Source: Chitinivorax tropicus
GTDB lineage: Bacteria; Pseudomonadota; Gammaproteobacteria; Burkholderiales; SCOH01
DNA length: 64,000 nt
Assembly (NCBI RefSeq): GCF_014202905.1
Contig: NZ_JACHHY010000001.1
Location: 62,001-126,000 of the forward strand
Reading direction: 5' to 3'
The position numbers and the translations under genes were made by a program. Under the pieces are notes generated by a model. The model made no database searches, had not been told where the DNA came from, and saw only the letters and a list, made by a program, of their open reading frames with translations. Positions 1-64,000 of the stretch are shown here, one piece after another. The number at the start of each line of letters is the position of its first letter. The stretch's first letter is position 1.

Positions 1-3
1 CGC

Positions 4-651
4 TCAGGCCCTGGGCATCAGGTAGCCTACACCGCGCACGGTCTTGACCCATTCGCTACCGAGTTTGCGGCGCAGGTTGTGGACATGGACTTCCAGCGCG
101 TTGTCCGACTCGCAATGCAGGTAATCGACGAGATACTCGCGATTGACCACCTTGCCAGCTTTCCGAACCAGCTCGAACAACAGGGAGAACTCTGAAGGTG
201 ACAGATTGATGGCCTGATCGGCCAGAGATACATCGTGAGTATCGGTATTGATGGCAAGCGGCCCGATCTGCCAAAGGGTGGATACGAACCCTGCACTGCG
301 CCGGGTGACGGCTTGTAGCCGCACCAACAGCTCGGGGATGGCAAAAGGTTTGACGAGGAAATCATCTGCGCCATCCCGCAGCCCCGCCAGCCGGGTTTCC
401 AGCCCATCGCGTGCTGTCAACACAATGATCGGCAGCGTCTTGCCCTGTTGCCGTAATCCTTGCAACAGCTCCCCACCCTCACCATCCGGCAGCCCCAGAT
501 CCAGCAGCAATGCATCTGGCGGGGTCGTTGACAGGAAAGTTCTCGCTTCCTTGAGGCGCCTCACCCAGACTACGCGCCAGCCGGCCTGCTGCAGCGCCTG
601 GCTGAGTGCTTCGCCCAAGGCCAGATCATCTTCCACCAACAGTACATTCAT
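4..651 (-). CDS. OmpR-family response regulator
   Basis: A DNA-binding response regulator of 215 residues, the normal length for the OmpR/PhoB family. The receiver domain (about residues 1-115) has the acidic pair D8/D9, phospho-acceptor D51, T79 and K101. The C-terminal winged helix (about 125-215) ends in the typical recognition-helix and hairpin pattern (HVHNLRRKLG, then VRGVGY). The overall style is that of the QseB/PmrA/TctD subgroup. The gene stops three bases from the left edge. In this family the sensor kinase usually follows directly, so the partner kinase is probably just outside the window on the same strand. The target genes cannot be told from the sequence. Confidence 0.93.
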   Translation of the reverse strand: MNVLLVEDDLALGEALSQALQQAGWRVVWVRRLKEARTFLSTTPPDALLLDLGLPDGEGGELLQGLRQQGKTLPIIVLTARDGLETRLAGLRDGADDFLVKPFAIPELLVRLQAVTRRSAGFVSTLWQIGPLAINTDTHDVSLADQAINLSPSEFSLLFELVRKAGKVVNREYLVDYLHCESDNALEVHVHNLRRKLGSEWVKTVRGVGYLMPRA

Positions 652-853
652 CTGACTGCACCTTTTGATTCCGTCGATAACGTGTCACATGCAAGAGCCG
701 CTATCGTAGCCGGTTGCCGGGCAATTGAACATTGAATTCACCTGGCCGATGCACAGAAAACCACGCTACGCAGGGGTGAGCGACAGTAGGGGCTGGCAAA
801 TCAAATCTTTAGGGAGTGAGCGGGCCAACAGGGCATCTCGCAGCCAAGTCGGA

Positions 854-1486
854 TCAGCGTGTCTTGATGCCCTCACGCCAAGCATACACCGCCGCTTGCG
901 TGCGATCTGACAGCTCCAATTTCTCAAGGATATGACTCACATGGTTTTTGACGGTCTTCTCGCTCAGACCCAGCTGGCTGGCAATCAGGGCATTGCTCAG
1001 GCCATCCGCGATCAGTTGCAGCACTTCGGTTTCGCGCTCGGTCAGCGTCGGGCCGTGGGGCTCGGTCGATTGCCTCATTGCCCTTATGACGGCACCGGCG
1101 ATCTTCGGATGCAACGCCGCTTCTCCTCTCGCCGTGCTTTCAATGGCCCGGACCAGCTCGTCAGGCGAGGCTCGTTTCAGCCAATAGGACAATGCCCCCG
1201 CCTGCATGGCTTCCAGCAAGTATTCTTCACCCTCGTGGCTGGTCAGCAACATGACTTTCGATTGCGGGCTGGCGCGGCGGATCTCACGTGTGGCCTGGAC
1301 GCCATTGCACCCTGGCAGTAACAGATCCATCAGCACCACATCAGGCCGGGTGGTCGCGGCGAGCGAAATCGCCCGTTCGGCATGATCGACCGCCCCGACC
1401 AGACGAAAAGTGCCCTGCGCATCCAGAACTGCGGCAATGCCATAGCGTACTACTGCATGGTCATCGCAGATCAGCACGGATATCAT
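854..1486 (-). CDS. NarL/LuxR-type response regulator
   Basis: A 210-residue response regulator with an N-terminal receiver (phospho-acceptor D54 in LMDLLLPG, conserved lysine in YWLKRAS) and a C-terminal LuxR-type helix-turn-helix (about residues 147-200, beginning LTERETEVL and with the recognition helix in SEKTVKNHVS). It overlaps the 3' end of the histidine kinase gene upstream by 26 bases, so the two are translationally coupled partners. I chose the ATG at 1486 because a GAGGAG ribosome site lies 7 bases upstream; a GTG three bases earlier is possible. Family relatives include LiaR, VraR and DegU. The stimulus and regulon are unknown. Confidence 0.93.
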   Translation of the reverse strand: MISVLICDDHAVVRYGIAAVLDAQGTFRLVGAVDHAERAISLAATTRPDVVLMDLLLPGCNGVQATREIRRASPQSKVMLLTSHEGEEYLLEAMQAGALSYWLKRASPDELVRAIESTARGEAALHPKIAGAVIRAMRQSTEPHGPTLTERETEVLQLIADGLSNALIASQLGLSEKTVKNHVSHILEKLELSDRTQAAVYAWREGIKTR

Positions 1487-2867
1487 CACTCGACTCCTCT
1501 TCCATGGCAGTCATTTGGCAACGCAAGATGATCTGTGTACCTGCTGGGTCGCTGTGAATGATCAACTTTCCTGCTGGCAGGGCCGCTGCACGTTCCTGCA
1601 TATGTTGCAAACCCAGGCCATTGGCGATGCTCGCGGGGTCAAAGCCACAGCCATCATCTTCTATCTGTAGCTCCAATCCCGCCCGATCGACATGGGTTCG
1701 TATCCAGACCTGTTGAGCAAAAGCATGACGGCTGACATTGGCCAATGCTTCATTGACGATCCGGGCGAGATGGTGGGTGATCTCCGCTGGCAGAAAGCGG
1801 TCACCCACCATGATCAGCTGAATATCCAAATGCGCACGCCAAGGGCGTGCCACCTCCTCCAGGGCGCTCTTCAGCCGTTGGTGGCCGACTGGGACGGTAC
1901 GGATACGATCCAGCAGACGGGACAGATCGAGCTGCACCGCTTCATTCAGCTGCTGTGCATCAGACAATAGCGCCTTGGTGCGGGCCCCGTCATGGGTGAC
2001 CCAACGCGAGGCGGCGTGCAGCTGCAGGCCCGTTGCGAACACGGCTTGCTTGATATTGTCATGCAGCTCTCTCGCCAGGCGTTGTCGCTCTTCCAAAGCA
2101 GCCAAGTGCTGGCGGGTATCGACATGCGCAGCCAATTGGCTGGCCATCCGATCCAGTGAACGCGCATGTTGCCCCAGTTCATCTTGCGACTGATCACGCA
2201 ACTGAACGCTGAAATCGCCGTTGGCCCAGGCTTCGGTGACATGAGCAATATGGCGTAGCCGTCGGCGCAACCAATAGGTGATCAACCCACCCAGTACAAT
2301 GCCCGGCAGTGACACGATGACCGCCAGGAACCATAGCGCACTGCTGGCATCCAACACACTACTCTGGATGTTCTTCCAGAACTGGAACGCTGCCTGATGA
2401 CGGATCAGCAAGGTGCCATCCGGCTCGATGGGCAAAGCGAGCCAGCGCTCACCCGGAGAGCGGACGATCAGTTGCTCCTGACTGGGCAACCAGCTCGATG
2501 GTAAGCTCAACCGCCCTATCGCAGCCTGCGCAACCCGTTGGCCATCCGCCCGGTAGATGCCGACACTGACCGCAGGATCGGATGAATATTTGATCCCCGA
2601 CATGCCATTCGGGCCATCAACATTCATCAGGTGGCAGGCGATATTGCGAGCCATCTTTTCCAACAAGGTCGTATCGTGCAAGCGGCCATCCAGAATCTGA
2701 CGCTCCCCCTGGATCAGCATCTTCAAATGAGCGGGCGCGACGATTGCATGGAACACCTTGGCGTCAACCACAGGCCCGATCAGGAATACCGCCAGCAGGC
2801 TGCCGAGCAGCGTGATCGGAATGTAACTCAACGCCATTTTCCACCATAAAGACCGCCACAATTGCAC
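1461..2867 (-). CDS. NarL-partner sensor histidine kinase (HisKA_3)
   Basis: A 468-residue membrane sensor kinase. Two membrane segments (about 11-33 and 176-198) enclose a periplasmic domain of some 140 residues with no recognisable fold. A HAMP linker follows (about 199-252), then the HisKA_3 dimerisation box with the phospho-accepting H269 in LARELHDN, and a GHKL ATPase (N-box NEALANVSRH, then DDGCGFD and GLGLQHM). This is the LiaS/NarX/DegS class that phosphorylates LuxR-type regulators, and such a regulator overlaps its 3' end. Translation starts at GTG, with an AGGAGA ribosome site 5 bases ahead. The two genes form an operon. The ligand is unknown. Confidence 0.92.
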   Translation of the reverse strand: MQLWRSLWWKMALSYIPITLLGSLLAVFLIGPVVDAKVFHAIVAPAHLKMLIQGERQILDGRLHDTTLLEKMARNIACHLMNVDGPNGMSGIKYSSDPAVSVGIYRADGQRVAQAAIGRLSLPSSWLPSQEQLIVRSPGERWLALPIEPDGTLLIRHQAAFQFWKNIQSSVLDASSALWFLAVIVSLPGIVLGGLITYWLRRRLRHIAHVTEAWANGDFSVQLRDQSQDELGQHARSLDRMASQLAAHVDTRQHLAALEERQRLARELHDNIKQAVFATGLQLHAASRWVTHDGARTKALLSDAQQLNEAVQLDLSRLLDRIRTVPVGHQRLKSALEEVARPWRAHLDIQLIMVGDRFLPAEITHHLARIVNEALANVSRHAFAQQVWIRTHVDRAGLELQIEDDGCGFDPASIANGLGLQHMQERAAALPAGKLIIHSDPAGTQIILRCQMTAMEEESSDDIRADLR

Positions 2868-3011
2868 TGCTCTCTCCTAGGTACCGATATGATCAAATCT
2901 GACCGCGACTGAGCCTCGAGACCCATCTGCGCACTACCGCAAGCCTCAAGCACATTCAATCAGGCCAGCTTAATATCAGCCGTTCCTAATGCAAATCATG
3001 AAGAGGCCAAC

Positions 3012-3887
3012 ATGAATGTTTTGGATCAGCTTAATCAATTGAATCTACATCTGGAGAATCTGATTCTGATTCTTCTCCCGCTTGAATTGTTCCGCCGTTG
3101 GCGAAAGGGCCAGTTGAATCGGCCTTGCGTTCAGGAAATGTTGGCCTCGGTAAGTCCGTTGATCCCCACACTGTTATTGGATGGTGCATATACCGCATAC
3201 ATGACCTTGGCTTTCATGGCCTGCTACCAGCTGGCCCCTATCCACATTCCTACCACGCTGTTCACTGTCATTCCAGCTTTCCTATTGGTGGATCTTCTAT
3301 CCTACATCGAGCATCGGTTTGCCCATGAAGTCCGCCTGTACTGGGCAATGGCACATTCAGTTCATCATAGCTCGCCGCAATATGATCAAACCATTGGGCT
3401 CAGGATTTCATTTGTGGATGGATTCACCGCACCTATTTTCTATTTGCCAGCCTTCTTAATTGGCTTCGATCCACTTCTAATAGTCAGCCTGATCACCTTT
3501 GTATTGGTTTATCAGCAATGGATCCATACCGAGACGGTTGGACGGCTGCCCTGGCTCGACCCGTGGTTGAATACGCCCAGCAATCATCGCGTGCATCATG
3601 GTGTGCAGACGCAATATCTCGACAAGAATTTTGGCGCAGTGCTGATCATCTGGGATCGATTGTTCGGCACTTATGAACGGGAAGAGGAAACGGTCATCTA
3701 CGGATTGACCCATCCCATTCAGTCCGTCAACCCCTGGGTCGTTCACACGTTTGAGGCAAGCCGGTTGTGGCAAGACATTCAGCAAGCGACCCGCTGGCAG
3801 GATCGCATCCAATACCTGTTCCGTCATCCAGGCTGGCAGCCCGCCCCAGCTATCGATCCCCAGCTGGGCAGACAACCTGCCAACTGA
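3012..3887 (+). CDS. Fatty acid hydroxylase / sterol desaturase family protein
   Basis: An integral membrane di-iron oxygenase of 291 residues. The three histidine clusters of the family are all present: H101/H105 (HRFAH), H115/H118/H119 (HSVHH) and H192/H195/H196 (NHRVHH), with H172 as a likely extra ligand. Hydrophobic stretches at about 14-28, 50-72, 80-98 and 140-168 form the membrane part. Bacterial members hydroxylate or desaturate lipids such as fatty acids, sterol-like lipids or carotenoids; the substrate here cannot be assigned. A purine-rich ribosome site (AAGAGG) precedes the ATG. The gene stands alone between a divergent two-component operon and the efflux operon. Confidence 0.88.
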   Translation: MNVLDQLNQLNLHLENLILILLPLELFRRWRKGQLNRPCVQEMLASVSPLIPTLLLDGAYTAYMTLAFMACYQLAPIHIPTTLFTVIPAFLLVDLLSYIEHRFAHEVRLYWAMAHSVHHSSPQYDQTIGLRISFVDGFTAPIFYLPAFLIGFDPLLIVSLITFVLVYQQWIHTETVGRLPWLDPWLNTPSNHRVHHGVQTQYLDKNFGAVLIIWDRLFGTYEREEETVIYGLTHPIQSVNPWVVHTFEASRLWQDIQQATRWQDRIQYLFRHPGWQPAPAIDPQLGRQPAN

Positions 3888-4028
3888 CCGGCATCGGGCA
3901 GCGGCCAGTGAAGAAAGTGGCACGGTTACCATGTTGCCTTCTTCATTGGCTTTCTCTTGATCACCATCAACACCGCCCCTGTCAGGATTGCCAATAATGG
4001 AGCCTGATATATTCAGGTATCCAAACTC

Positions 4029-5384
4029 ATGTGCCATACACGCCGGGTCAAGCATTCGACCCTTCCTCACCCTGCGGGCACCCCATCGTTCCGAGTTCTC
4101 CTGGTCGGGGCGCTATGGCTGGCGTCACTGTCGGCTGGCGCAGTGGAAACACTTGAGAATGCATGGGAAATCGGGCTAAGACATGATCGTCCTGTTCAGA
4201 TGGCGACGCAACAACATGCGGCATCGCAGGAATTCGAAGCTGCCGCGGAAAGTGCCCGTTGGCCGGGATTGCAGATCAGCGCCAGCTACACCCGGCTGAG
4301 CGAGGCGCCCGAGGCCAGCGCGAGCCTTCCGCAACTGCCTTTGCCCTTGCCCTTACCCAGCAGCCTTTCCCTGCCATTGAGCAAAGACCGGTTTCAGAAC
4401 CGCCACGCAACATTGACCTTGCCGCTCTACACCAGTGGGCGGATCAGCCATGCCATTGAGGCTGCGCGCGCCAGTGTCGAGGTGGCCGCCGCTGATTTGC
4501 GGCGAACCCGCCAAGACAGCAAGCTGGCAATCGCCAAGGCTTATCTGAATGTCTTACGGGCGCAACAGCTGGCCCTGGTGGCCAACCAGCACTTGAGCAG
4601 TCTGCTGACTCACCAACATGATGTACAAGCCTTTTTCGCACAAGGGCTGGTAGCTAAGGCAGACACTCTTGCCGTCACCGTTGCGGTAGCGGATGCCCAG
4701 CAAAGGCAGATTCAGGCCAGTAACGCCGTGGACTTGGCCAGCGCCGCCTACAACCGTCAGCTGCAACGGCCATTGGCTACGCCAGTGACCTTGGCAGAGA
4801 CACAATTTCAGCCCGAGCACACTGAATTGGCCCAGCTACAACATTTGGCGCAACAGCAACGGGCCGAGTTGGATCAACTCAAATCGGGCAGCACAGCCAT
4901 GACCGCGCAGGCCAGAGCCGTCCGGAGCGCTGATGGCCCGCAGCTGGCCCTGATCGGCGGCTACCATCATCTCGACAACCCCTATCTGAAGCAAGATACC
5001 TTCCGGTCGCTGAGCCTGGGCCTGAGCTGGGACATTTTCGATGGCGGGGTCAATCGCCACCAGGCCGCAGCCCTGCAGGCCCGTGCTTCCGCCCTGCAGC
5101 TGCAACGTGATGAAGTACAGTCTTTCATCGAATTACAGGTGCGAGAGGCTTGGCAAAGACAGCAGGAAGCACTGCAGCGCAAACAGGTGGCGCAGGCAAC
5201 CCTGGCCTATGCCGAAGAGAACCTGAAAGTCGCCAAAGATCGCTATGCCAACAGCCTGGCGCCACAAAGCGAGGTGTTGGATGCCGAAACTCGGCGGGCG
5301 GGCGCGCTAGGCAATCTGCACAACGCACATTACGACGAACAACAAGCCATCCTGCAATTACGGCATGCCGTCGGAAATTTGTAG
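4029..5384 (+). CDS. TolC-family outer membrane efflux protein
   Basis: A 451-residue outer membrane channel of the TolC/OEP family. A signal peptide ends near residue 38 (ASLSAGA before VETL). The rest consists of two related alpha-helical halves rich in Ala, Gln and Leu with long heptad stretches, typical of the periplasmic tunnel, and short beta segments such as ISASYTRLSE that form the barrel. It is the first gene of a five-gene efflux operon; the adaptor gene starts 22 bases after its stop. Together with the adaptor and ABC pump it should form a tripartite exporter. The start fits the signal peptide, though the ribosome site is weak. Confidence 0.9.
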   Translation: MCHTRRVKHSTLPHPAGTPSFRVLLVGALWLASLSAGAVETLENAWEIGLRHDRPVQMATQQHAASQEFEAAAESARWPGLQISASYTRLSEAPEASASLPQLPLPLPLPSSLSLPLSKDRFQNRHATLTLPLYTSGRISHAIEAARASVEVAAADLRRTRQDSKLAIAKAYLNVLRAQQLALVANQHLSSLLTHQHDVQAFFAQGLVAKADTLAVTVAVADAQQRQIQASNAVDLASAAYNRQLQRPLATPVTLAETQFQPEHTELAQLQHLAQQQRAELDQLKSGSTAMTAQARAVRSADGPQLALIGGYHHLDNPYLKQDTFRSLSLGLSWDIFDGGVNRHQAAALQARASALQLQRDEVQSFIELQVREAWQRQQEALQRKQVAQATLAYAEENLKVAKDRYANSLAPQSEVLDAETRRAGALGNLHNAHYDEQQAILQLRHAVGNL

Positions 5385-5406
5385 ATGCTGTCAGAATGGA
5401 ACATCC

Positions 5407-6510
5407 ATGAAACTACAAGCACATATCCTGATCCCCACTGCTCTGGCCATCGGCCTGGCCGGCTTTCTGGTCTGGCATCAGCTGGCTGACCGCCAGGGCC
5501 TGCCGGAAGGATTGATCCAGACCAATGGCAGATTGGAAGGCGAGCACATCGCCGTGGCGGGCAAAACGCCGGGACGCATCGTCAGACTGCTGGTCAAGGA
5601 AGGTGACTCGGTGAATGCTGGGCAAGCCATGGCCCAGCTTGACGACACCCAGCTGAAAGCCAAGTCGGAACAAGTAGCCCAGACGGTGGCCACCCTCACT
5701 GCCCAATTACATGCTGCGCAGACCGTGCTGGGCGTGGCCAAGCAGGAAGTTCCCCTGAACATCACTGCTAACGATGCGCAGCTGCAGCGCGCCCGGGCGC
5801 AGCTTGGCAAGGCGCAGGCTGCCGAAGCCCAGGCCCAGCGCGACGCCAGCCGCATGAGGGCTTTGCTGGAGCGTGGCTCGGTGGATCGCCACAAAACCGA
5901 GCTGGCCGAGTTGGCAGCAACTGCTGCCCAGGCCGATACGGCAGCAGCCCGCACCGGGGTGATCCAGGCAGAACAAGCATTGCAGCAGGCGCGGCTGGGC
6001 GATGCGCGTATTGCCGCCAAGCAGGCTGAGCTAAATGCGCTCGCCGCCCAGCTGGAACAAGCGCGGGCAGCCCAACGCGAAATCGACAGTGTGCTGGCGG
6101 ACTTGACCTTGAAAGCCCCGGCTCAGGGCGTGGTGATGAGCCGTATTCGCGATCTGGGTGAAATGGTGGCGCCTGGCTCACCGGTATTCGATATCGTGGA
6201 TCTGGATCAGCTCTATCTGAAGGTCTATGTGCCGGAAAACCAGATCGGCAAGATCAAGCTCGGCTTGCCCGCACAGATCTATACCGATGCCTTTCCCGAC
6301 ACAGCCTATCCGGCCACGCTCCGCTATATCGCCAGCCGGGCCGAATTCACCCCGAAGGAAGTGCAGACCCCGGATGAACGGGTCAAATTGGTCTATGCCG
6401 TCAAGCTTCACCTGAATCAAAACCCAAAGCACCAATTGACCCCAGGGCTGCCTGCTGATGCGGTGATCCGCTGGGATGAACAGATCGCATGGCAGCGTCC
6501 GAAGTGGTAG
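5407..6510 (+). CDS. HlyD/RND-type periplasmic adaptor of an ABC exporter
   Basis: A membrane fusion protein of 367 residues. An N-terminal anchor (about residues 5-24) is followed by a biotinyl-lipoyl-like half (GKTPGRIVRLLVKEGD), a long Ala/Gln/Glu coiled-coil hairpin (about 75-220), the second lipoyl half (LTLKAPAQGVV) and a beta-barrel domain (IVDLDQLYLKVYV). The length and order match YhiI/YbhG-like adaptors that work with ABC-2 pumps. An upstream in-frame ATG at 5365 would overlap tolC; I prefer 5407 because the hydrophobic anchor starts there. The 3' end overlaps the ATPase gene by 22 bases. Confidence 0.9.
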   Translation: MKLQAHILIPTALAIGLAGFLVWHQLADRQGLPEGLIQTNGRLEGEHIAVAGKTPGRIVRLLVKEGDSVNAGQAMAQLDDTQLKAKSEQVAQTVATLTAQLHAAQTVLGVAKQEVPLNITANDAQLQRARAQLGKAQAAEAQAQRDASRMRALLERGSVDRHKTELAELAATAAQADTAAARTGVIQAEQALQQARLGDARIAAKQAELNALAAQLEQARAAQREIDSVLADLTLKAPAQGVVMSRIRDLGEMVAPGSPVFDIVDLDQLYLKVYVPENQIGKIKLGLPAQIYTDAFPDTAYPATLRYIASRAEFTPKEVQTPDERVKLVYAVKLHLNQNPKHQLTPGLPADAVIRWDEQIAWQRPKW

Positions 6511-8435
6511 CGCCAGTCATTCACGCACAGGGCTTTACCAAACGCTATCGCCAGCATATCGCGGTCAGTGGGTTGGATCTCACCGTGCAACCAGGCGAGA
6601 TCTTCGGGCTGATCGGCCCGGATGGCGCGGGTAAATCCAGCTTCATGAAGGCTGTTGCGGGCGTGCTGGGTTATGACGCGGGTGAGCTGACCGTGTTTGG
6701 CACGCGTCTCGACAGTGAAACCGCCGCCGAACGGATCAAGGACAGAATCGGACTGATGCCGCAGGGCCTGGGGCAAAATCTTTATGCCGAGCTGTCAATC
6801 GAAGAGAACATCGATTTCTTTGCCAAATTGCGCCTGGTGCCCGATGACATCCTGGCGGAACGGAAGGCACGGCTATTGAAGATGACGCGGCTGGAAGCCT
6901 TTCGACATCGGGCGATGAAAAACCTGTCGGGTGGCATGAAACAGAAGCTCGGCTTGGTCTGCACCTTGATTCATGAGCCACGGCTGATCATTCTGGATGA
7001 ACCGACCACTGGCGTTGATCCGGTGTCGCGGCGTGATTTCTGGGCCATCCTGGGCGAGCTGCTACAAGCGCAGGGCATGACCGCACTGGTGTCCACAGCG
7101 TATATGGATGAAGCGGCACGCTTTCACCGCATGGCCTTGTTGTATGAGGGCAAAGTGCTGGCGCAGGGCACGCCGGAGGATATTCTGGATCTGGCGCCCG
7201 GCAGTATCGTCACGGTCACGGCCCAGCCCCAGTTTGACGCGTGGCAAGCGCTACGCGGGCCGCATCCGCAAATCGAAGCACAAGGCCCACAGCTGCGGCT
7301 GTTCACCGAGGGCTTGCGCACGGCGGATGCCGCCGCCCAGGTGCGCGACCACCTGCAAGGTGTGCAGATTCTGCAATTGGATGCCACCGAACCCGAGCTG
7401 GAGGACGTATTCGTAGCGCTGCTGCGGCAACGGGGCTTGAGCGAACAGCGCACACAGGACTTCGTCTCCCCGGTAGGTGACCGCAGCCCGCAGACCACGG
7501 CAGCGATCGAGGCGCAGCAGCTGACGCGGGTATTCGGTGAATTCACCGCTTGCGACCAGGTCAGTTTCCGTGTGCCGCCAGGTGAGATTTTCGGGCTGCT
7601 GGGTGCCAACGGCGCGGGCAAGACCACGGTCATCAAGATGTTGACCGGCATCTTGCCCCCCTCGGCAGGCAAAGGGCAGGTGGCCGGGGCCGACATGCGC
7701 ACCGCTGGGCGTCAGATCAAAGAGCGCATTGGCTATATGTCGCAGGCGTTTTCCTTGTATATGGATCTGACAGTGCTGGAAAACATTGCCCTCTATGCGG
7801 GCATCTATGGTCTGGACAGGCGACAGACTGCGACCCGTAGCGGGTGGATCATCGACATGGCTGGCCTGCGCGGCCATGAGCGCGATCTGGCAGCCACCCT
7901 GCCGATGGGCTTGCGACAACGACTGGCGCTGGGTTGTGCATTGGTGCACCAGCCGCAGGTCTTGTTTCTGGACGAGCCAACCTCGGGTGTTGACCCGATC
8001 GGTCGTCGCCAGTTCTGGGACATCCTGTTTCACCTGTCGCGCGTGGAACAGGTGGCGATTCTCATCACCACGCACTATATGAGCGAGGCCGAACACTGTG
8101 ATCATCTGGCGCTGATGTTTGCCGGCAGGGTGGTGGCCGACGCAACTCCGGCTGCCTTGAAACAGGCCCTGCGAGATAAGGTCGGCACCTTGTTGGAGGC
8201 CACCGTCAGCCAGCCACAGGCGGCGCTCGGGCTGCTGCAGGCGCAGGGCTTTGTGGATGCTTCGCTGTATGGCAAGAAAATCCACCTGTTCAGCCCCACG
8301 CCAGATGCTGCCATTGCGCAGATCCGACCGATCTGGCAGGCAGCGGGCATCCACTGCGAGCGCATCGACAGCCGCCCGATCAGCATGGAGGATGTGTTCG
8401 TGCAGCGCGTCACCGAGCTGGAGCGCATGCGATGA
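6489..8435 (+). CDS. Fused double ABC ATPase of an ABC-2 exporter
   Basis: A 648-residue protein with two ABC nucleotide-binding domains in tandem. Domain 1 has Walker A GPDGAGKSS (43-51), signature LSGGMKQK and Walker B LIILDEPTTGVDP. Domain 2 (from about residue 340) has Walker A GANGAGKTT and Walker B VLFLDEPTSGVDP, but its signature is the degenerate LPMGLRQR, so one of the two ATP sites may hydrolyse poorly. This layout, followed by two ABC-2 permeases, resembles the YhiH/RbbA-YhhJ and YbhF families. It overlaps the adaptor gene upstream and the permease gene downstream, so the pump is made as one translationally coupled set. The exported substrate is unknown; drugs, dyes or lipids are typical for the family. 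Confidence 0.92.
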   Translation: MAASEVVAPVIHAQGFTKRYRQHIAVSGLDLTVQPGEIFGLIGPDGAGKSSFMKAVAGVLGYDAGELTVFGTRLDSETAAERIKDRIGLMPQGLGQNLYAELSIEENIDFFAKLRLVPDDILAERKARLLKMTRLEAFRHRAMKNLSGGMKQKLGLVCTLIHEPRLIILDEPTTGVDPVSRRDFWAILGELLQAQGMTALVSTAYMDEAARFHRMALLYEGKVLAQGTPEDILDLAPGSIVTVTAQPQFDAWQALRGPHPQIEAQGPQLRLFTEGLRTADAAAQVRDHLQGVQILQLDATEPELEDVFVALLRQRGLSEQRTQDFVSPVGDRSPQTTAAIEAQQLTRVFGEFTACDQVSFRVPPGEIFGLLGANGAGKTTVIKMLTGILPPSAGKGQVAGADMRTAGRQIKERIGYMSQAFSLYMDLTVLENIALYAGIYGLDRRQTATRSGWIIDMAGLRGHERDLAATLPMGLRQRLALGCALVHQPQVLFLDEPTSGVDPIGRRQFWDILFHLSRVEQVAILITTHYMSEAEHCDHLALMFAGRVVADATPAALKQALRDKVGTLLEATVSQPQAALGLLQAQGFVDASLYGKKIHLFSPTPDAAIAQIRPIWQAAGIHCERIDSRPISMEDVFVQRVTELERMR

Positions 8436-9586
8436 ATCGACAACGCATCTGGGCCGTGGCCTATAAAGAGTGGCGGGAGATTGTTCGCGACCGACTGTTT
8501 TTCACCTTGGCTTTTGTCGTCCCCGCCTTGCTGATGCTGCTGTTCGGTTACGGCCTGTCACTGGATGTGGAGGACATTCCATTGGCTATCGTCGATTACG
8601 ACCACAGCGTGGAAAGCCGCGACTATGCTTACCGATTCATTGATTCACGCTACTTCGCCTTTCAAGGCTATGTGAACAATGAGCAAGCCCTGGGTGCAAT
8701 GCTGGCCAGCAGCCACATCCGTGCTGCCATCATCATTCCGCCCCAGTTTGGGCAGCGCTTGCAGGCTGGGCAAGCCAGTACGGTACAGACACTGGTCGAT
8801 GGCACCTTCCCCTTCCGCGCCATGACTGCCAAGGGGTATGTGACCGCATTGAATGCTGCGGCCAATCAGGACACGCTGGCCAGGCTGCTGGCGCAGGCCA
8901 AGGGGGTATCGCTCACCCAGGCTCGCCAGATGATACAGCCCGTCAAGCTGGAAGTCCGCTATCTGTATAACCAGAGCGTGAAGAGCATCTGGTCGCTTGC
9001 CCCCAAGCTGCTGATGGTGATCCTGATGATTTCCCCCCCCTTCCTGACGGCACTGGGTGTCGTGCGCGAGAAGGAGTCCGGCTCGATCTTCAACATCTAT
9101 AGCGCCACGGTCAGCCGGGGTGAGTTCCTGGCTGGCAAACTGGCGCCTTATGTCGTGATCAGCAGCTTGAACATCCTAATCCTATGGCTACTGGCAGTGG
9201 GTTTGTTTGATGCGCCATTCAAAGGGAGCTGGCTGTTCTTCATGCTCGCCAGCTTGATCTATGTGATCTGCACCACGGGCATTGGGCTGCTGGTCTCTGT
9301 GGCCGTGCGGACCCAGGTCGCCGCCATGATCGTCACCGCCATCGTCACCGTCATCCCAGCAGTGCTGTACTCCGGCGTGCTGATCCCGATTCCGTCGCTC
9401 GGCCCAACCGCGCAGCTGATCGCGCACCTGCTGCCCGCCATGTACTACACCAACATCGTGGTCGGCTGTTTTCTGAAAGGGGTGGGATTCAGCGCCCTAT
9501 GGCCTGACATGCTGGTGCTGGCTGGCTATGCCACCACTTTGTTCAGTATTGGTTATCTGATGTTCCATAAACGGCCCAACACATGA
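8432..9586 (+). CDS. ABC-2 type transporter permease (first)
   Basis: A 384-residue ABC-2 permease. One membrane helix near residues 25-45 is followed by a large extracytoplasmic domain (about 46-185) and then five C-terminal helices (about 190-380). The cytoplasmic coupling motif VVREKESGS sits before the second helix cluster. The pattern matches the YhhJ/YbhS/YbhR family. The start codon overlaps the stop of the ATPase gene by four bases (ATGA), and its own stop overlaps the next permease in the same way. It probably pairs with the second permease as a heterodimer in the inner membrane. Confidence 0.92.
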   Translation: MNRQRIWAVAYKEWREIVRDRLFFTLAFVVPALLMLLFGYGLSLDVEDIPLAIVDYDHSVESRDYAYRFIDSRYFAFQGYVNNEQALGAMLASSHIRAAIIIPPQFGQRLQAGQASTVQTLVDGTFPFRAMTAKGYVTALNAAANQDTLARLLAQAKGVSLTQARQMIQPVKLEVRYLYNQSVKSIWSLAPKLLMVILMISPPFLTALGVVREKESGSIFNIYSATVSRGEFLAGKLAPYVVISSLNILILWLLAVGLFDAPFKGSWLFFMLASLIYVICTTGIGLLVSVAVRTQVAAMIVTAIVTVIPAVLYSGVLIPIPSLGPTAQLIAHLLPAMYYTNIVVGCFLKGVGFSALWPDMLVLAGYATTLFSIGYLMFHKRPNT

Positions 9587-10737
9587 CATCGCACGATATT
9601 TTGATCTGGTCACGGCGCATGCTGGTCATGACCCGCAAGGAATTCCTGCAACTGTTGCGCGACGGCGTATTGTTGATATTCATCGCCTATGCTTTCACAG
9701 CGGATATCTACCTGGCGGCCTCCGGCGTGTCCTTGCAGCTCAATCAGGCGGCCACCCGTGTTTTGGATCAAGACCGGTCGGGCGCTTCACGCGAGCTGCT
9801 GGGACGCTTCCAGGCACCCTACTTCCGCATCGATGGCGCACTGGCCAGTAGCCGAGAGGGCCAGCAGCTATTGGATGAAGGGCGTGCCATGCTGACGCTG
9901 GACATCCCCCCGCAATTCGAACACGACCTGCAGCGAGGGCAGCCCACCGCCATCCAAATGCAGATCGATGCCACCAACAGCGTGCTGGGTTTCCTTGCCA
10001 GCAGCTACGCGGCGCAGATCGTGGGCGGATTCGGACTGGAGGCCGGGTTGCACCAAGCCGGGCTGAGCGGCGGCAGACTGACCGATCTGCCTGTCATCGA
10101 GAACCGTAGCCGGGTCTGGTACAACCCCAATCAGAACGATGCCTGGTTCATGGGCATCACCGAGTTGTTGACTGTGATCACCGTATTCGCGGTTTTACTG
10201 CCTGCTGCGGCCATGGTGCGGGAAAAGGAAAGAGGTACGGTGGAGCAGCTGTTGGTTTCGCCACTCTCCCCTTTTCAGATCATGTTTCCCAAAGTCATCT
10301 CGATGACCGTCGTGATCCTGTTGGGCAGCGGCCTTAGCCTGTTTGCCGTGCTGATGCCGGCGTTCGACCTGCCGGCGCGTGGCAGTCTGGTGGCTTTTTT
10401 CGGGCTGACTGCTTTATATGTCTTTACCACCGCAGGCTTGGGGCTGTTTGCCGCCACGTTGGCGCGCAACCTGGCCCAGGTTGGCATGTTGACCATTCTG
10501 ATCCTGGCACCGATGCTCTTCCTGTCCGGGGCCTGGACCCCGCCGGAAGCCATGCCGGTCTGGCTGCGTGACATGATGTATGTCTCACCCCTGCACTACT
10601 ACATTGATATTGCCTTTGGTCTGTTGCTGAAGGGTCAGTCTTTGCGCGCTTTGCTGCCCACGATCGGTGGCATGCTCCTGCTCGGCGCAGTGGTCTTTGG
10701 CTTCGGGCTGTATCGTTTCCGCAGGCAGTTTGGTTGA
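9583..10737 (+). CDS. ABC-2 type transporter permease (second)
   Basis: A 384-residue paralogue of the preceding permease, with the same plan: a first helix at about residues 28-48, an extracytoplasmic domain (about 50-180) and five C-terminal helices, with the motif MVREKERGTVEQLLVSPL that is very typical of ABC-2 permeases. It ends the efflux operon. No clear terminator follows; the next gene (nudK-like) starts 78 bases on and could be read through or have its own promoter. Identical length and divergent sequence suggest an old duplication giving a heterodimeric channel. Confidence 0.92.
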   Translation: MTSHDILIWSRRMLVMTRKEFLQLLRDGVLLIFIAYAFTADIYLAASGVSLQLNQAATRVLDQDRSGASRELLGRFQAPYFRIDGALASSREGQQLLDEGRAMLTLDIPPQFEHDLQRGQPTAIQMQIDATNSVLGFLASSYAAQIVGGFGLEAGLHQAGLSGGRLTDLPVIENRSRVWYNPNQNDAWFMGITELLTVITVFAVLLPAAAMVREKERGTVEQLLVSPLSPFQIMFPKVISMTVVILLGSGLSLFAVLMPAFDLPARGSLVAFFGLTALYVFTTAGLGLFAATLARNLAQVGMLTILILAPMLFLSGAWTPPEAMPVWLRDMMYVSPLHYYIDIAFGLLLKGQSLRALLPTIGGMLLLGAVVFGFGLYRFRRQFG

Positions 10738-10814
10738 GTCGGCCTGCGCCGCACTGGCTAACCATAATAATGGGTCGATTCAGGTACACTATGGGCTGAT
10801 CCTCTTTCCTGGCA

Positions 10815-11399
10815 ATGAACATGACAGAAAACCGCATCCGCATCGATCAAGAAGAAGTGCTGTCCGACAACTGGTATATCCTGCGCAAGTACAGCTACCA
10901 GTACCAGCGCCAGGACGGGGCCACTCAGCAGCAGGTGCGCGAAGTCTATGACCGTGGCAACGGTGCCACCATTCTGCTCTACAACCTTGAGCAAGGGACA
11001 GTCATCCTGATCCGCCAGTTCCGTCTGCCCACCTTCCTGAATGGTTACCACGGTTTCCTGATCGAAACCTGTGCTGGTCTCTTGGATGAAGACGACCCGG
11101 AAACCTGTATCAAACGTGAAACTGAAGAGGAAACAGGTTTCAAGGTGAGTCACGTTCGAAAGGTGTTCGACGTATTCATGAGCCCTGGCGCGGTGACGGA
11201 ACGTATCCATTTCTTCATCGGTGAATACGAACACGACTCACGCAGCCATGTGGGTGGCGGTTTGATTGAAGAAGGAGAGGAAATCGAAGTGCTGGAGCTG
11301 GAATTCGACGAGGCATTGGCCATGATCGATCGTGGCGAGATCATCGATGCCAAGACCATCATGCTGTTACAGCATTTGCGATTGAAAAACATACTTTGA
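10815..11399 (+). CDS. nudK: Nudix hydrolase, GDP-mannose pyrophosphatase type
   Basis: A cytoplasmic Nudix hydrolase of 194 residues. The Nudix box lies near residues 88-112 ([20 protein letters not shown], then TGF). Its one-residue-short spacing is the one I recall for E. coli NudK rather than the generic box, and the flanking residues (CIKRE, TGF) also fit NudK. NudK splits GDP-mannose and related sugar nucleotides to the sugar phosphate and the nucleoside monophosphate. The C-terminal segment [13 protein letters not shown] is also family-like. Start codons at 10815 and 10821 are both possible. An ADP-ribose pyrophosphatase activity cannot be ruled out. Confidence 0.85.
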
Positions 11400-11543
11400 T
11401 CACACTCATCGACTGCAATCAGGCGGGGATGTTAGCCGCCCGAGCAGCCTGGTGGCGCTCTGGGGGCTTGCAGCGCCCCGCTTTGGACATGTCAATCTGG
11501 CGGCGCCAGTTCCCGCTCAGATCCGATCGTTCACAGCAGGGTG

Positions 11544-13193
11544 TCAAGCCAGCTTGAACCGGGCCACCGATACCTGCAGCTGCTCGGCAATGCTGGCCAG
11601 ATCCTGCGCAGACTGCGAGACACTGACCACCGTGGCCTGATTCTCCTCCGACATCTGCGCCACCACCTCGACCCGCTTGGCCAACTCATTGCTGGCATGG
11701 CTTTGTTCGCCAGTCGAAGTGGCAATGCCTCCGATGGCCTGTACGACCACGCCAGCTTTCACCTGCACGTCTTCAATGGTCTGTGCCGCGCGCTCCGACG
11801 CGCTAACCACCTCGGTCACTGCATCACAGCTTTGCCGCATACTGGCCTGCGCCGTCTGCACCCCTCTTTGGATCGAGGCGATCATATTGGTGATTTCCGA
11901 GGCAGAGGTGGTTGTCCGCTCCGCCAGTTTACGTACTTCATCCGCCACCACCGCAAACCCTCGCCCGGTGTCACCAGCCCGCGCCGCTTCGATGGCAGCA
12001 TTCAGCGCAAGCAGATTGGTCTGGTCCGCCACATCCTTGATGACCGTGGCAATGCTGCCGATCTGTTGCGCGCTGCTCGACAATGTCTCCAGCTCTGCCG
12101 CTGTCTGCACGACCCGTTCGCTGACTTTCTTGACCAATTGTGTTGCGCTGATCACCTCATTATTGCCATGATCGGCCTTGCTGCCCGCCTCGACGGCGTT
12201 CTCACTGGCATAGCCGGCATTGTTGGAGATGTTGGCGATACTGACGGTCAACTCCTCCACACTAGCCGCCGCCGACGCTGTCGCATCCACCTGCTGGTTG
12301 ACACTGGCGGACATCTGCTCTGTTGCAGTGGCCAGCTCCTCCGCAGTGCTGGCCAGGGTCTGTGCGGAATTCAGGATATGCCCGATGGTTGATCTGAGAT
12401 CACCTTGCATGGAGGACAGAAAGGTCATCATGGTGGCCACCTCATCATTGCCCACCACCTGGATCTGCTCAGAGAAGTCGCCCTGCCCAACGCGCTTGAT
12501 CGATTGCGCCGCGCGAGCCAGCGCACCGACGATACCCTGTTGCACCAGCAAGCCGAAGATGAACATCAACACAGTCAATACCACGGCAATGGTGATCAAT
12601 TGATTGCGGGTGGAGGCATAGCTCGCCTCTGCATTTTTATGGGCCTCTTCAGCCAACTGCTGGTTGGTCTCCATCAATTTCGACAGCAAGTCATCCACAA
12701 TCTTGAATTTGGGGCGGCACTCAGCACGCATCACCTCCAGCGCCTTGGTGTTACCTGCGCCATCGCCAGTGTCAGCATAGGAAAGATCACGTGCCTGCTT
12801 GCAGGCAGCCTCCATCGTCGGCCAGGCAGCATCGAATTGTTTGAGCAGATCGACCTCCTGCGGGGTCAGTTCGCTCTTACGGTACTCATCCAGCAAGCGG
12901 TTCATTTCAGCCACTTGCTTGGCGCGATTGGCGGTCACTTCATCCATCGCGCTTTTCTCAGGCTCAGCGATGAACCGGTAGTCACTGCGATTGGCATAGA
13001 TGGCATATTGATTGGCACTCGCGATCAAAATGATCGGTTTCGTCTGATTGGAATACATGTCACCAGCCAGCTTGGCCATGGCGCTGGTGCTTTGAACGCC
13101 GATCGACCCGGCAATGATCAAACCTGCCACCGCCAACACAATCAAGGCAATCACCTTCACCCGGATGCTGAAATTGGAAAGCAAGGCCTGCAT
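11544..13193 (-). CDS. Methyl-accepting chemotaxis protein
   Basis: A transmembrane chemoreceptor of 549 residues. A first membrane helix (about residues 12-32) and a second near 190-210 enclose a helical ligand-binding domain of the four-helix-bundle type. HAMP follows, then the long cytoplasmic signalling helices with the highly conserved tip ([34 protein letters not shown]). It lacks a C-terminal NWETF-type CheR tether. The start at 13193 has GAGGGG 7 bases upstream; the ATG at 13199 is too close to it. The gene is monocistronic. The ligand is unknown and no che genes are nearby. Confidence 0.93.
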
Positions 13194-13312
13194 ACCCATC
13201 CCCTCATATTTTGATGCTACGGAAACCATCTTCTGTTGAGGGCCACCGGCGCAATCAAGATGGCTCATTGCTTATCTTTATAGCCAATAATCCAGGTATA
13301 GGCAGGCGATCA

Positions 13313-13346
13313 GAAAATAAAACAGGCAGCCAAAGCTGCCTGTTTG
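13313..13346 (-). terminator. Rho-independent terminator after dctM
   Basis: A perfect 10-base-pair inverted repeat (AACAGGCAGC, loop CAAA, GCTGCCTGTT) at 13321-13344. Read on the minus strand, the stem is followed by TTTTATTTT. It lies just past the dctM stop and ends the TRAP transporter transcript. Confidence 0.85.
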
Positions 13347-13367
13347 TTACCGCGAAATAACCAGCGA

Positions 13368-14747
13368 TCAGGTGATCATGCCCAGCATCTTTGGTAACCA
13401 CAGCGAAATGCCGGGGATATAGGTCACCACGATCAAGAAGAACACCATTGTCAACAGCCAAGGCCAGACTGCAACCGTCAGCTCAGTGATCCCCATCTTG
13501 GTGATGCCCGACGCAACATAGAGATTCAGGCCAACCGGCGGGTGGCACATGCCCACCTCCATGTTCACCACGATCAGAATCCCAAAATGGACGGGATGTA
13601 TGCCCAATTGTGTCGCCACCGGAAACAGGATCGGTGCCAAGATCAGCACGATCGAAGAGGGTTCCATTACATTGCCCGCCAGCAGCAGCAAGAGATTCAC
13701 CGCCAGCAGGAATGTGATCGGGCCCAGCCCCATGTGCAGCATCCAGTCTGCCATGGCTTGCGGAATGTTTTCGTGCGTCATCAGGAACGAGAACAACACC
13801 GCGTTGGTGATGATGTACAGCAACATCGCCGACATCGACGCCGAATCCAGCAACACCTTGGGAATCTGTGACAGACGCAAGTCTTTGTAGACAAACACAG
13901 CGATGAAGAAAGCATACACCGCACTCATTGCTGCAGCTTCAGTCGGGGTGAAGATGCCGGTATAGATCCCGCCCATCACAATGACGATCAACAGCAGGCC
14001 CCATACCGAACGACGGAATGCTTGCCAGCGCTCAGCCCAGCTTGCTTTGGCCAGCCGGGGGTAATTGTTTTTCTTGGCCCGCCACCAAGTGGTGAAACCC
14101 AGCAGGCAGGCCAGCATGATGCCAGGAATGACCCCAGCCATGAACAAGGCACCGACAGAGGTATTGGTCGCGACCGAGTACATCACCATCACGATCGAGG
14201 GTGGGATCAGAATACCCAACGCCCCGGAGGTGGTGATCACCCCTGCGCCAAAGCGGTTGGGGAAACCTTGCTTGACCATCGCGGGCAGGATGATCGAGCC
14301 GATCGCCACCACCGTGGCTGGGCTGGATCCGGACACGGCTGCGAACAATGCGCAGGCCATCACCCCGGCCAGCCCCAGCCCGCCGTACCAATGGCCGACC
14401 AGGCTGGTGGCAAAATTGATCATGCGCCGCGCCACGCCGCCATGCGTCAGGAAGTTACCCGCCAGGATGAAGAACGGGATCGCCATGATCTCGAATTTCT
14501 CAATGCCGGTGAACAGTTTCAATGCCACGGATTCAATCGGCACCTGAGTCATGGTAAACAGAAAGGTCAGCACTGTCAGGCCCAGGGCGATCGAGATTGG
14601 CATGCCAGTCAACATCAGGCCAATCAACAGGCAAAAGATGACGGCATTGGCGCCGCCGATATACGCCAGCGCGGCCAGCGCAGCCAGGATCGCAATGGGG
14701 ACCTTGATGGACAGTGGGTGTTGTGGAGGGGTATATGTCGCGCTCAT
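13368..14747 (-). CDS. dctM: TRAP transporter large permease DctM
   Basis: The 459-residue large membrane subunit of a tripartite ATP-independent periplasmic transporter. About 12 hydrophobic segments cover the protein, with DctM-family motifs such as GMPISIALGL near the N-terminus, SGSSPATVVAIGSI in the middle and PPVGLNLYVASGI near the C-terminus. It couples sodium entry to uptake of the solute delivered by DctP. The start overlaps the stop of dctQ by four bases. The substrate is probably a C4-dicarboxylate or another organic acid, judged from the DctB-like regulator next door, but TRAP specificity cannot be read from this subunit. Confidence 0.93.
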   Translation of the reverse strand: MSATYTPPQHPLSIKVPIAILAALAALAYIGGANAVIFCLLIGLMLTGMPISIALGLTVLTFLFTMTQVPIESVALKLFTGIEKFEIMAIPFFILAGNFLTHGGVARRMINFATSLVGHWYGGLGLAGVMACALFAAVSGSSPATVVAIGSIILPAMVKQGFPNRFGAGVITTSGALGILIPPSIVMVMYSVATNTSVGALFMAGVIPGIMLACLLGFTTWWRAKKNNYPRLAKASWAERWQAFRRSVWGLLLIVIVMGGIYTGIFTPTEAAAMSAVYAFFIAVFVYKDLRLSQIPKVLLDSASMSAMLLYIITNAVLFSFLMTHENIPQAMADWMLHMGLGPITFLLAVNLLLLLAGNVMEPSSIVLILAPILFPVATQLGIHPVHFGILIVVNMEVGMCHPPVGLNLYVASGITKMGITELTVAVWPWLLTMVFFLIVVTYIPGISLWLPKMLGMIT

Positions 14748-15313
14748 GCGGGCTGCCTTTCCAATTCTTCGTCCAAACCTTCCACATGGGAATGATCATG
14801 CTTCGGCAGCTCACCTGTTCGCAGGAAACGCCATGCTACTTGCAGGAAGCGGAAGCACATCAGATACGAGCCGGCGGGGATGGCCATATATACCCACCAG
14901 ATCGGTATCTCCATGTCTGCAGATGTTTGATCTGTATGGGCGATTTCCCACACGAATTTCGCGCCCAAGGTGCCGACAATGCCGGTAAACAGCGCGCCCG
15001 CCAACAGCCCCAGCACGACCGATATCTGGAAATGCCGCAGACTCAGGCGGTTGATCAGTACATCGACACCCACATGGATACCGGTGCGCACGCCATAGGC
15101 CGCCCCGAACTTGGCCATCCACACAAACATGTAGATGCACAGCTCCTGCGCCCAGGACAGGTTGAGACTGAGCAACCAGTCTTGTGCAAACCAATTGAAT
15201 CCGGTGAGGTAGCGGTGTATGACCGCGACGAAGATGATGGATGTCGCCAACGCCATCAGCGTGGCAATGATGAACTCCTCGATATGATCGAGCAGCTTCA
15301 TGAATAGCTTCAT
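14744..15313 (-). CDS. dctQ: TRAP transporter small permease DctQ
   Basis: The four-helix small membrane subunit, 189 residues, with the family features ATSIIFVAVIHRYLTG in helix 1-2, the WAQELCIYMFVWMAKFGAAYG stretch around the second helix, and the acidic/His-rich C-terminal tail. I chose the ATG at 15313, where GGAAGG sits about 5 bases upstream, over a GTG at 15328. It lies between dctP and dctM on the same strand and overlaps dctM. A gap of 218 bases separates it from dctP and has no further gene. Confidence 0.9.
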   Translation of the reverse strand: MKLFMKLLDHIEEFIIATLMALATSIIFVAVIHRYLTGFNWFAQDWLLSLNLSWAQELCIYMFVWMAKFGAAYGVRTGIHVGVDVLINRLSLRHFQISVVLGLLAGALFTGIVGTLGAKFVWEIAHTDQTSADMEIPIWWVYMAIPAGSYLMCFRFLQVAWRFLRTGELPKHDHSHVEGLDEELERQPA

Positions 15314-15531
15314 GATGCCTTCCTTCACAAGCGAGCTGTCATCGACAGCTCATTCAGGCTGGATGATTCTGTTTGCAGTCAGCTGGGTACAGCTGGCCAG
15401 CCGTACCCGATCGATGTCACGCGCTGAAGACTGCCTGAAACCGAAAAGAGGTTGTCCAATCCGAGGGATGGCGTGGTATCCACTGAGAATGACTCAGGTG
15501 GATACTCAAGCCATCCATGGACACTCGACAC

Positions 15532-16533
15532 TCATTCGTTTGCGTTGAACCCTGTTTCTTTATAGATGGCATCGATCAGCTCTTTGCCAATGCGGCTTTC
15601 CATCTGCTTATGAACGGGTGTCAAGGCGCGTTTCAAGGCTTTTTTCTCATCAGCGGTCAATGTGAGGACTTGAGTCTTCCCAGACTTTTTGATGTTGTCG
15701 ATATCGCCATCGTTTTCGCTCTTGGCAATATCATTGGCGTACTTGGTGGCATCCTTCATTGCCCCTTCCAGCGCTGTACGCACATCGCCAGGGAGCGTAT
15801 CCCAGAACTTCTTGTTGACGATGACGGCGTAGCCCAGGTAGCCATGGTCAGTCAGTGTCATGAATTTCTGAACTTCATGCATTTTCTGGGTAAAGAAATT
15901 CGAGGCAGGGTTTTCAGTACCATCCACCACCCCAGTCTGCAGGGCTTGATACACCTCGGAAAATGCCATGACCTGAGGGTTGGCACCCAGGGTACGCATT
16001 TCTGCGTCCAGCACTTTGGAAGACTGGATACGCATTTTCAGCCCTTTGAAATCCTCAGGTTTTTTGAGCGGCTTATTGGCGGAGAACTGCTTGAATCCAT
16101 TATCCCAAAAAGCCAGCCCCTTGATCCCTTTGCTGTCCAGTTTGCCCAACAGGCTGGCGCCAATGGGGCCTTGTGTAACTTTATGCAACTCAGCATAGTT
16201 ATCAAAGATATAAGGCAGATCAAAGACTTCGAATTCCTTCACGCCCAGCGGGCCGAATTTTGCCAAGCTGGGTGCCAGCATCTGTACCGCGCCCAGTTGC
16301 AGGGCCTCCAGCTCTTCCTTGTCTTTGTATAGCTGGCTGTTGGGATAGACTTCGACCTTGACACGGCCTTTGGTCCGTTCCTCCGCCAGCTTTTTGAATT
16401 GCTCGGCTGCCTTACCCTTTGGTGTATCCAATGCCACGACATGGCTGAATTTGATCACAATCGGGTTATCTGCCAGTGCCAATCCCGAGCATGCCAAGGC
16501 TAGTGCACCCAGTAGCAACGAGCGACGTTTCAT
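15532..16533 (-). CDS. dctP: TRAP transporter solute-binding protein DctP
   Basis: A periplasmic binding protein of 333 residues. The signal peptide (residues 1 to about 20, MKRRSLLLGALA start, cleavage after ALA) is followed by the DctP fold; the family segment with the conserved arginine that holds the carboxylate is LKMRIQSSKVLDAEMRTLGA, and DGTENPASNF is the usual second motif. AAGGAGA stands 7 bases before the ATG at 16533, which decides the start over an upstream one. It captures organic acids for DctQM. The gene is divergent from a sensor kinase that likely controls it. Confidence 0.93.
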   Translation of the reverse strand: MKRRSLLLGALALACSGLALADNPIVIKFSHVVALDTPKGKAAEQFKKLAEERTKGRVKVEVYPNSQLYKDKEELEALQLGAVQMLAPSLAKFGPLGVKEFEVFDLPYIFDNYAELHKVTQGPIGASLLGKLDSKGIKGLAFWDNGFKQFSANKPLKKPEDFKGLKMRIQSSKVLDAEMRTLGANPQVMAFSEVYQALQTGVVDGTENPASNFFTQKMHEVQKFMTLTDHGYLGYAVIVNKKFWDTLPGDVRTALEGAMKDATKYANDIAKSENDGDIDNIKKSGKTQVLTLTADEKKALKRALTPVHKQMESRIGKELIDAIYKETGFNANE

Positions 16534-16627
16534 GGAGTGTCTCCTTTTATCGATTAGAGTAAATATATGACAAATTCTGGTGTCTAAAGGACGGCCCCTC
16601 AATTGTGGGAAATCGAATACCATCCCG

Positions 16628-16643
16628 CTGTGGGTTTCCACAG
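16628..16643. promoter_or_regulatory. Inverted repeat between dctP and its sensor kinase
   Basis: CTGTGG, spacer GTTT, CCACAG forms a perfect 6-base-pair inverted repeat in the 140-base gap between the divergent dctP and kinase genes. A related half (TTGTGGGAAAT) lies about 20 bases to the left. It could be an operator for the FixJ-type regulator. This is a guess from position and symmetry only. Confidence 0.35.
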
Positions 16644-16673
16644 TCTGGCGCAACATAGGGCATATTCCTTACG

Positions 16674-18605
16674 ATGACGGGTATGAATCTCATTTTTCCT
16701 CCTCGCGTGCCCACCGCAACGCATCGATCATTGTGGCTGCTACCACGGATCGCCCTAGCGTTGTTCATCGCCGCCGTAGCGGGATTGTTGTGGTACTCAC
16801 ACCATGACGAGCGTAGTGAACAACGGCAGGTTCTGATCAATGATGTGCTTTGGGTTGAGCAGAATCTGCGTTTTCAATTTGAACAAACAGAAGAACGGCT
16901 AAGGTCGCTATTGCAAAGTCAGCGCAGTGGTCAGCTCGACCTCGACACTTTCAATGCCCGCGTACAATTCATACAAAGCAGCAACCCCGGCGTGACCCGT
17001 GTCCAGATCCGTTCGCCAGATGATGCTGCCATCTACGATAGTACACCAATCGGGCGGCAGTATCTGCCTGAAATCCAGGCTGCAAGCGCCTTTGCGACCC
17101 GATCAGGAAATTCTTCATATTCAGATATATTCAAGCAGGGGCAGGATGCCATCATCGCATTGGTGGTACCGGAGGGAGAGCATGTTGCCGTTGCCCTGAT
17201 GTCGCTCAACAAGATGGTGGCGCAGCAGGTGCCCTGGTGGTTTGCAGTGAAGTACCGGCTGGTGATCCACGACAGCAATGGACAGATCATCGCCAGCAAA
17301 TCACAGGTTGAAACGGGTGATGAAACCCTGTCCTATCAGGTGCCGCTGGAGCCGCCCGGAAAGGATCTGCTGCTGAAGGTCACCGCCTATCGCCAACCCA
17401 GCAGCATTGTCCGCAATCTGCTGGTCACGGCAGTCGTCAGTTTGGCGCTGGCTGTCGTATACAGCTGGTGGCGCCTACGGCGCCACGTCCAAGGGCGACT
17501 GCAGGCGGAGGCTGCGTTAAGAGCAGAACATGCCTTCCGGCAGGCGATGGAGGACTCCCTCTCGGTCGGCATGCGCGCCCGTGACCTGGAAGGCAGGATC
17601 ATCTATGTCAACCCTGCTTTCTGCAAAATGGTCGGTTTCAGCAAGGAGGAGTTGATCGGCGCGACGCCACCCTACCCCTACTGGGTGCCAGAGGCCATGG
17701 AACACCACCTGCAGCAGAACCAGGCCGTGCTGTCGGGCAATGCCCCCATGGCAGGGTTTGAATCCCGCATCCGCCATCGGAATGGCCATTATGTGGACAC
17801 CATGGTCTACACCACCCCGCTGATCGATGCCGATGGCCAGAAGCGCGGCTGGATGAGTTCGGTGCTGGACATCACCGAACGCAAGCGAATCGAGGAGCAT
17901 ACCCGCCAACAAGAAGAAGTATTGCGACAGACCGCCAAATTGGTCAGCATGGGCGAAATGGCCTCGACGCTGGCACATGAGTTGAATCAACCCTTGATGG
18001 CCATGTCGGGTTACGCCAACGCAGCCCAGCAGTTGGCCAAGCAGCCTGATCGCCAACTGCTGCTTGGCAGCACATTGGACAAGATTGCTGAGCAAGCCCA
18101 GCGCGCCGCCCAGATCGTCAGGCGCATCCGTGAATTCGTCCGTCGGAGCACGCCACACCGTGAGACGTGTAACCTGAATAGCGTAATAGATGACGCAATG
18201 GGCTTGGTTGAGCCCGATGCACGCCAGAAACGCGTCAAATTGGTGGTCAACCAGCAACCGCTACCCGACATCCAGGCGGACAAGGTGCTTATCGAGCAGG
18301 TGCTGCTCAACCTTTTACGCAATGCGATCGATGCGTGTGCCAGCCAGCCAGCCAGCGGGGGGGAAATCACCATCATGGCGTGCGAATACCGTGGTATGCT
18401 GCAAGTCAGCGTGCGGGACACAGGTGGCGGTATCCCCGACCAAGTTGCCCAACACCTGTTCGAAGCGTTTTTCACCACCAAGAACATGGGTATGGGCATG
18501 GGCTTGAGTATCTGCCGCTCCATCATCGAAAATCACCAAGGTAAGCTCTGGTTCGAGACTGAGCCTGGCGTCGGTACCTGCTTTCATTTCACCTTACCGT
18601 TATGA
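16674..18605 (+). CDS. PAS-containing sensor histidine kinase (DctB/DctS-like)
   Basis: A 643-residue inner membrane kinase. Two helices (about 23-40 and 247-265) bound a periplasmic domain of about 200 residues of the DctB/DctS PAS-like type. A cytoplasmic PAS domain (about 290-405, ending in DITERKR) precedes the HisKA region with H435 (STLAHELNQPL) and a HATPase (LLNLLRNAIDAC, VRDTGGGIP, GMGLSICRSIIE). The gene overlaps the following response regulator by four bases. Divergence from dctPQM suggests that it senses the TRAP substrate. The regulator is FixJ-type, so this is closer to DctSR of Rhodobacter than to the sigma-54 DctBD pair. Confidence 0.9.
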   Translation: MTGMNLIFPPRVPTATHRSLWLLPRIALALFIAAVAGLLWYSHHDERSEQRQVLINDVLWVEQNLRFQFEQTEERLRSLLQSQRSGQLDLDTFNARVQFIQSSNPGVTRVQIRSPDDAAIYDSTPIGRQYLPEIQAASAFATRSGNSSYSDIFKQGQDAIIALVVPEGEHVAVALMSLNKMVAQQVPWWFAVKYRLVIHDSNGQIIASKSQVETGDETLSYQVPLEPPGKDLLLKVTAYRQPSSIVRNLLVTAVVSLALAVVYSWWRLRRHVQGRLQAEAALRAEHAFRQAMEDSLSVGMRARDLEGRIIYVNPAFCKMVGFSKEELIGATPPYPYWVPEAMEHHLQQNQAVLSGNAPMAGFESRIRHRNGHYVDTMVYTTPLIDADGQKRGWMSSVLDITERKRIEEHTRQQEEVLRQTAKLVSMGEMASTLAHELNQPLMAMSGYANAAQQLAKQPDRQLLLGSTLDKIAEQAQRAAQIVRRIREFVRRSTPHRETCNLNSVIDDAMGLVEPDARQKRVKLVVNQQPLPDIQADKVLIEQVLLNLLRNAIDACASQPASGGEITIMACEYRGMLQVSVRDTGGGIPDQVAQHLFEAFFTTKNMGMGMGLSICRSIIENHQGKLWFETEPGVGTCFHFTLPL

Positions 18606-19213
18606 GCCAATTGGAACTGAAAAACGTCTTTATCGTAGATGACGATGCAGCCGTGCGGGATGCACTGGGGCTATTACTGCTGTCTCATGGCTATTCGGTA
18701 CGGACTTTTGAGTCAGGCGAACGATTCCTGGCAGCCCTGGAGCCAACATGGGAGGGTGTTGCCGTACTCGACATCCGCATGGAAGGCATGAGCGGGCAGG
18801 ATGTATTCGATGCATTGCGTCAACGGGGCAGCGAGTTGTTGATCATCTTCTTGTCCGGTCATGGCGACATCCCTATGGCAGTACAAGCAGTCAAGGATGG
18901 TGCCTTTGATTTTCTGGAAAAGCCGTGTACCGATCATTTGCTGTTGAGCAAGCTCAATGCCGCCCTGGATATCTGCCTTACCCGTAAACAATCGCGCGGC
19001 AACCAGGAAGCGGTGCATTCACGGCTGGGCAAGCTATCCCCTCGGGAGCGGGAAGTAATGGAACGCGTATTGGCTGGCAAGCTCAATAAGGTGATTGCAG
19101 ATGAACTGGACATCACCATGCGCACGGTAGAAGTCCACCGCGCCAATGTGTTTGCCAAAATGGGCGTGCGCTCGGCAGTAGAATTGGCCCAGCTATTGGC
19201 TGGGAAGGAATGA
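18602..19213 (+). CDS. FixJ-type response regulator, partner of the TRAP sensor
   Basis: A 203-residue regulator with receiver (D13/D14, phospho-acceptor D57 in VLDIRMEGMSG, lysine in FLEKPC near residue 107) and a LuxR-type helix-turn-helix (about 143-200, LSPREREVMERVL and TMRTVEVHRANV). The receiver is of the FixJ/DctR/TodT kind. Its ATG overlaps the stop of the kinase gene, so the two are coupled. It likely activates dctPQM through a site in the divergent promoter region. A strong hairpin follows 120 bases downstream. Confidence 0.92.
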   Translation: MSQLELKNVFIVDDDAAVRDALGLLLLSHGYSVRTFESGERFLAALEPTWEGVAVLDIRMEGMSGQDVFDALRQRGSELLIIFLSGHGDIPMAVQAVKDGAFDFLEKPCTDHLLLSKLNAALDICLTRKQSRGNQEAVHSRLGKLSPREREVMERVLAGKLNKVIADELDITMRTVEVHRANVFAKMGVRSAVELAQLLAGKE

Positions 19214-19336
19214 CAGAATTTATATTTTCAACAGGTCTGACAGCGTGAATCCTGTCTCTCAATGGATGAACTTATCTGACTGAAATACAAAACCCGCATA
19301 GCGAGAAATGACGCTATTGAATCATTCGGCGTGGTC

Positions 19337-19371
19337 AGCCAAGAAAAATTGACCGCTGATTTTTCTTGGCT
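19337..19371. terminator. Bidirectional terminator between convergent genes
   Basis: A perfect 13-base-pair inverted repeat: AGCCAAGAAAAAT, a 9-base loop, ATTTTTCTTGGCT. The A/T-rich inner stem gives a T run on both strands. It sits between the FixJ-type regulator on the plus strand and the secreted protein on the minus strand. Confidence 0.75.
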
Positions 19372-19392
19372 TGAATCCAAATTTAATTAGAT

Positions 19393-19833
19393 TTAATTGG
19401 TTAGGTGCAATTGAAAGGGAGAAGGATTGGTATCGTGATACCAACCATTAAACCCAACATAACCAACCAGGTCATACGACCCAGTCGCCCAGCCTTGGGT
19501 GGAGATGGTGATGGCTGGTGTAATCCATTGACCACCATAAGTCTGGTTAGGATTGTTATTGGCAATCAATTGGCTTTCCGCCACCTGACGACCGGTACTC
19601 CGATCAACGATGATGACTGGCACATTATCAAATGTGCCACAACCAGCGGTATTGAAGAAGTCACGGCTGGTGATGAATTTTACATTGATTTGAACGCGAT
19701 TACCCACCTTGGTTGTCGACGCACCAGGCTCGATAATCGACGTATAGAAACAAGTGCCATTTTTGGTGGTTGCATTCGCCAAGCCCATTGCGCCCAGCAT
19801 CATCGCCCCAGCAACCAGTTTCGAAACATTCAT
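19393..19833 (-). CDS. Small secreted protein of unknown function
   Basis: A 146-residue exported protein that I do not recognise. A clear signal peptide (about residues 1-21, ending GLANA) precedes a mature part of about 125 residues that looks all-beta: short hydrophobic strands with many Gly, Asn and Thr, and repeated Trp/Tyr-containing ends such as GQWITPAITIST and YVGFNGWYHD. Two cysteines (in GTCFY and AGCGTF) could form a disulfide. AGGGAG lies 7 bases ahead of the ATG at 19833; the longer reading to 19947 has no export signal at its start. It is a single gene with a terminator after it. It could be a binding or adhesive protein. Confidence 0.75.
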   Translation of the reverse strand: MNVSKLVAGAMMLGAMGLANATTKNGTCFYTSIIEPGASTTKVGNRVQINVKFITSRDFFNTAGCGTFDNVPVIIVDRSTGRQVAESQLIANNNPNQTYGGQWITPAITISTQGWATGSYDLVGYVGFNGWYHDTNPSPFQLHLTN

Positions 19834-19970
19834 TTCAGCACTCCCTTGATCATTCATTATTAAGGAAATGTATTGTGTATTTACATGTGATTCAAATGCA
19901 AATTGTTCCGACCATAAATATTTAAGCAAGTGGTGATTTATCACCATGAGAATGACTTTTCAAAACCTCA

Positions 19971-20585
19971 TCAGCGAGTGCGAAACCACCCCGTCAGACT
20001 CATTCTTTCACGCTTGGCAGGCAACACCTCATGGTAAAAACGAGGGGAGTGGAAAACGACCATGGTACCCGCTCTGGGGGGCACATCAATATATGAATCC
20101 GCATTTGATTCATCCAGATAAATCCGCAATTCACCTCCATCCCCCAGTTGCCATTGCTCATTCAAATACAAGATAGTCGTAATCTGCCGTTGCCCGGTGC
20201 CACGAAAATTATCGACATGTCTTTTATAGAAAGCACCTTCAGGGTAAATGGCAAAGTGTGTTTCCAACTCTAACAATCCCAGATACAGCGATTGATTCAA
20301 AGACTGTCTCAAGGATTCCATCTTATCCAGATAGGTGAGCTGATGTGGCGTCGCGGTTTCCATGTCCAACCAGCGGACATGGTCGGCCCGGATGTCCGGT
20401 GCGATCCGCTCTTGCTCCCCCCGCCCTACTGCAGCAGCATGGAACAAGCCATTGCGCCAGCCTTGCCGACAATCTGCCGCCAATGCCGCTACTTCGTAGG
20501 CGGAAAAAGTGTCTGGGATGACCACATATCCAACATCGACCAGCCCATCGGTGATCTGGCTCAGTAAAGCGCCGGAAAAGCTCAT
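19971..20585 (-). CDS. 2OG-Fe(II) oxygenase (prolyl 4-hydroxylase / SM-20 type)
   Basis: A cytoplasmic Fe(II)/2-oxoglutarate dioxygenase of 204 residues. The iron triad is H123 and D125 (YKRHVDNF) with H185 (RFYHEVLP), and the 2-oxoglutarate arginine is probably R194 before SLTGWF. The region [17 protein letters not shown] is the usual jelly-roll core of the P4Hc family. Bacterial relatives hydroxylate prolines in proteins such as EF-Tu or ribosomal proteins; the target here is unknown. Its start overlaps the trmB stop by four bases, so both are made from one transcript. Confidence 0.88.
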
Positions 20586-21298
20586 GCGGATCGCCGCCGA
20601 AAGACCAGATCCCAGACACCATGGCCCAGCTTCAGCCCGCGCGCTTCGAATTTCGTCTGTGGGCGATAGCGGGGCTTGTCAGCATAGCCCGACGCAGTAT
20701 TGATCAGTTCGCCATTGGCGCTGAGCACTTCCAGCATCTGAATGGCATAGTCTTCCCAATCTGTCGCCATGTGGATATAACCACCAGGCTTGAGTTTCTT
20801 CACAATTTTCTCGACGAAGGCTGGCTGTACCAACCGACGCTTGTTATGGCGTTTTTTATGCCAGGGATCAGGGAAGAACAGGTGGAAGCCATCCAGTACG
20901 CCATCCGCCAGCATATGATCCATCACCTCCACGGCATCATGTCGCATGACACGGATATTGGTGATATTACGTTCCGCTATCAATTTCAGCATATTGCCAA
21001 CCCCAGGGCCGTGTACCTCGATGCCAAGGAAATCAACATCCGGCATGGTCTGGGCGATGTCCGCTGTTGCTCCGCCCATCCCAAAGCCTATTTCCAGAAC
21101 CTTGGGTGCAGTGCGACCAAAGACTTCATCGAGGTCCAAAGGTTGTGCCTGATAAGGTACACCCCAACGCGGCATGCCTTCGTCGATTGCACGCTGCTGC
21201 GCGGTTGAAAGATGCCCTTGGCGCAATACAAAGCTGCGGATTGGGCGTAATTTCGGGTCATCAGGATTGGTATAAACGTCGTCGGACATGGTGAGCAT
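20582..21298 (-). CDS. trmB: tRNA (guanine-N7)-methyltransferase
   Basis: A 238-residue Rossmann-fold methyltransferase that makes 7-methylguanosine at position 46 of tRNA from S-adenosylmethionine. The SAM-binding motif is [13 protein letters not shown] (about residues 68-80) with the acidic LGIEVH strand end. The family catalytic signature [15 protein letters not shown] is intact near residues 140-156. The length is normal. Start codons at 21298 and 21289 are both possible and neither has a strong ribosome site. A 2OG-Fe(II) oxygenase gene overlaps its end. Confidence 0.95.
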
Positions 21299-21368
21299 CT
21301 GAAAAAGGTTGCCGGCATGCTATGCCGGCAACGGGTCATACGAATACAGAACGGGGGTACGGTCAGAA

Positions 21369-22154
21369 TCAAGACCGACCGATCAGGCCACTCATGGGTG
21401 AGCTGGGGTCTGCGCTATAGAGCTTTCTTGGCATGCGCCCTGCGAGATAGGCTTCGCGGCCCGCCTCCACCGCTTTTCGCATGGCGCTGGCCATCAGTAC
21501 GGGAGACTTGGCATGCGCGATGGCGGTATTCATCAATACGCCATCACAGCCCAATTCCATGGCGACTGCGGCATCGGATGCCGTGCCCACACCTGCATCC
21601 ACCAACACGGGGACCTTGCTCTGCTCGATGATCAGGCGCAGATTCCACGGGTTGAGGATGCCCATGCCGGACCCGATCAGGCTGGCCAATGGCATGATGG
21701 CGCAACAGCCGATCTCCTCCAGCTGCTTGGCGATGATCGGGTCATCCGAAGTGTATACCATGACATCAAAACCTTCTTTGACGAGCGTTTCTGCAGCCTT
21801 GATGGTTTCCAGCACATTCGGAAACAATGTGTTGGGATCGCCCAATACTTCGAGCTTCACCAATGAATGGCCATCCAACAGCTCCCGCGCCAACCGAAGT
21901 GTCCTCACGGCGTCATCTGCGCTATAACAACCTGCTGTATTGGGCAGAATGGTATAGCGGGAAGGCGGGATGGCATCCAGCAAATTGGGTTGATTGGGGT
22001 CTTGCCCAATATTGACACGTCGGATTGCGACCGTAACGATCTCTGCGCCACTGGCTTCAATCGCAGCCTGCGTCTCGTCAAAATCTTTGTACTTGCCTGT
22101 GCCGACCAGCAAACGGGAGGCATAGGCCTTGCCTGCGATGGTTAATGCGTCCAT
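21369..22154 (-). CDS. thiG: Thiazole synthase ThiG
   Basis: A 261-residue TIM-barrel enzyme that builds the thiazole ring of thiamine from deoxyxylulose phosphate, dehydroglycine and ThiS-thiocarboxylate. The Schiff-base lysine is K100 in [10 protein letters not shown]. Other family motifs are [10 protein letters not shown] near the N-terminus and the phosphate-binding GVGTASDAA and [11 protein letters not shown] segments. The ThiS gene lies 66 bases upstream on the same strand. No other thiamine genes are in the window, and I see no TPP riboswitch. Confidence 0.96.
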
Positions 22155-22220
22155 GTGAGATGCCTAGGAAGAAATGGGTTTGAACCAATTGGACTATCAG
22201 TAGCTGGGGCCGGGCGTCTG

Positions 22221-22433
22221 TCAACCGCCACCAACCGCTACCACAATCTCGAACGAATCCCCAGAAGCGATGGTGAGGGCGTCAAATTGACTGCGCGGTA
22301 CGATCTCACCATTGCGCTCGATGGCAACACGCTTTCCGAGTAGATCCAGCTCTGCGAGCAGCCCTGTGAGGGACACCGCCGCCGCGAAATGTCGCGGCTG
22401 ACCATTGATCATGACTTCAATCACGGTAGTCAT
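22221..22433 (-). CDS. thiS: Sulfur carrier protein ThiS
   Basis: A ubiquitin-like sulfur carrier of about 70 residues that ends in the required Gly-Gly (VAVGGG, the last residues). The C-terminal glycine is adenylated and converted to a thiocarboxylate that supplies sulfur to ThiG. The motif VAIERNGEIVPRSQF is typical. The start is uncertain: ATG at 22433 gives 70 residues and ATG at 22412 gives 63. It lies between spoT and thiG, all on the minus strand. Confidence 0.93.
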   Translation of the reverse strand: MTTVIEVMINGQPRHFAAAVSLTGLLAELDLLGKRVAIERNGEIVPRSQFDALTIASGDSFEIVVAVGGG

Positions 22434-22480
22434 AGAGAAATTGAGGAAAAGGGATACATTGTAACACCGCAACCCGGGTC

Positions 22481-24676
22481 TCAGGCTGATGTGGCACGCA
22501 TGCGATTGATCCGAACCACAACCTGCAGCTGCCGCAACGCTTTCATGACCTTGGCCAGGTGTTGCCGATGCTCAACCTGCAAGGTGAAATTCAACGTGGT
22601 ATAAGCACTCTGATTGGGCTCATCTTCCATATGCACATTCTGGATGTTGGCATGCTCGTCCGCAATGGTCGAAGCAATCTGCGCCAGAGCGCCCCGCTCA
22701 TGCACGGCAAGCACTTTGACCGCCACATCGAACATCCGCTTGACAGCCGGGTCCCACTGTACATCTAGCATTTTGTCCGGATCAGGTCTGCTTTTCTGCA
22801 AAACCGGGCAGTCGTGGGTATGCACCACCAACCCCTGCCCTTTCTTGACCACACCAATGATAGGATCACCCGGAATCGGGTTGCAGCAAGGAGCAAACTG
22901 TACCGCCATTCCTTCCGTGCCATAAATGGTGATGGGGTCTGGCTTATGGGCTTCATTAGGCATCTGACCAGAAATCTGCAAGAGCCGCCGCGCCACCACG
23001 ACCGGCAGTCGCTTACCCAATCCGATGTCAGACAGGATTTCCTGCCTGGAGCGATCGCCGGATTCCTTCAGGAAGCGCTCCCACAATACTTCATCGACCT
23101 CCACATGTTCGGTTTTCAATGCATGTAGCGATTGATTGAGCAGCCGTTCGCCCAAGGCAACCGATTCCTCATAACGCATGGTCTTAAGGAAGTGACGGAT
23201 ATGCGACCGCGCTTTGCCGGTGGCAACAAAATTCAGCCATGACGGATTAGGTCGGGCTGTACTGGCGGTGATGATCTCGACCCGATCTCCATTGCGCAGA
23301 ATGGTACGCAAGGGCATCAGCTCATAGTTGATCTTGGCCGCGATGCATCGATTGCCGATGTCAGTATGCACCGCATAGGCAAAATCCACTGCTGTTGCAC
23401 CCTGCGGCATGGCCATGATCTTGCCTTTGGGCGTAAAGACATACACCTCATCAGGAAACAGATCGACCTTGATATGCTCAAGAAACTCAACGGAATCGCC
23501 GCTCTCCGATTGGATCTCCAGGAGACTTTTCAGCCATTGGTGCGTTTTCTGCTGCACCTCGTTGATGCTGACATTGCCAGATTTATAGATCCAATGCGAC
23601 GCTACGCCCGCCTCAGCGAGCTTATGCATCTCCTGCGTGCGGATTTGGATCTCGACAGGGGTGCCATAAGGACCAAACAACGTCGTGTGCAGGCTCTGAT
23701 AGCCGTTGGCCTTGGGAATGGCGATATAGTCCTTGAATTTGCCAGGAATCGGCTTATACAGACCATGTAGCGCACCCAGAGCCAAGTAGCAGGAGGGCAC
23801 ATCCTTCACGATCACACGAAAGCCATAGATGTCGAGCACCTCAGAAAAGGTCAGGTGCTTTTCCTGCATCTTCTGATAGATCGAAAACAAGTGCTTTTCG
23901 CGGCCTGATATCGTCGAATCCAGCCCGGCATCTGCCAATTTGTTACGTACCGCGTCCGCGATCTTACCCACGACTTCCCGACGGTTGCCCCGGGCGGCAC
24001 GCATGGCTTTGGACAACACAGCATAGCGATGCGGGTGGACATAGCGGAAACTCAGGTCTTCCAGCTCTTGATAGACGCTGTTCAAACCAATACGGTTGGC
24101 GATTGGCGCATAGATCTCCATGGTCTCACGAGCAATCCGCTTCTGCTTGTCCGGATTCATGGAATCCAGCGTACGCATATTATGAAGCCGATCCGCCAGC
24201 TTGATCAGGATGACGCGGATATCCCGCGCCATGGCCAACAGCATCTTCCGGAAATTTTCAGCCTGCGCATCTTCCTTGGTCTGGAATTCGAGCCGCTCCA
24301 GCTTGGAAAGACCATCTACCAGATCCGCGACCGGGCGCCCGAAATGCTCGGCGATTTCGAGCTTGGTGACGCCGGTATCCTCCATGACATCATGCATGAG
24401 TGCTGCACACAATGCCTGAGAATCCAGGAACCACTCGGACAGGATGCCAGCGACCGCAATCGGGTGCGTGATATACGGCTCACCGCTTTTGCGGAATTGC
24501 CCGGCATGGGCCTTGGCCGCGAACCGGTACGCCACCTCAAGCAAGGTGACTTCATCCGGCTTCAGATAGGCAGAAACTTTGGCGAGTAACGCCTGTGCTT
24601 CAGGCAACAGCGGATCCAGGTCGGCGGTGCCGACCTGAGGGCGTGTGGACGGGATCGTCGATTGCGTACCCAGCAT
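22481..24676 (-). CDS. spoT: Bifunctional (p)ppGpp synthetase/hydrolase
   Basis: A 731-residue RelA/SpoT homologue that sets the alarmone level of the stringent response. The HD hydrolase domain is intact (H71, then H95/D96 in LMHDVMEDT). The synthetase domain (about 240-350, GFRVIVKD, then ANGYQSLHTT) carries the basic KFKD motif seen in bifunctional enzymes rather than the acidic motif of RelA. TGS (about 390-450), a helical/zinc-finger segment and a C-terminal ACT domain (about 650-725) follow. GGAG precedes the ATG. It sits in the order rpoZ-spoT shared by most proteobacteria. Confidence 0.96.
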   Translation of the reverse strand: MLGTQSTIPSTRPQVGTADLDPLLPEAQALLAKVSAYLKPDEVTLLEVAYRFAAKAHAGQFRKSGEPYITHPIAVAGILSEWFLDSQALCAALMHDVMEDTGVTKLEIAEHFGRPVADLVDGLSKLERLEFQTKEDAQAENFRKMLLAMARDIRVILIKLADRLHNMRTLDSMNPDKQKRIARETMEIYAPIANRIGLNSVYQELEDLSFRYVHPHRYAVLSKAMRAARGNRREVVGKIADAVRNKLADAGLDSTISGREKHLFSIYQKMQEKHLTFSEVLDIYGFRVIVKDVPSCYLALGALHGLYKPIPGKFKDYIAIPKANGYQSLHTTLFGPYGTPVEIQIRTQEMHKLAEAGVASHWIYKSGNVSINEVQQKTHQWLKSLLEIQSESGDSVEFLEHIKVDLFPDEVYVFTPKGKIMAMPQGATAVDFAYAVHTDIGNRCIAAKINYELMPLRTILRNGDRVEIITASTARPNPSWLNFVATGKARSHIRHFLKTMRYEESVALGERLLNQSLHALKTEHVEVDEVLWERFLKESGDRSRQEILSDIGLGKRLPVVVARRLLQISGQMPNEAHKPDPITIYGTEGMAVQFAPCCNPIPGDPIIGVVKKGQGLVVHTHDCPVLQKSRPDPDKMLDVQWDPAVKRMFDVAVKVLAVHERGALAQIASTIADEHANIQNVHMEDEPNQSAYTTLNFTLQVEHRQHLAKVMKALRQLQVVVRINRMRATSA

Positions 24677-24701
24677 GCTCCACTCCGCTATGAAAACGCA
24701 A

Positions 24702-24908
24702 TCAAGCCTGGCCGCGATTCATGATTTCCGAGCCAACATGGCCGGCAGCGATCTCACGCAATGCCAGCACAGTGAACTTGTCCTTGCCGGGCTCGACAAA
24801 AGGGGTTGCACCAGAGGCCAGTTGGCGAGCGCGATAGGTGGCAGCCAGTGTCAGATCAAAACGGTTGGCGATTTTGTGCAGGCAGTCTTCAACAGTGATA
24901 CGAGCCAT
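24702..24908 (-). CDS. rpoZ: RNA polymerase omega subunit
   Basis: A 68-residue subunit that helps fold and assemble the beta-prime subunit of RNA polymerase and contributes a ppGpp site in proteobacteria. The sequence starts [19 protein letters not shown], the usual betaproteobacterial beginning, and contains the AATYRARQL and ALREIAAG motifs. Its place between gmk and spoT is the standard order. It is slightly short but within family range. Confidence 0.96.
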
Positions 24909-25014
24909 GATTCAGTCCCGAGATAATAAAAGATTCAAGGTTTAAAGATGAAAGTGTGGCATATATGGCGGGCATCCAAGCCTCTGCCACACAGGAGACT
25001 TGCCCGGGCGAGCG

Positions 25015-25638
25015 TCAGAACGCGCCGCCTTTCAATTCCGAAAACAGATCTCGATGGCGCTCAGCCTGTCGGAGCAGCTTCAAACGCTGGGTACGGACAA
25101 TTGCCAGCAGGTCATCCAAGGCCACGTCGAGTGACTCATTGATGACGGCGTAGTCAAATTCATCAACATGCGAGATGTCATCGCGGGCTGCCGCCAGGCG
25201 ACGTTGGATGGTTTCTTCGGAGTCTTTTCCCCGCCCACGCAGGCGGTTTTCCAGCGCTTCGAGGGACGGCGGGAGGATGAAAATACCAATCGCATCTTGA
25301 AACAATCTGCGTACCTGATGCGCACCTTGCCAGTCGATCTCCAGCAGAATGTCATTTCCCAGCGCGAGCTGATCAGCGATCCAGCGCTGCGACGTACCGT
25401 AGTAATTACCATAAACCTCTGCGCATTCGAGGAATTCACCTCGATTGATCATCTCCTGAAATAGATCGCGAGAGACAAAATGGTAATGTTTGCCATCCAC
25501 CTCACCCTCGCGCGGCGCGCGAGTGGTATAGGAAACAGAAAGTTTGACGTGAGGGTCTGCGTTCAGCAGCGCATTGACCAAAGTGGTCTTACCCGCGCCA
25601 GACGGCGCCACCACGATGAAAATTGTACCTTGTTGCAT
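25015..25638 (-). CDS. gmk: Guanylate kinase
   Basis: A 207-residue kinase that converts GMP to GDP with ATP. The P-loop is APSGAGKTTL (about residues 11-20), followed by the GMP-binding segment SYTTRAPREGEVDG and the lid region (RLRGRGKDSEETI). I start it at the ATG at 25638, which puts the P-loop at the normal distance from the N-terminus; a TTG 42 bases upstream is the alternative. It lies between yicC and rpoZ and is probably co-transcribed with them. Confidence 0.96.
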   Translation of the reverse strand: MQQGTIFIVVAPSGAGKTTLVNALLNADPHVKLSVSYTTRAPREGEVDGKHYHFVSRDLFQEMINRGEFLECAEVYGNYYGTSQRWIADQLALGNDILLEIDWQGAHQVRRLFQDAIGIFILPPSLEALENRLRGRGKDSEETIQRRLAAARDDISHVDEFDYAVINESLDVALDDLLAIVRTQRLKLLRQAERHRDLFSELKGGAF

Positions 25639-25858
25639 AGTGAGCTTGATCGGGTTGTGAGGCAACCCAGCAGTCTTCAATATTTCAATTTAACACAAAG
25701 GAAGCCCGGCTGTACGGACGAGCAAGCCCTTATTGCGTGCGGATCAATTAAACGGTCTCGGTGCGAGCCATCCGCATGATTCTCATGCAGTACATCCAAG
25801 TCCTCTTCCGGCAGGGGCAAGTCAGACAAAGATGTGCATGCATCAGACAGTTTTGACC

Positions 25859-26725
25859 TTACTCGATGTTTTGTATCTGTTCACGCATCTGCTCGATCAG
25901 CACCTTCAATTCCATCGAAGTCTGCGAGACTTCAGCAGAGACTGATTTCGACCCCAAGGTATTCGCCTCGCGATTCAGCTCCTGCATCAGAAAATCCATC
26001 CGCTTGCCTACCGTGCCACCAGCTTTCAAAATCCGGCGTAATTCGCTCAGATGTGTTCGTAATCTGGAGATCTCCTCATCCACATCGATTTTCTGCGCGA
26101 ACAAGGCGAATTCCTGGCGGATGCGGTCATCCTCGCCATTGACCATGGCCTCTTTGAGTCGCAGGCTGATTTTTTCCTGATAGGCAGCAAGCAACGCTGG
26201 GATCTTAGGCTCCACTTCGGTGACAAGCACTTCCATCCGATCGACACGCTGCAAGATCATTTCCACCAGCTTGGCCCCTTCTCTGCCACGGCTGGCGGTG
26301 AAGTCGTCCAGTGCCTGCGCCAACATCTCCAACACGGTCTGTTGCAATAACTCGGCAGGCACATCCTGCGTCTCCAGGACGCCCGGCCAGCGCAACAATT
26401 CACCCATTTTCAAATCACCCGCATCCGGAAAGATCTGCTTGACTTGGCGGGTCAAGCCCACGAGCTGCTCCAACATGGTCTGATTGAGCGACAATGATGT
26501 CTGCGCACCAGTCTGGATGTTGAGCTGGATACGGCAATCCACCTTACCGCGAGACAAACGGCTCGAAATCAGCTCCCGCATCTGCGGTTCGACGACACGA
26601 AGCTCGTCAGGCATACGAAACTGCGCCTCGAGGTAGCGATGGTTGACAGCGCGCAAATCAAGCGTAAGCGACACACCACCAAGTTCCCGGCTGGCATTTG
26701 CAAAGCCTGTCATGCTAAAAATCAT
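25859..26725 (-). CDS. yicC: YicC-family endoribonuclease
   Basis: A 288-residue protein of the YicC/YloC family, with the invariant beginning MTGFA (IFSMTGFANAS) and the N-terminal motif RAVNHRYLE, and the conserved C-terminal block GKRMDFLMQELNREANTLGSKS (split here only by reading) that contains the likely active-site acidic residues. Family members act as ring-shaped RNases and influence small RNA turnover. GGGAG precedes the start. The next gene downstream is gmk, and a Ser/Thr kinase gene is divergent. Confidence 0.94.
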   Translation of the reverse strand: MIFSMTGFANASRELGGVSLTLDLRAVNHRYLEAQFRMPDELRVVEPQMRELISSRLSRGKVDCRIQLNIQTGAQTSLSLNQTMLEQLVGLTRQVKQIFPDAGDLKMGELLRWPGVLETQDVPAELLQQTVLEMLAQALDDFTASRGREGAKLVEMILQRVDRMEVLVTEVEPKIPALLAAYQEKISLRLKEAMVNGEDDRIRQEFALFAQKIDVDEEISRLRTHLSELRRILKAGGTVGKRMDFLMQELNREANTLGSKSVSAEVSQTSMELKVLIEQMREQIQNIE

Positions 26726-26873
26726 GTAGTTGCTCCCATCGTTAGGCGATCCCGACCGGTCCGCCGGCGGAAATATTAGCGGTTTCTTAACCTTAGTATC
26801 TTTACTTCGACGCAGAGAGCCGAGAAAATGACTGCCTGGTTTTTCAGAACTATACCATATACAAATATCAGCG

Positions 26874-27821
26874 ATGGCTAATCAATCCAACCGGCCCCTA
26901 CCTCGTGGCTATCAGTTGCTGAATTACACCATCGTCAAGCAGCTTTCTGCCGGTGGTTTCAGCTTGGTATATCTCGCGCATGACGAGAATGACCGTCCAG
27001 TCGCGATCAAAGAGTATCTGCCCAGCTCGCTGGTGTTACGCACCGATGGTGACAAGATTGTCGCAACGGACCCGGACAAACTTGCCACCTTTCGATTCGG
27101 CTTGAAGTGTTTTTTTGAGGAAGGCAAGACGCTCGCTCATATCCAGCACCCCAATGTCGTTCGTGTGCTGAATTTTTTTCGCGCCAATGAAACCGTCTAC
27201 ATGGTGATGGAATATGAGCGCGGGCGCACCTTGCAACGGGAGATCCAGCTGCACCAGTCGGTGCGGGAGGACATCATCCGCCATGTTTTCTACCACATGC
27301 TCAACGGCTTGCGGGAAGTACACCTGAACAAGCTGCTCCATCTCGACATCAAACCCGCGAATATCTACATTCGGCGTGATGGCAGCCCGGTTTTATTGGA
27401 TTTCGGCTCTGCTCGACAGACCTTGACCAATGAAGTCAAGCGCTTCACCCCCATGTACACACCAGGGTTCGCGGCGCCGGAACAGTACAAGAACCGGGAG
27501 AATCTTGGCCCCTGGACCGACATCTACGCAGTCGGCGCCAGCATTTTTGCCTGCATGGCCGGGTTCGCCCCGCAGGCCGCTGATTCCCGGGTGGAGGAAG
27601 ACAAGCTGGTCTCCGCCAAGAAGTTGTGGAAAGGCAAGTATAGCGACGAATTATTGGAGATCGTCGATTGGTGCCTGCATCTGAATCATCTGGATCGCCC
27701 ACAAAGCGTGCATGCGCTGCAAAAAGCTCTATCATTCAAACCACAGGTACCGCTGCCTCCTCCGAAAGCCGGCATATTGACGAACCTGAAAATGACATTG
27801 GCACGCATCCGGAAGGCTTGA
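26874..27821 (+). CDS. Ser/Thr protein kinase (Hanks type, non-RD)
   Basis: A 315-residue soluble eukaryotic-type kinase. The glycine loop is LSAGGFSLVY (24-33), the ATP lysine K46 (VAIKEY), the catalytic loop LHLDIKPAN with D158, and the metal-binding D176 (LLDFGSA); APEQY marks the end of the activation segment. The residue before D158 is Leu rather than Arg, so activation by loop phosphorylation is not expected. There is no membrane helix or sensor domain. A PP2C phosphatase follows 87 bases downstream. This kinase-phosphatase pair beside yicC is common in betaproteobacteria; its targets are not known. Confidence 0.92.
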   Translation: MANQSNRPLPRGYQLLNYTIVKQLSAGGFSLVYLAHDENDRPVAIKEYLPSSLVLRTDGDKIVATDPDKLATFRFGLKCFFEEGKTLAHIQHPNVVRVLNFFRANETVYMVMEYERGRTLQREIQLHQSVREDIIRHVFYHMLNGLREVHLNKLLHLDIKPANIYIRRDGSPVLLDFGSARQTLTNEVKRFTPMYTPGFAAPEQYKNRENLGPWTDIYAVGASIFACMAGFAPQAADSRVEEDKLVSAKKLWKGKYSDELLEIVDWCLHLNHLDRPQSVHALQKALSFKPQVPLPPPKAGILTNLKMTLARIRKA

Positions 27822-27908
27822 CCCGATTATGCCAATTGATGGTTTTCAGCGTTCCAATGCCATCCGAAAGCAGCTATACTTATACCAACAACATATTTCT
27901 GAATTGAA

Positions 27909-28829
27909 ATGAAGTTCTCGATCTATCAAGAAAGCCGGCGCGGCGCGCGCAAGTACAATCAGGATCGCATCGGCTATTCATATAGTCGGGATGCATTGCT
28001 GTTGGTTGTTGCAGATGGTATGGGCGGGCACCTTCACGGTGAGGTCGCCTCCCAGATCACCATTGAATTATTGGCTGGGCTGTTTCAGAAGCGAGCGCGT
28101 CCGGTGGTGCCCGCGCCACTGGCCTTCTTGCAGGAGGCACTGACCAAGGCGCATGATGCCATACTGAATTATTCGACCAACCACAACCTGCTCGAAACAC
28201 CACGGACCACCTGTATTGCCTGCCTGGTTCAAGACAGCACCGCCTATTGGGCGCATGCCGGGGATTCGCGCCTATATCACTTTCGCGACGGCAAGATTCT
28301 CAGCCACACACGGGATCACTCCAAAGTGCAGCAGATGGTCGAAAATGGCCTGCTGACTGAGGAAGAGGCCATGCGCCACCCGGAACGGAACAAGATATAC
28401 AGCTGCCTGGGCGGCATGATTCCGCCTGAGATCGACTTCGGCGGCAAAGTGCCATTATATGAAGGCGATTCATTGGTATTGTGCACCGATGGTTTCTGGG
28501 GGCCGCTCCCTGCGGATGAGATGTGTGCTTTCCTGGGCAGCTACCCGGTGCTGTACGCCTTGCCACAGTTGATGGATCGCGCTGAAATGCGTGGTGGAAA
28601 GCACGGCGACAATCTCTCCGTATTGGGGATTACCTGGCTCGAAGAAGATACAGCAGCGGACACCAAGAATGCAGTACACACCAAGACCCTGCCGCTCGAC
28701 GGCTTCACCACTCGCCTGAAGGAGCTGAATGCCGATCAGATCCTGAAAGAAGACAAAGGCGTCAGCGAAATGGACATCGAAGCAGCCATCGCTGAAATCA
28801 GGGCAACGATTGCCAAATACTCGAAGTGA
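27909..28829 (+). CDS. PP2C-family Ser/Thr protein phosphatase
   Basis: A 306-residue PPM phosphatase. The metal-binding motifs of the family are present: NQDR near residue 20, VADGMGGH (about 37-44), AHAGDSRLY (about 116-124), CTDGFWG (about 195-201) and GDNLSVLG (about 234-241). The C-terminal 60 residues are an acidic helical tail. It should remove phosphate from the targets of the kinase encoded just upstream. It is convergent with the next gene; an 8-base-pair inverted repeat with a 28-base loop lies in the gap. Confidence 0.93.
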   Translation: MKFSIYQESRRGARKYNQDRIGYSYSRDALLLVVADGMGGHLHGEVASQITIELLAGLFQKRARPVVPAPLAFLQEALTKAHDAILNYSTNHNLLETPRTTCIACLVQDSTAYWAHAGDSRLYHFRDGKILSHTRDHSKVQQMVENGLLTEEEAMRHPERNKIYSCLGGMIPPEIDFGGKVPLYEGDSLVLCTDGFWGPLPADEMCAFLGSYPVLYALPQLMDRAEMRGGKHGDNLSVLGITWLEEDTAADTKNAVHTKTLPLDGFTTRLKELNADQILKEDKGVSEMDIEAAIAEIRATIAKYSK

Positions 28830-28918
28830 TTTTTACTACGGATGCTGATCCTGGCCGACAGACATGACACGTCACCGCCGGATCAGCTGCCCGCCATGGC
28901 GTCACAGATGGCCCCACC

Positions 28919-29458
28919 TTATTGGGTTTGCATCTCTGCTGTAGTCAGACCCAACAGCTGTAATGGACGACAAGGGGTAGGCACTGTACGCTTTGCCAGA
29001 TAGGCATGCAGACATTGCGTCTGCTGGTACAGCGTGTCATGCGCGGCGCGCGCCAATCTTGGGTAGGCCCGCTCGCTGGCCAAGGCAGATTGATACAGCT
29101 GGCCGATTTGATGCAGTGCATCACGATCGATGGCAGCCCCTTCTGGGAACCGCTTGCCTAGCTCGCTCAGGCGGGCTTCCGCCAATGCGACCAACGCAGT
29201 AGGGGAAGGATCGAGGCGAGCGCTGTGCTCAAGTGATTGCAGGGTGCCTTGTCGATCACCCTGCCGCATGGCCGCCTCTGCTTGCTGGCGGGCTCGTTCA
29301 GCGCCCTGGGTGTCAGCAGCCCGGGCATTTGCCTGCAGCCACAACACAATGACCTCAGGCTGCAGAAGCGAAGCTGCAGGCAATGGCAGCTCAACACGGG
29401 CCGTAGCGTGCGCTGTACCGATCAACATGACCAACACCAGACACCGTACGACACGCAT
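28919..29458 (-). CDS. Exported protein of unknown function
   Basis: A 179-residue protein that I do not recognise. A signal peptide (residues 1 to about 19, ending AHA) precedes an Ala/Arg/Gln-rich, all-helical mature part. Segments such as ARQQAEAAMRQGDRQGTLQ and LDPSPTALVALAEARL look like two or three TPR-like helical pairs. Two cysteines near the C-terminus (QCLHAY and TPCRPL) may pair. AGGAGG sits 5 bases ahead of the ATG at 29458. It is just downstream of the NYN-domain gene on the same strand (17 bases), so the two are probably co-transcribed. Confidence 0.7.
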   Translation of the reverse strand: MRVVRCLVLVMLIGTAHATARVELPLPAASLLQPEVIVLWLQANARAADTQGAERARQQAEAAMRQGDRQGTLQSLEHSARLDPSPTALVALAEARLSELGKRFPEGAAIDRDALHQIGQLYQSALASERAYPRLARAAHDTLYQQTQCLHAYLAKRTVPTPCRPLQLLGLTTAEMQTQ

Positions 29459-29475
29459 ATTCACCTCCTGACAGG

Positions 29476-30291
29476 TCAGAGGGTTGCGACGACATCAATC
29501 CGACGTGCAACCGGCAACCCGTCGATCTTGGCGGGCTCTGACAATTCAAATTCCAGAATCACATCGCGGGAGGGTAGCAATGATTCGCTCAAATTGCTGG
29601 GCAAGTCGCCACCCCGGAAAAATGCGGAGCGCGTTTCTTCCAGCTGATTGCCCACCACAATGCTACCAGGAACGGCACTCAAATAGCGGATGAAACCATA
29701 GCGTTGTTCGGCCTGATACGTCTGGCAGACACCTCGCACGCGGGAGCCGATCTCCCCCCACTTGGGTGAGGCAGGGTTGACATTGCGCACCGGCACCAGA
29801 TTGGGCACCAGCAATCCATTGATGTATTGATCTGCGGTATCACGCAATTCACGGGATACATTGTCAAATGCCACCACTTCGACACGACAGCCTTTGCTTT
29901 GCAGCGCTCTGGCCACTTGCACGAAGTCACCGTCACCCGTCACCAGAACCACGGTATCCAGACGCTCTGATTCCGTCAGTACATCCACCGCCATATCGAG
30001 GTCGGCATTGGCTTTTTTGGTTTCCATGCCCTCATCGTCATAGAACCGTCTGACCTGTTTGACCGTTACACGGAACCCTTGATCGCGCAACGCAGCTTGA
30101 TAATTACTGGCCTTTTGCAGATATTCCGGCTCGCGTTCAGCGCGTTGGGCATCAAACGCCAGATAGACATTCAACCGTTGCGGCTCTCCACCGGCCCGGC
30201 AGGCAAGGGTTCGTAACACCTCATAACGCATGCCATGACCGCCGTTCATTCCAATATTGCTTGCATCAACGTATACGCCTACTCTGCGCAT
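29476..30291 (-). CDS. NYN-domain (LabA/DUF88-like) putative ribonuclease with a C-terminal OB-like domain
   Basis: A 271-residue protein. The N-terminal 160 residues form a PIN-like NYN nuclease domain with acidic residues in the expected places: D9 (VYVDASNIG), D97/D99 (NADLDMAVD) and D120/D122 (TGDGDF). The C-terminal 85 residues resemble a cold-shock/OB fold (QRYGFIRYL, then AFFRGGDLP, then VILEFELSE and GLPVARRI). A nuclease joined to an RNA-binding OB-like domain suggests RNA processing or decay. The cold-shock part is my reading of the pattern and is less certain than the NYN part. AGAGG lies ahead of the ATG. Confidence 0.82.
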   Translation of the reverse strand: MRRVGVYVDASNIGMNGGHGMRYEVLRTLACRAGGEPQRLNVYLAFDAQRAEREPEYLQKASNYQAALRDQGFRVTVKQVRRFYDDEGMETKKANADLDMAVDVLTESERLDTVVLVTGDGDFVQVARALQSKGCRVEVVAFDNVSRELRDTADQYINGLLVPNLVPVRNVNPASPKWGEIGSRVRGVCQTYQAEQRYGFIRYLSAVPGSIVVGNQLEETRSAFFRGGDLPSNLSESLLPSRDVILEFELSEPAKIDGLPVARRIDVVATL

Positions 30292-30842
30292 CGCTACCTC
30301 TGAAAAATGAATTGTTGTGATATGAATATGATTGGTTAATCAGACTGACCCTGACAATCAGCTTTGGCACGCAGGAGGCCCCACGTGGTCGATACCAACT
30401 CAATCTGAATGCACCTGAATCGCGTGCAGCCGCGCAGGATAACCCAAGTCCGAGTGATGCCCCGCTTTTTTTTCACCCGACCTCACGGCAAATAGGACGG
30501 AAAGCCAATACAGTGCTTGTTTAGACGCAAATCTGAAATAATTGCAAAAAACTATGACACACAGCCAGACATATCTCCAGGGCAATACAGGCACCGCACA
30601 AGCGGCTCCGCTCACGCCTTGTGCTCGAACAACCATCCAGACAGGGCTGGCAGCCCTGATGACAGCACCTGACACTTGATCGATCACACACTGCGGAGAG
30701 GCTTGGCACCATCGCCCAACCCTTGGTCAGATGAACGATACATTTGGTTCCCCGATTGCAGCTGGGCCACAGCCCGCTTGCACCGTGCACGAGCCATTGT
30801 GGCCTCGTCCAGCGGGGTATTCGGGCATGACGCCATCAAGCC
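30292..30842. other. Gap of about 550 bases without a supported gene
   Basis: Open frames here (for example 30400-30687 on the minus strand) have no ribosome site, no family resemblance and unusual composition. No RNA gene was recognised. The region probably holds the promoter of the NYN operon near its left end. It is otherwise unexplained. Confidence 0.5.
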
Positions 30843-30873
30843 GTGAAAAAGGGGGGCGCCCCCCTTTTTTCAC
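30843..30873. terminator. Strong bidirectional terminator after the DUF1566 lipoprotein operon
   Basis: A GC-rich hairpin GGGGGGCGCCCCCC flanked by GTGAAAAA on one side and TTTTTTCAC on the other, giving a T run on both strands. It lies 24 bases past the stop of the last gene of the minus-strand cluster. Confidence 0.85.
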
Positions 30874-30896
30874 TACGATCAACGCACTGGCCTGAT

Positions 30897-33800
30897 TCAG
30901 TCGTGGATCAGATGGACATCTGCTCGCTTGAATCCGTCGAAACGATCCGATGCCTGGGTCAGCGGGTCATGGAGCACCCCCTGTGTGCAGGCTGCGTCGG
31001 GGCAGGCCCAGTGGTAGTAGATACGATTCTTTGGGTCCCGCACGAATCCGAGCGCCTTTTGATCGGCCACGGACAGCTCACTGACTGATTTCAGCTCGGA
31101 CAAGGTCACCAGCCGCCAGCCCCCTTGCACACCGCAAATGGATTGCTGATTATAGCGCGCCAGGTAGGCAGCGACGGTTTCGACGGTGTTGTCGAACTGG
31201 CTGCGATTCCACGGTCTGGCATCGCCACCGGGCAGCTTGTCAACGGGCTTCTCCGGCAGCAGCCACAGTTTGCCATCCGGGCGCTGATCCCGCCCGCAGC
31301 GGGCGTCACTCAGGCGCTGCGTCGGCTGGCCCAGTCGATCCGACCATTCCAATGCGCCCGGCATGGTGGGCGGATTATCGTCAGCAACCAGCCATGCACT
31401 GGCACGTGCCAAGGGGCGGTTCAGGATGAAGTCGCTTCCTTCTTGTGCGCCTGCCTGATCTGGGCGGCGGAAGGGGTAACGGCTGGCGACCTGATAACCG
31501 TTGTGCTGCTCCTGCGTCCAGTAATGGCTGGCGGGCAGCATGCCCTGCCAAAGCACATTTCCTTCGATCTTACCCAGGGCGGCCAACTCGGCCAGCTTGG
31601 GCAATCGCCAGCCGGATCGTCCACATAGCTGCCCTTGCTGCGCCAGCTCCATCAAATGGTAGGTGGTTTCCGGCTTGGCCGCACCCGCCACCGAGCCGCT
31701 CTGGCTGTACATCAAGGAGGATTGACCCCGAATGGTGGCCTGCGACGCGCTCTTGAGCTCGACATCGGCCAGCAACCATACTTGCTGGCGGACACGATCC
31801 TGCACACATGTCCAACCTTCAGCCATGCCAGCCTGGAGAGGGAGCGGCGAGCCATCGCGTGCCAGCTTGGCCCAAGGGGAGGCGCTTGCGCTGATGGCCT
31901 CCAACTGCCGCCTGAGCGGTATGTAGACAAGCATGCTTTGATTCAAGGCAGTCCGCCCTGCTGCCAGACGCAGTGCCAGGCGCTCAGCCAGCGCCTTGCG
32001 GGCGGTGTCGGCCTGAATTGCCACCAGCAAGGACTGCCCCGCCGCCAGCGCATCGGTTCCAGCCTGTTGCAGTCGCTGCAATGCCAACGATGACAGCGTG
32101 GCCGTCTGCAGGTGGGGCTGTGAGCCAGGCTGGGCCTGTAGCTCCTTCACCTCGCGCTGGAAGGCAGTTTGCCTGGCCTGGATTTCCAGCTGCTGATCAT
32201 CCATGGCCTGCAACCATTGCTCAACGGCAATCGCGGTGCGGGCTGCAGCGATATCCTGTACCAGCTTGGGGCGGGTGGCCTGGATATCTGCCAGCTTCAG
32301 CTGATTGGCTTGCTGTGTGGCCTGCCATGTAGCCCATGCGGTCGTGGCATCATCAGGCTGGGTGAACCCCCAACGGAGCGCGTTGCCACGGCTGGCATCC
32401 AACACCAGCTGGCGCAGGCTCTGCAACGCACTGTCCTGCGATGCCGATGCCGCCTGCAATTGTTTGTTGGCTGTCGGCAGTGCCTCTTCAAAACGCTTCA
32501 GCAGATCTGCTGTCGGCAACTTGGCCTGCCAGCCCGCCGTGGTGGCTGGCAGGGCGGCATGCGCGGCCAGCTGGGCATCGAGCGCCGTCTGCGCCGCTGT
32601 CAACGCTGCGATGCGGGTCGTCAGCAGCTGATCCAATGTGCCAAGGCTGGCCTGGGTGGGGCTGATCAAGCGGAGGCGGAGCTGCTGTTGCCTGCTGTCG
32701 TAGGTCGCCACCTGATCGATATGGCCCGCTTCCTGCGAGGCATACAGATACACCTTGCGCTGGAAGCCCCCTTGCTCATCGTATTGAAAATCGCTGCTCC
32801 AATACGCGCCGTTTGTCATCTGCGTGGGCTGGGACAAGCTTTGGTGATCCGGGAACAGGGCCTTGTCCAAGGTGGCCCAGTATCGGCCATCCAGTTTGAA
32901 GGGAGCGGTATTGAGCTCCTGCAATTGGGCCAGACTGGGTACTTGCCACCGGGTACGGCCACACAGTTTGGCCTTGTTGGCATCGGCCACCAGCTTGTCG
33001 ATGGCGGCTTCCTTGATGTCATCGGCCTGGGCGTCCGGCGCCGTTGCAAGCAGCCAGACATCACCTTGCCCCTGGTGGCGCTGGTCACCGATCAGCGCAC
33101 GTTGATCTTCGACACAGCGCCAGCCGCTGGCCAAGCTGCTGCTGGCCGACAACGCGGAGCCATCCGCAGCAAGCTTGCGCCATTTCCGGTCGAACGGGCT
33201 CTGCTCCACTGTCGGCTTGGCCACCGGTGGCGATTCCGGCGTGGCGGGCGTTGGCGGGCTCACCAGCTGTTTCGCCCATGCCTGTAACTGCTCTTCAGTG
33301 GCAGGCGTATCGGTGATCGGCAACCGGCCTAAGCCCGCCAACCGGGTCAACAGTTGATCGGTTGCAGCCAGATTGCCGCCCAGTTGCGCCAAACTGCGTG
33401 CCAGAACCAGCCCCTGCTGGTGGAGCTTGTTGGCGACGGCTTGTTGCTGACGGATGGCGAAATAGTCCCCAAGCAATGGGGCATCCTGGCCCAAGCCCAA
33501 CAATTGCCGCAAGGCCCGTGTTTCCTGCTCTGGGGTGGCGGGCGGTGTGGCTGGTCGATTCAGGCTGGCCTGCAGCATGGTCGTGAACGGGCTGATCACC
33601 GCACCTTGAAATTGCACAGGCGCCAGCAACCGATACTGTTCAGACTGACTGATCGGGCGATCTGCCCGATCAGCAGCCACCGCGCCAGTGCTGACTTCCG
33701 CCAGCAGCCAGGCTTGGGTCAGCTCCTGCTCTGACAAGGTCGAGCTGATCGAAAAGCGGTACTGCCCTTTCTGATCGGTCTGGCTTTGCGGCTCTTTGTC

Positions 33801-34031
33801 ATCACATTGGCCGTTACGATTCAGATCCAGGCATACCCGTGCGCCCTGCACATAGCCATTGATGACGGTGCCGCTCAGCTCGCGCGCTGCGGGCGGGGGC
33901 GCCGGCTGGGGCTGCTGGGATGCGGGCATGGGCGTGGCAGGCTCGGGTTGGCCTTTGTTTTCACTGCCACATCCGGCCAGCCCCATCATGACGATAGTGC
34001 CGGCCATTAGTCCAATATGTTGCATTGTCAT
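30897..34031 (-). CDS. Large lipoprotein with three DUF1566 modules and a helical middle region
   Basis: A 1044-residue exported lipoprotein; lipobox LAGC puts the lipidated cysteine at C21. A Pro/Gln linker is followed by an EF-hand-like loop of the form CxDxNxNxxCDxxEP (67-81) and a helical domain. DUF1566 (Lcl C-terminal) modules lie at about 284-460, 722-884 and 894-1044, each with the pattern W-x-C-V-x-D early and CGR-x-x-W-R-x-P-x-x-x-E-L (or close) later. The middle, about 470-705, is Ala/Gln/Leu-rich and probably coiled coil. The start at 34031 has GAGGAG 6 bases upstream. It is the last gene of the flavin cluster; a paralogue lies 10 bases upstream. The function of DUF1566 is unknown; surface binding is plausible. 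Confidence 0.88.
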   Translation of the reverse strand: MTMQHIGLMAGTIVMMGLAGCGSENKGQPEPATPMPASQQPQPAPPPAARELSGTVINGYVQGARVCLDLNRNGQCDDKEPQSQTDQKGQYRFSISSTLSEQELTQAWLLAEVSTGAVAADRADRPISQSEQYRLLAPVQFQGAVISPFTTMLQASLNRPATPPATPEQETRALRQLLGLGQDAPLLGDYFAIRQQQAVANKLHQQGLVLARSLAQLGGNLAATDQLLTRLAGLGRLPITDTPATEEQLQAWAKQLVSPPTPATPESPPVAKPTVEQSPFDRKWRKLAADGSALSASSSLASGWRCVEDQRALIGDQRHQGQGDVWLLATAPDAQADDIKEAAIDKLVADANKAKLCGRTRWQVPSLAQLQELNTAPFKLDGRYWATLDKALFPDHQSLSQPTQMTNGAYWSSDFQYDEQGGFQRKVYLYASQEAGHIDQVATYDSRQQQLRLRLISPTQASLGTLDQLLTTRIAALTAAQTALDAQLAAHAALPATTAGWQAKLPTADLLKRFEEALPTANKQLQAASASQDSALQSLRQLVLDASRGNALRWGFTQPDDATTAWATWQATQQANQLKLADIQATRPKLVQDIAAARTAIAVEQWLQAMDDQQLEIQARQTAFQREVKELQAQPGSQPHLQTATLSSLALQRLQQAGTDALAAGQSLLVAIQADTARKALAERLALRLAAGRTALNQSMLVYIPLRRQLEAISASASPWAKLARDGSPLPLQAGMAEGWTCVQDRVRQQVWLLADVELKSASQATIRGQSSLMYSQSGSVAGAAKPETTYHLMELAQQGQLCGRSGWRLPKLAELAALGKIEGNVLWQGMLPASHYWTQEQHNGYQVASRYPFRRPDQAGAQEGSDFILNRPLARASAWLVADDNPPTMPGALEWSDRLGQPTQRLSDARCGRDQRPDGKLWLLPEKPVDKLPGGDARPWNRSQFDNTVETVAAYLARYNQQSICGVQGGWRLVTLSELKSVSELSVADQKALGFVRDPKNRIYYHWACPDAACTQGVLHDPLTQASDRFDGFKRADVHLIHD

Positions 34032-34041
34032 GTTCTGCTCC

Positions 34042-36309
34042 TCAGCGCCAGCCATCGCCAGCAATCAGGCGGATCGTCGCCAGGTCAGTCTTGGCGCTGG
34101 GAAAGGGCACCGCGCCTGCCTTGTTGAAGGCGATCGTATACACCCGACCTGGGTCGTTCGGGACGGGGGACGCTGTCCAGAAACGGTCAGCGTTGTGATC
34201 TGCAATCACAAAATCCGGAAAGGTCGCCAGATAGGCCGGCACCATGGTCAAGCCATGCAGCGTTTCCTTGACCGTCAAGGTCTGTAGCTCCGCGACGGTC
34301 GGCAAGCGCCAGTCACGGCGTCCGCACAACCCCTGCTGGTTGACTTCAGCCACATAGGCGTCGGTGTTGCAAGTCTTCAGCGAACAGTTGGCCCGATCAT
34401 TGCGCTGATTGCCCCAGGCGAAGGTCTCCATCGAGTGGTGCAGATTGGCGCCGAGATCGTTGCGTTTCATTGCCCAGAACACCTTGCCACGGCCTGGGTA
34501 GCGGATGTCTTCGACACAGCTCCAGGGTTGCACCGGCCACTTCTGCTGGGCACCGATCACTGTCGTGCCATCACTGGCCAAGCGGCGGAACGCCAAGCGA
34601 TCCTTACGCGCCACCTCCTCCACTTCGGGCGTGCCGGTTGGGGCTGGCACAGCAGTCGGCCAATGACGGTCGGTGGCGATCAGGCGCACCCGATGCCGCT
34701 GGCTGGCGTTTTCCGAGATCAGACGGGCATCGCTCTTGCCCGATTGACCCAGGGCGCCACCGAAATCCGCCGCGAAATACATGCGATACAGGTCGGCAAT
34801 GTCACCGACTTTTTCGACATCACTCCAGAAGACATTGGCACCCGACGAGCCCAGCTGCAGGTCGGGGAAATAACCGATATAGGCAGCACGGTAGGTCAAG
34901 GGCGTGGTCTGCTCCACCATCAACATGCTCAGCTCGATCTGGCTAGGTACGCGCCAGTCACGCCGACCACAGCGCTGTTCACGATTGGCCCGCGCCACGA
35001 CATCGCTCAGCTCGGCCTGGGTGAAGCGTTCCTGCCGCTCGGCAACAGGCTGGATCTGCCAGAGCGTGCGTGGGCGATCAGCGTAGCGTTTGTCTTCGAC
35101 GCAGGCCCAGTCGGTGGCATCGCCAGCCAGGGCTTGGCCTTGGCCGTCGAGTTTGACGAAGGATTCCATGACAGCGGGCCGCTCGCCGCGCTCCGGGCGA
35201 TACACGGGTGGATCAACCGGCTCGCCCCGACCACCGCGTACCAGCCGGACATGATGCGCATCCCCCTTGTGACGGGTTTCCACATAGCGTCCGTTTTTCT
35301 GGCCCATGCCAAAGATCACCGTGAATGCGTTGTAGCGGGGGAAGCTGCCGCCAACATTGCCGTCATTGAACGGGTTGGCTTTGTCATCCATGGGCGGTGC
35401 AGTGGTGCCCGTCCAGTAGTTGACGTATTGCGCGGCATCGAACAGGCCATCTTGTTTGTACAAGGTATCCGGAAAGTAACGCGTATCGATGGCGGGCTGC
35501 TCTTCGCCACGCCAGTTCTGGTTCACCAGCGACTTGAGCTCTCGGTGGCTGGGCAGGCGCCAATCGTCATATCCACACAGGCGAAGCCGGTTGGCGGTTT
35601 CCACCAGGGTGTCGGTATCGCACTCATTGTCTGCCAACGCGCATTGCCCAGGAGCAGTCACCGTGTGGTACAGCCCGTTGCCCCAGCGATAGGTGGCCTG
35701 CCGGTAGAACGGGCTCTTGGCATCGGTATTGCCGATCATCCAGACCGCCTGCTGTTCGCGATCGAACACGCAGGGCCAGGGCTCGGCTTCGTACTTGGCG
35801 GCCTGATCGGCCAGGGGTCGGCTGCGTGCATCCAACTTGGTAAAGCGTGCGCCGACCGCAATGCGGTGCAGGCTGGCGGTGCCGGTCAACGTGGTGGTGC
35901 CATACTGTGGGTGCTGGCTGACTTCCACCTGATACTGGATGTCCAGCTGGCCGGCTTCCGGCCACGCCGGGAAGGTCAGCTGATTACCCACCAGCTTGGC
36001 CTGCGCAACCAGAGCTTGCGGGCCGGTCAGCCGCCAGTTCTTCCAGCTGCCTTGCGCATCTTGATAGAGGTTGACGACCATTGCATCGGACGCGTCGGCG
36101 GCCTGCACAGCGGCCACGGCTGGCAACATGGTTTGGGTGGTGGGTGGCGCCGGCTGGGGCGTCACGGCTGGCGGGGTGACGGGCGGGCTGGGCTGTTCTG
36201 CCGCTGAGCCTTTGGCGGTCGTCTCGTTGCTGCCGCCGCCTCCGCCGCCACACGCGGATAAAACGACCGTGGTCAGGACCACGGCTGGTGTCACTTTGGG
36301 AAAGTGCAT
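34042..36309 (-). CDS. Lipoprotein with three tandem DUF1566 modules
   Basis: A 755-residue lipoprotein. The lipobox LSAC gives C20, followed by a poly-Gly and then Pro-rich linker (21-60) typical of surface-exposed or periplasm-spanning lipoproteins. Residues 75-150 look like an Ig-like beta domain. Three DUF1566 modules follow at about 155-360, 385-545 and 575-755, marked by CGYDDWRLPSHREL, CGRRDWRVPSQIEL and CGRRDWRLPTVAEL. Each module has two or more cysteines that may form disulfides. GGGAGA lies 7 bases ahead of the ATG. The neighbours (ApbE, DUF3570, TlpA) suggest an extracytoplasmic role beside a flavin-bearing protein. Confidence 0.88.
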   Translation of the reverse strand: MHFPKVTPAVVLTTVVLSACGGGGGGSNETTAKGSAAEQPSPPVTPPAVTPQPAPPTTQTMLPAVAAVQAADASDAMVVNLYQDAQGSWKNWRLTGPQALVAQAKLVGNQLTFPAWPEAGQLDIQYQVEVSQHPQYGTTTLTGTASLHRIAVGARFTKLDARSRPLADQAAKYEAEPWPCVFDREQQAVWMIGNTDAKSPFYRQATYRWGNGLYHTVTAPGQCALADNECDTDTLVETANRLRLCGYDDWRLPSHRELKSLVNQNWRGEEQPAIDTRYFPDTLYKQDGLFDAAQYVNYWTGTTAPPMDDKANPFNDGNVGGSFPRYNAFTVIFGMGQKNGRYVETRHKGDAHHVRLVRGGRGEPVDPPVYRPERGERPAVMESFVKLDGQGQALAGDATDWACVEDKRYADRPRTLWQIQPVAERQERFTQAELSDVVARANREQRCGRRDWRVPSQIELSMLMVEQTTPLTYRAAYIGYFPDLQLGSSGANVFWSDVEKVGDIADLYRMYFAADFGGALGQSGKSDARLISENASQRHRVRLIATDRHWPTAVPAPTGTPEVEEVARKDRLAFRRLASDGTTVIGAQQKWPVQPWSCVEDIRYPGRGKVFWAMKRNDLGANLHHSMETFAWGNQRNDRANCSLKTCNTDAYVAEVNQQGLCGRRDWRLPTVAELQTLTVKETLHGLTMVPAYLATFPDFVIADHNADRFWTASPVPNDPGRVYTIAFNKAGAVPFPSAKTDLATIRLIAGDGWR

Positions 36310-36352
36310 GGACGGTTCTCCCTGTTAAATGTTTGTGTTCTTATGCGGTGTC

Positions 36353-37219
36353 TCAAGCTGTGGACCCCAGTGGATGTAGCGTCAGGTCTTCTGCAACCAA
36401 CACTGCCGCGCAATCTGGTGGCAAGGTCTGCAACGGCTTGACCAGCAAGGCCGTTGCCAACAGGCCCGCAGTCAAAGTGTCTGCGGCAATCACGCTGGCC
36501 TGCAGCCAGCCTGGCAGGGTGTCGCCCTGGGTGGGTTGAATGTGGGAGCGTGATGCGCCACCCAGCACGTTGCGCCGGGCGTGGTGACCAGAGCTGGCCA
36601 AGGCCTGGTCGTACAAGGTCAGGCCAAACAGCACTTCGCTTGGTTGCCGTGGGTTTTCGATGCCGATGGTGAAACAGTCGCTGTCCGGTGGCTGGCCGAA
36701 CACACGTAGATCCCCGCCAAAATTGACGATGCCTGCCGCCACCCCCGCCTGTTTCGCAAGGGTGACTGCCACATCCACCGCATGCTCTTTGATCACACCA
36801 CCGAGATCCAGACGGGTTGCAGCATGAGGTAGCTTCAATTGTCGATCTGACAACTGCCAGGCATCGAGCCCCATGGCCGCTTGCAAGGCCGCATGCCCTT
36901 GCCGGTAGTGCTCGGGATCGCGTACCAGCCTGAGCGCAGCCAACGTGCCGACGGTGATGTCAAATGCTCCCTGGCACCATGTCGACAATGTGCGGACACG
37001 ATGCAGCACCCGCGCGGTCTCCATGTCCAGTTCGACTTCGCTTGTCTGGCGGGTGTTGATGACCCGATTGAGCCAGGACGCCGGATCATGGAAGTTATAG
37101 CGCTGCTCCAGCCGTCGCACCTCAGCCTCGATGGTGCGCGCCAACCCTGCTGGCGCACCATGCAGGGTCAATTGGCAGGGGGTGGTCATGGCCACGAAGG
37201 CGTGCGTCGTCACCTGCAT
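36353..37219 (-). CDS. apbE: FAD:protein FMN transferase (ApbE family), no export signal seen
   Basis: A 288-residue flavin transferase that moves FMN from FAD onto a Ser/Thr of target proteins. Family features are DLGGVIKEHAVD (about 142-153), VNFGGDLRVFG (about 168-178), SGHHARR and the metal-binding ADTLTAGLLATAL near residue 255. It begins at the first strand of the mature enzyme (MQVTTHAFVAM) with no signal peptide or lipobox. An in-frame TGA lies three bases upstream of the ATG, so the start cannot be moved up. That TGA is also the stop of the DUF3570 gene, so the two are tightly coupled. The DUF3570 product is the likely substrate. Confidence 0.92.
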   Translation of the reverse strand: MQVTTHAFVAMTTPCQLTLHGAPAGLARTIEAEVRRLEQRYNFHDPASWLNRVINTRQTSEVELDMETARVLHRVRTLSTWCQGAFDITVGTLAALRLVRDPEHYRQGHAALQAAMGLDAWQLSDRQLKLPHAATRLDLGGVIKEHAVDVAVTLAKQAGVAAGIVNFGGDLRVFGQPPDSDCFTIGIENPRQPSEVLFGLTLYDQALASSGHHARRNVLGGASRSHIQPTQGDTLPGWLQASVIAADTLTAGLLATALLVKPLQTLPPDCAAVLVAEDLTLHPLGSTA

Positions 37220-37222
37220 GGG

Positions 37223-38377
37223 TCAGAACCGGTATTGCAGGCCCGCCGACAGCCAGTTGGCAGTCAGGCCGGTGGATTGTCGATAACGTGTCAAACCGGC
37301 GGTCAACTGCCAATCGGGGTGCACGCGCCAGTCGGTATTCAACGACACCGTATTGGCATTGAACCGGCTCAGCCGCTCATCGTTGCTGGCATAGCCGCTG
37401 AGCGAAAAGGCGGGTTCGGCGGCCTGCCAGGGGCGGTGGAAAAAGGCTGCGGTCTGGTGATAGCCCCGCCAGCTGGGCGAGACACGCCATGCCGGGGTCA
37501 CTTGCCAGGTCAGCTGGGCTTCGGCAGTGTGCGAACGGATTTCCCAGCTGTCACGGTAATAGCGATACGACAGCTGGCTGGCTACCGTCGGGTGCCACGC
37601 CTTCATCCACCGCAGCTTGACCCCGCCGCTGTCACGATTGCCAGGGCGACTGTCTGCTGCCAGATAAAGCGTATCGCCTTGCCGACGCAATACCGTCTGG
37701 TAATGGTTGGACAGAAAACCGTTGTCCCGTGCCGCAAAGGCGCGGGCTTCCAACAGGCTGTCCCGCGTCAGTACCCATTGCGCGCCCGCTGTCACACTGC
37801 TGACATCAAAGTGCTCGCGGGTCTGGCTGAAGTCATCGCGCAGAGCATCTGTTTCATTCCACTGCCGCGCCACGCCCATCAGCCATACCCAGTTGCGCTC
37901 CGCGTCCTGGTTGACGCGCGCCTCCAGTGAGACTTCCTTGCTGAGAAAGTCCTTCTCTTTGGAGTACGCCGCCCCCAGCGTCCACTCATCACGTCGGCCT
38001 GTCCGATAGGCCCAGCTGCCAGAGGCAGCCCGACGGGTGTCGGTCAGGGGAACTTTGCGCACTTGGTAGCGGCCATCTTGCGCCAGACCATACAGCTTTT
38101 CACCCTTCGCTGCCCGCTTGGCGTCATCAGGTGCGGCATATAGGGGTGATGCAGCCTGCCAGGCGGGTGTCGCACCAGAGATGGCGTCGTAGCTGGCATT
38201 GACGGTCAACGTGTGATCGGTGCCGATGTCGTGGCTGAGTTTGGCATGGGTGAAATCGACCGCAACCCGGTCATCGCCTTCCCGATAACGTGAATGTTGC
38301 AGATCAAAGGTATCCGCTGCCAGTGCTGCATCGGCCAGCATGGCTGCCGCAGAAAGAATCAATAAAGGTTTGCGCAT
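37223..38377 (-). CDS. DUF3570 protein, predicted flavinylated outer membrane barrel
   Basis: A 384-residue exported protein. A signal peptide (1-20, ending ALA) is followed by alternating polar/hydrophobic strands with many aromatic ends, finishing in GLQYRF. The C-terminal aromatic residue and strand pattern fit an outer membrane beta-barrel of the DUF3570 family. Residues 64-70 read DAISGAT, which matches the Dxx(S/T)GAT site that ApbE modifies with FMN; S67 would be excluded and T70 carries the flavin by analogy with NqrC-type sites. There is no cysteine in the protein. From memory, published genome mining named DUF3570 as an ApbE substrate family. The apbE gene starts 3 bases after its stop. 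The start at 38377 is chosen over a TTG at 38398. Confidence 0.9.
   Translation of the reverse strand: MRKPLLILSAAAMLADAALAADTFDLQHSRYREGDDRVAVDFTHAKLSHDIGTDHTLTVNASYDAISGATPAWQAASPLYAAPDDAKRAAKGEKLYGLAQDGRYQVRKVPLTDTRRAASGSWAYRTGRRDEWTLGAAYSKEKDFLSKEVSLEARVNQDAERNWVWLMGVARQWNETDALRDDFSQTREHFDVSSVTAGAQWVLTRDSLLEARAFAARDNGFLSNHYQTVLRRQGDTLYLAADSRPGNRDSGGVKLRWMKAWHPTVASQLSYRYYRDSWEIRSHTAEAQLTWQVTPAWRVSPSWRGYHQTAAFFHRPWQAAEPAFSLSGYASNDERLSRFNANTVSLNTDWRVHPDWQLTAGLTRYRQSTGLTANWLSAGLQYRF
38168..38188 (-). other. Codons of the predicted FMN-attachment motif DAISGAT
   Basis: Seven codons encoding D64-A-I-S-G-A-T70 of the DUF3570 protein. The pattern Dxx(S/T)GAT is the established ApbE target in NqrB, NqrC, RnfG and FMN-binding domains. 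T70 is the predicted acceptor of FMN through a phosphoester bond. Confidence 0.8.
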
Positions 38378-38382
38378 CGATC

Positions 38383-38607
38383 TCAGTTGCAGCCGCAACC
38401 GCCTCCCCCTACGCCATTGCCACCACGGCTGGCTTCCTTCGAGCTGAATACATGCTCATGCATCACGCCCGCCATCACATACGGCCCGCCTGCCTGCATA
38501 TCGTCTCGTGCCAGCTGGCCCTTTTCCCAGGGCTTGACCTGCGCGCAACCGGTATTCAGACAAACCACCGCCATACCCACTACCAACCAGACACGTCCGG
38601 CGCTCAC
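38383..38607 (-). CDS. DUF4266 small lipoprotein with CGC tail
   Basis: A 74-residue exported protein of the DUF4266 family. A hydrophobic N-terminus runs to C21 (NTGC, a weak lipobox). The mature part begins AQVKPWEKGQLAR, the family hallmark, and ends with a glycine run and CGCN (C71, C73). It starts with GTG overlapping the tlpA-like stop, and the DUF3570 start lies 5 bases past its own stop. DUF4266 genes usually accompany DUF3570 and a thioredoxin. The paired cysteines may bind a metal or be a thioredoxin substrate; that role is inferred. Confidence 0.88.
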   Translation of the reverse strand: MSAGRVWLVVGMAVVCLNTGCAQVKPWEKGQLARDDMQAGGPYVMAGVMHEHVFSSKEASRGGNGVGGGGCGCN

Positions 38608-39074
38608 GGCTTGGCCTCCAATGCTTGTTCGACAACCTTGTCCACATTGGGCATCGCTCCCGTCAGCACTTTGACCACTTTGCCCGCTTTGATGATGTAC
38701 AGGGCAGGCATGCCGATCGGTTTGAAGGCACTGATGATGTCCTGTTGCGGGTCATCCACCACCGGAAAGCTCAACGCACCCTTGGCCTTCATGTCCGCCT
38801 GGAAACGCTTGGCCAGCTGGGGGTCATCGTCCACATCCACGCCGACCAGCGCCATGCGCTGTGGCCCGAGGCGTTGATACAGGCGGGACAGCAGCGGCAT
38901 CTCATGCCGGCAGCTCTCACACCACGCCGCGAAAAAATCGACAACGACCGTCTGCTGATTACTGACCTGCAACCGAGACAACCAACGAGCATCTACCGTA
39001 TCGCCAACCTGATACGCCATCGCCCATGGCGACAGACACAACAGCGGCAAGACGCACCAACGAGAAACAGACAT
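38604..39074 (-). CDS. TlpA-like periplasmic thioredoxin
   Basis: A 156-residue thioredoxin-fold protein. A signal peptide (1-20, ending AMA) is followed by the active site WCESC with C52 and C55 in FFAAWCESCRHEMPL, and the cis-proline loop GMPALYII near residue 120. Such proteins reduce or isomerise disulfides in the periplasm. CAGGAGT lies ahead of the ATG. It overlaps the DUF4266 gene by four bases, so the CGC tail of DUF4266 or the Cys-rich DUF1566 lipoproteins are its likely clients. Confidence 0.92.
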   Translation of the reverse strand: MSVSRWCVLPLLCLSPWAMAYQVGDTVDARWLSRLQVSNQQTVVVDFFAAWCESCRHEMPLLSRLYQRLGPQRMALVGVDVDDDPQLAKRFQADMKAKGALSFPVVDDPQQDIISAFKPIGMPALYIIKAGKVVKVLTGAMPNVDKVVEQALEAKP

Positions 39075-39161
39075 GCACGACTCCTGAAGGGAATACCCTG
39101 CCCTGACGGTGCTTGCGGCGCCGTCAAAGCAGACTTGAAAAGGAAAAGGGAAATCAGCCGG

Positions 39162-40796
39162 CTAGGCTGGGGGATGGGCTCGCCAATCCAATCGATACCA
39201 CCGATTACCCCCTGCGACGATGTGCAATCGGTCGCCATGCAGCGCAAGCTGATTGATGGGGTCGGGCAGCCATGCGTCAGCCCGTAATTGGCCTGATCCC
39301 AAGTGATAGACCTGTACACGCTGATCGGGCAGCGAGACGGCCAGCCAGTCATGACTGATCGACCACTGCTGTGCCGCACCGGGCAGCCTAAGCTGGCGGA
39401 TCAGGCGGGGCTCAGCGCCCAGGGTGTGATACACGGAAATCTGCTGCCCCTCGACCACCACCGCCCAGTCACCCTGTGCTGCCATGCCGCTGGGCGCGGT
39501 AGCCAGCCGCCAGCCACTCAATGCCTGGCCATCCAGGCCAATGCGCAACAAGGACTGATCGTCCTGCGCCACCCACAACTCACGCGCCTGATTGGCCAGC
39601 GCCATATGCACAGGCTTGGCGGGCAGCGGCCAGCTCTGTTGCAGGGCCAGCTGCCCTGCATCCAGCTGCAGGATGCGCTTGCCAGGCCCATCCAGCGCCA
39701 GCAGCTGTCCCGCGCCTGCTCTGTAGACCACTTGCGAGATGCCGTCATTGACGCAGACTGGGGAACGGTCCAGCGCAATCTGGCTGCCCTGCTTGCTCAC
39801 CCCCCAGCGGAACACACCAAAGCTGGGCACCTCACCTGCGCTCAAGGCCCGGCAAGGTGTGGATTGAACGGTTGGCTTGGTGGCCGTCATCACGGCAAAC
39901 ACCACATGGGCGTCCGCACCAGCCACCAATTGACTCAACCCCTCAGACGGCGCAATGGGCTCATGCGTTGGAGTGGTGGGTGTCGAAGAGCCAGGCTGCG
40001 CGGGCGGCAACGGAACGGGCGGCTTGGGTGGCTGTGGGCGGGTGATGACCCCACTGGCACCACCCATGGCATGCATCATCGCCACCTCGCGACGCGGGCT
40101 GGGCAGTACATCCAATACCGTGTGCTGGCGATCAGCTGACAACAGTAGCAACCGATTGGGCTTGCTGGTGCCGACCAGTAGCTGCGAGCCCTGCCAGGCC
40201 ATGCTTGTCACCTGCTCGTCGCTGCCTGCCTTGGCGAACCCGGCCACCTCGACTGCATCACGCGCCATCGCTGGCATCCGCACCTCACTGGGACGACCAT
40301 TGGCCAGACTGGTGGCAGTCACTGCCAGCACCTGCTCCTGCAACCCCCATCCGGCCTGCGGCTTCAATACCACCTGCAATGCGGCTTCCAGCGTTGTGGA
40401 AGCAGGCCCCAAGCGAGCGGCCAGCTGTTGTTGCAATGTGGCTAACGGCAGGTCCGGTGATATCAACTGCATGGCGCGCAGCAAAGTGTGGTAGGCCGAG
40501 GGTGCCAACCCTGCTGGTGCAGCCAGCACGCTGAGCACTTCACCGGTTTCGGGGCTGATCTGCATCTGCAAACTTGGCCCTTGTCCAGATGCAGGCTCAG
40601 TGGCGTCGCAATGGAAATTGTCATTCGTATCGATGCAGCTGCGCTGAACAGGCTGTGGCGCCACGCTCACATTCGCCGTAGGTGATTTCTGCTCCCCACC
40701 GCCCCCACTGCCGCCCCCACCGCCGCAGCCGGTCATGGCCATCGCCACGGCCAAGGTCAGAGTGGAAAGCCTGCACAGAGAAAGATTGGTCACCAT
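39162..40796 (-). CDS. Lipoprotein with repeat (beta-propeller-like) C-terminal part
   Basis: A 544-residue lipoprotein; the lipid attachment cysteine is C24 (MTGC), followed by a glycine-rich linker. An EF-hand-like loop CxDxNxNxxCDxxEP at residues 54-68 has exactly the same spacing as one in the 1044-residue lipoprotein of this cluster. A helical region (80-160) is followed by about 350 residues of repeating short strands (for example LLLLSADRQHTVLDV, LLALDGPGKRILQLD, LLRIGLDGQALSGW) that look like blades of a propeller; the last blades end in RVQVYHLGSGQL and RLHIVAGGNRWYRL. It is the first gene behind two Fur-box matches. I do not know its function. Confidence 0.82.
   Translation of the reverse strand: MVTNLSLCRLSTLTLAVAMAMTGCGGGGGSGGGGEQKSPTANVSVAPQPVQRSCIDTNDNFHCDATEPASGQGPSLQMQISPETGEVLSVLAAPAGLAPSAYHTLLRAMQLISPDLPLATLQQQLAARLGPASTTLEAALQVVLKPQAGWGLQEQVLAVTATSLANGRPSEVRMPAMARDAVEVAGFAKAGSDEQVTSMAWQGSQLLVGTSKPNRLLLLSADRQHTVLDVLPSPRREVAMMHAMGGASGVITRPQPPKPPVPLPPAQPGSSTPTTPTHEPIAPSEGLSQLVAGADAHVVFAVMTATKPTVQSTPCRALSAGEVPSFGVFRWGVSKQGSQIALDRSPVCVNDGISQVVYRAGAGQLLALDGPGKRILQLDAGQLALQQSWPLPAKPVHMALANQARELWVAQDDQSLLRIGLDGQALSGWRLATAPSGMAAQGDWAVVVEGQQISVYHTLGAEPRLIRQLRLPGAAQQWSISHDWLAVSLPDQRVQVYHLGSGQLRADAWLPDPINQLALHGDRLHIVAGGNRWYRLDWRAHPPA
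40593..40637 (-). repeat. EF-hand-like loop shared with the 1044-residue lipoprotein (other copy 33789-33833)
   Basis: Both lipoproteins encode C-x-D-x-N-x-N-x-x-C-D-x-x-E-P shortly after the lipidated N-terminus. The D/N spacing suits calcium binding and the two cysteines could close a disulfide across the loop. The DNA copies differ, so this is a protein-level similarity. Confidence 0.7.
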
Positions 40797-40884
40797 CGCA
40801 CTCCATCTGGTATCAACTAAGGATCACCGAGGCATGCTGCTAGGCGCATCCACGGAATGGAGGCGAATTCTACTGTCAATTTTT

Positions 40885-40903
40885 AAGAATGAGAATAATT
40901 ATT
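40885..40903. promoter_or_regulatory. Fur-box match 1 (upstream of the flavin cluster)
   Basis: aagaatgagaataattatt agrees with the 19-base Fur consensus at 14 positions by my count. It lies 89 bases upstream of the ATG of the first gene of the cluster, in an AT-rich stretch that stands out from its GC-rich surroundings. Confidence 0.68.
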
Positions 40904-40978
40904 GTTAATTAATTTGCGCCAGATCAACGTACATATGCCTATCGTTGTTTGCAAATATTTGATTAATCTGATTTTCAT

Positions 40979-40997
40979 GTGAATGACAATCATTCTT
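40979..40997. promoter_or_regulatory. Fur-box match 2 (upstream of the flavin cluster)
   Basis: gtgaatgacaatcattctt also agrees with the 19-base Fur consensus at 14 positions by my count, including an unbroken AATCATT core. It is about 94 bases from match 1. The site lies between the minus-strand cluster and the plus-strand CWC/rph genes and could act on either side. Confidence 0.68.
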
Positions 40998-41147
40998 ATC
41001 CTGTGAGTTAGTCAGGCCAATAAAACTGTCGGTAACTGACAGGTGTATCATCCCAACCATGTCCCACGTCACCCATCATGCGATCCGCTGAGCGTGGTCA
41101 TCCTGCGTCCACCTCTTTATCCAATACACTGCACACAGGCCCCAGAC

Positions 41148-41384
41148 ATGCCAGCCGCCGAGGAAAACCAGCCGCCGCAAGGCAAACCATGCGCCACCTG
41201 CTGCCCTGCCTGTGGTAAAGCCAACCAATGCGCCATGGCTTTGGGTAAGTCGCCTGCATCCTGTTGGTGCATGACAGTTTCGCTGCATCCCGCCCTGTGC
41301 GCTGGGCTGAAAGTACAATTTCCGGTTGAGGCCTGTCTGTGTGAAGACTGCCTGAAAACCCGCACCCTGACGGCCTCGCCGTGA
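41148..41384 (+). CDS. Cysteine-rich CWC-family protein
   Basis: A small cytoplasmic protein of about 78 residues with nine or more cysteines in the CWC-family arrangement: [10 protein letters not shown] near the start, ASCWCMT in the middle and ACLCEDCL at the end. The pattern suggests one or two zinc sites. The start is uncertain; the ATG at 41148 gives a protein of family length, while an in-frame ATG at 41043 would add 35 residues unlike the family. The gene lies just upstream of rph on the same strand. Its function is unknown. Confidence 0.75.
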
Positions 41385-41437
41385 CAAGCGCTGCCCTTTT
41401 TCCTGATAATGGCGCTTTCCTTTCTGAAAGATCTCCG

Positions 41438-42154
41438 ATGCGACCCAGCCAACGTGAAACCCACCAATTACGCCCCGTTCGCCTGACCCGCCACTACACC
41501 AAGCATGCAGAAGGCTCAGTGCTGGTCGAGTTTGGCGAAACCAAAGTCATCTGCACTGTCAGCGTGGAAGAAAATGTCCCTCCCTTTCTGCGCGACAAGA
41601 ATCAGGGCTGGCTGACTGCGGAATACGGCATGCTGCCCCGCTCCACTCACAGCCGCATGAAGCGCGAAGCCGCCAGTGGCAAGCAATCCGGACGGACGCA
41701 GGAGATCCAGCGCCTGATTGGCCGCGCGTTACGCGCCGTGGTGGATCTGGACAAGCTGGGGCAGCGCACCCTGCATATCGACTGCGACGTGATCCAAGCT
41801 GATGGCGGCACACGCACCGCCAGTATCACTGGGGCATTTGTCGCGGTGCAGGATGCCGTTGCCAAGTTGATCGCCAGCGGTAAATTGACCCAGTCACCCA
41901 TCCGCGACCATGTGGCGGCGGTGTCGGTCGGGGTCTACCAAGGTGTGCCGGTGTTGGATCTCGACTATGTCGAAGACTCCGATTGTGAAACCGATATGAA
42001 TGTGGTGATGACTGGCGATGGTCGTTTTGTCGAAGTGCAAGGCACCGCCGAGGGTGAACCTTTCAGTCGCGAAGAGATGGACGCGCTGCTGGGCTTGGCC
42101 GAACAAGGCATCCGCGAGCTGATTGCATTGCAGAAAGCCACCTTGCTTGGTTGA
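41438..42154 (+). CDS. rph: Ribonuclease PH
   Basis: A 238-residue phosphorolytic 3'-5' exoribonuclease that trims tRNA 3' ends. It begins [14 protein letters not shown], the normal family start, and contains [12 protein letters not shown]-like VEENVPPF, the RNA-binding [19 protein letters not shown] stretch and the phosphate-binding active-site segment [21 protein letters not shown] start it at 41438 rather than 41381. The gene is convergent with the CDF transporter, with only 11 bases between the stops. In relatives it normally follows the PP2C gene directly; here it is 12.6 kb away. Confidence 0.96.
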
Positions 42155-42165
42155 ACGCTGGCGGG

Positions 42166-43056
42166 TCACCCCTGTCCATCAAGCTGATTGCCAGCCGGCT
42201 CGACATGGATCGTGACTGTCGATCGGCTCAATTGCCGCTCCAGCGCTTGTTCCAACGCATCGCACCAGGTATGGGCGGCGTCTACGGTGATGTCGCCCGG
42301 CACGCGGAGTTTGAACTCGATAAAGCGCTGCGCACCGGCCTTACGCGTTTTCAGGTCGGCAATGGTGGCCTGGGGCGGTTTGTTTGAGAGGAAGACTTGC
42401 TGGATTGCCGCCAAGTCGTCGGGCGGCAAGGTGGCATCCATCAAGCCATCAAGTGAACGTCGAAGCAGATCCACACCGGTCATCACGATATTCAAGGCCA
42501 CCAGGATGGCAATGATAGGGTCGAGAATCACCCAACTGGGCGGCGCAAACAACAGCACCGCCAGCCCGGCCACCACCCCGGCTGATGTCCAGACGTCGGT
42601 CAACAGATGATGGGCATCGGCCTCTAATGTGATGCTGTCATGCCGCTTGGCTGCACGCATCAACAACCATGCCACCCCCCCATTGACACCCGAGGCCACC
42701 AGCGAAAGCAGCAACCCGACCCCCAGGTCATTCACCGGCTCGGGGTGCCATAGCCGCTTGACCGCCTCATAGATGATGGTGAGCGCCGCCAGCAAGATCA
42801 GTCCGCCCTCTACCCCGCTGGAGAAATACTCAGCTTTGTCATGTCCGTATGGGTGCCCTTCATCCGCCGGAGTCGCCACCACCGTCAGTACGATCAATGC
42901 CACGATGGCCGCCGCCAAGTTGACGAATGACTCCATCGCATCGGAATACAGACTGACGGAGCCTGTCGCGAAATACGCGGCGAATTTCAATGCCAAGGTC
43001 AGCAAGGCTGCAAAGATCGACAGCAAAGCCATGCGCTGGGGGGCGGTCAGAGTCAT
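42166..43056 (-). CDS. Cation diffusion facilitator (CDF) metal exporter
   Basis: A 296-residue inner membrane proton-coupled metal(II) exporter. About six membrane helices come first, with metal-site residues in YSDAMESFVNL (helix 2) and LEADAHHLLTDVWTS (helix 5), and the family segment HPYGHDKAEYFSS between helices 2 and 3. A soluble C-terminal domain (about 205-296) ends in an RSTVTIHVEP strand. The helix 2 and 5 ligands (D and D/H) suit Zn, Fe, Cd or Mn; the metal cannot be fixed from this. The start at 43056 has GGAAA ahead; the longer frame overlaps comEC. Confidence 0.92.
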   Translation of the reverse strand: MTLTAPQRMALLSIFAALLTLALKFAAYFATGSVSLYSDAMESFVNLAAAIVALIVLTVVATPADEGHPYGHDKAEYFSSGVEGGLILLAALTIIYEAVKRLWHPEPVNDLGVGLLLSLVASGVNGGVAWLLMRAAKRHDSITLEADAHHLLTDVWTSAGVVAGLAVLLFAPPSWVILDPIIAILVALNIVMTGVDLLRRSLDGLMDATLPPDDLAAIQQVFLSNKPPQATIADLKTRKAGAQRFIEFKLRVPGDITVDAAHTWCDALEQALERQLSRSTVTIHVEPAGNQLDGQG

Positions 43057-43250
43057 CAGGCAGTTTCCGTGGTCAAAGGCAGGATGATAAGACATCTCTG
43101 CACCGGGCGGGTTCTGTATGGCTTGCAATCACGGTCGCAGCACCTACGATTCAGCATATCAGCACCGTGCCACCGCGCCACTACCCGTGTGATCGACATG
43201 ATCGCACGGCCTGTGCCAGCTGGCCCTGGCCTCTCCGGTACAAGCCGCCT

Positions 43251-45635
43251 ATGCTCCCCATCTTTACCCCTGTGCAACGATTCTGGTTGTCTGGCCTGGG
43301 CCTGGTGGCGGGCATACTCGCCCTGCAGTCCTGTGCCACACTCCCCAGCCTGGGTGCGCTGCTGGCTTTGCTTCCGATCTGCCTGATCTGCTGGTCGTTG
43401 CACGCACGCTTTCCCCGCCTAGCCTGGGTGCTACTTGGATTCAGCCTGGGAGCGGCCTGGGCGCTGTGCCTCGCCCATCAACGCATGGCTGATCGATTGC
43501 CTAAGGAGTGGGAAGGCAAGGCAATCGAAATCGAGGCCACCCTGGTTGACCTGCCTGATCCGACAGCTGGCGGCGTCCGCATCAAGGCTCGGGTGGATCA
43601 GGTGCTGACGCGTGATGCGCAGGTGCCTTCGTTGATCCAGCTCTCTTTGTATGGTGACCCGACAACCCTGCCAGTCTTCGCACCTGGGCAGCGCTGGCAG
43701 TTCGGCGTGAAATTGCGGCGCCCACATGGCAACGCCAATCCGCACGGTTTTGATTTCGAAGCATGGATGCTGGAGCAGTCGTTGCGCGCCGTCGGCAGCG
43801 TGCGCCATTACCGTCAGCTGGCGGGCCAGGGCTGGAGCCCACTGATCCAGATCCACCTATGGCGGCAGGCACTACGGGATCGGATGGCCGCCACATTGGG
43901 CGAACGCCCCTATGCCGGGGTGCTGATAGCGCTGGTGATGGGGGATCAACGCGCCATTCCGCAATCGCAGTGGGATAAGTTCAACCAGACCGGCGTCACC
44001 CATCTGGTCTCGATCTCTGGCCTGCATATCACGCTGGTTGCAGGGCTGGTGGGTGGCGTGGTCTATCGACTCTGGCGGTCACTGCCCCTCGCCATGGCTT
44101 GGCCTGCCCGCAAAGCGGCTGTGCTGGCCGGTTTGATTGCGGCCTGCTGGTATGCGTTGCTGGGTGGCTTTTCCGTCCCGACACAACGCACACTGTGGAT
44201 GCTCTTGGTCGCAGCCATCGCGCTATGGCGTGGTCGGGCCATCCATATCAGCAGCATGTGGCTGATGGCTGCGTTGATCTGCTTGCTGATCGACCCCTGG
44301 GCGGTGATGGCGCCGGGTTTCTGGCTGTCTTTCGGCGCGATCGGCTGCATCATGTGGGCAGCCGCCAACCGCCTGCAACGCCCGCATTGGCTGGTGGAAT
44401 GGGGCCGCACCCAATGGGCGGTGACCTTGGGGTTGGCCCCGGCGTTGCTGGCGTATTTCTCGCAGCTGCCATTGCTCTCGCCGCTGGCCAATGCCTTTGC
44501 CATCCCAGTGGTTGGCGCGGTGGTCACCCCCTTGGCTTTGCTGGGTAGCATCATCACACCGCTGCTGACGCTGGCGCATGCCATCCTCACCCCATGCATG
44601 CAAGCGCTGGGCTGGCTGGCGGGCCTGCCAGGGTCGCTGTGGCAACAGCCCGCTCCGCACGGCTGGGCCATCTGGCTGGCCATGCCCGGCATCGCCTGGT
44701 GCCTGCTGCCGACAGGTTGGCCCGCACGCGGCCTGGGCTGCTTGCTCCTGCTGCCACTGATTGCCAGTGTGGACGATCGTCCACAGCCTGAGCAGCTTCG
44801 CATCACGTTCATCGATGTCGGGCAGGGGCTGGCGGTCTGGGTGCAGACGGCCCGGCACGACCTGCTCTATGACACCGGCCCCAGCTTCCAGATCAAGCCA
44901 TTTGGCCCACGCGCAACCCAGCGCATCGTCGAGGACGCCACTCAGCTCGATGCCGGTAATCGGGTCATCCTCCCCCGGCTGCGGGCTGCCGGGGTAAGCA
45001 GGCTGCATGGGCTGATCGTCAGCCATGATGACCTGGATCACACGGGTGGCGCGGCCTCGATCATCCAGGCGCTGCCACCTGATTGGGTGATGGGCAGCCT
45101 GCCACCTCACCACCCGATCACAACACAGGCCAAGCGTTATGTCGGGTGTCGGCAACATCTGACATGGCAGTGGGATGGCGTCCGGTTTGCAGTGCTGGCG
45201 CCCGATGCCGCAACCTTGGCATCACCCACCGTCAAGGACAACGACCGCAGCTGTGTCCTGCTGATCAGCTGTGCCGGCGGGCGGGTATTGTTGACGGGGG
45301 ACTTGGAACGCTGGGGTGAGCTCACCCTGCTTGAATCGAACACACTACCGACCGTGCAGGTGCTGTCCGTTGGTCATCATGGCAGCAACACCTCGTCCAG
45401 CGAGCCCTTCCTGGCCGCGACCCAGGCCCAGATCGCGGTGGTCAGCGCAGGCTATATGAACCGCTTCGGGCACCCGACGGCCAAGGTGCTGGCCCGCCTG
45501 AAGGCGCAAGGCAGCGCAGTCGCCCGAACAGATCAGGATGGCGAGGTCAGCATCCTGCTTGAGCCTACCGGTATCCAGTTGCAGCGATACCGGCAGGCCC
45601 GGCCACGCTATTGGGATGAGACAGACCATCCCTGA
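43251..45635 (+). CDS. comEC: DNA uptake channel protein ComEC/Rec2
   Basis: A 794-residue inner membrane protein of natural transformation. An N-terminal DUF4131/OB region (about 1-200) is followed by the Competence domain with about ten helices (GLHITLVAGLVGG near the start of the channel core) and a C-terminal metallo-beta-lactamase-like domain with HDDLDHTGG, LTGDLE and VGHHGSNTSS. The channel passes single-stranded DNA into the cytoplasm. The start at 43251 gives the normal length; the open frame extends further upstream without similarity. It is convergent with the carboxypeptidase gene, stops 7 bases apart. Confidence 0.94.
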   Translation: MLPIFTPVQRFWLSGLGLVAGILALQSCATLPSLGALLALLPICLICWSLHARFPRLAWVLLGFSLGAAWALCLAHQRMADRLPKEWEGKAIEIEATLVDLPDPTAGGVRIKARVDQVLTRDAQVPSLIQLSLYGDPTTLPVFAPGQRWQFGVKLRRPHGNANPHGFDFEAWMLEQSLRAVGSVRHYRQLAGQGWSPLIQIHLWRQALRDRMAATLGERPYAGVLIALVMGDQRAIPQSQWDKFNQTGVTHLVSISGLHITLVAGLVGGVVYRLWRSLPLAMAWPARKAAVLAGLIAACWYALLGGFSVPTQRTLWMLLVAAIALWRGRAIHISSMWLMAALICLLIDPWAVMAPGFWLSFGAIGCIMWAAANRLQRPHWLVEWGRTQWAVTLGLAPALLAYFSQLPLLSPLANAFAIPVVGAVVTPLALLGSIITPLLTLAHAILTPCMQALGWLAGLPGSLWQQPAPHGWAIWLAMPGIAWCLLPTGWPARGLGCLLLLPLIASVDDRPQPEQLRITFIDVGQGLAVWVQTARHDLLYDTGPSFQIKPFGPRATQRIVEDATQLDAGNRVILPRLRAAGVSRLHGLIVSHDDLDHTGGAASIIQALPPDWVMGSLPPHHPITTQAKRYVGCRQHLTWQWDGVRFAVLAPDAATLASPTVKDNDRSCVLLISCAGGRVLLTGDLERWGELTLLESNTLPTVQVLSVGHHGSNTSSSEPFLAATQAQIAVVSAGYMNRFGHPTAKVLARLKAQGSAVARTDQDGEVSILLEPTGIQLQRYRQARPRYWDETDHP

Positions 45636-45642
45636 TCCGCTG

Positions 45643-47382
45643 TCATGGCTTGATCACCAGGAACCTTGCGCTGACTGGCCCCCAGGTGCCCGTGGTATCA
45701 CGCGAACGGACATACACCAGATGCTTGCCCACTGACAGGCCCGTGGTGTTGATGGTGGCTCTGACATCCTCCGTCTTTTCATCGAACACGCCATCGGTGG
45801 CCGTCATCGATTTAGCCACCCCAACCTTCCAGGGCGGCACGTCGATATAGTACTCAGCCGAGCTGATGTTCTGCGTGGCTTCAACGCCATTGCTGTTGTT
45901 GAAGCGGGTGTCGGTGACCACCGCAGTCAGCTGCACCGGCGTACCAGCGGTGACACCAGTGGTGCCAGCCGTGCCAGCCAGGCCCACACTGGTGACATCC
46001 GGCCCGCCAGGGGTGATGTAAGGCGTGCGTACCACTTTGGCGGCATAGATCAGCGCATTCAGGTTTTGAGGTTTGATGGTGCTGTTATATGCGCTGCAAC
46101 TTTGGAAGAAAGCCGTCCCCAGCTCAAAGGTATAGGCCGCCACCCCCAGCTCACCATAGCTGACGCCATCACTGGTGCCATCGGTCGGATACAGGCCGAT
46201 CGACTGCTGTGGCGTGTAACCATTGAAAAAGGCGAACTTACGCCCCAGTGTCTGGAGCGCATTACCATTGGGCGCCGGGGTATTGGTGTACCCCCACGGC
46301 CACAACACCAATTGGCTGTAGCTATGGATATCCAGATGGATACCGCTGGTATCTGCCGGTGCCGGGTCGCTGGGGCTCGGGCCACGGCGATCGGGCCACA
46401 GGCTGCGCACATATCGCTCGATGGCTTTGATCTCCGGCTCTGAAGCAGCGGCAGGCCCACGATAGGTGATGTCGCAGGGGTTGCCGCTGGAGCCAGAGCC
46501 CCCAGTGATGTTCCAGCTGAAGGAGAAGTTGCGGTTCAGATCCGCTCCGCGATTATTGCTGGCTGCGCCACAATAAGCCTGATTGGTGTTCTTACGCCAC
46601 GACAGGCCGGACTCCGCCTTTTTACGACCATCCGGGTTGGTGTGCAACATCAGGTGGACTTCGTGGTGATCCAGAATCCAGGTGGCATCAGCATTGACAC
46701 CATAACCATCCATCAACCACTTGGCGAAGGCCAGGGTCAACGGCGCAGTGGTGTACTCCCGTGCATGGATCGCTGCATTGACGAACAACTTGGGTTTGGC
46801 GCCCGTGATGGCCTTGTTGGTCAATTTCAACACGCGGATATCATGCCCACCCAGGCCCTGCGTCTTTTCCCACGAATCACCAACCTTGATCCAACTGGCC
46901 AGATTGGGTTGGTTGGTGGCATAGGCCTGCGCGGCTGCAAACGTCTCTTCAACAGTCTCGTAGCAGCTGAACCCTGGGATCGCCGTCATCCCGACCGGGG
47001 CGGCCATCGGGTCATGCGCCAGTCGATCGGTCTGGATCTGATACAGTTGATCGATCATCTGATTGCGCTTGGCGATGAAATCGGTCGCGTGTTCCAGCCG
47101 GAAGCCGAATCTGGCCAATTTGTCCATATCGGATGAATCCAACTCCAGAATCAGGTAACCCTTGTCGTAATGCGATTCCAGCATCTGCTCATGGAAGGAA
47201 ATGGCAGCTTTGCGGGCGATTTCCAGGCTTGGGAAATAAGCTTTGTAGATATTGTTGTTGGCTTTTTCCTGCTCAAGCAACTGCAAGGTCTCTGCCTTGT
47301 TTTCCGCTGCCATGGCGGCAGTCGAACCCAGGACAGCGCTCGTGAGTGCAGCGATACCGCACAGCGTGATGGCCTTCTTCAT
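45643..47382 (-). CDS. Secreted M14 zinc carboxypeptidase
   Basis: A 579-residue exported metallopeptidase. Signal peptide (1 to about 26, ending AMA), an inhibitor-like propeptide (about 30-115), then the M14 catalytic domain with zinc ligands H206 and E209 (AAIHAREYT) and H353 (LDIHSYSQ), and the catalytic E420 (YTFELGTAF). The substrate-binding NPDGR and DLNRNF segments are present. A C-terminal beta-sandwich-like domain (about 470-579) with WGPVSARFLVIKP may bind a surface or substrate. AAGGAGA lies ahead of the ATG. It is a single gene and probably a nutrient-scavenging enzyme. Confidence 0.93.
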   Translation of the reverse strand: MKKAITLCGIAALTSAVLGSTAAMAAENKAETLQLLEQEKANNNIYKAYFPSLEIARKAAISFHEQMLESHYDKGYLILELDSSDMDKLARFGFRLEHATDFIAKRNQMIDQLYQIQTDRLAHDPMAAPVGMTAIPGFSCYETVEETFAAAQAYATNQPNLASWIKVGDSWEKTQGLGGHDIRVLKLTNKAITGAKPKLFVNAAIHAREYTTAPLTLAFAKWLMDGYGVNADATWILDHHEVHLMLHTNPDGRKKAESGLSWRKNTNQAYCGAASNNRGADLNRNFSFSWNITGGSGSSGNPCDITYRGPAAASEPEIKAIERYVRSLWPDRRGPSPSDPAPADTSGIHLDIHSYSQLVLWPWGYTNTPAPNGNALQTLGRKFAFFNGYTPQQSIGLYPTDGTSDGVSYGELGVAAYTFELGTAFFQSCSAYNSTIKPQNLNALIYAAKVVRTPYITPGGPDVTSVGLAGTAGTTGVTAGTPVQLTAVVTDTRFNNSNGVEATQNISSAEYYIDVPPWKVGVAKSMTATDGVFDEKTEDVRATINTTGLSVGKHLVYVRSRDTTGTWGPVSARFLVIKP

Positions 47383-47606
47383 GTATCTCTCCTTATTGTT
47401 CAAGAAAATTCCGATGCACTTCGTCACCGGCGACTGCCCTTGTGAGGCACCCCGACGGTCACGCATACTGCGTGGGACAACTTCTTTCACAACAGGCCAT
47501 ATCGATTCCACATCGACGCAACCGGGCAATGCCACACCAAATGCATCGCAAGCCGCATCATGAAGCGGTTCGATATGTCCGGATCAACCAACAAGGATGG
47601 TGGTAA

Positions 47607-48068
47607 ATGTGCTCCTTTCCATTTCAGTCAGAAAACCGTGTATTCAAGTGGTTGGGCATGCTGTTCTGGTTTATGACCACCGCCTCTTGCCTGGCCGCAG
47701 ATATCACGGACACCGCCGCCGACTTCCGCGCCATGCGGCAACGACATGGACATTTTGACGGGGGCCCGTGGCAGCCTGCATTGGATCAGTGGCAAGGCAA
47801 GAAACATCAAGCCATGCAAAAGCTGGCCCGTCATGTCTGGCAACAACGGCTGGGTACGGCACAGGTACGGCAGCTCATGGGTGAGCCGGATGAATTGATC
47901 CGACCTGACATGCCAATGTACTCAGCACAGATTCAGCATAGCAACTGGCAGGGCCAGCCTGCAGGCGAGCTCTGGCTGTACAACTGGCGAGGCAAGCATG
48001 ATCGACTGGTACTGGCCATGGGACAAGGGCGGGTGGTCGCCACCGGTTGGCAGAATGCCTGGGAATGA
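47607..48068 (+). CDS. Exported protein of unknown function, possibly BamE-like
   Basis: A 153-residue protein with a membrane-targeting N-terminus (about residues 14-31, ending SCLAAD, which could be a signal peptide or lipobox-like site). The C-terminal half shows a pattern seen in the SmpA/BamE fold: VRQLMGEPDELI, then AGELWLYNW and LVLAMGQGRVVATGW. I cannot name the family with certainty. GGTGG precedes the ATG. It is divergent from the carboxypeptidase and convergent with the response regulator. Confidence 0.65.
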   Translation: MCSFPFQSENRVFKWLGMLFWFMTTASCLAADITDTAADFRAMRQRHGHFDGGPWQPALDQWQGKKHQAMQKLARHVWQQRLGTAQVRQLMGEPDELIRPDMPMYSAQIQHSNWQGQPAGELWLYNWRGKHDRLVLAMGQGRVVATGWQNAWE

Positions 48069-48169
48069 TCGGCTGCCCAAACCAATACAGAACTTCGTAC
48101 TGACCTGACATCAGCCAGGTCAGACAGCATACGCCTGGGGCAAAAGCCCGTCGGTACGACTTGATACGA

Positions 48170-48193
48170 AAAACCGCCTGCACAGATGCAGGC
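48170..48193 (-). terminator. Rho-independent terminator of the regulator/kinase operon
   Basis: Perfect 7-base-pair stem GCCTGCA, loop CAGA, TGCAGGC (48176-48193). On the minus strand it is followed by GGTTTTT. It ends the operon of the sensor kinase and regulator. Confidence 0.8.
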
Positions 48194-48242
48194 ACCTTCA
48201 AATCATTGTTTTTGATGGGAATTGCGTATTGCCGCCACCATC

Positions 48243-49166
48243 CTACTGCGGATTATCGGACTTGGCTACCAATTTGATGGTGGCCTTGACCTGATTCCCC
48301 ACCCCGAGATACTCCACCTCGTCAAAGCTCAACATCCGCGCCATCGAAATCCCCCGTCCATGCGGGTCGAATGCCCGTTCCGGCGCGAAGTCGAGAAAGG
48401 GATGCCAGTCAAAGCCATGTCCTTCATCGGTGATGGTGATCTCCAGCACCTCGGGCAGCCGCACAATCTCGACCGTCACCTGCTTGTTTGCGTAGTCTGG
48501 CTTGAGCAGGCGCGCTTCAACCTCCTGCCGCCAGCGATTGCCATGCACCAGGGCGGATTTCTCATGGTAGGTGATGCCGAGATTGCCGTGCTCGACAGCA
48601 TTGACCAACAGCTCGGACAAGCCCAGCGCAGTCTTTTCCGGATTGGGGCACATCGATGACAACATCGCAGTCAGGTTGTGCGCCTCATCGATGGTGCGGA
48701 AAGCAAAGCTGCCACGGGTCATCAGCGTCAAGGTATTGCGTTGGCGGGACAGCTCATGGATCAGCGCCCGCTGCTCGCGTCGATCACGGATCGCAGCAGA
48801 GACAATGGCCAGTAGCGTTTCGCGCTCGAATGGCTTGGTCAGGTAATAATAAGCGCCGGCCAACAGCCCTTCCCGCACTGAGTCAGGAGCGCCCATGGCG
48901 GTCTGCATGACCACGGGCAGGGTTTCGAACCGGCTCTCAGTCTTGATCTTCTGCAACAGCTCCATGCCATTCATACGTGGCATCATCCGATCCAGCAGCA
49001 CAGCGTCAAAAGCCTGGCCCTCTTTGTGCAGTGCCTCCCAGGCCTCGACGCCATCTTCCGCAGCGGAAACCTGGTAACCGGCATCTTCCAGGTATTCGGT
49101 CAGGATCTCCAGATTGAACGGTTCATCGTCCACGATCAACAAGTGGCCGTTACGGTAATTTTCCAT
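48243..49166 (-). CDS. Response regulator fused to an anti-sigma-type ATPase domain
   Basis: A 307-residue cytoplasmic protein. The receiver domain (1-125) has D14/D15, phospho-acceptor D59 (LLDRMMPRMNG), T89 and K111 (LTKPFE). The C-terminal domain (about 165-305) is a HATPase of the RsbW/SpoIIAB serine-kinase type: N-box ELLVNAVEHGNLG, then ITITDEGHGFDW and GRGISMARML. There is no DNA-binding domain. Such fusions act by phosphorylating or binding an anti-sigma antagonist or by controlling a PP2C/STAS switch. It overlaps the kinase gene upstream by 17 bases. GAGGA lies ahead of the ATG at 49166. Confidence 0.88.
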   Translation of the reverse strand: MENYRNGHLLIVDDEPFNLEILTEYLEDAGYQVSAAEDGVEAWEALHKEGQAFDAVLLDRMMPRMNGMELLQKIKTESRFETLPVVMQTAMGAPDSVREGLLAGAYYYLTKPFERETLLAIVSAAIRDRREQRALIHELSRQRNTLTLMTRGSFAFRTIDEAHNLTAMLSSMCPNPEKTALGLSELLVNAVEHGNLGITYHEKSALVHGNRWRQEVEARLLKPDYANKQVTVEIVRLPEVLEITITDEGHGFDWHPFLDFAPERAFDPHGRGISMARMLSFDEVEYLGVGNQVKATIKLVAKSDNPQ

Positions 49167-52100
49167 CATTTCCTCGATATGAGTCTGGCAGTACGAATGA
49201 GAAGCTGACGCCTCCATCGTGATGATTGCGTGCGGTGATCTCGCCACCATGAGCATGGGCGATTTCACGGCAGATGGCCAGCCCCAGCCCGGTGCCGCCC
49301 GCGCCGGTCTTGGTCTGGCTGCTTTGAATGAATTTGTCGAAGATCCGGTCGATCTCCTGCTCTGGCACACCCGGCCCCCAGTCGCGCACCGTCACTCGCA
49401 GCGCCATCTTGTTGAACCAAGGCTCGCGACCACATGTCACCTCGATCTGAAGGTTGGTCGGGCTGAATTTGATGGCATTGGACAACAGATTACGCACCAC
49501 CTGGCTGACGCGGAGCGTGTCGAAGTCGCCCCAGGTCTCGCCCGAGGGCTGAACATGGATCTGTATCTGCTTGTCCGCAGCCAATTGATGCAGCTCATCC
49601 ACGGCCTCTTCGATGACAGGTATGACATCCCGCCGCTCGAAGCGGTACTCCATCTTGCCCGCCTCCAGCTTGGACAAGTCCAGCAGATCGTTCAAGATGG
49701 ATAACAAGCGCTTGCCGCTTTGCCGGATGCGGTCGAAATAATGCGCCAACTTTTCGCGGGCCGCCACCTCCGATTTCGACAGCCCCATGTCAGCGAAACC
49801 CAGAATGGCGTGCATCGGGGTGCGCAGCTCATGTGACATATTGGCCAGGAACTCCGACTTAGCGCGGTTGGCTGATTCCGCGATCTCCTTGGCTTCAGTC
49901 AGCGCCTGCTCCGTGATCTTTCGTTCGGTGATGTCCTGGAACACCCACACCGATGAACCCAAGGGATTGGTCGGATCGATGGCCTTACCGTACATCTCGC
50001 ACCAGAAATGCTCACCATCGGCATCGACGAACTTGACCTCATCATGGAAGACCTCCCCACGCCCGAGCGAGGGGTAGATACGCTGACCGAATGCCAGATA
50101 GCTCGCATCATCAGGGTAGATCATGCGGGTGCGCTGCCCCATGAAATCGACGCCGCGACGTTTGAACAGCTCCTCCATCGCGCGGTTGACATCGACGAAT
50201 GTCCGCTGGGCCAGCCTGGCCATGGCCAAGGGGGTGGTGTCCAACATGGCTTGCAGCTCAGAGGTGCGCTCGGTGACCATTTCCGCCAAGTGATCGCGGT
50301 GGCGGATCAGCTCGGCTTCGGTGCGCTTACGTTCGGTGATATCGCGCAGAATCAGCAGACACTCGGTTGGGCCATAGGGTGCGATACGAGCGTCGAAAGT
50401 CATCCCTGCTGAGCCGACCTGCATGCCAAACTCCAGCTGCTTGATCTGGCGGGCGCGGGCCGCTTGTTCGATATACAGGCGGATACGTTGTGCGACACTG
50501 TCTGAAAACACTTTGTCGAGTGCGTGCCCGATCAAGGATGCGGAGAACAACCCCATCAATCGCTCGTCCGGGCTTCGGCAATCCAAGACCACGCCGTCCA
50601 GATCCAAGCGGATAGTGGTGTCCGGCAACGCCGCCAGGATGGCGCGGGTCTTCTGCTCAGACTGCCTCACCGCCTCCTCGACCTGCTTGCGCTCGGTCAC
50701 ATCCAGCAAGGAGCCAGTCAAGCCAGGGTGATTGGCATAGGTGATGCGCTGCATCGTCAGCAAGCCGACAAAGCGGGTACCGTCAGATCGCAGACAGGTC
50801 ACCTCCACTGGCAGCACGTGGTTGGATGAGGCATAGGCCAACTCGCACTGCTCACGGAAACTGTCATGCGACTCTGGCGCCAACAGGCTCAGCGGCGCCA
50901 GAGACTGCATATGTTCACGCTTCATGCGGAAATAGCGGGCGAAGGTCGGGTTGACATACTGCAACATCTCATCCTGCAGCACATAGATACCGATGTAGGC
51001 CGCGTCCAGAATCGCCCGGTGTTTATATTCGCTTTCAAACAGCAGGCGTTCGGCTTTCTTGCGCTCGGTGATCTCCCGGCCCGTGGCGACGAAATAGCGC
51101 GTGCCGGCCAGCTCGGCCACATTGATGGTCAGCTCCAGTGGGAACAGCTCGCCATTACAGCGCAATGCCAGCAATTCCCGTGTCTGCCCGACCCCCTCGA
51201 CCATGGAATCGAGCACCTGCTGTGCCGCCCCCTCTTGGCGCATAGTCTCCGGCATCAGGATGGAAACATGGCCGCCAATGACTTGTCCCCGTTGATGCCC
51301 GAACATCTGCTCGGCGGCCGGGTTGAACATTTCGATCGTTCCCAGCCGATCGAACAAAACGATGGCATCACTGGATGCATCCAGGATGGTGCGCATACGC
51401 GCTTCGCTATTGCGTAAGGCCGACTCGGTCTGCTCACGCTGCTGCAACAACGTCTTCAGCGCCTCATTGGACTCCGCCGCACGCTTAAGCCGCTCACCCG
51501 TCACCTGCACCGCTTCGAATCCACGATACTGTGCGCCCACCACCAACAACAACGCCAAGGCGGTCAGGCCGAAACCGATGATCAAGCGCGACCAGATCAT
51601 GTCATTGTCAGGCCGCACCTCGCCTTCCAGATACACTGCCCAGCGACGGCCACCGAACTCCACATCGTGCTGGAATCGTGCACCATGGGGTGTCAACACC
51701 TGGCCGACCTCCCGTGGATCATTGAGCGGATACAGCCGCCGACCCTGCCGGGGATCGCTGTAATCGACCACCGTGACCGTCATGCGGTCATGGGTGGCAT
51801 CACTGTCCACAATCGCTGACAGCAAGCGATCCACATCCAACAGCAGCATCACAAAGCCTTCGGCGGAGGCTTGTGCTTCGCGCTGCACCGGCGTGATCAG
51901 CGCGACCAACGTCCGTGTGCTGCCATCGACCTCCAGCTGAAAGGGTGGTGTGACCAATGGCCCCCCCTTGTTGAGCGCATCAGCAAAGCTGCGGCGTAAT
52001 TGTGGCATGCCGACAATATCCGTCCCGACTGGGATACCCACCAGCGGGTAGGCATATTTCAGTGGATAATAATAAGGCCGACTGGCGCCTGCCTGCGACC

Positions 52101-52554
52101 AGGGGAAACGCACACCGCTCAGCTCGGGCACGTCCTCAGTCGCGGCTGCAAACCGTTGTTGGAAATGCGGGATGTGATCGCTACGCACCCTGGCCACCAG
52201 CCCGACCATGATGGTGCCACGAGGCATCTTGCCCAGGGCGGTGGCGTAGGCGTTGAATTGACGGAAATGCGGGAACGCATCCACCGTGAAAAAAGCGCTG
52301 AATTGTCGGCTGTAGCTCTCCACCCGGGCCAATTCGGCGGATAGCGCAGCCAGGCGGACATTGGCCTTGAGGTGAGCCCGCTCGCCAGCAGCCCGATCAG
52401 CATCCAGGCTGGTCTGCCAGGTGGAAATGCCCGTCAGCACCAAACCCACCATCAGCACCACCCATTTGAGTGAGGGGCGGAGGGTCAAGGAGCGGAAAAG
52501 GCGTGCAAAAGTGAACCTGACCCACTTGGCAGGTCCTACCACTTGTTTTGTCAT
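49150..52554 (-). CDS. CHASE-domain multi-PAS sensor histidine kinase
   Basis: A 1134-residue membrane kinase. A first helix (about 28-48) and a second near residue 325-345 enclose a CHASE domain of about 275 residues (AELARVESYSRQFSAFF near its start). Four PAS domains follow between about 380 and 880, each with a RAILD- or RTILD-like beginning. The HisKA domain has H908 (FLANMSHELRTPMH), and the HATPase has LLSNAIKFSP, VRDWGPGVP and GTGLGLAICREI. CHASE domains bind small extracellular ligands, such as cytokinin-like or peptide signals. The overlapping regulator is the likely target of its phosphate. Confidence 0.9.
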   Translation of the reverse strand: MTKQVVGPAKWVRFTFARLFRSLTLRPSLKWVVLMVGLVLTGISTWQTSLDADRAAGERAHLKANVRLAALSAELARVESYSRQFSAFFTVDAFPHFRQFNAYATALGKMPRGTIMVGLVARVRSDHIPHFQQRFAAATEDVPELSGVRFPWSQAGASRPYYYPLKYAYPLVGIPVGTDIVGMPQLRRSFADALNKGGPLVTPPFQLEVDGSTRTLVALITPVQREAQASAEGFVMLLLDVDRLLSAIVDSDATHDRMTVTVVDYSDPRQGRRLYPLNDPREVGQVLTPHGARFQHDVEFGGRRWAVYLEGEVRPDNDMIWSRLIIGFGLTALALLLVVGAQYRGFEAVQVTGERLKRAAESNEALKTLLQQREQTESALRNSEARMRTILDASSDAIVLFDRLGTIEMFNPAAEQMFGHQRGQVIGGHVSILMPETMRQEGAAQQVLDSMVEGVGQTRELLALRCNGELFPLELTINVAELAGTRYFVATGREITERKKAERLLFESEYKHRAILDAAYIGIYVLQDEMLQYVNPTFARYFRMKREHMQSLAPLSLLAPESHDSFREQCELAYASSNHVLPVEVTCLRSDGTRFVGLLTMQRITYANHPGLTGSLLDVTERKQVEEAVRQSEQKTRAILAALPDTTIRLDLDGVVLDCRSPDERLMGLFSASLIGHALDKVFSDSVAQRIRLYIEQAARARQIKQLEFGMQVGSAGMTFDARIAPYGPTECLLILRDITERKRTEAELIRHRDHLAEMVTERTSELQAMLDTTPLAMARLAQRTFVDVNRAMEELFKRRGVDFMGQRTRMIYPDDASYLAFGQRIYPSLGRGEVFHDEVKFVDADGEHFWCEMYGKAIDPTNPLGSSVWVFQDITERKITEQALTEAKEIAESANRAKSEFLANMSHELRTPMHAILGFADMGLSKSEVAAREKLAHYFDRIRQSGKRLLSILNDLLDLSKLEAGKMEYRFERRDVIPVIEEAVDELHQLAADKQIQIHVQPSGETWGDFDTLRVSQVVRNLLSNAIKFSPTNLQIEVTCGREPWFNKMALRVTVRDWGPGVPEQEIDRIFDKFIQSSQTKTGAGGTGLGLAICREIAHAHGGEITARNHHDGGVSFSFVLPDSYRGNDGKLP

Positions 52555-52696
52555 GATGCGATGTCGAGCCTGTCCCACAAAATTGGCAGCAGCCAGCTCA
52601 CGCCCACCAGATCGGCCCGCGCCCACTCATCTGACATCACCGCCGACCTCGACTGAGGCGACCATCGCCCATCGTGCCCGCCAGGACAACAGGCCA

Positions 52697-53464
52697 TCAC
52701 TGGCTGATCGCCCGATAAAGCGCCACATATTCCTGCGAGAGCTTATGCCGTGCATCCAGATGGATCATCGGCACCGAGCGCTCATGTGATTCGCGGATCT
52801 TGATCGATGAAGACAAAAAGGCATCCAACACCGGCAAGCCCTCGTCCTTCAGCTCCTGCACCAGTTTGCCGGGCAATGCAGCACGCGCCTGGAACTGGTT
52901 CACCACAATCCCACCGATGTCGAGCGCTGGATTATGGTCTTCTCGAATCTCTCGGACATTGTCCATCAGGCTGTACAACGCCCGCCTTGAAAAATCGTCA
53001 CAGTCAAACGGGATCAGGCAGGAATCGGCGGCAATCAGGGCTGACAAGGTGTAGAAATTCAAGGCAGGCGGGGTGTCGATGAACACACAGTCAAATTGCG
53101 CCGTGACCTCTTTCAAGGAGTCGCGCAATTTGAATATTTTATAGCGGGATTCGAGCTTGGACTGCAACTCAGCCAGCTCTGGGCTGGATGGCAGGATGTG
53201 AAGCCGCTCAAATGGCGTGCTGTGGATGAATTCATCGATCTTTTTCGTATACAGGCTGAAGCTCAAGGTCTGGCTGAACAATTCAGCCAGGGTCGGCTTC
53301 AGCCCATCGGCCTGCTCACCCAGCAGATAGCGGGTGGCATTGCCTTGAGGATCGAGGTCCAGAACCAAGGTCCGCAGCCCTTCCGACGCCGCGATGGCCG
53401 CCAGATTGACTGTGATGGTGGATTTGCCCACACCCCCCTTCTGATTGAAAATCACGCGTTTCAT
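52697..53464 (-). CDS. ParA/Soj-family ATPase (orphan)
   Basis: A 255-residue ATPase. The deviant Walker A motif KGGVGKST sits at residues 8-15 of MKRVIFNQKGGVGKST, followed by VLDLDPQGNATRYLLG and Walker B FIDTPPAL. A nearby parB or DNA-binding partner is absent, so this is not a chromosome partition pair; orphan ParA proteins place flagella, chemoreceptor arrays or other cargo. AGGAGA lies ahead of the ATG. It is upstream of the sensor kinase on the same strand with a 142-base gap. Confidence 0.9.
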   Translation of the reverse strand: MKRVIFNQKGGVGKSTITVNLAAIAASEGLRTLVLDLDPQGNATRYLLGEQADGLKPTLAELFSQTLSFSLYTKKIDEFIHSTPFERLHILPSSPELAELQSKLESRYKIFKLRDSLKEVTAQFDCVFIDTPPALNFYTLSALIAADSCLIPFDCDDFSRRALYSLMDNVREIREDHNPALDIGGIVVNQFQARAALPGKLVQELKDEGLPVLDAFLSSSIKIRESHERSVPMIHLDARHKLSQEYVALYRAISQ

Positions 53465-53488
53465 GCGTCTCCTTTTCGCCCATGCCAT

Positions 53489-53930
53489 GATCTCAGATCA
53501 ATTGATATGGCAAACCGCCTGAAAATGCGCTTTTCCATATGCCAGATCGGGAAAATCACCACCGCAGCCAGCCGCCGGGTGACCAGCGCCAGAGTGGGTT
53601 CCCGCCTTTAGCATAATTCACTGCACCCCTATCGTGCCAGTGTTGCCTGCATGTCAAAAAAATGCAAAAACATATGGATTTCCAAATTTTACCCAAATCG
53701 CAGGTATTTTTGCGCACATACAAAACAGACTACCTTGCATGCCAATGGCTTAGCGACACCTCGTCCAAGTATTTGACATATCCAGATTCGGATGCGGCAT
53801 TGCAACATTTTGTCGCTTTCTCCCCCTATCTCCACCCCAGGCAAAGTGCTAAGATTCGACGCCACTTTTGGGCGCTGATTCTGCCATGCTTTATATGGAT
53901 GCAGCGCGCATGACACAAGGAGGAGTATTT
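53489..53930. other. Gap of about 440 bases before kup without a supported gene
   Basis: This stretch separates the divergent parA and kup genes and must hold both promoters. It is locally AT-rich (A and T runs around 53650-53710, and a TTGACA hexamer at 53773). I see no gene, no RNA and no strong repeat. Confidence 0.5.
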
Positions 53931-55811
53931 ATGCAGGTGGGTGTGCAAAAAGGCAGCCAGGCTGGACTGATCATAGGTGCAATCGGCGTGGTGTACGGCG
54001 ATATTGGCACCAGCCCCCTTTACACAATGAAGGAGTGCTTCACCGGCCCCCACGCGTTATCACCCACCCCCGGCAACATTCTGGGGGTGTTGTCTTTGAT
54101 CTTCTGGGCACTGCTGATCATCGTGTCCTTGAAATACGTCGTTTTCATCATGCGAGCGGACAACCAAGGGGAAGGTGGCTCGATGGCCTTGATGGCGCTG
54201 GCACAACGTTGCCTGCGTGATGATCAAGGTCGGGCGCGCTGGCTGCTGATGCTGGCTGGCATCTTTGGTACGTCGCTGTTTTTTGGAGATGGCATGATCA
54301 CCCCGGCGATCTCGGTGCTGTCAGCGGTGGAGGGTCTGGGCGTCATCTCACCGACGCTGCATGGCTACATCATCCCGATCACCTTGGTGGTGTTGGTCAT
54401 CCTGTTCACCGTGCAGCGGCATGGCACCGCCAGTGTCGGCAAGGCGTTCGGCCCGATCATGGTGATCTGGTTCATCAGCCTAGGCGGCATGGGCTTGGTC
54501 AGCATCATCCAGGCACCAGACGTGCTTACGGCGCTGAACCCCTTCTTTGCCATCCATTTCTTTACCTCACACCCCTGGCATTCCTTTGTCACGCTGGGTG
54601 CCGTGGTGCTGGCCCTTACTGGTGCCGAGGCTTTATATGCAGACATGGGCCACTTCGGCAAGTCAGCCATCCGCCGTGCATGGTTCTGCTTTGTGCTGCC
54701 GGCATTGCTGCTCAATTACTTTGGCCAGGGGGCTTTGTTGATCCATACGCCCGAGGCGGTGCAAAACCCGTTCTATCTGCTGGCACCCAAATGGGCACAG
54801 ATTCCTTTGGTGGCGCTGGCAACGGCAGCCACGGTAATCGCTTCCCAGGCGGTCATCTCCGGCGCCTTCTCGCTGACCCGCCAGGCGGTGCAGCTGGGCT
54901 ATCTACCCCGCCTGGAGATCTTGCACACCTCAGAGCGTGAAATTGGCCAGATCTATATCCCCGCAGTCAACTGGCTGTTGTTCGGCATCGTCATCTGCTT
55001 GGTGCTGGGCTTCAAATCCTCCAGCAATCTGGCCGCTGCCTACGGCATGACTGCATGTGGCATGATGGTCATCACCACCTGTATGGCCTTCATTGTCGCC
55101 CGCCGTGTCTGGGGCTGGAGCAAACCCGCCTTGTTCCTCGCCTTCAGCGGGCTGCTGATCGTAGATCTCACATTCTTTGCCTCCAATGCGTTGAAATTCT
55201 TCCAAGGTGGCTGGTTCCCATTCACCATGGGCATGCTGCTGTTCATTCTGCTGACCACCTGGAAGCGGGGGCGGCAGATCCTTGCTGAGCGCCTGTCTGC
55301 CGATGCCCTGCCCCTGGCCAGCTTCGTCGAGGCGATTGAGGCACACCCACCGACACGGGTTCAAGGTACAGCGGTGTTCATGACCTCCAGCCAGGAAGGC
55401 GTACCGCACGCACTTCTGCACAACCTCAAGCACAACAAGGTGTTGCATGAACGCATCGTATTGGTGACGGTCTCGACTGAGGACATCCCATTCGTACCCG
55501 ACATCGATCGCGTGCAGGTCAAGCAGATCGGCCAGAGCTTCTTCACCGTCCAGGCTGCCTATGGATTCAAGGAAGAGCCGAATATCGACGAGATCCTGGA
55601 TTCTTGCAGTCAGCAGAATCTGGCATTCGACATGATGGACACCTCGTTCTTCCTGTCCCGCGAGACGTTGATCCCAAGTGAAATGCCGGGCATGGCACTC
55701 TGGCGGGAAAAACTGTTCACCATCATGTCGCGCAATGCCATGCGCGCCACGGATTTCTTCAAGATCCCGACCAATCGTGTCGTTGAGCTAGGGACTCAGG
55801 TCGAAATCTGA
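53931..55811 (+). CDS. kup: Kup-type potassium uptake protein
   Basis: A 626-residue potassium/proton symporter. About twelve membrane helices (15-440) begin with the family hallmark GVVYGDIGTSPLY, followed by GEGGSMALMAL and LFFGDGMITPAISVLSAVEG. A soluble C-terminal domain follows (about 440-626). A very good ribosome site (AAGGAGGAG) lies 6-7 bases before the ATG at 53931, so upstream in-frame codons from 53868 are not used. It takes up K+ at low affinity and low pH. A bidirectional terminator follows its stop. Confidence 0.96.
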   Translation: MQVGVQKGSQAGLIIGAIGVVYGDIGTSPLYTMKECFTGPHALSPTPGNILGVLSLIFWALLIIVSLKYVVFIMRADNQGEGGSMALMALAQRCLRDDQGRARWLLMLAGIFGTSLFFGDGMITPAISVLSAVEGLGVISPTLHGYIIPITLVVLVILFTVQRHGTASVGKAFGPIMVIWFISLGGMGLVSIIQAPDVLTALNPFFAIHFFTSHPWHSFVTLGAVVLALTGAEALYADMGHFGKSAIRRAWFCFVLPALLLNYFGQGALLIHTPEAVQNPFYLLAPKWAQIPLVALATAATVIASQAVISGAFSLTRQAVQLGYLPRLEILHTSEREIGQIYIPAVNWLLFGIVICLVLGFKSSSNLAAAYGMTACGMMVITTCMAFIVARRVWGWSKPALFLAFSGLLIVDLTFFASNALKFFQGGWFPFTMGMLLFILLTTWKRGRQILAERLSADALPLASFVEAIEAHPPTRVQGTAVFMTSSQEGVPHALLHNLKHNKVLHERIVLVTVSTEDIPFVPDIDRVQVKQIGQSFFTVQAAYGFKEEPNIDEILDSCSQQNLAFDMMDTSFFLSRETLIPSEMPGMALWREKLFTIMSRNAMRATDFFKIPTNRVVELGTQVEI

Positions 55812-55830
55812 TTACCCCATCTGGCATGCA

Positions 55831-55859
55831 AAAACGCCTCGCATCTGCGAGGCGTTTTC
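55831..55859. terminator. Bidirectional terminator between kup and nemA
   Basis: Hairpin AAAACGCCTCGCA ... TGCGAGGCGTTTT with a stem of 11 or more base pairs and T runs on both strands. It lies between the convergent kup and nemA genes. Confidence 0.9.
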
Positions 55860-55918
55860 ATATAGCCTATCGGCATGGTTGACAAAATCCCCCACGCCAC
55901 AGGCAACAAGCCCGACAA

Positions 55919-57040
55919 TCAGACCGTGGCAGCGGCCTGGCTGGTCAGGAATGGGTAATCGGTATAGCCCTGTTCCTCACCACCATAGAAGGTACTGGCA
56001 TCGGGTTCATTCAATACCGCCCCGGCGGCAAAACGCGCAACCAGATCCGGGTTGGCGATATACAGGCGCCCAAAGGCCACGCCATCGGCTACGCCAGCGC
56101 TGACCAGTTTGTCTGCGGAATCCGCCTGATACCCGCCACAGTAGAGAATCACGCCTTGGAAAGCCTGCCGGATCGACTCGCGGAAGCCTGCGGGGTAATT
56201 CGGCCCATTGGTCCAGGTGGGCTCATTGAAATGCAGGTAGGCAATCTTGCGCTGATTGAGTTGATCTGCAAGATACAAGGCCATTTCAGCAGGCTCGGTA
56301 TCGTCGATGTCACCAAATAGCCCCCATGGCGACAAACGCACCCCGATCCGATCAGCCCCCATTTCCGCAATGGCCGCATCCACCACTTCCAGCAGGAAGC
56401 GAGCACGGTTTTCGATGGTGCCCCCATACTGATCTTGTCGCTGATTGGTGCCGGTTGCCAGGAACTGATTGAGCAGATAGCCATTGGCCGCGTGGATTTC
56501 TACCAAGTCGAAGCCCGCTTGTTTGGATCGGCGTGTCGAATCGGCGTATTGCTTAACGATATGTCCGATCTCCTCCGTCGATAAGGCTCTGGGTAGATCG
56601 CATGGAACGTTTGCCGGGGTGCCATCCGGCAGAACCACAAAGCTCATGCTGTTGGGTGCCTGAATGGCTGATGGCGCAACAGGTTGCGCCTGCCCTGGTT
56701 GCAACAGATGATGTGAGATCCGACCGACGTGCCACAACTGCATGGCAATCTTGCCACCTGCGCCATGCGCCGCTTCGACCACGGATTGCCATCCTGCTTG
56801 CTGGGCGTCGGTATAGATGCCTGGCGTCCAGGCATAGCCCTGGCCTTGCTGGGAAATCTGGGTAGCTTCGGTGATGATCAGACCAGCACTGGCGCGTTGC
56901 CGGTAATATTCCACATTCAGCGCACGCGGAACATCACCAGGCTGGCCAGCACGCGAGCGGGTCAAGGGTGCCATGATGATGCGATTGGCCAGTGTCACGG
57001 CACCAACGCGGATCGGAGAGAACAGGACAGATTGTTTCAT
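55919..57040 (-). CDS. nemA: Old Yellow Enzyme family alkene reductase
   Basis: A 373-residue FMN-dependent NADPH oxidoreductase, a TIM barrel. Motifs include LANRIIMAPLTRSRAGQPG at the start, QLWHVGRISH (about 98-107) and VEIHAANGYLLNQFL (about 180-194) with the catalytic/ligand His and Asn pair. It is closest to NemA-type reductases that act on N-ethylmaleimide, enones, nitro esters and electrophilic quinones. GAGGTG precedes the ATG. The promoter region carries an operator TAGACCAGTCGTCTA identical in type to the one before the TetR gene upstream. Confidence 0.93.
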   Translation of the reverse strand: MKQSVLFSPIRVGAVTLANRIIMAPLTRSRAGQPGDVPRALNVEYYRQRASAGLIITEATQISQQGQGYAWTPGIYTDAQQAGWQSVVEAAHGAGGKIAMQLWHVGRISHHLLQPGQAQPVAPSAIQAPNSMSFVVLPDGTPANVPCDLPRALSTEEIGHIVKQYADSTRRSKQAGFDLVEIHAANGYLLNQFLATGTNQRQDQYGGTIENRARFLLEVVDAAIAEMGADRIGVRLSPWGLFGDIDDTEPAEMALYLADQLNQRKIAYLHFNEPTWTNGPNYPAGFRESIRQAFQGVILYCGGYQADSADKLVSAGVADGVAFGRLYIANPDLVARFAAGAVLNEPDASTFYGGEEQGYTDYPFLTSQAAATV

Positions 57041-57056
57041 GTTTCACCTCAAATAT

Positions 57057-57071
57057 TAGACCAGTCGTCTA
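57057..57071. promoter_or_regulatory. NemR-type operator before nemA
   Basis: TAGACCAGTCGTCTA, an inverted repeat TAGAC-N5-GTCTA, ends 17 bases upstream of the nemA ATG. It differs by one base from the site before the TetR-family gene. Confidence 0.78.
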
Positions 57072-57197
57072 TTTTGTGATTTTAAAAAAATGGCAAGACT
57101 GCCAACTTACTCATGATTCATGACACCGCAATGATCCAGACCGGCCTAGCCACCAAGCGCAGGCACAGTCTGATTTGATTCTACGATCTGGTGGTCG

Positions 57198-57833
57198 TCA
57201 GTTGGTTTGGCATGCAGGTGCCTCCCAGACCCTGACATCCATATCCATCCGCCCAAGCAATTGGCGGGTTGCCAGCAAAGCCTGACTGGCGCCCTGGCAG
57301 TCCTTCTGCACCTTGGCCAGCAGACTGGCCCCCAGCCATAACTGATACAGCACATGGGCCAACTGATGAGCAGGCTGTGAAACAGGTATCGAGCCATCCT
57401 GCTGCCCTGCCTGGATACAGCACCCGATATGGTGGATGACGCTTTCCATGCCCAAGCGCAATGCTTCTCGCATCGGCTCTGACAGGTCGGACACCTCGCC
57501 CGCCAACTTGACGGCGAGGCACTGCGCATCCCCCTTGCAGTGATGCAGTTTTGCAAACCACGCATGCCAATAGCGCATCAAACGCTCTGCTGCTGGCAGC
57601 TGCTCATCATTCAGCAATCGGGCGACTTGCTGGCTGTATTCGTCAAAATACCGCTGCAACAGTGCCACCCCAAATTGCTCTTTGGATTTGAAATAATGAT
57701 AAAACGAACCTTTCGGCACTTCTGCCGAGGTCAGGATCTCAGACAGCCCGACTGCTGCAAAGCCTTTCCCCAGGATGATCGATTCGCCAACGCTTAGAAT
57801 ATGATCGCGGGTATCCGCATACTGGGTTCTCAT
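57198..57833 (-). CDS. nemR: TetR-family repressor, NemR-like
   Basis: A 211-residue TetR-family repressor. The N-terminal helix-turn-helix (about 10-55) has SEILTSAEVPKGSFYHYFKSKEQF with the typical KGSFYHYF recognition helix. The C-terminal effector domain has cysteines in HHCKGDAQCLAVKLAGEV, in the region where NemR of E. coli carries its redox-sensitive cysteine, and then SDLSEPMREAL. By analogy it senses electrophiles and hypochlorite and derepresses itself and nemA. The gene precedes nemA on the same strand, 157 bases away. The exact sensing residues are inferred. Confidence 0.88.
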   Translation of the reverse strand: MRTQYADTRDHILSVGESIILGKGFAAVGLSEILTSAEVPKGSFYHYFKSKEQFGVALLQRYFDEYSQQVARLLNDEQLPAAERLMRYWHAWFAKLHHCKGDAQCLAVKLAGEVSDLSEPMREALRLGMESVIHHIGCCIQAGQQDGSIPVSQPAHQLAHVLYQLWLGASLLAKVQKDCQGASQALLATRQLLGRMDMDVRVWEAPACQTN

Positions 57834-57931
57834 CACACGCCCTACCAATAAACAACAAACCGCACGACAGCTTGCTCGCTATCGCGACTCAAGGCCATTT
57901 TGCACTTTCCAGTGAACACTTTACCACCAAC

Positions 57932-57946
57932 TAGACCGGTCGTCTA
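57932..57946. promoter_or_regulatory. NemR-type operator before the TetR-family gene
   Basis: TAGACCGGTCGTCTA, an inverted repeat TAGAC-N5-GTCTA, about 98 bases upstream of the repressor ATG. One base differs from the site before nemA. It implies autoregulation. Confidence 0.78.
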
Positions 57947-58043
57947 TAAAAATATCGCCCGCCGAAAATGTGCTGCACGCCAGGTGCCGACAGCATGAAA
58001 ACAGATGCATTACGCACGTGTTTCCATGCTGCGCCCGCCACGC

Positions 58044-58847
58044 TTACTTGGTGATTTTGAAAGTCCGTGCGACCGGCACAGGTGACGCAGGCCCGAAGTA
58101 ACGGTCATAGATCGCAGCCGCCTCGCCCGACTTCTCCAGATCCAGCAATGCCGTATTGACCTGCTCGACCAACTTCTTGTCACCTTTTCGCATGCCTACT
58201 GCGTAGACTTCTACTTCCAATGGCACATCAGGCACTTCGAAATCCGCCTTATTCGGCAATTTGGACAGATTCCGCAGCAACGAGCCTTCACTGCCACATG
58301 TGGCTTCGCAACGCCCCTCACCGATGGCTTTGAACACCTCTGCCGTATCGGGCTGCGAGCTGTCGATTTTCACCGAGGCCGACAAGCGGCGCAGATACTG
58401 GGCGTTGGATGAGCCCGCCGGCACGCAGACCGATAGGCTGTCGAGCTGAGCGACATCCTTGAACCCGACTTTTTTCTTCACCAGCAGTTTCTGAGTAGCC
58501 AGGAAGTAGCCCAGGCTGAATTCGATCTCGCGCATGCGCTCTGCTGTCTTTGCCAGGGTCGCCAATACCAGATCGACACGCCCATCTTTCAGTACATTGA
58601 TCCGATCTGCTGGGTCAACCGTCTTGAACACCGGCTTCAAACCCAGCTTCTGTGCAATATGTTGTCCGAATTCAACATCATAGCCCCAGACAGTGCCCCG
58701 CCCCTTGTCGAAAAAACCAAACGGTGGAGAACTATCCCGCACCCCAATGACGATCTCACCCTTCTTTTCTATCTTTTCCCAATCACCGGCTTGTACCGCA
58801 CCAGCAAGCAACATCCCCAACAACATGACACCATAGCGCTTCTTCAT
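58044..58847 (-). CDS. Amino-acid ABC transporter substrate-binding protein
   Basis: A 267-residue periplasmic binding protein of family 3. Signal peptide (1 to about 21, ending VQA). Then the family start EKIEKKGEIVIGVRDSSPPFGF, the ligand segment DPADRINVLKDGRVDLVLATLAKTAERMREI and VCVPAGSSNAQYL. It resembles glutamate/aspartate-binding GltI-type proteins. GGAGAG precedes the ATG at 58847; a longer open frame to 59006 lacks an export signal. There is no permease or ATPase gene beside it, so it is an orphan component or one with a remote partner. Confidence 0.9.
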   Translation of the reverse strand: MKKRYGVMLLGMLLAGAVQAGDWEKIEKKGEIVIGVRDSSPPFGFFDKGRGTVWGYDVEFGQHIAQKLGLKPVFKTVDPADRINVLKDGRVDLVLATLAKTAERMREIEFSLGYFLATQKLLVKKKVGFKDVAQLDSLSVCVPAGSSNAQYLRRLSASVKIDSSQPDTAEVFKAIGEGRCEATCGSEGSLLRNLSKLPNKADFEVPDVPLEVEVYAVGMRKGDKKLVEQVNTALLDLEKSGEAAAIYDRYFGPASPVPVARTFKITK

Positions 58848-59205
58848 TGACTCTCCAAAACATGAAATCGGCAATTGGCCAATCGGATGTGGCAAAACAA
58901 CAAGCAAGAACGACCCCCACACTGAACTGTGGCTTGTCCGGCATCCATTCATGCAGCCAATTGCTTCTGTTGGTACCGCCATGTATGGAGCGGCGCTCTC
59001 CGGCACCTACCCCACCTGTTTCCTTCGCTTTCGCCTCTATTTCATGTAGCCAAAACAGGCTGTGTATCTTGTGATTGTCGAGCTGTAATTATTAGATGCT
59101 GCAGAAATCGTTAATTGGGCTATACGTCACCCAAAGGCAACCTCGATGGACTGAATGCGCGCAGATAAGCTGTCATCCTGCGCTGATGCAGCCACGGCTC
59201 ACCCT

Positions 59206-59631
59206 TTAGCGGACCAATAGCACAGGGCAGGGGCTGACATGCAAAATCTTGGTGGCCACCGAGCCCATCAGCATGCTGCTGAATGAGCCAACCCCTTGCG
59301 CGCCCAACACCATCTCGCTACAGCCTTGCTCCTTCACATATTCAAGCAAGGATTGCTCGGGGCGGCCCACCCGCACCTTGGCGACATAAGGCACGCCGGC
59401 GGCGGCCACCTTCTGCACAGCCTCGGCAAGTGCTCGGTCGCCTTCCTCCTGGTGATATTGTTTGATTTGGGCGGCATCGATGAAACTGGCCACCTCGCCG
59501 TGCAAGGGGTATTGCACATTCACCAGATGCAGCTCTGCACCGCTTTTCAAGTCTGCCACACGGGCCAAAATGGCATCCAGCGCTCTCAAGGCACTGGCTG
59601 ACCCATCGACCGCCACTAGAATTTTATGCAT
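59206..59631 (-). CDS. Universal stress protein (UspA family, ATP-binding type)
   Basis: A 141-residue single-domain Usp. It begins HKILVAVDGSASALRALD and carries the ATP-binding signature G-2x-G-9x-G(S): GAQG, then GS, in VLGAQGVGSFSSMLMGSVA, followed by SPCPVLLV. It is thus the nucleotide-binding MJ0577 type. The ATG at 59631 is preferred to a TTG at 59637. It stands alone; regulation is not visible. Confidence 0.93.
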   Translation of the reverse strand: MHKILVAVDGSASALRALDAILARVADLKSGAELHLVNVQYPLHGEVASFIDAAQIKQYHQEEGDRALAEAVQKVAAAGVPYVAKVRVGRPEQSLLEYVKEQGCSEMVLGAQGVGSFSSMLMGSVATKILHVSPCPVLLVR

Positions 59632-59708
59632 TGTCAATTACCTATACATGAATCGGGGGTTTCTGGCCAATTGTGCCGATACACCCAAACGACTGGCCGT
59701 CTTGTCAG

Positions 59709-60410
59709 TCAAGCAGCGACCTTGCCTTGTGATTTGAGGGTACGGGCGGCCAGCCATTTACCGATCACCACCACCAACGCGGCACCCGTTCCACACAGCA
59801 CCCATTTCCATAAGGGCGAGGCATCGTGGATCAAGGATTTGAATGCCACATCCGTCGCCACCATGTCACCGGCGATCCAGCCCAGTAATGCACCGCCCAA
59901 CACCACCACGACAGGAAAGCGGTCCATCAGCTTCATGACCAGCTTGCTGCCCCATACGATGATGGGCACGCTCAATGCCAAGCCAAATACAATCAGACCC
60001 ATGCTGTCGTTCGAGGCGCCGGCAATCGCGATCACATTGTCCAGGCTCATGACGGCATCAGCGATGATGATAGTCTTGATCGCGCTGAACAGTGTCGTGC
60101 CACCATCGATCTCATGGCCACCGTCTTCAGGCTCCGGCTGAAGCAATTTGACACCGATCCACAACAGCATGGCTGCCCCAGCCAGCTTGAGATAAGGGAT
60201 CTGCAACAGCGTGATGGCAAAGAAAATCAGGACGACGCGCAGCAAAATGGCACCGAACACCCCCCAGAAAATACCCTTTCTGCGCAATTCATCCGGAAGC
60301 TTACGACAAGCCAACGCAATCACGACGGCATTATCCCCGCCCAATACAACGTCAATGGCCACGATCTGCAACAACGCCATCCAGAACTGTGGCGAGGTGA
60401 TATCCATCAT
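59709..60410 (-). CDS. TerC-family integral membrane protein
   Basis: A 233-residue membrane protein of the TerC/Alx/YjbE family with about seven helices. The metal-site motifs are VVLGGDNAVVIAL near residue 20-30 and ADAVMSLDNVIAIAGAS near residue 118-134. Family members export manganese or metallate secreted proteins. Two perfect hairpins lie in the leader upstream of its start. The start could be 60410 or 60407. Confidence 0.92.
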   Translation of the reverse strand: MMDITSPQFWMALLQIVAIDVVLGGDNAVVIALACRKLPDELRRKGIFWGVFGAILLRVVLIFFAITLLQIPYLKLAGAAMLLWIGVKLLQPEPEDGGHEIDGGTTLFSAIKTIIIADAVMSLDNVIAIAGASNDSMGLIVFGLALSVPIIVWGSKLVMKLMDRFPVVVVLGGALLGWIAGDMVATDVAFKSLIHDASPLWKWVLCGTGAALVVVIGKWLAARTLKSQGKVAA

Positions 60411-60436
60411 ATTCAAACACTTCCCTCTCAAATCAA

Positions 60437-60468
60437 TCAGGCTGGCGTGTTGGCATCAACCAGCCTGA
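60437..60468. promoter_or_regulatory. Hairpin 1 in the terC leader
   Basis: A perfect 9-base-pair inverted repeat, TCAGGCTGG ... CCAGCCTGA, with a 14-base loop, about 30 bases upstream of the terC start. There is no T run after it on the minus strand, so it is not a simple terminator. Confidence 0.6.
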
Positions 60469-60479
60469 CAATACACGGT

Positions 60480-60498
60480 CATGACCACTTCGGTCATG
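60480..60498. promoter_or_regulatory. Hairpin 2 in the terC leader
   Basis: A perfect 7-base-pair inverted repeat, CATGACC, loop ACTTC, GGTCATG, 11 bases from hairpin 1. On the minus strand it precedes hairpin 1. It could be a protein operator or part of a structured 5' leader. Confidence 0.55.
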
Positions 60499-60725
60499 TG
60501 GGGTCGCATTTTAACCTGCCCGGCACGCAACCGTGATAGAAGAATTCAAGGCATACGCAATGAATCCCGCCATTTTCCCTTTTGAAGCAGATAGCTGCCG
60601 ACCACCATGACGCTGACAATGCAATTCCGCATATATTGAACAACACCGCCCATTTACTGATCAAATCGGTTACAACGCCCGCCCAGCGGGGATTGCGATA
60701 CACTTTTCCAATTTGACTAGGCGGG

Positions 60726-61307
60726 ATGACTTTGAGAATGGACACCATCAAGCGATGCGACTGGGTCAACGACAGCGTGCTATATCAGCGCTACCATGAC
60801 GAAGAATGGGGCATACCTGTCCATGATGATCGGACATTGTTCGAGTATCTGATTCTGGAAGGCGCCCAAGCGGGGCTGTCGTGGATTACGATTCTCAACA
60901 AACGGGCACACTATCGGACCGTCTATGATCAGTTCGATGCAGAAAGAATTGCCCGCTATGACGAAGCAAAACAAGCCGCCCTGCTTGCAGACCCAGGCAT
61001 CGTCCGGAACCGACTGAAAGTCGCCGCCTCCATTGCCAACGCCCAAGCCTTTTTAACGGTACAGGCGCAGTTCGGCAGTTTCGATGCCTATATCTGGCAA
61101 TTCATCGGTGGACAACCCCGGGTGAACACCTGGTCATCACTCAAGGAAGTCCCCGCAAAGACGATCGAATCCGACGCGATGAGCAAAGACCTCGCCAAGC
61201 GTGGATTCAAATTCGTCGGCAGCACGATCTGCTACGCATTCATGCAGGCAACGGGGATGGTCAACGACCACACCCTCAACTGCCATTGCCATCCATCCAA
61301 TAGGTGA
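60726..61307 (+). CDS. tag: DNA-3-methyladenine glycosylase I
   Basis: A 193-residue base-excision repair enzyme that removes 3-methyladenine from DNA. The start of the fold is RCDWVNDSVLYQRYHDEEWG, with zinc ligands C11 and H24; the other ligands are in the C-terminal HTLNCHCHP. The catalytic Glu is E45 in LILEGAQAGLSW. The motif WSSLKEVPAKT is also family-like. An ATG at 60738 is an alternative start. The gene is convergent with the ADP-ribosylglycohydrolase. Confidence 0.95.
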   Translation: MTLRMDTIKRCDWVNDSVLYQRYHDEEWGIPVHDDRTLFEYLILEGAQAGLSWITILNKRAHYRTVYDQFDAERIARYDEAKQAALLADPGIVRNRLKVAASIANAQAFLTVQAQFGSFDAYIWQFIGGQPRVNTWSSLKEVPAKTIESDAMSKDLAKRGFKFVGSTICYAFMQATGMVNDHTLNCHCHPSNR

Positions 61308-61371
61308 TGGTGCTTTCACCCTCAGATATATTGGATCGCAGTGGCAGAAGGCATTGGTTCGCGTAATAAAG

Positions 61372-62286
61372 TTATTCGCCAACAACAGAGGACAACCGTT
61401 CTGCCACCGCTGCAATCTCCGCGCCCAAGTGCAATCGTTCACGCCAAGCTTCAGGGATGGCCGCCTCTCCATAGAAGGCACCGGCAAGCTGGCCGCAAAT
61501 GGCTGCTGTGGTGTCGGCATCTTCTCCCAGGTTCACGGCTTTCAGCACGGCGGCTGAGAACGAATCAGTGTGGAAGAAGCACCATAGCGCTGCCTCGAGG
61601 CTTTCTACCACATAGCCACTGCCCCTTACTTCCGACTCTGCTTTATATTGCCAATCACCTCGTGCGATTCTGGAAATGGCCGGGGTATAGTAAGTGTGCG
61701 GCACCCCAAATAGCACAGCATCTTTATCAGCTCCCTTCAAAGCCAGCCAAAGCTGACCGGCAAACAACTGACTGGCTTCGATGCATTCTTCAGCTCCGTG
61801 TGTGGTGCGGGTGCAATCTGCGGCAGCTTTCAACAAATTGGGTAGATCATCCCGGTAAAATATTGGCACTGGTGCAAGACGCATCAATGCACCATTGCCA
61901 GCAGATCTAGGGTCTGGTGAACCCTGCAAAGGATTCCCTGTCGCAATGTAACGCTGCAAGGCCGCTGCAACTGTCATACCTACATCAAAACAAACCCCTG
62001 TGCTGCTCAGGTAACCAAAATTCATCCAGTTGCAATACCGATTCATCTGATCAGCAAGATCTATACCTTGTTTACGGATCAGACTTTCTGCAAGGCACAA
62101 TGCCATTGATGTGTCATCGGTCCATTTCCCTGCATCCAGGTCAAATGGACCACCGCCCACCATATCAGTTACCGGCTCAAAAGTACCACGCTCACAGAAT
62201 TCAACAGTCGTTCCCAGAGCATCACCAATTGCCAGCCCTAGCAAACAACCGCGCGCACGATTCTCTTTTTCCAATTGGTTTTCCAT
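61372..62286 (-). CDS. ADP-ribosylglycohydrolase (DraG/ARH family)
   Basis: A 304-residue hydrolase that removes ADP-ribose from proteins or small molecules. The di-magnesium site motifs are complete: GLAIGDALG (about 17-25), GKWTDDTSMALCLAE (about 52-66) and the C-terminal GEDADTTAAICGQLAGA (about 260-276). No ADP-ribosyltransferase such as DraT lies beside it, and no nitrogenase genes are present. The start at 62286 has GGTGGTG upstream. The target is unknown; it may reverse host- or phage-made modifications. Confidence 0.9.
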   Translation of the reverse strand: MENQLEKENRARGCLLGLAIGDALGTTVEFCERGTFEPVTDMVGGGPFDLDAGKWTDDTSMALCLAESLIRKQGIDLADQMNRYCNWMNFGYLSSTGVCFDVGMTVAAALQRYIATGNPLQGSPDPRSAGNGALMRLAPVPIFYRDDLPNLLKAAADCTRTTHGAEECIEASQLFAGQLWLALKGADKDAVLFGVPHTYYTPAISRIARGDWQYKAESEVRGSGYVVESLEAALWCFFHTDSFSAAVLKAVNLGEDADTTAAICGQLAGAFYGEAAIPEAWRERLHLGAEIAAVAERLSSVVGE

Positions 62287-62421
62287 ACACCACCATATTC
62301 CTTCCAATGTTACCCCACCCCTTTGACTGCTTTGCCCACAAAATAATGCTTTTACATCACCCATACCCTGATGAAGTGCCACTCATATATCAAACCTACA
62401 AGTCAAATCAGCAAGGCGGGG

Positions 62422-64000
62422 CTATTGGCGCAACAGGCGCAGGCCATTGAATACCACCAACAGGCTGGCGCCCATGTCGGCAAACACGGCCATCCACATG
62501 GAGCCCTGCCCCAGCAGTGTCAGCGCCAGAAACACTGTTTTGATACCCAGCGCCAAGGCGATGTTCTGCTTGAGCACGACCGCTGTTTGTTGAGACAGAC
62601 GGATGAAGCGTGGGATCTTGCGTAGGTCGTCATCCATCAACGCCACATCAGCGGTCTCGATGGCCGTATCCGTGCCGGCTGCGCCCATGGCGAAGCCGAT
62701 CTGCGCCTCGGCCAATGCTGGCGCATCGTTGATGCCATCCCCGACCATGCCCACTTGCTGCCCTTGTGCGCGCAGGGCCTGGATCGCTTGTTGCTTATCG
62801 ATGGGCAATTGATTGCCACGGACATCATCGATACCGACTTGCCTACCGATCACTGCAGCGGTGTGCGGGTTGTCACCGGTCAACATCATGGTTTTGACAC
62901 CCAGCGCATGCAGTTGGGCAATTGCCTCTCGGCTGGTTTCCTTCACAGTATCCGCCACGGCGAACAGTGCCAGCACCCCCGTAGTGCCGCACAGCAACAC
63001 GACGGTCTTGCCTTGCTGCTCCAGCTCGTCGAGCTTGGCCTCCAGTGCGGCTGAGCAGATCCCGAGTGTTTCCACCAGATGGTGATTGCCAAGGTGGTAG
63101 CGCTGGCCATCCAGGCTGGCCTTGACACCCCGCCCAGGCAGGGCTTCAAACGATTCAACCGGTAAAGGCGTAATCCGGTCAGCCTGCGCCTGTCTGGCGA
63201 TGGCTTGTGATACCGGGTGATCGGACCGGCTGGCCAGACTGGCGGCAATCTGCCGATAGGCGGCCAGATCACCCTTTGCCCACGCCACGACATCAGTCTG
63301 GGCTGGCCGGCCTCGTGTCAAGGTACCGGTTTTATCCAAGGCCAGCCAGCTCAGATGCCGACCGGTTTCCAGATGCTGTCCGCCTTTGATCAAAATACCG
63401 TGCCGGGCAGCAGCAGCCAGACCACTGACGATGGTGACCGGCGTTGAGATGACCAAGGCACATGGACAGGCAATCACCAGCAAGACCAGCGCCCGGTACA
63501 CCCAATCAAACCATCCGCCACCCAGCCACAAGGGCGGCAAGACCGCCACCAGTAAGGCAATGGCGAAGACCACTGGGGTATAGACCCTGGCGAACTGATC
63601 GACAAAACGTTGAGTTGGCGCGCGCGCACCTTGTGCCGCCTCGACGGCCTCGATGATCCGCGCCAACATGCTGTTACTCGCCGCCGCCGTCACCCGGAAA
63701 TCGAATGAGCCCGCTTGGTTGATGGTGCCGCCGAACACCATATCACCGGCCTGCTTTTCGACTGGCAGGCTTTCGCCTGTGATGGGTGCCTGATCCACGG
63801 TTGATTGACCGCTGGTCACGATCCCATCCAGTGCAATACGCTCCCCAGGCGCCACCCGCACGATCTGCCCCGCCTGAATCTGTTCCGCAGGTTGTCGGTG
63901 CCATTCGCCATCTGGTCGCTGAACCAACGCTTGTGTCGGCGTCAAGGCCAGCAGCCCTCGAATGGCCTGTCGGGCGCGGTCCAGCGATTTAGCCTCAATG
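62422..64000 (-). CDS. Zn/Cd/Pb-type P1B ATPase, cut by the right edge
   Basis: The C-terminal 525 or so residues of a heavy-metal P-type ATPase; the frame is open to the edge and the first residues IEAKSLDRARQAIRGLL are typical of the linker between the metal-binding domain and the actuator. TGE is in PITGESLPVEKQ, the metal-site CPC is in LLVIACPCALVISTP, the phosphorylated Asp in DKTGTLTRG, and the hinge in MVGDGINDAPAL. The segment after CPC (STPVTIVSGLAAAARHGIL) is that of ZntA/CadA-type Zn/Cd/Pb exporters rather than Cu pumps. Its N-terminus and any regulator lie outside the window. Confidence 0.94.
   Translation of the reverse strand, partial: IEAKSLDRARQAIRGLLALTPTQALVQRPDGEWHRQPAEQIQAGQIVRVAPGERIALDGIVTSGQSTVDQAPITGESLPVEKQAGDMVFGGTINQAGSFDFRVTAAASNSMLARIIEAVEAAQGARAPTQRFVDQFARVYTPVVFAIALLVAVLPPLWLGGGWFDWVYRALVLLVIACPCALVISTPVTIVSGLAAAARHGILIKGGQHLETGRHLSWLALDKTGTLTRGRPAQTDVVAWAKGDLAAYRQIAASLASRSDHPVSQAIARQAQADRITPLPVESFEALPGRGVKASLDGQRYHLGNHHLVETLGICSAALEAKLDELEQQGKTVVLLCGTTGVLALFAVADTVKETSREAIAQLHALGVKTMMLTGDNPHTAAVIGRQVGIDDVRGNQLPIDKQQAIQALRAQGQQVGMVGDGINDAPALAEAQIGFAMGAAGTDTAIETADVALMDDDLRKIPRFIRLSQQTAVVLKQNIALALGIKTVFLALTLLGQGSMWMAVFADMGASLLVVFNGLRLLRQ

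Follow-up and report, generated by a model that had tools for sequence, protein, structure and literature searches.

A DUF3570 flavinylation cluster with accessory lipoproteins and Fur-box-like sites in Chitinivorax tropicus: a candidate heme-free route across the outer membrane

What is the function of a run of redox and lipoprotein genes preceded by Fur-box-like sites in Chitinivorax tropicus, and from where does it draw its electrons? The window (the whole stretch of DNA analyzed, 64,000 nucleotides) contains seven co-directional minus-strand genes (30897-40796) that, according to an earlier note, suggest a complete module for ferric reduction or metal acquisition of a kind the note did not recognize. 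We confirmed the genes and their families, and refined several of their ends (Table 1). The core families are identified by Pfam matches to AhpC-TSA (7.6e-15, the TlpA-like protein), DUF4266 (2e-14), DUF3570 (2.7e-58) and ApbE (8.9e-45). The terminator that was noted as strong is present as a G+C stem with a T-run, but by itself it is weak evidence because the scan returned 11 terminator-like sites compared with 9.2 expected.

Table 1. Positions of the operon genes and associated sites in the window. L numbers denote loci.
Feature	Position	Strand	Remarks
Propeller lipoprotein gene	39162-40796	-	lipobox MTGC; orthologues in L048, L069, L070
TlpA-like thioredoxin gene	38604-39074	-	periplasmic; WCESC; Pfam
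DUF4266 lipoprotein gene	38383-38607	-	GTG start, overlapping tlpA stop
DUF3570 gene	37223-38377	-	ATG with signal peptide preferred over TTG at 38398
ApbE flavin transferase gene	36353-37219	-	KEHAVD type; signal peptide absent
First Lcl_C lipoprotein gene	34042-36309	-	lipobox LSAC; three Lcl_C/DUF1566 modules
Second Lcl_C lipoprotein gene	30897-34031	-	ATG with lipobox LAGC preferred over TTG at 34064
Terminator-like stem and T-run, 3' of second Lcl_C gene	30852-30864	-	terminator scan
Distal Fur-box-like site	40979-40997	.	14/19 against E. coli consensus
Proximal Fur-box-like site	40885-40903	.	14/19 against E. coli consensus

The reading as a complete module is not supported. The cluster contains neither an iron transporter nor a TonB receptor, none of its seven genes encodes a reductase of known activity, and the substrate cannot be read from the sequence. 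The note saw no cytochrome, and CXXCH is found in none of the seven proteins.

The core of the operon has been described before. Meheust et al. (2021, eLife; PMC8238504, available in part) reported a DsbD-type flavinylation system that consists of DsbD, a thioredoxin, DUF4266, DUF3570 and ApbE, with DsbD as the proposed electron donor, and in their work a Chlorobium DUF3570 protein is flavinylated when co-expressed in E. coli with its own ApbE. The operon shares with these clusters ApbE, a DUF3570 protein with an [S/T]GA[S/T] motif, a thioredoxin-like protein, and a DUF4266 lipoprotein ending in a CXC tail (C-terminal GGGGCGCN). It is almost certainly a version of this system. However, it differs in having three additional lipoproteins, Fur-box-like sites, a separate DUF3570 clade with a diverged ApbE, and one flavinylation motif instead of the two conserved motifs reported for ApbE-associated DUF3570 proteins (PMC8238504). 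The thioredoxin best matches AhpC-TSA, whereas PF13899 is the family counted in that paper.

The electron donor had been considered an open question, and no DsbD is encoded in the cluster. However, the question is not wholly open since one DsbD is encoded elsewhere in the genome and dsbD is the last gene of the cluster in a related Iodobacter metagenome-assembled genome (MAG). In the wider class, dsbD also lies near two clusters (L203 and L217). DsbD is not obligatory within the cluster, as 316 DUF3570 clusters without an adjoining DsbD have been counted (PMC8238504). The same paper describes PepSY/DUF2271 clusters linked to iron reduction, which likewise contain ApbE-flavinylated envelope redox genes and are Fur-controlled in some bacteria. 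However, neither a PepSY-like membrane protein nor DUF2271 is among the Pfam matches of the seven operon proteins, and the flavin carrier is modelled here as a barrel whereas theirs is a small soluble domain.

The DUF3570 protein of the window groups with those of three relatives as a 100/100 clade, and the core Pfam families recur in the relatives' clusters. All seven genes are present together in the sister species and in Chitinimonas sp. BJB300, but not in the Iodobacter MAG. Its cluster contains five of the genes and a lipoprotein that resembles the last gene's product in the N-terminal domain alone, with no match to Lcl_C. Among the loci examined, the lipoproteins occur only in this clade; their profiles (1e-4) found no match in 65 other DUF3570 loci.

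Two sites upstream of the operon, both seen in the earlier note, match a 19-bp Fur consensus at 14 positions each; this is the E. coli consensus, and Fur sites of another type would escape it. In 2000 dinucleotide shuffles of 40797-41042, one or more such sites appeared 63 times and two or more 6 times. A sigma-70-like promoter (TTCTCA-17-TAGAAT, 40895-40867) overlaps the proximal site with its first hexamer. A box is found at the equivalent place in the sister species (17/19) and ahead of the Iodobacter MAG cluster (15/19). The best match in Chitinimonas BJB300, which has all seven genes, is 12/19, a score reached in 402 of 1000 shuffles. At a threshold of at least 14/19 within 500 bp upstream, boxes precede three of the four clade clusters compared with none of the 65 other loci (45 + 20, of which L204 has no upstream sequence and L205 no more than about 410 bp). 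Several non-clade loci have matches lying 700 bp or more upstream, for example L140 (1065 bp) and L203 (~780 bp), and these are taken as background. The idea that DUF3570 clusters generally carry the box was rejected; together with the lipoproteins, the box sets the clade apart from the other loci examined at the level of sequence.

The genome of the window encodes a canonical Fur. A 15-mer of the proximal site has two exact occurrences in the genome (zero for the reversed control), an occurrence with a single mismatch upstream of DUF2325-bfd-bfr, and nine further sites with two mismatches. The proposal of Fur-type control over a flavinylated redox cluster is thus supported by the boxes in the sister species and the Iodobacter MAG and by the DUF2325-bfd-bfr site, while no such box was seen at the 65 other DUF3570 loci. 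Judged from these sites, Fur-family control of the operon is highly likely, and the operon is probably switched on by iron shortage. A solute-binding protein (C27) that appeared FbpA-like by eye was dropped as iron evidence because its Pfam match is to a solute-binding protein and NCBIfam leans, under its cut-off, to aminoethylphosphonate.

The DUF3570 protein contains a signal peptide, a C-terminal phenylalanine and no cysteine. The single flavinylation motif is DAISGAT (residues 64-70) with predicted attachment at Thr70, and one motif is likewise found in the three other clade members and in most Verrucomicrobial members examined. A sequence search of solved structures returned nothing meaningful for this protein (best 0.083). 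The AlphaFold2 model (52 rows, pLDDT 87.7, pTM 0.82) has 16 barrel strands and one hairpin, and VIA-align matches it to a BamA model (Z 21.9, rmsd 3.8, 277 aligned), PelB (Z 21.2, rmsd 3.7, 261 aligned) and BcsC (Z 19.6, rmsd 4.3, 297 aligned). With its signal peptide, closed even-stranded barrel and C-terminal aromatic residue, the protein is very probably a 16-stranded outer-membrane barrel. The model is consistent with the surface placement of the system suggested earlier.

The topology of the barrel is deduced from the model and general rules. Loops average 12.9 residues on the side assigned as extracellular and 3.4 on the opposite side, and in the model the flavinylation site lies where strand 3 reaches the extracellular side. 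With conservation set at 85% of rows or above, 35/45 conserved positions fall in the outer half compared with 217/362 barrel positions (p 0.006); for strands only, the counts are 22/30 and 114/234 (p 0.003). However, two conserved polar residues, Asp64 of the motif and Arg115, fall in the inner half by the measure used. The model favors, with some reserve, a flavin that faces outward.

We infer that electrons would pass from cytosolic thioredoxin to DsbD, from there to the TlpA-like thioredoxin, and through the DUF4266 CXC tail to the flavin in the barrel, which at the extracellular mouth would reduce an external acceptor. Porin-cytochrome conduits of the MtrAB type also pass electrons across the outer membrane via a barrel. 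However, in the operon, which lacks CXXCH, the redox group would be barrel-bound FMN. The best explanation as a whole, a lineage-specific and probably Fur-repressed DUF3570 system feeding an outward flavin, has about an even chance of being correct. Its most likely role is that of a heme-free conduit carrying DsbD electrons to this flavin under iron scarcity, perhaps to reduce ferric chelates, which are the first acceptor candidate because of the iron control. That ferric reduction is the main task is plausible but somewhat doubtful.

The same conduit could instead serve a non-iron acceptor such as quinones, peroxides or oxidized envelope proteins, the flavin replacing heme-based envelope transfer under iron shortage. 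This is rather unlikely. It would explain why Fur-box control is found without iron-uptake genes, and the core task of DUF3570 need not be iron since none of the 65 other loci carries a nearby box. The idea that flavins may substitute for iron cofactors in iron-poor settings has also been raised (PMC8238504). However, 25 of the DUF3570 clusters counted in that paper include the iron transporter VIT1, and the outward-facing conserved site fits an external acceptor. For the preferred conduit, the Fur-boxed clade offers an inducing condition under which to search for the acceptor.

The ApbE of the window lacks a signal peptide, a point absent from the earlier note. In an export-signal test that used our own hydropathy threshold and not SignalP, only 2/55 ApbE proteins of a first sample passed, compared with 65/67 for TlpA, 74/75 for DUF4266 and 67/77 for DUF3570. 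In a second sample 1/16 ApbE proteins passed, as did 19/19 proteins found by the TlpA profile, two being DsbD proteins. Outside such clusters, 14/18 ApbE proteins passed, including the other copy in the same genome. The missing signal suggests that flavin is attached before export, and we lean toward this order for DUF3570. Cytosolic ApbE would place FMN on Thr70 of the unfolded protein, which would then be delivered by Sec and Bam. A cytosolic Klebsiella ApbE is likewise a flavin transferase without a signal peptide, but it acts on a soluble fumarate reductase (PMC12052999, a 2025 review available in part), whereas the substrate here is an exported, predicted outer-membrane protein.

It is improbable that ApbE leaves by an unrecognized route and meets DUF3570 in the periplasm, with the flavin facing the periplasm in an ordinary relay. 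The review calls ApbE typically periplasmic, and the barrel topology is itself deduced. However, even the longest possible ApbE ORFs have no N-terminal hydrophobic stretch in 53/55 and 15/16 cases, and the flavin site is on the side of the barrel that has the long loops. Loading in the cytosol, if true, would put the cofactor in place ahead of secretion, contrary to the usual periplasmic picture of ApbE. If, in addition, the barrel model is right and ApbE does lack an export signal, the system would represent heme-free, flavin-based electron transfer across the outer membrane in bacteria. In the literature searched we found no description of the barrel form, the unexported ApbE or the iron control of the DUF3570 system, and the available parts of PMC6037834 and PMC11870441, on iron and flavinylation, contain nothing on it.

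The ApbE of the clade has lost a stretch of the type H-(I/V/L)-x-(D/N)-P-x-x-G that most relatives keep (SHIQPTQG, SHIPAADT and SHVVNAAS at this place), and its activity is therefore not assured. When loss of the flavin motif is compared with ApbE export, L221 fits a link, and L058, L059 and L062 are ambiguous.

The propeller lipoprotein has an EF-hand-like loop (DTNDNFHCDATE) and, in a moderate model, a C-terminal beta-propeller. The window protein has no significant Pfam match (best 0.058); AlphaFold2 and Foldseek favor the propeller fold (pLDDT 64.9, 4 alignment rows). The L069 orthologue matches beta-propeller models at 2.7e-10, under curated cut-offs, and the L070 orthologue, missed by the profile at 1e-4, has an hhalign probability of 98.5%. 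The six DUF1566 modules reported earlier were recovered as three Lcl_C stretches in the first Lcl_C lipoprotein (6.4e-40, 136.5 bits, gathering score 34.9) and three weak ones in the second (2.6e-12, 47.5 bits, same gathering score), which also has an EF-hand-like loop (DLNRNGQCDDKE). For the first, a sequence search of solved structures gave nothing meaningful (best 0.029). The propeller and Lcl_C lipoproteins may have a clade-specific part in docking or in gathering substrate, with loops that would bind calcium. The fullest form of the proposal, in which DUF3570 is a heme-free trans-outer-membrane conduit loaded with FMN in the cytosol and, in this clade, an iron-starvation surface ferric reductase with docking lipoproteins, is tentative and less likely than not.

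That the redox genes serve the lipoproteins instead, DsbD and TlpA shuffling or reducing disulfides in cysteine-rich Lcl_C surface adhesins, is very unlikely: ten cysteines of the first Lcl_C lipoprotein are invariant in 3/3 orthologues aligned and NCBIfam gives this protein a weak match to the surface adhesin Lsa25 (1.5e-08, 34.8 bits, cut-off 260), but DUF3570 has no cysteine, the Iodobacter cluster has no Lcl_C match, and the lipoprotein profiles (1e-4) have no match in the 65 other DUF3570 loci. The first Lcl_C protein resembles known Lcl_C/DUF1566 surface proteins in carrying this domain within a lipoprotein, but each protein here has three modules. Within the order, 50 genomes out of 399 match it at least in part; 11 of these have a DUF4266 match and 39 have none, and a general tie of Lcl_C domains to DUF3570 was rejected. 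The domains thus also occur without this system. However, the full-length protein does not, being restricted to 3 of the 399 genomes and in each adjoining this DUF3570 cluster.

The earlier note had described seven closely spaced minus-strand genes, and this packing was confirmed, with intergenic gaps of 87, -4, 5, 3, 43 and 10 bp after refinement of the gene ends. The operon is real and coherent. Pfam searches of its products identified AhpC-TSA/thioredoxin, DUF4266, DUF3570 and ApbE domains, and in each of two further products three Lcl_C (DUF1566) stretches. DUF3570 has a single match in the genome, and all five Lcl_C matches found there lie within the genes of those two further products. 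By eye, four products carry a lipobox (MTGC, LNTGC, LSAC and LAGC) and the TlpA-like and DUF3570 proteins have ordinary signal peptides; no signal peptide was found on ApbE. EF-hand-like loops occur in the propeller lipoprotein and in the product of the last gene, and are kept in the sister species (L048), Chitinimonas sp. BJB300 (L069) and an Iodobacter MAG (L070). The first Lcl_C lipoprotein has ten cysteines that are invariant across three sequences. A hairpin at the start of its gene (see table) could lower expression of both Lcl_C lipoprotein genes.

Coordinates of features in the window and at one locus elsewhere in the genome
Feature	Location	Strand	Observation
Seven-gene operon	30897-40796	minus	
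apbE	36353-37219	minus	
Hairpin	36266-36285	minus	8 pairs, weak T-run; in the opening codons of the first Lcl_C lipoprotein gene, directly after apbE
Fur-like sites before the operon	between first gene and 41042		two sites, each 14/19
Other Fur-like site	60063-60081		15/19; sole other 19-mer in the window with at least 14 consensus matches
Fur-like boxes, L175	C35:7701		two boxes, before a DUF2325 gene and before bfd-bfr

The core of the operon is the system of Meheust et al. 2021 (PMC8238504), which names both DUF3570 and DUF4266 and was the only paper naming DUF3570 in an open-access full-text search. It counts 285 DsbD clusters, whose usual members are ApbE, DUF3570 (in 227), a thioredoxin-like protein (in 183) and DUF4266 (in 221), and 316 further clusters of ApbE, DUF3570, thioredoxin-like protein and DUF4266 without an adjoining DsbD. 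It also reports a VIT1 iron transporter in 25 clusters, and flavinylation of a Chlorobium DUF3570 protein co-expressed with its own ApbE in E. coli. The word 'barrel' is absent from its main text, and a 2024 structural follow-up (PMC11334425) names the outer membrane once, among the locations of substrates. We did not find the lipoprotein extension, the regulation, the barrel or the unexported ApbE described in the open-access literature searched.

The seven genes travel together in the sister species, with the same order and six proteins 39-76% identical, and in BJB300, where all seven are present (L049 and L069 are evidently one contig, judging from length and gene content). However, the Iodobacter MAG has a partial set consisting of tlpA, DUF4266, DUF3570, apbE, a propeller lipoprotein and another lipoprotein, followed by dsbD. 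This propeller lipoprotein fell under the threshold in the profile search and was matched by hhalign (98.5%); the other lipoprotein shares an EF-hand-like N-terminal domain with the last operon gene (hhalign 97.9%, 135 columns). Among 47 stretches from genomes of the order, which include L048 and L049 and several of which end early, DUF3570 and DUF4266 occur in all 47. A TlpA-like gene accompanies them in 42, and apbE is present in 37; three of the apbE genes sit about 5 kb away. A tree of 52 DUF3570 proteins places the window, L048, BJB300 and L070 in one clade (100/100), the two other groups being one of 27 further sequences from the order (97/98) and one of 21 sequences, most of them Verrucomicrobial (100/100). 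The lipoprotein profiles (1e-4) matched none of the 45 order stretches outside this clade and none of 20 class stretches. DUF4266 is found in 43 of 399 genomes of the order, and a full-length first Lcl_C lipoprotein in three (C. tropicus, its sister species and BJB300). The clade DUF3570 profile has matches in 94 of 369 genomes of a class-wide sample, where only the window's own protein scores like the clade (649.8 bits; next 134.9).

We examined export using the longest possible reading frames, and counted a protein as passing when nine consecutive residues, ahead of the domain or at its start, had a mean hydropathy of at least 1.9. TlpA (65/67), DUF4266 (74/75) and DUF3570 (67/77) proteins typically pass; ApbE does so in 2 of 55 cases, a set that counts one contig twice (L049, L069) and includes a few truncated copies and one off-cluster ApbE (L080). 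In neither passing ApbE (L059, L066) does the stretch look like a convincing signal peptide. The counts in a second sample were 1/16 for ApbE (including L219, a fragment that does not allow a judgement), 19/19 for the TlpA profile (two being DsbD), and 18/20 each for DUF4266 and DUF3570. ApbEs outside such clusters (over 100 bits, own profile) pass in 14 of 18 cases, including the genome's second copy, which has a lipobox. Most cluster ApbEs have KEYAVD or KEYAAD, compared with mostly KG in controls, and mostly AG or SG at a position that is AD in 7 of 16 controls. According to a 2025 review (PMC12052999), ApbE is typically periplasmic, and a cytosolic Klebsiella ApbE has a soluble fumarate reductase as its substrate; a cytosolic ApbE loading an exported substrate was not found in the literature searched. 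The clade ApbEs (window, L048, L069 and L070) retain SHI/SHV and (S/T)S(G/A)HxAR. They have lost a conserved H-(I/V/L)-x-(D/N)-P-x-x-G-type stretch; their activity is therefore putative, and the loss counts against the ApbE reading.

The AlphaFold2 model of DUF3570 (52 rows; pLDDT 87.7, pTM 0.82) has 18 strands, 16 of which are long barrel strands when the hairpin at 228-241 is left out of the count. Foldseek and VIA-align match it to outer-membrane barrels: a BamA model (Z 21.9, rmsd 3.8, 277 aligned), PelB (21.2, 3.7, 261), a polysaccharide secretin (20.2, 3.8, 256), BcsC (19.6, 4.3, 297) and OmpG (17.8, 3.9, 251). Even-stranded barrels usually have both termini in the periplasm. With the termini set there, every one of the three long loops (28, 26 and 30 residues) lies outside, and mean loop length is 12.9 outside versus 3.4 inside. 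In the model the flavinylation motif DAISGAT lies near the outer-side end of strand 3, and the in-out alternation of that strand turns the Thr70 side chain towards the lumen. Conserved positions (the same in at least 85% of rows) are concentrated in the outer half, 35 of 45 versus 217 of all 362 positions (p 0.006), or 22 of 30 versus 114 of 234 for strands only (p 0.003). They include Arg37, Glu141, Asp143, Arg244, Arg272, Asp276, Arg304, Gln308, Asp333 and Arg335; polar conserved residues on the inner side are Asp64, Arg115 and Asn162. In the model this clustering suggests an active site at the barrel's outer mouth. DUF3570 has no cysteine, so a thiol partner must pass electrons to the flavin. 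All 75 matched DUF4266 copies have a G-rich C-G-C tail motif, with GGGGCGCN in 45.

Two Fur-box matches had been noted before the first gene. We recover two sites there against the E. coli consensus, and two or more 14/19 sites arose in 6 of 2000 shuffles. A box also occurs in the sister species (17/19; 0 of 1000 shuffles as good), where the promoter context is the same and AATTGACAGTAGAAT follows it as in the window, and in Iodobacter (15/19; 8 of 1000). The association does not extend to BJB300, whose best upstream site (12/19) was attained by 402 of 1000 shuffles. Within 500 bp upstream of other DUF3570 loci, no box was found in 45 from the order or 20 from the class, two of the latter having little or no upstream sequence. 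That all three boxes fall within these four of 69 clusters has a chance of 7.6e-5 if clusters are independent, which they are not. The genome has two exact copies of the 15-mer ATAATTATTCTCATT, one copy with a single mismatch and nine with two; the reversed control gave 0. The second exact copy is followed by a short stretch and then by a gene for a solute-binding protein. The one-mismatch copy is part of a 16/19 site before the DUF2325 gene (if an internal ATG is the start), downstream of which are genes for bacterioferritin-associated ferredoxin, itself preceded by a 15/19 site, and bacterioferritin. These boxes suggest that the DUF2325 protein belongs to the iron regulon. The genome encodes a canonical Fur and two more family members, and Fur control of the operon is likely.

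In the published proposal, electrons would pass from DsbD through the thioredoxin-like protein to the flavin. To this we add the position of the flavin and the time of its attachment: it would sit at the outer mouth of the DUF3570 barrel and would be attached before export. The C-G-C tail of DUF4266 may be flexible and reach into the barrel, and the propeller and Lcl_C lipoproteins, judging from domain type, may serve in docking or substrate gathering. Because of the likely iron control in the clade, surface reduction of ferric chelates is our best, though still tentative, guess for its task there.

In several clusters of the mostly Verrucomicrobial DUF3570 loci (L071-L095) an extra gene of about 300-400 residues, opening roughly MKxxRxPxLxLAxxLQLAPLxR, lies downstream of DUF4266, and L074 and L075 have two DUF3570 sets in tandem. 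In L052, L119, L122, L126, L127, L130, L134 and L138-L141, and in L053 and L054, those DUF3570 frames that are complete span about 900-1000 residues, over double the usual size; most have QDTWSGA(T/S) and belong to family f16 of the order. L058, L059, L062 and L221 have a flavinylation motif eroded to SNAS, TNAS or SSAS, even though they have neighbouring TlpA-like and DUF4266 genes and, no more than about 6 kb away, an ApbE gene. L221, with SSAS, holds the one passing ApbE of the second sample, and this ApbE has a signal peptide.
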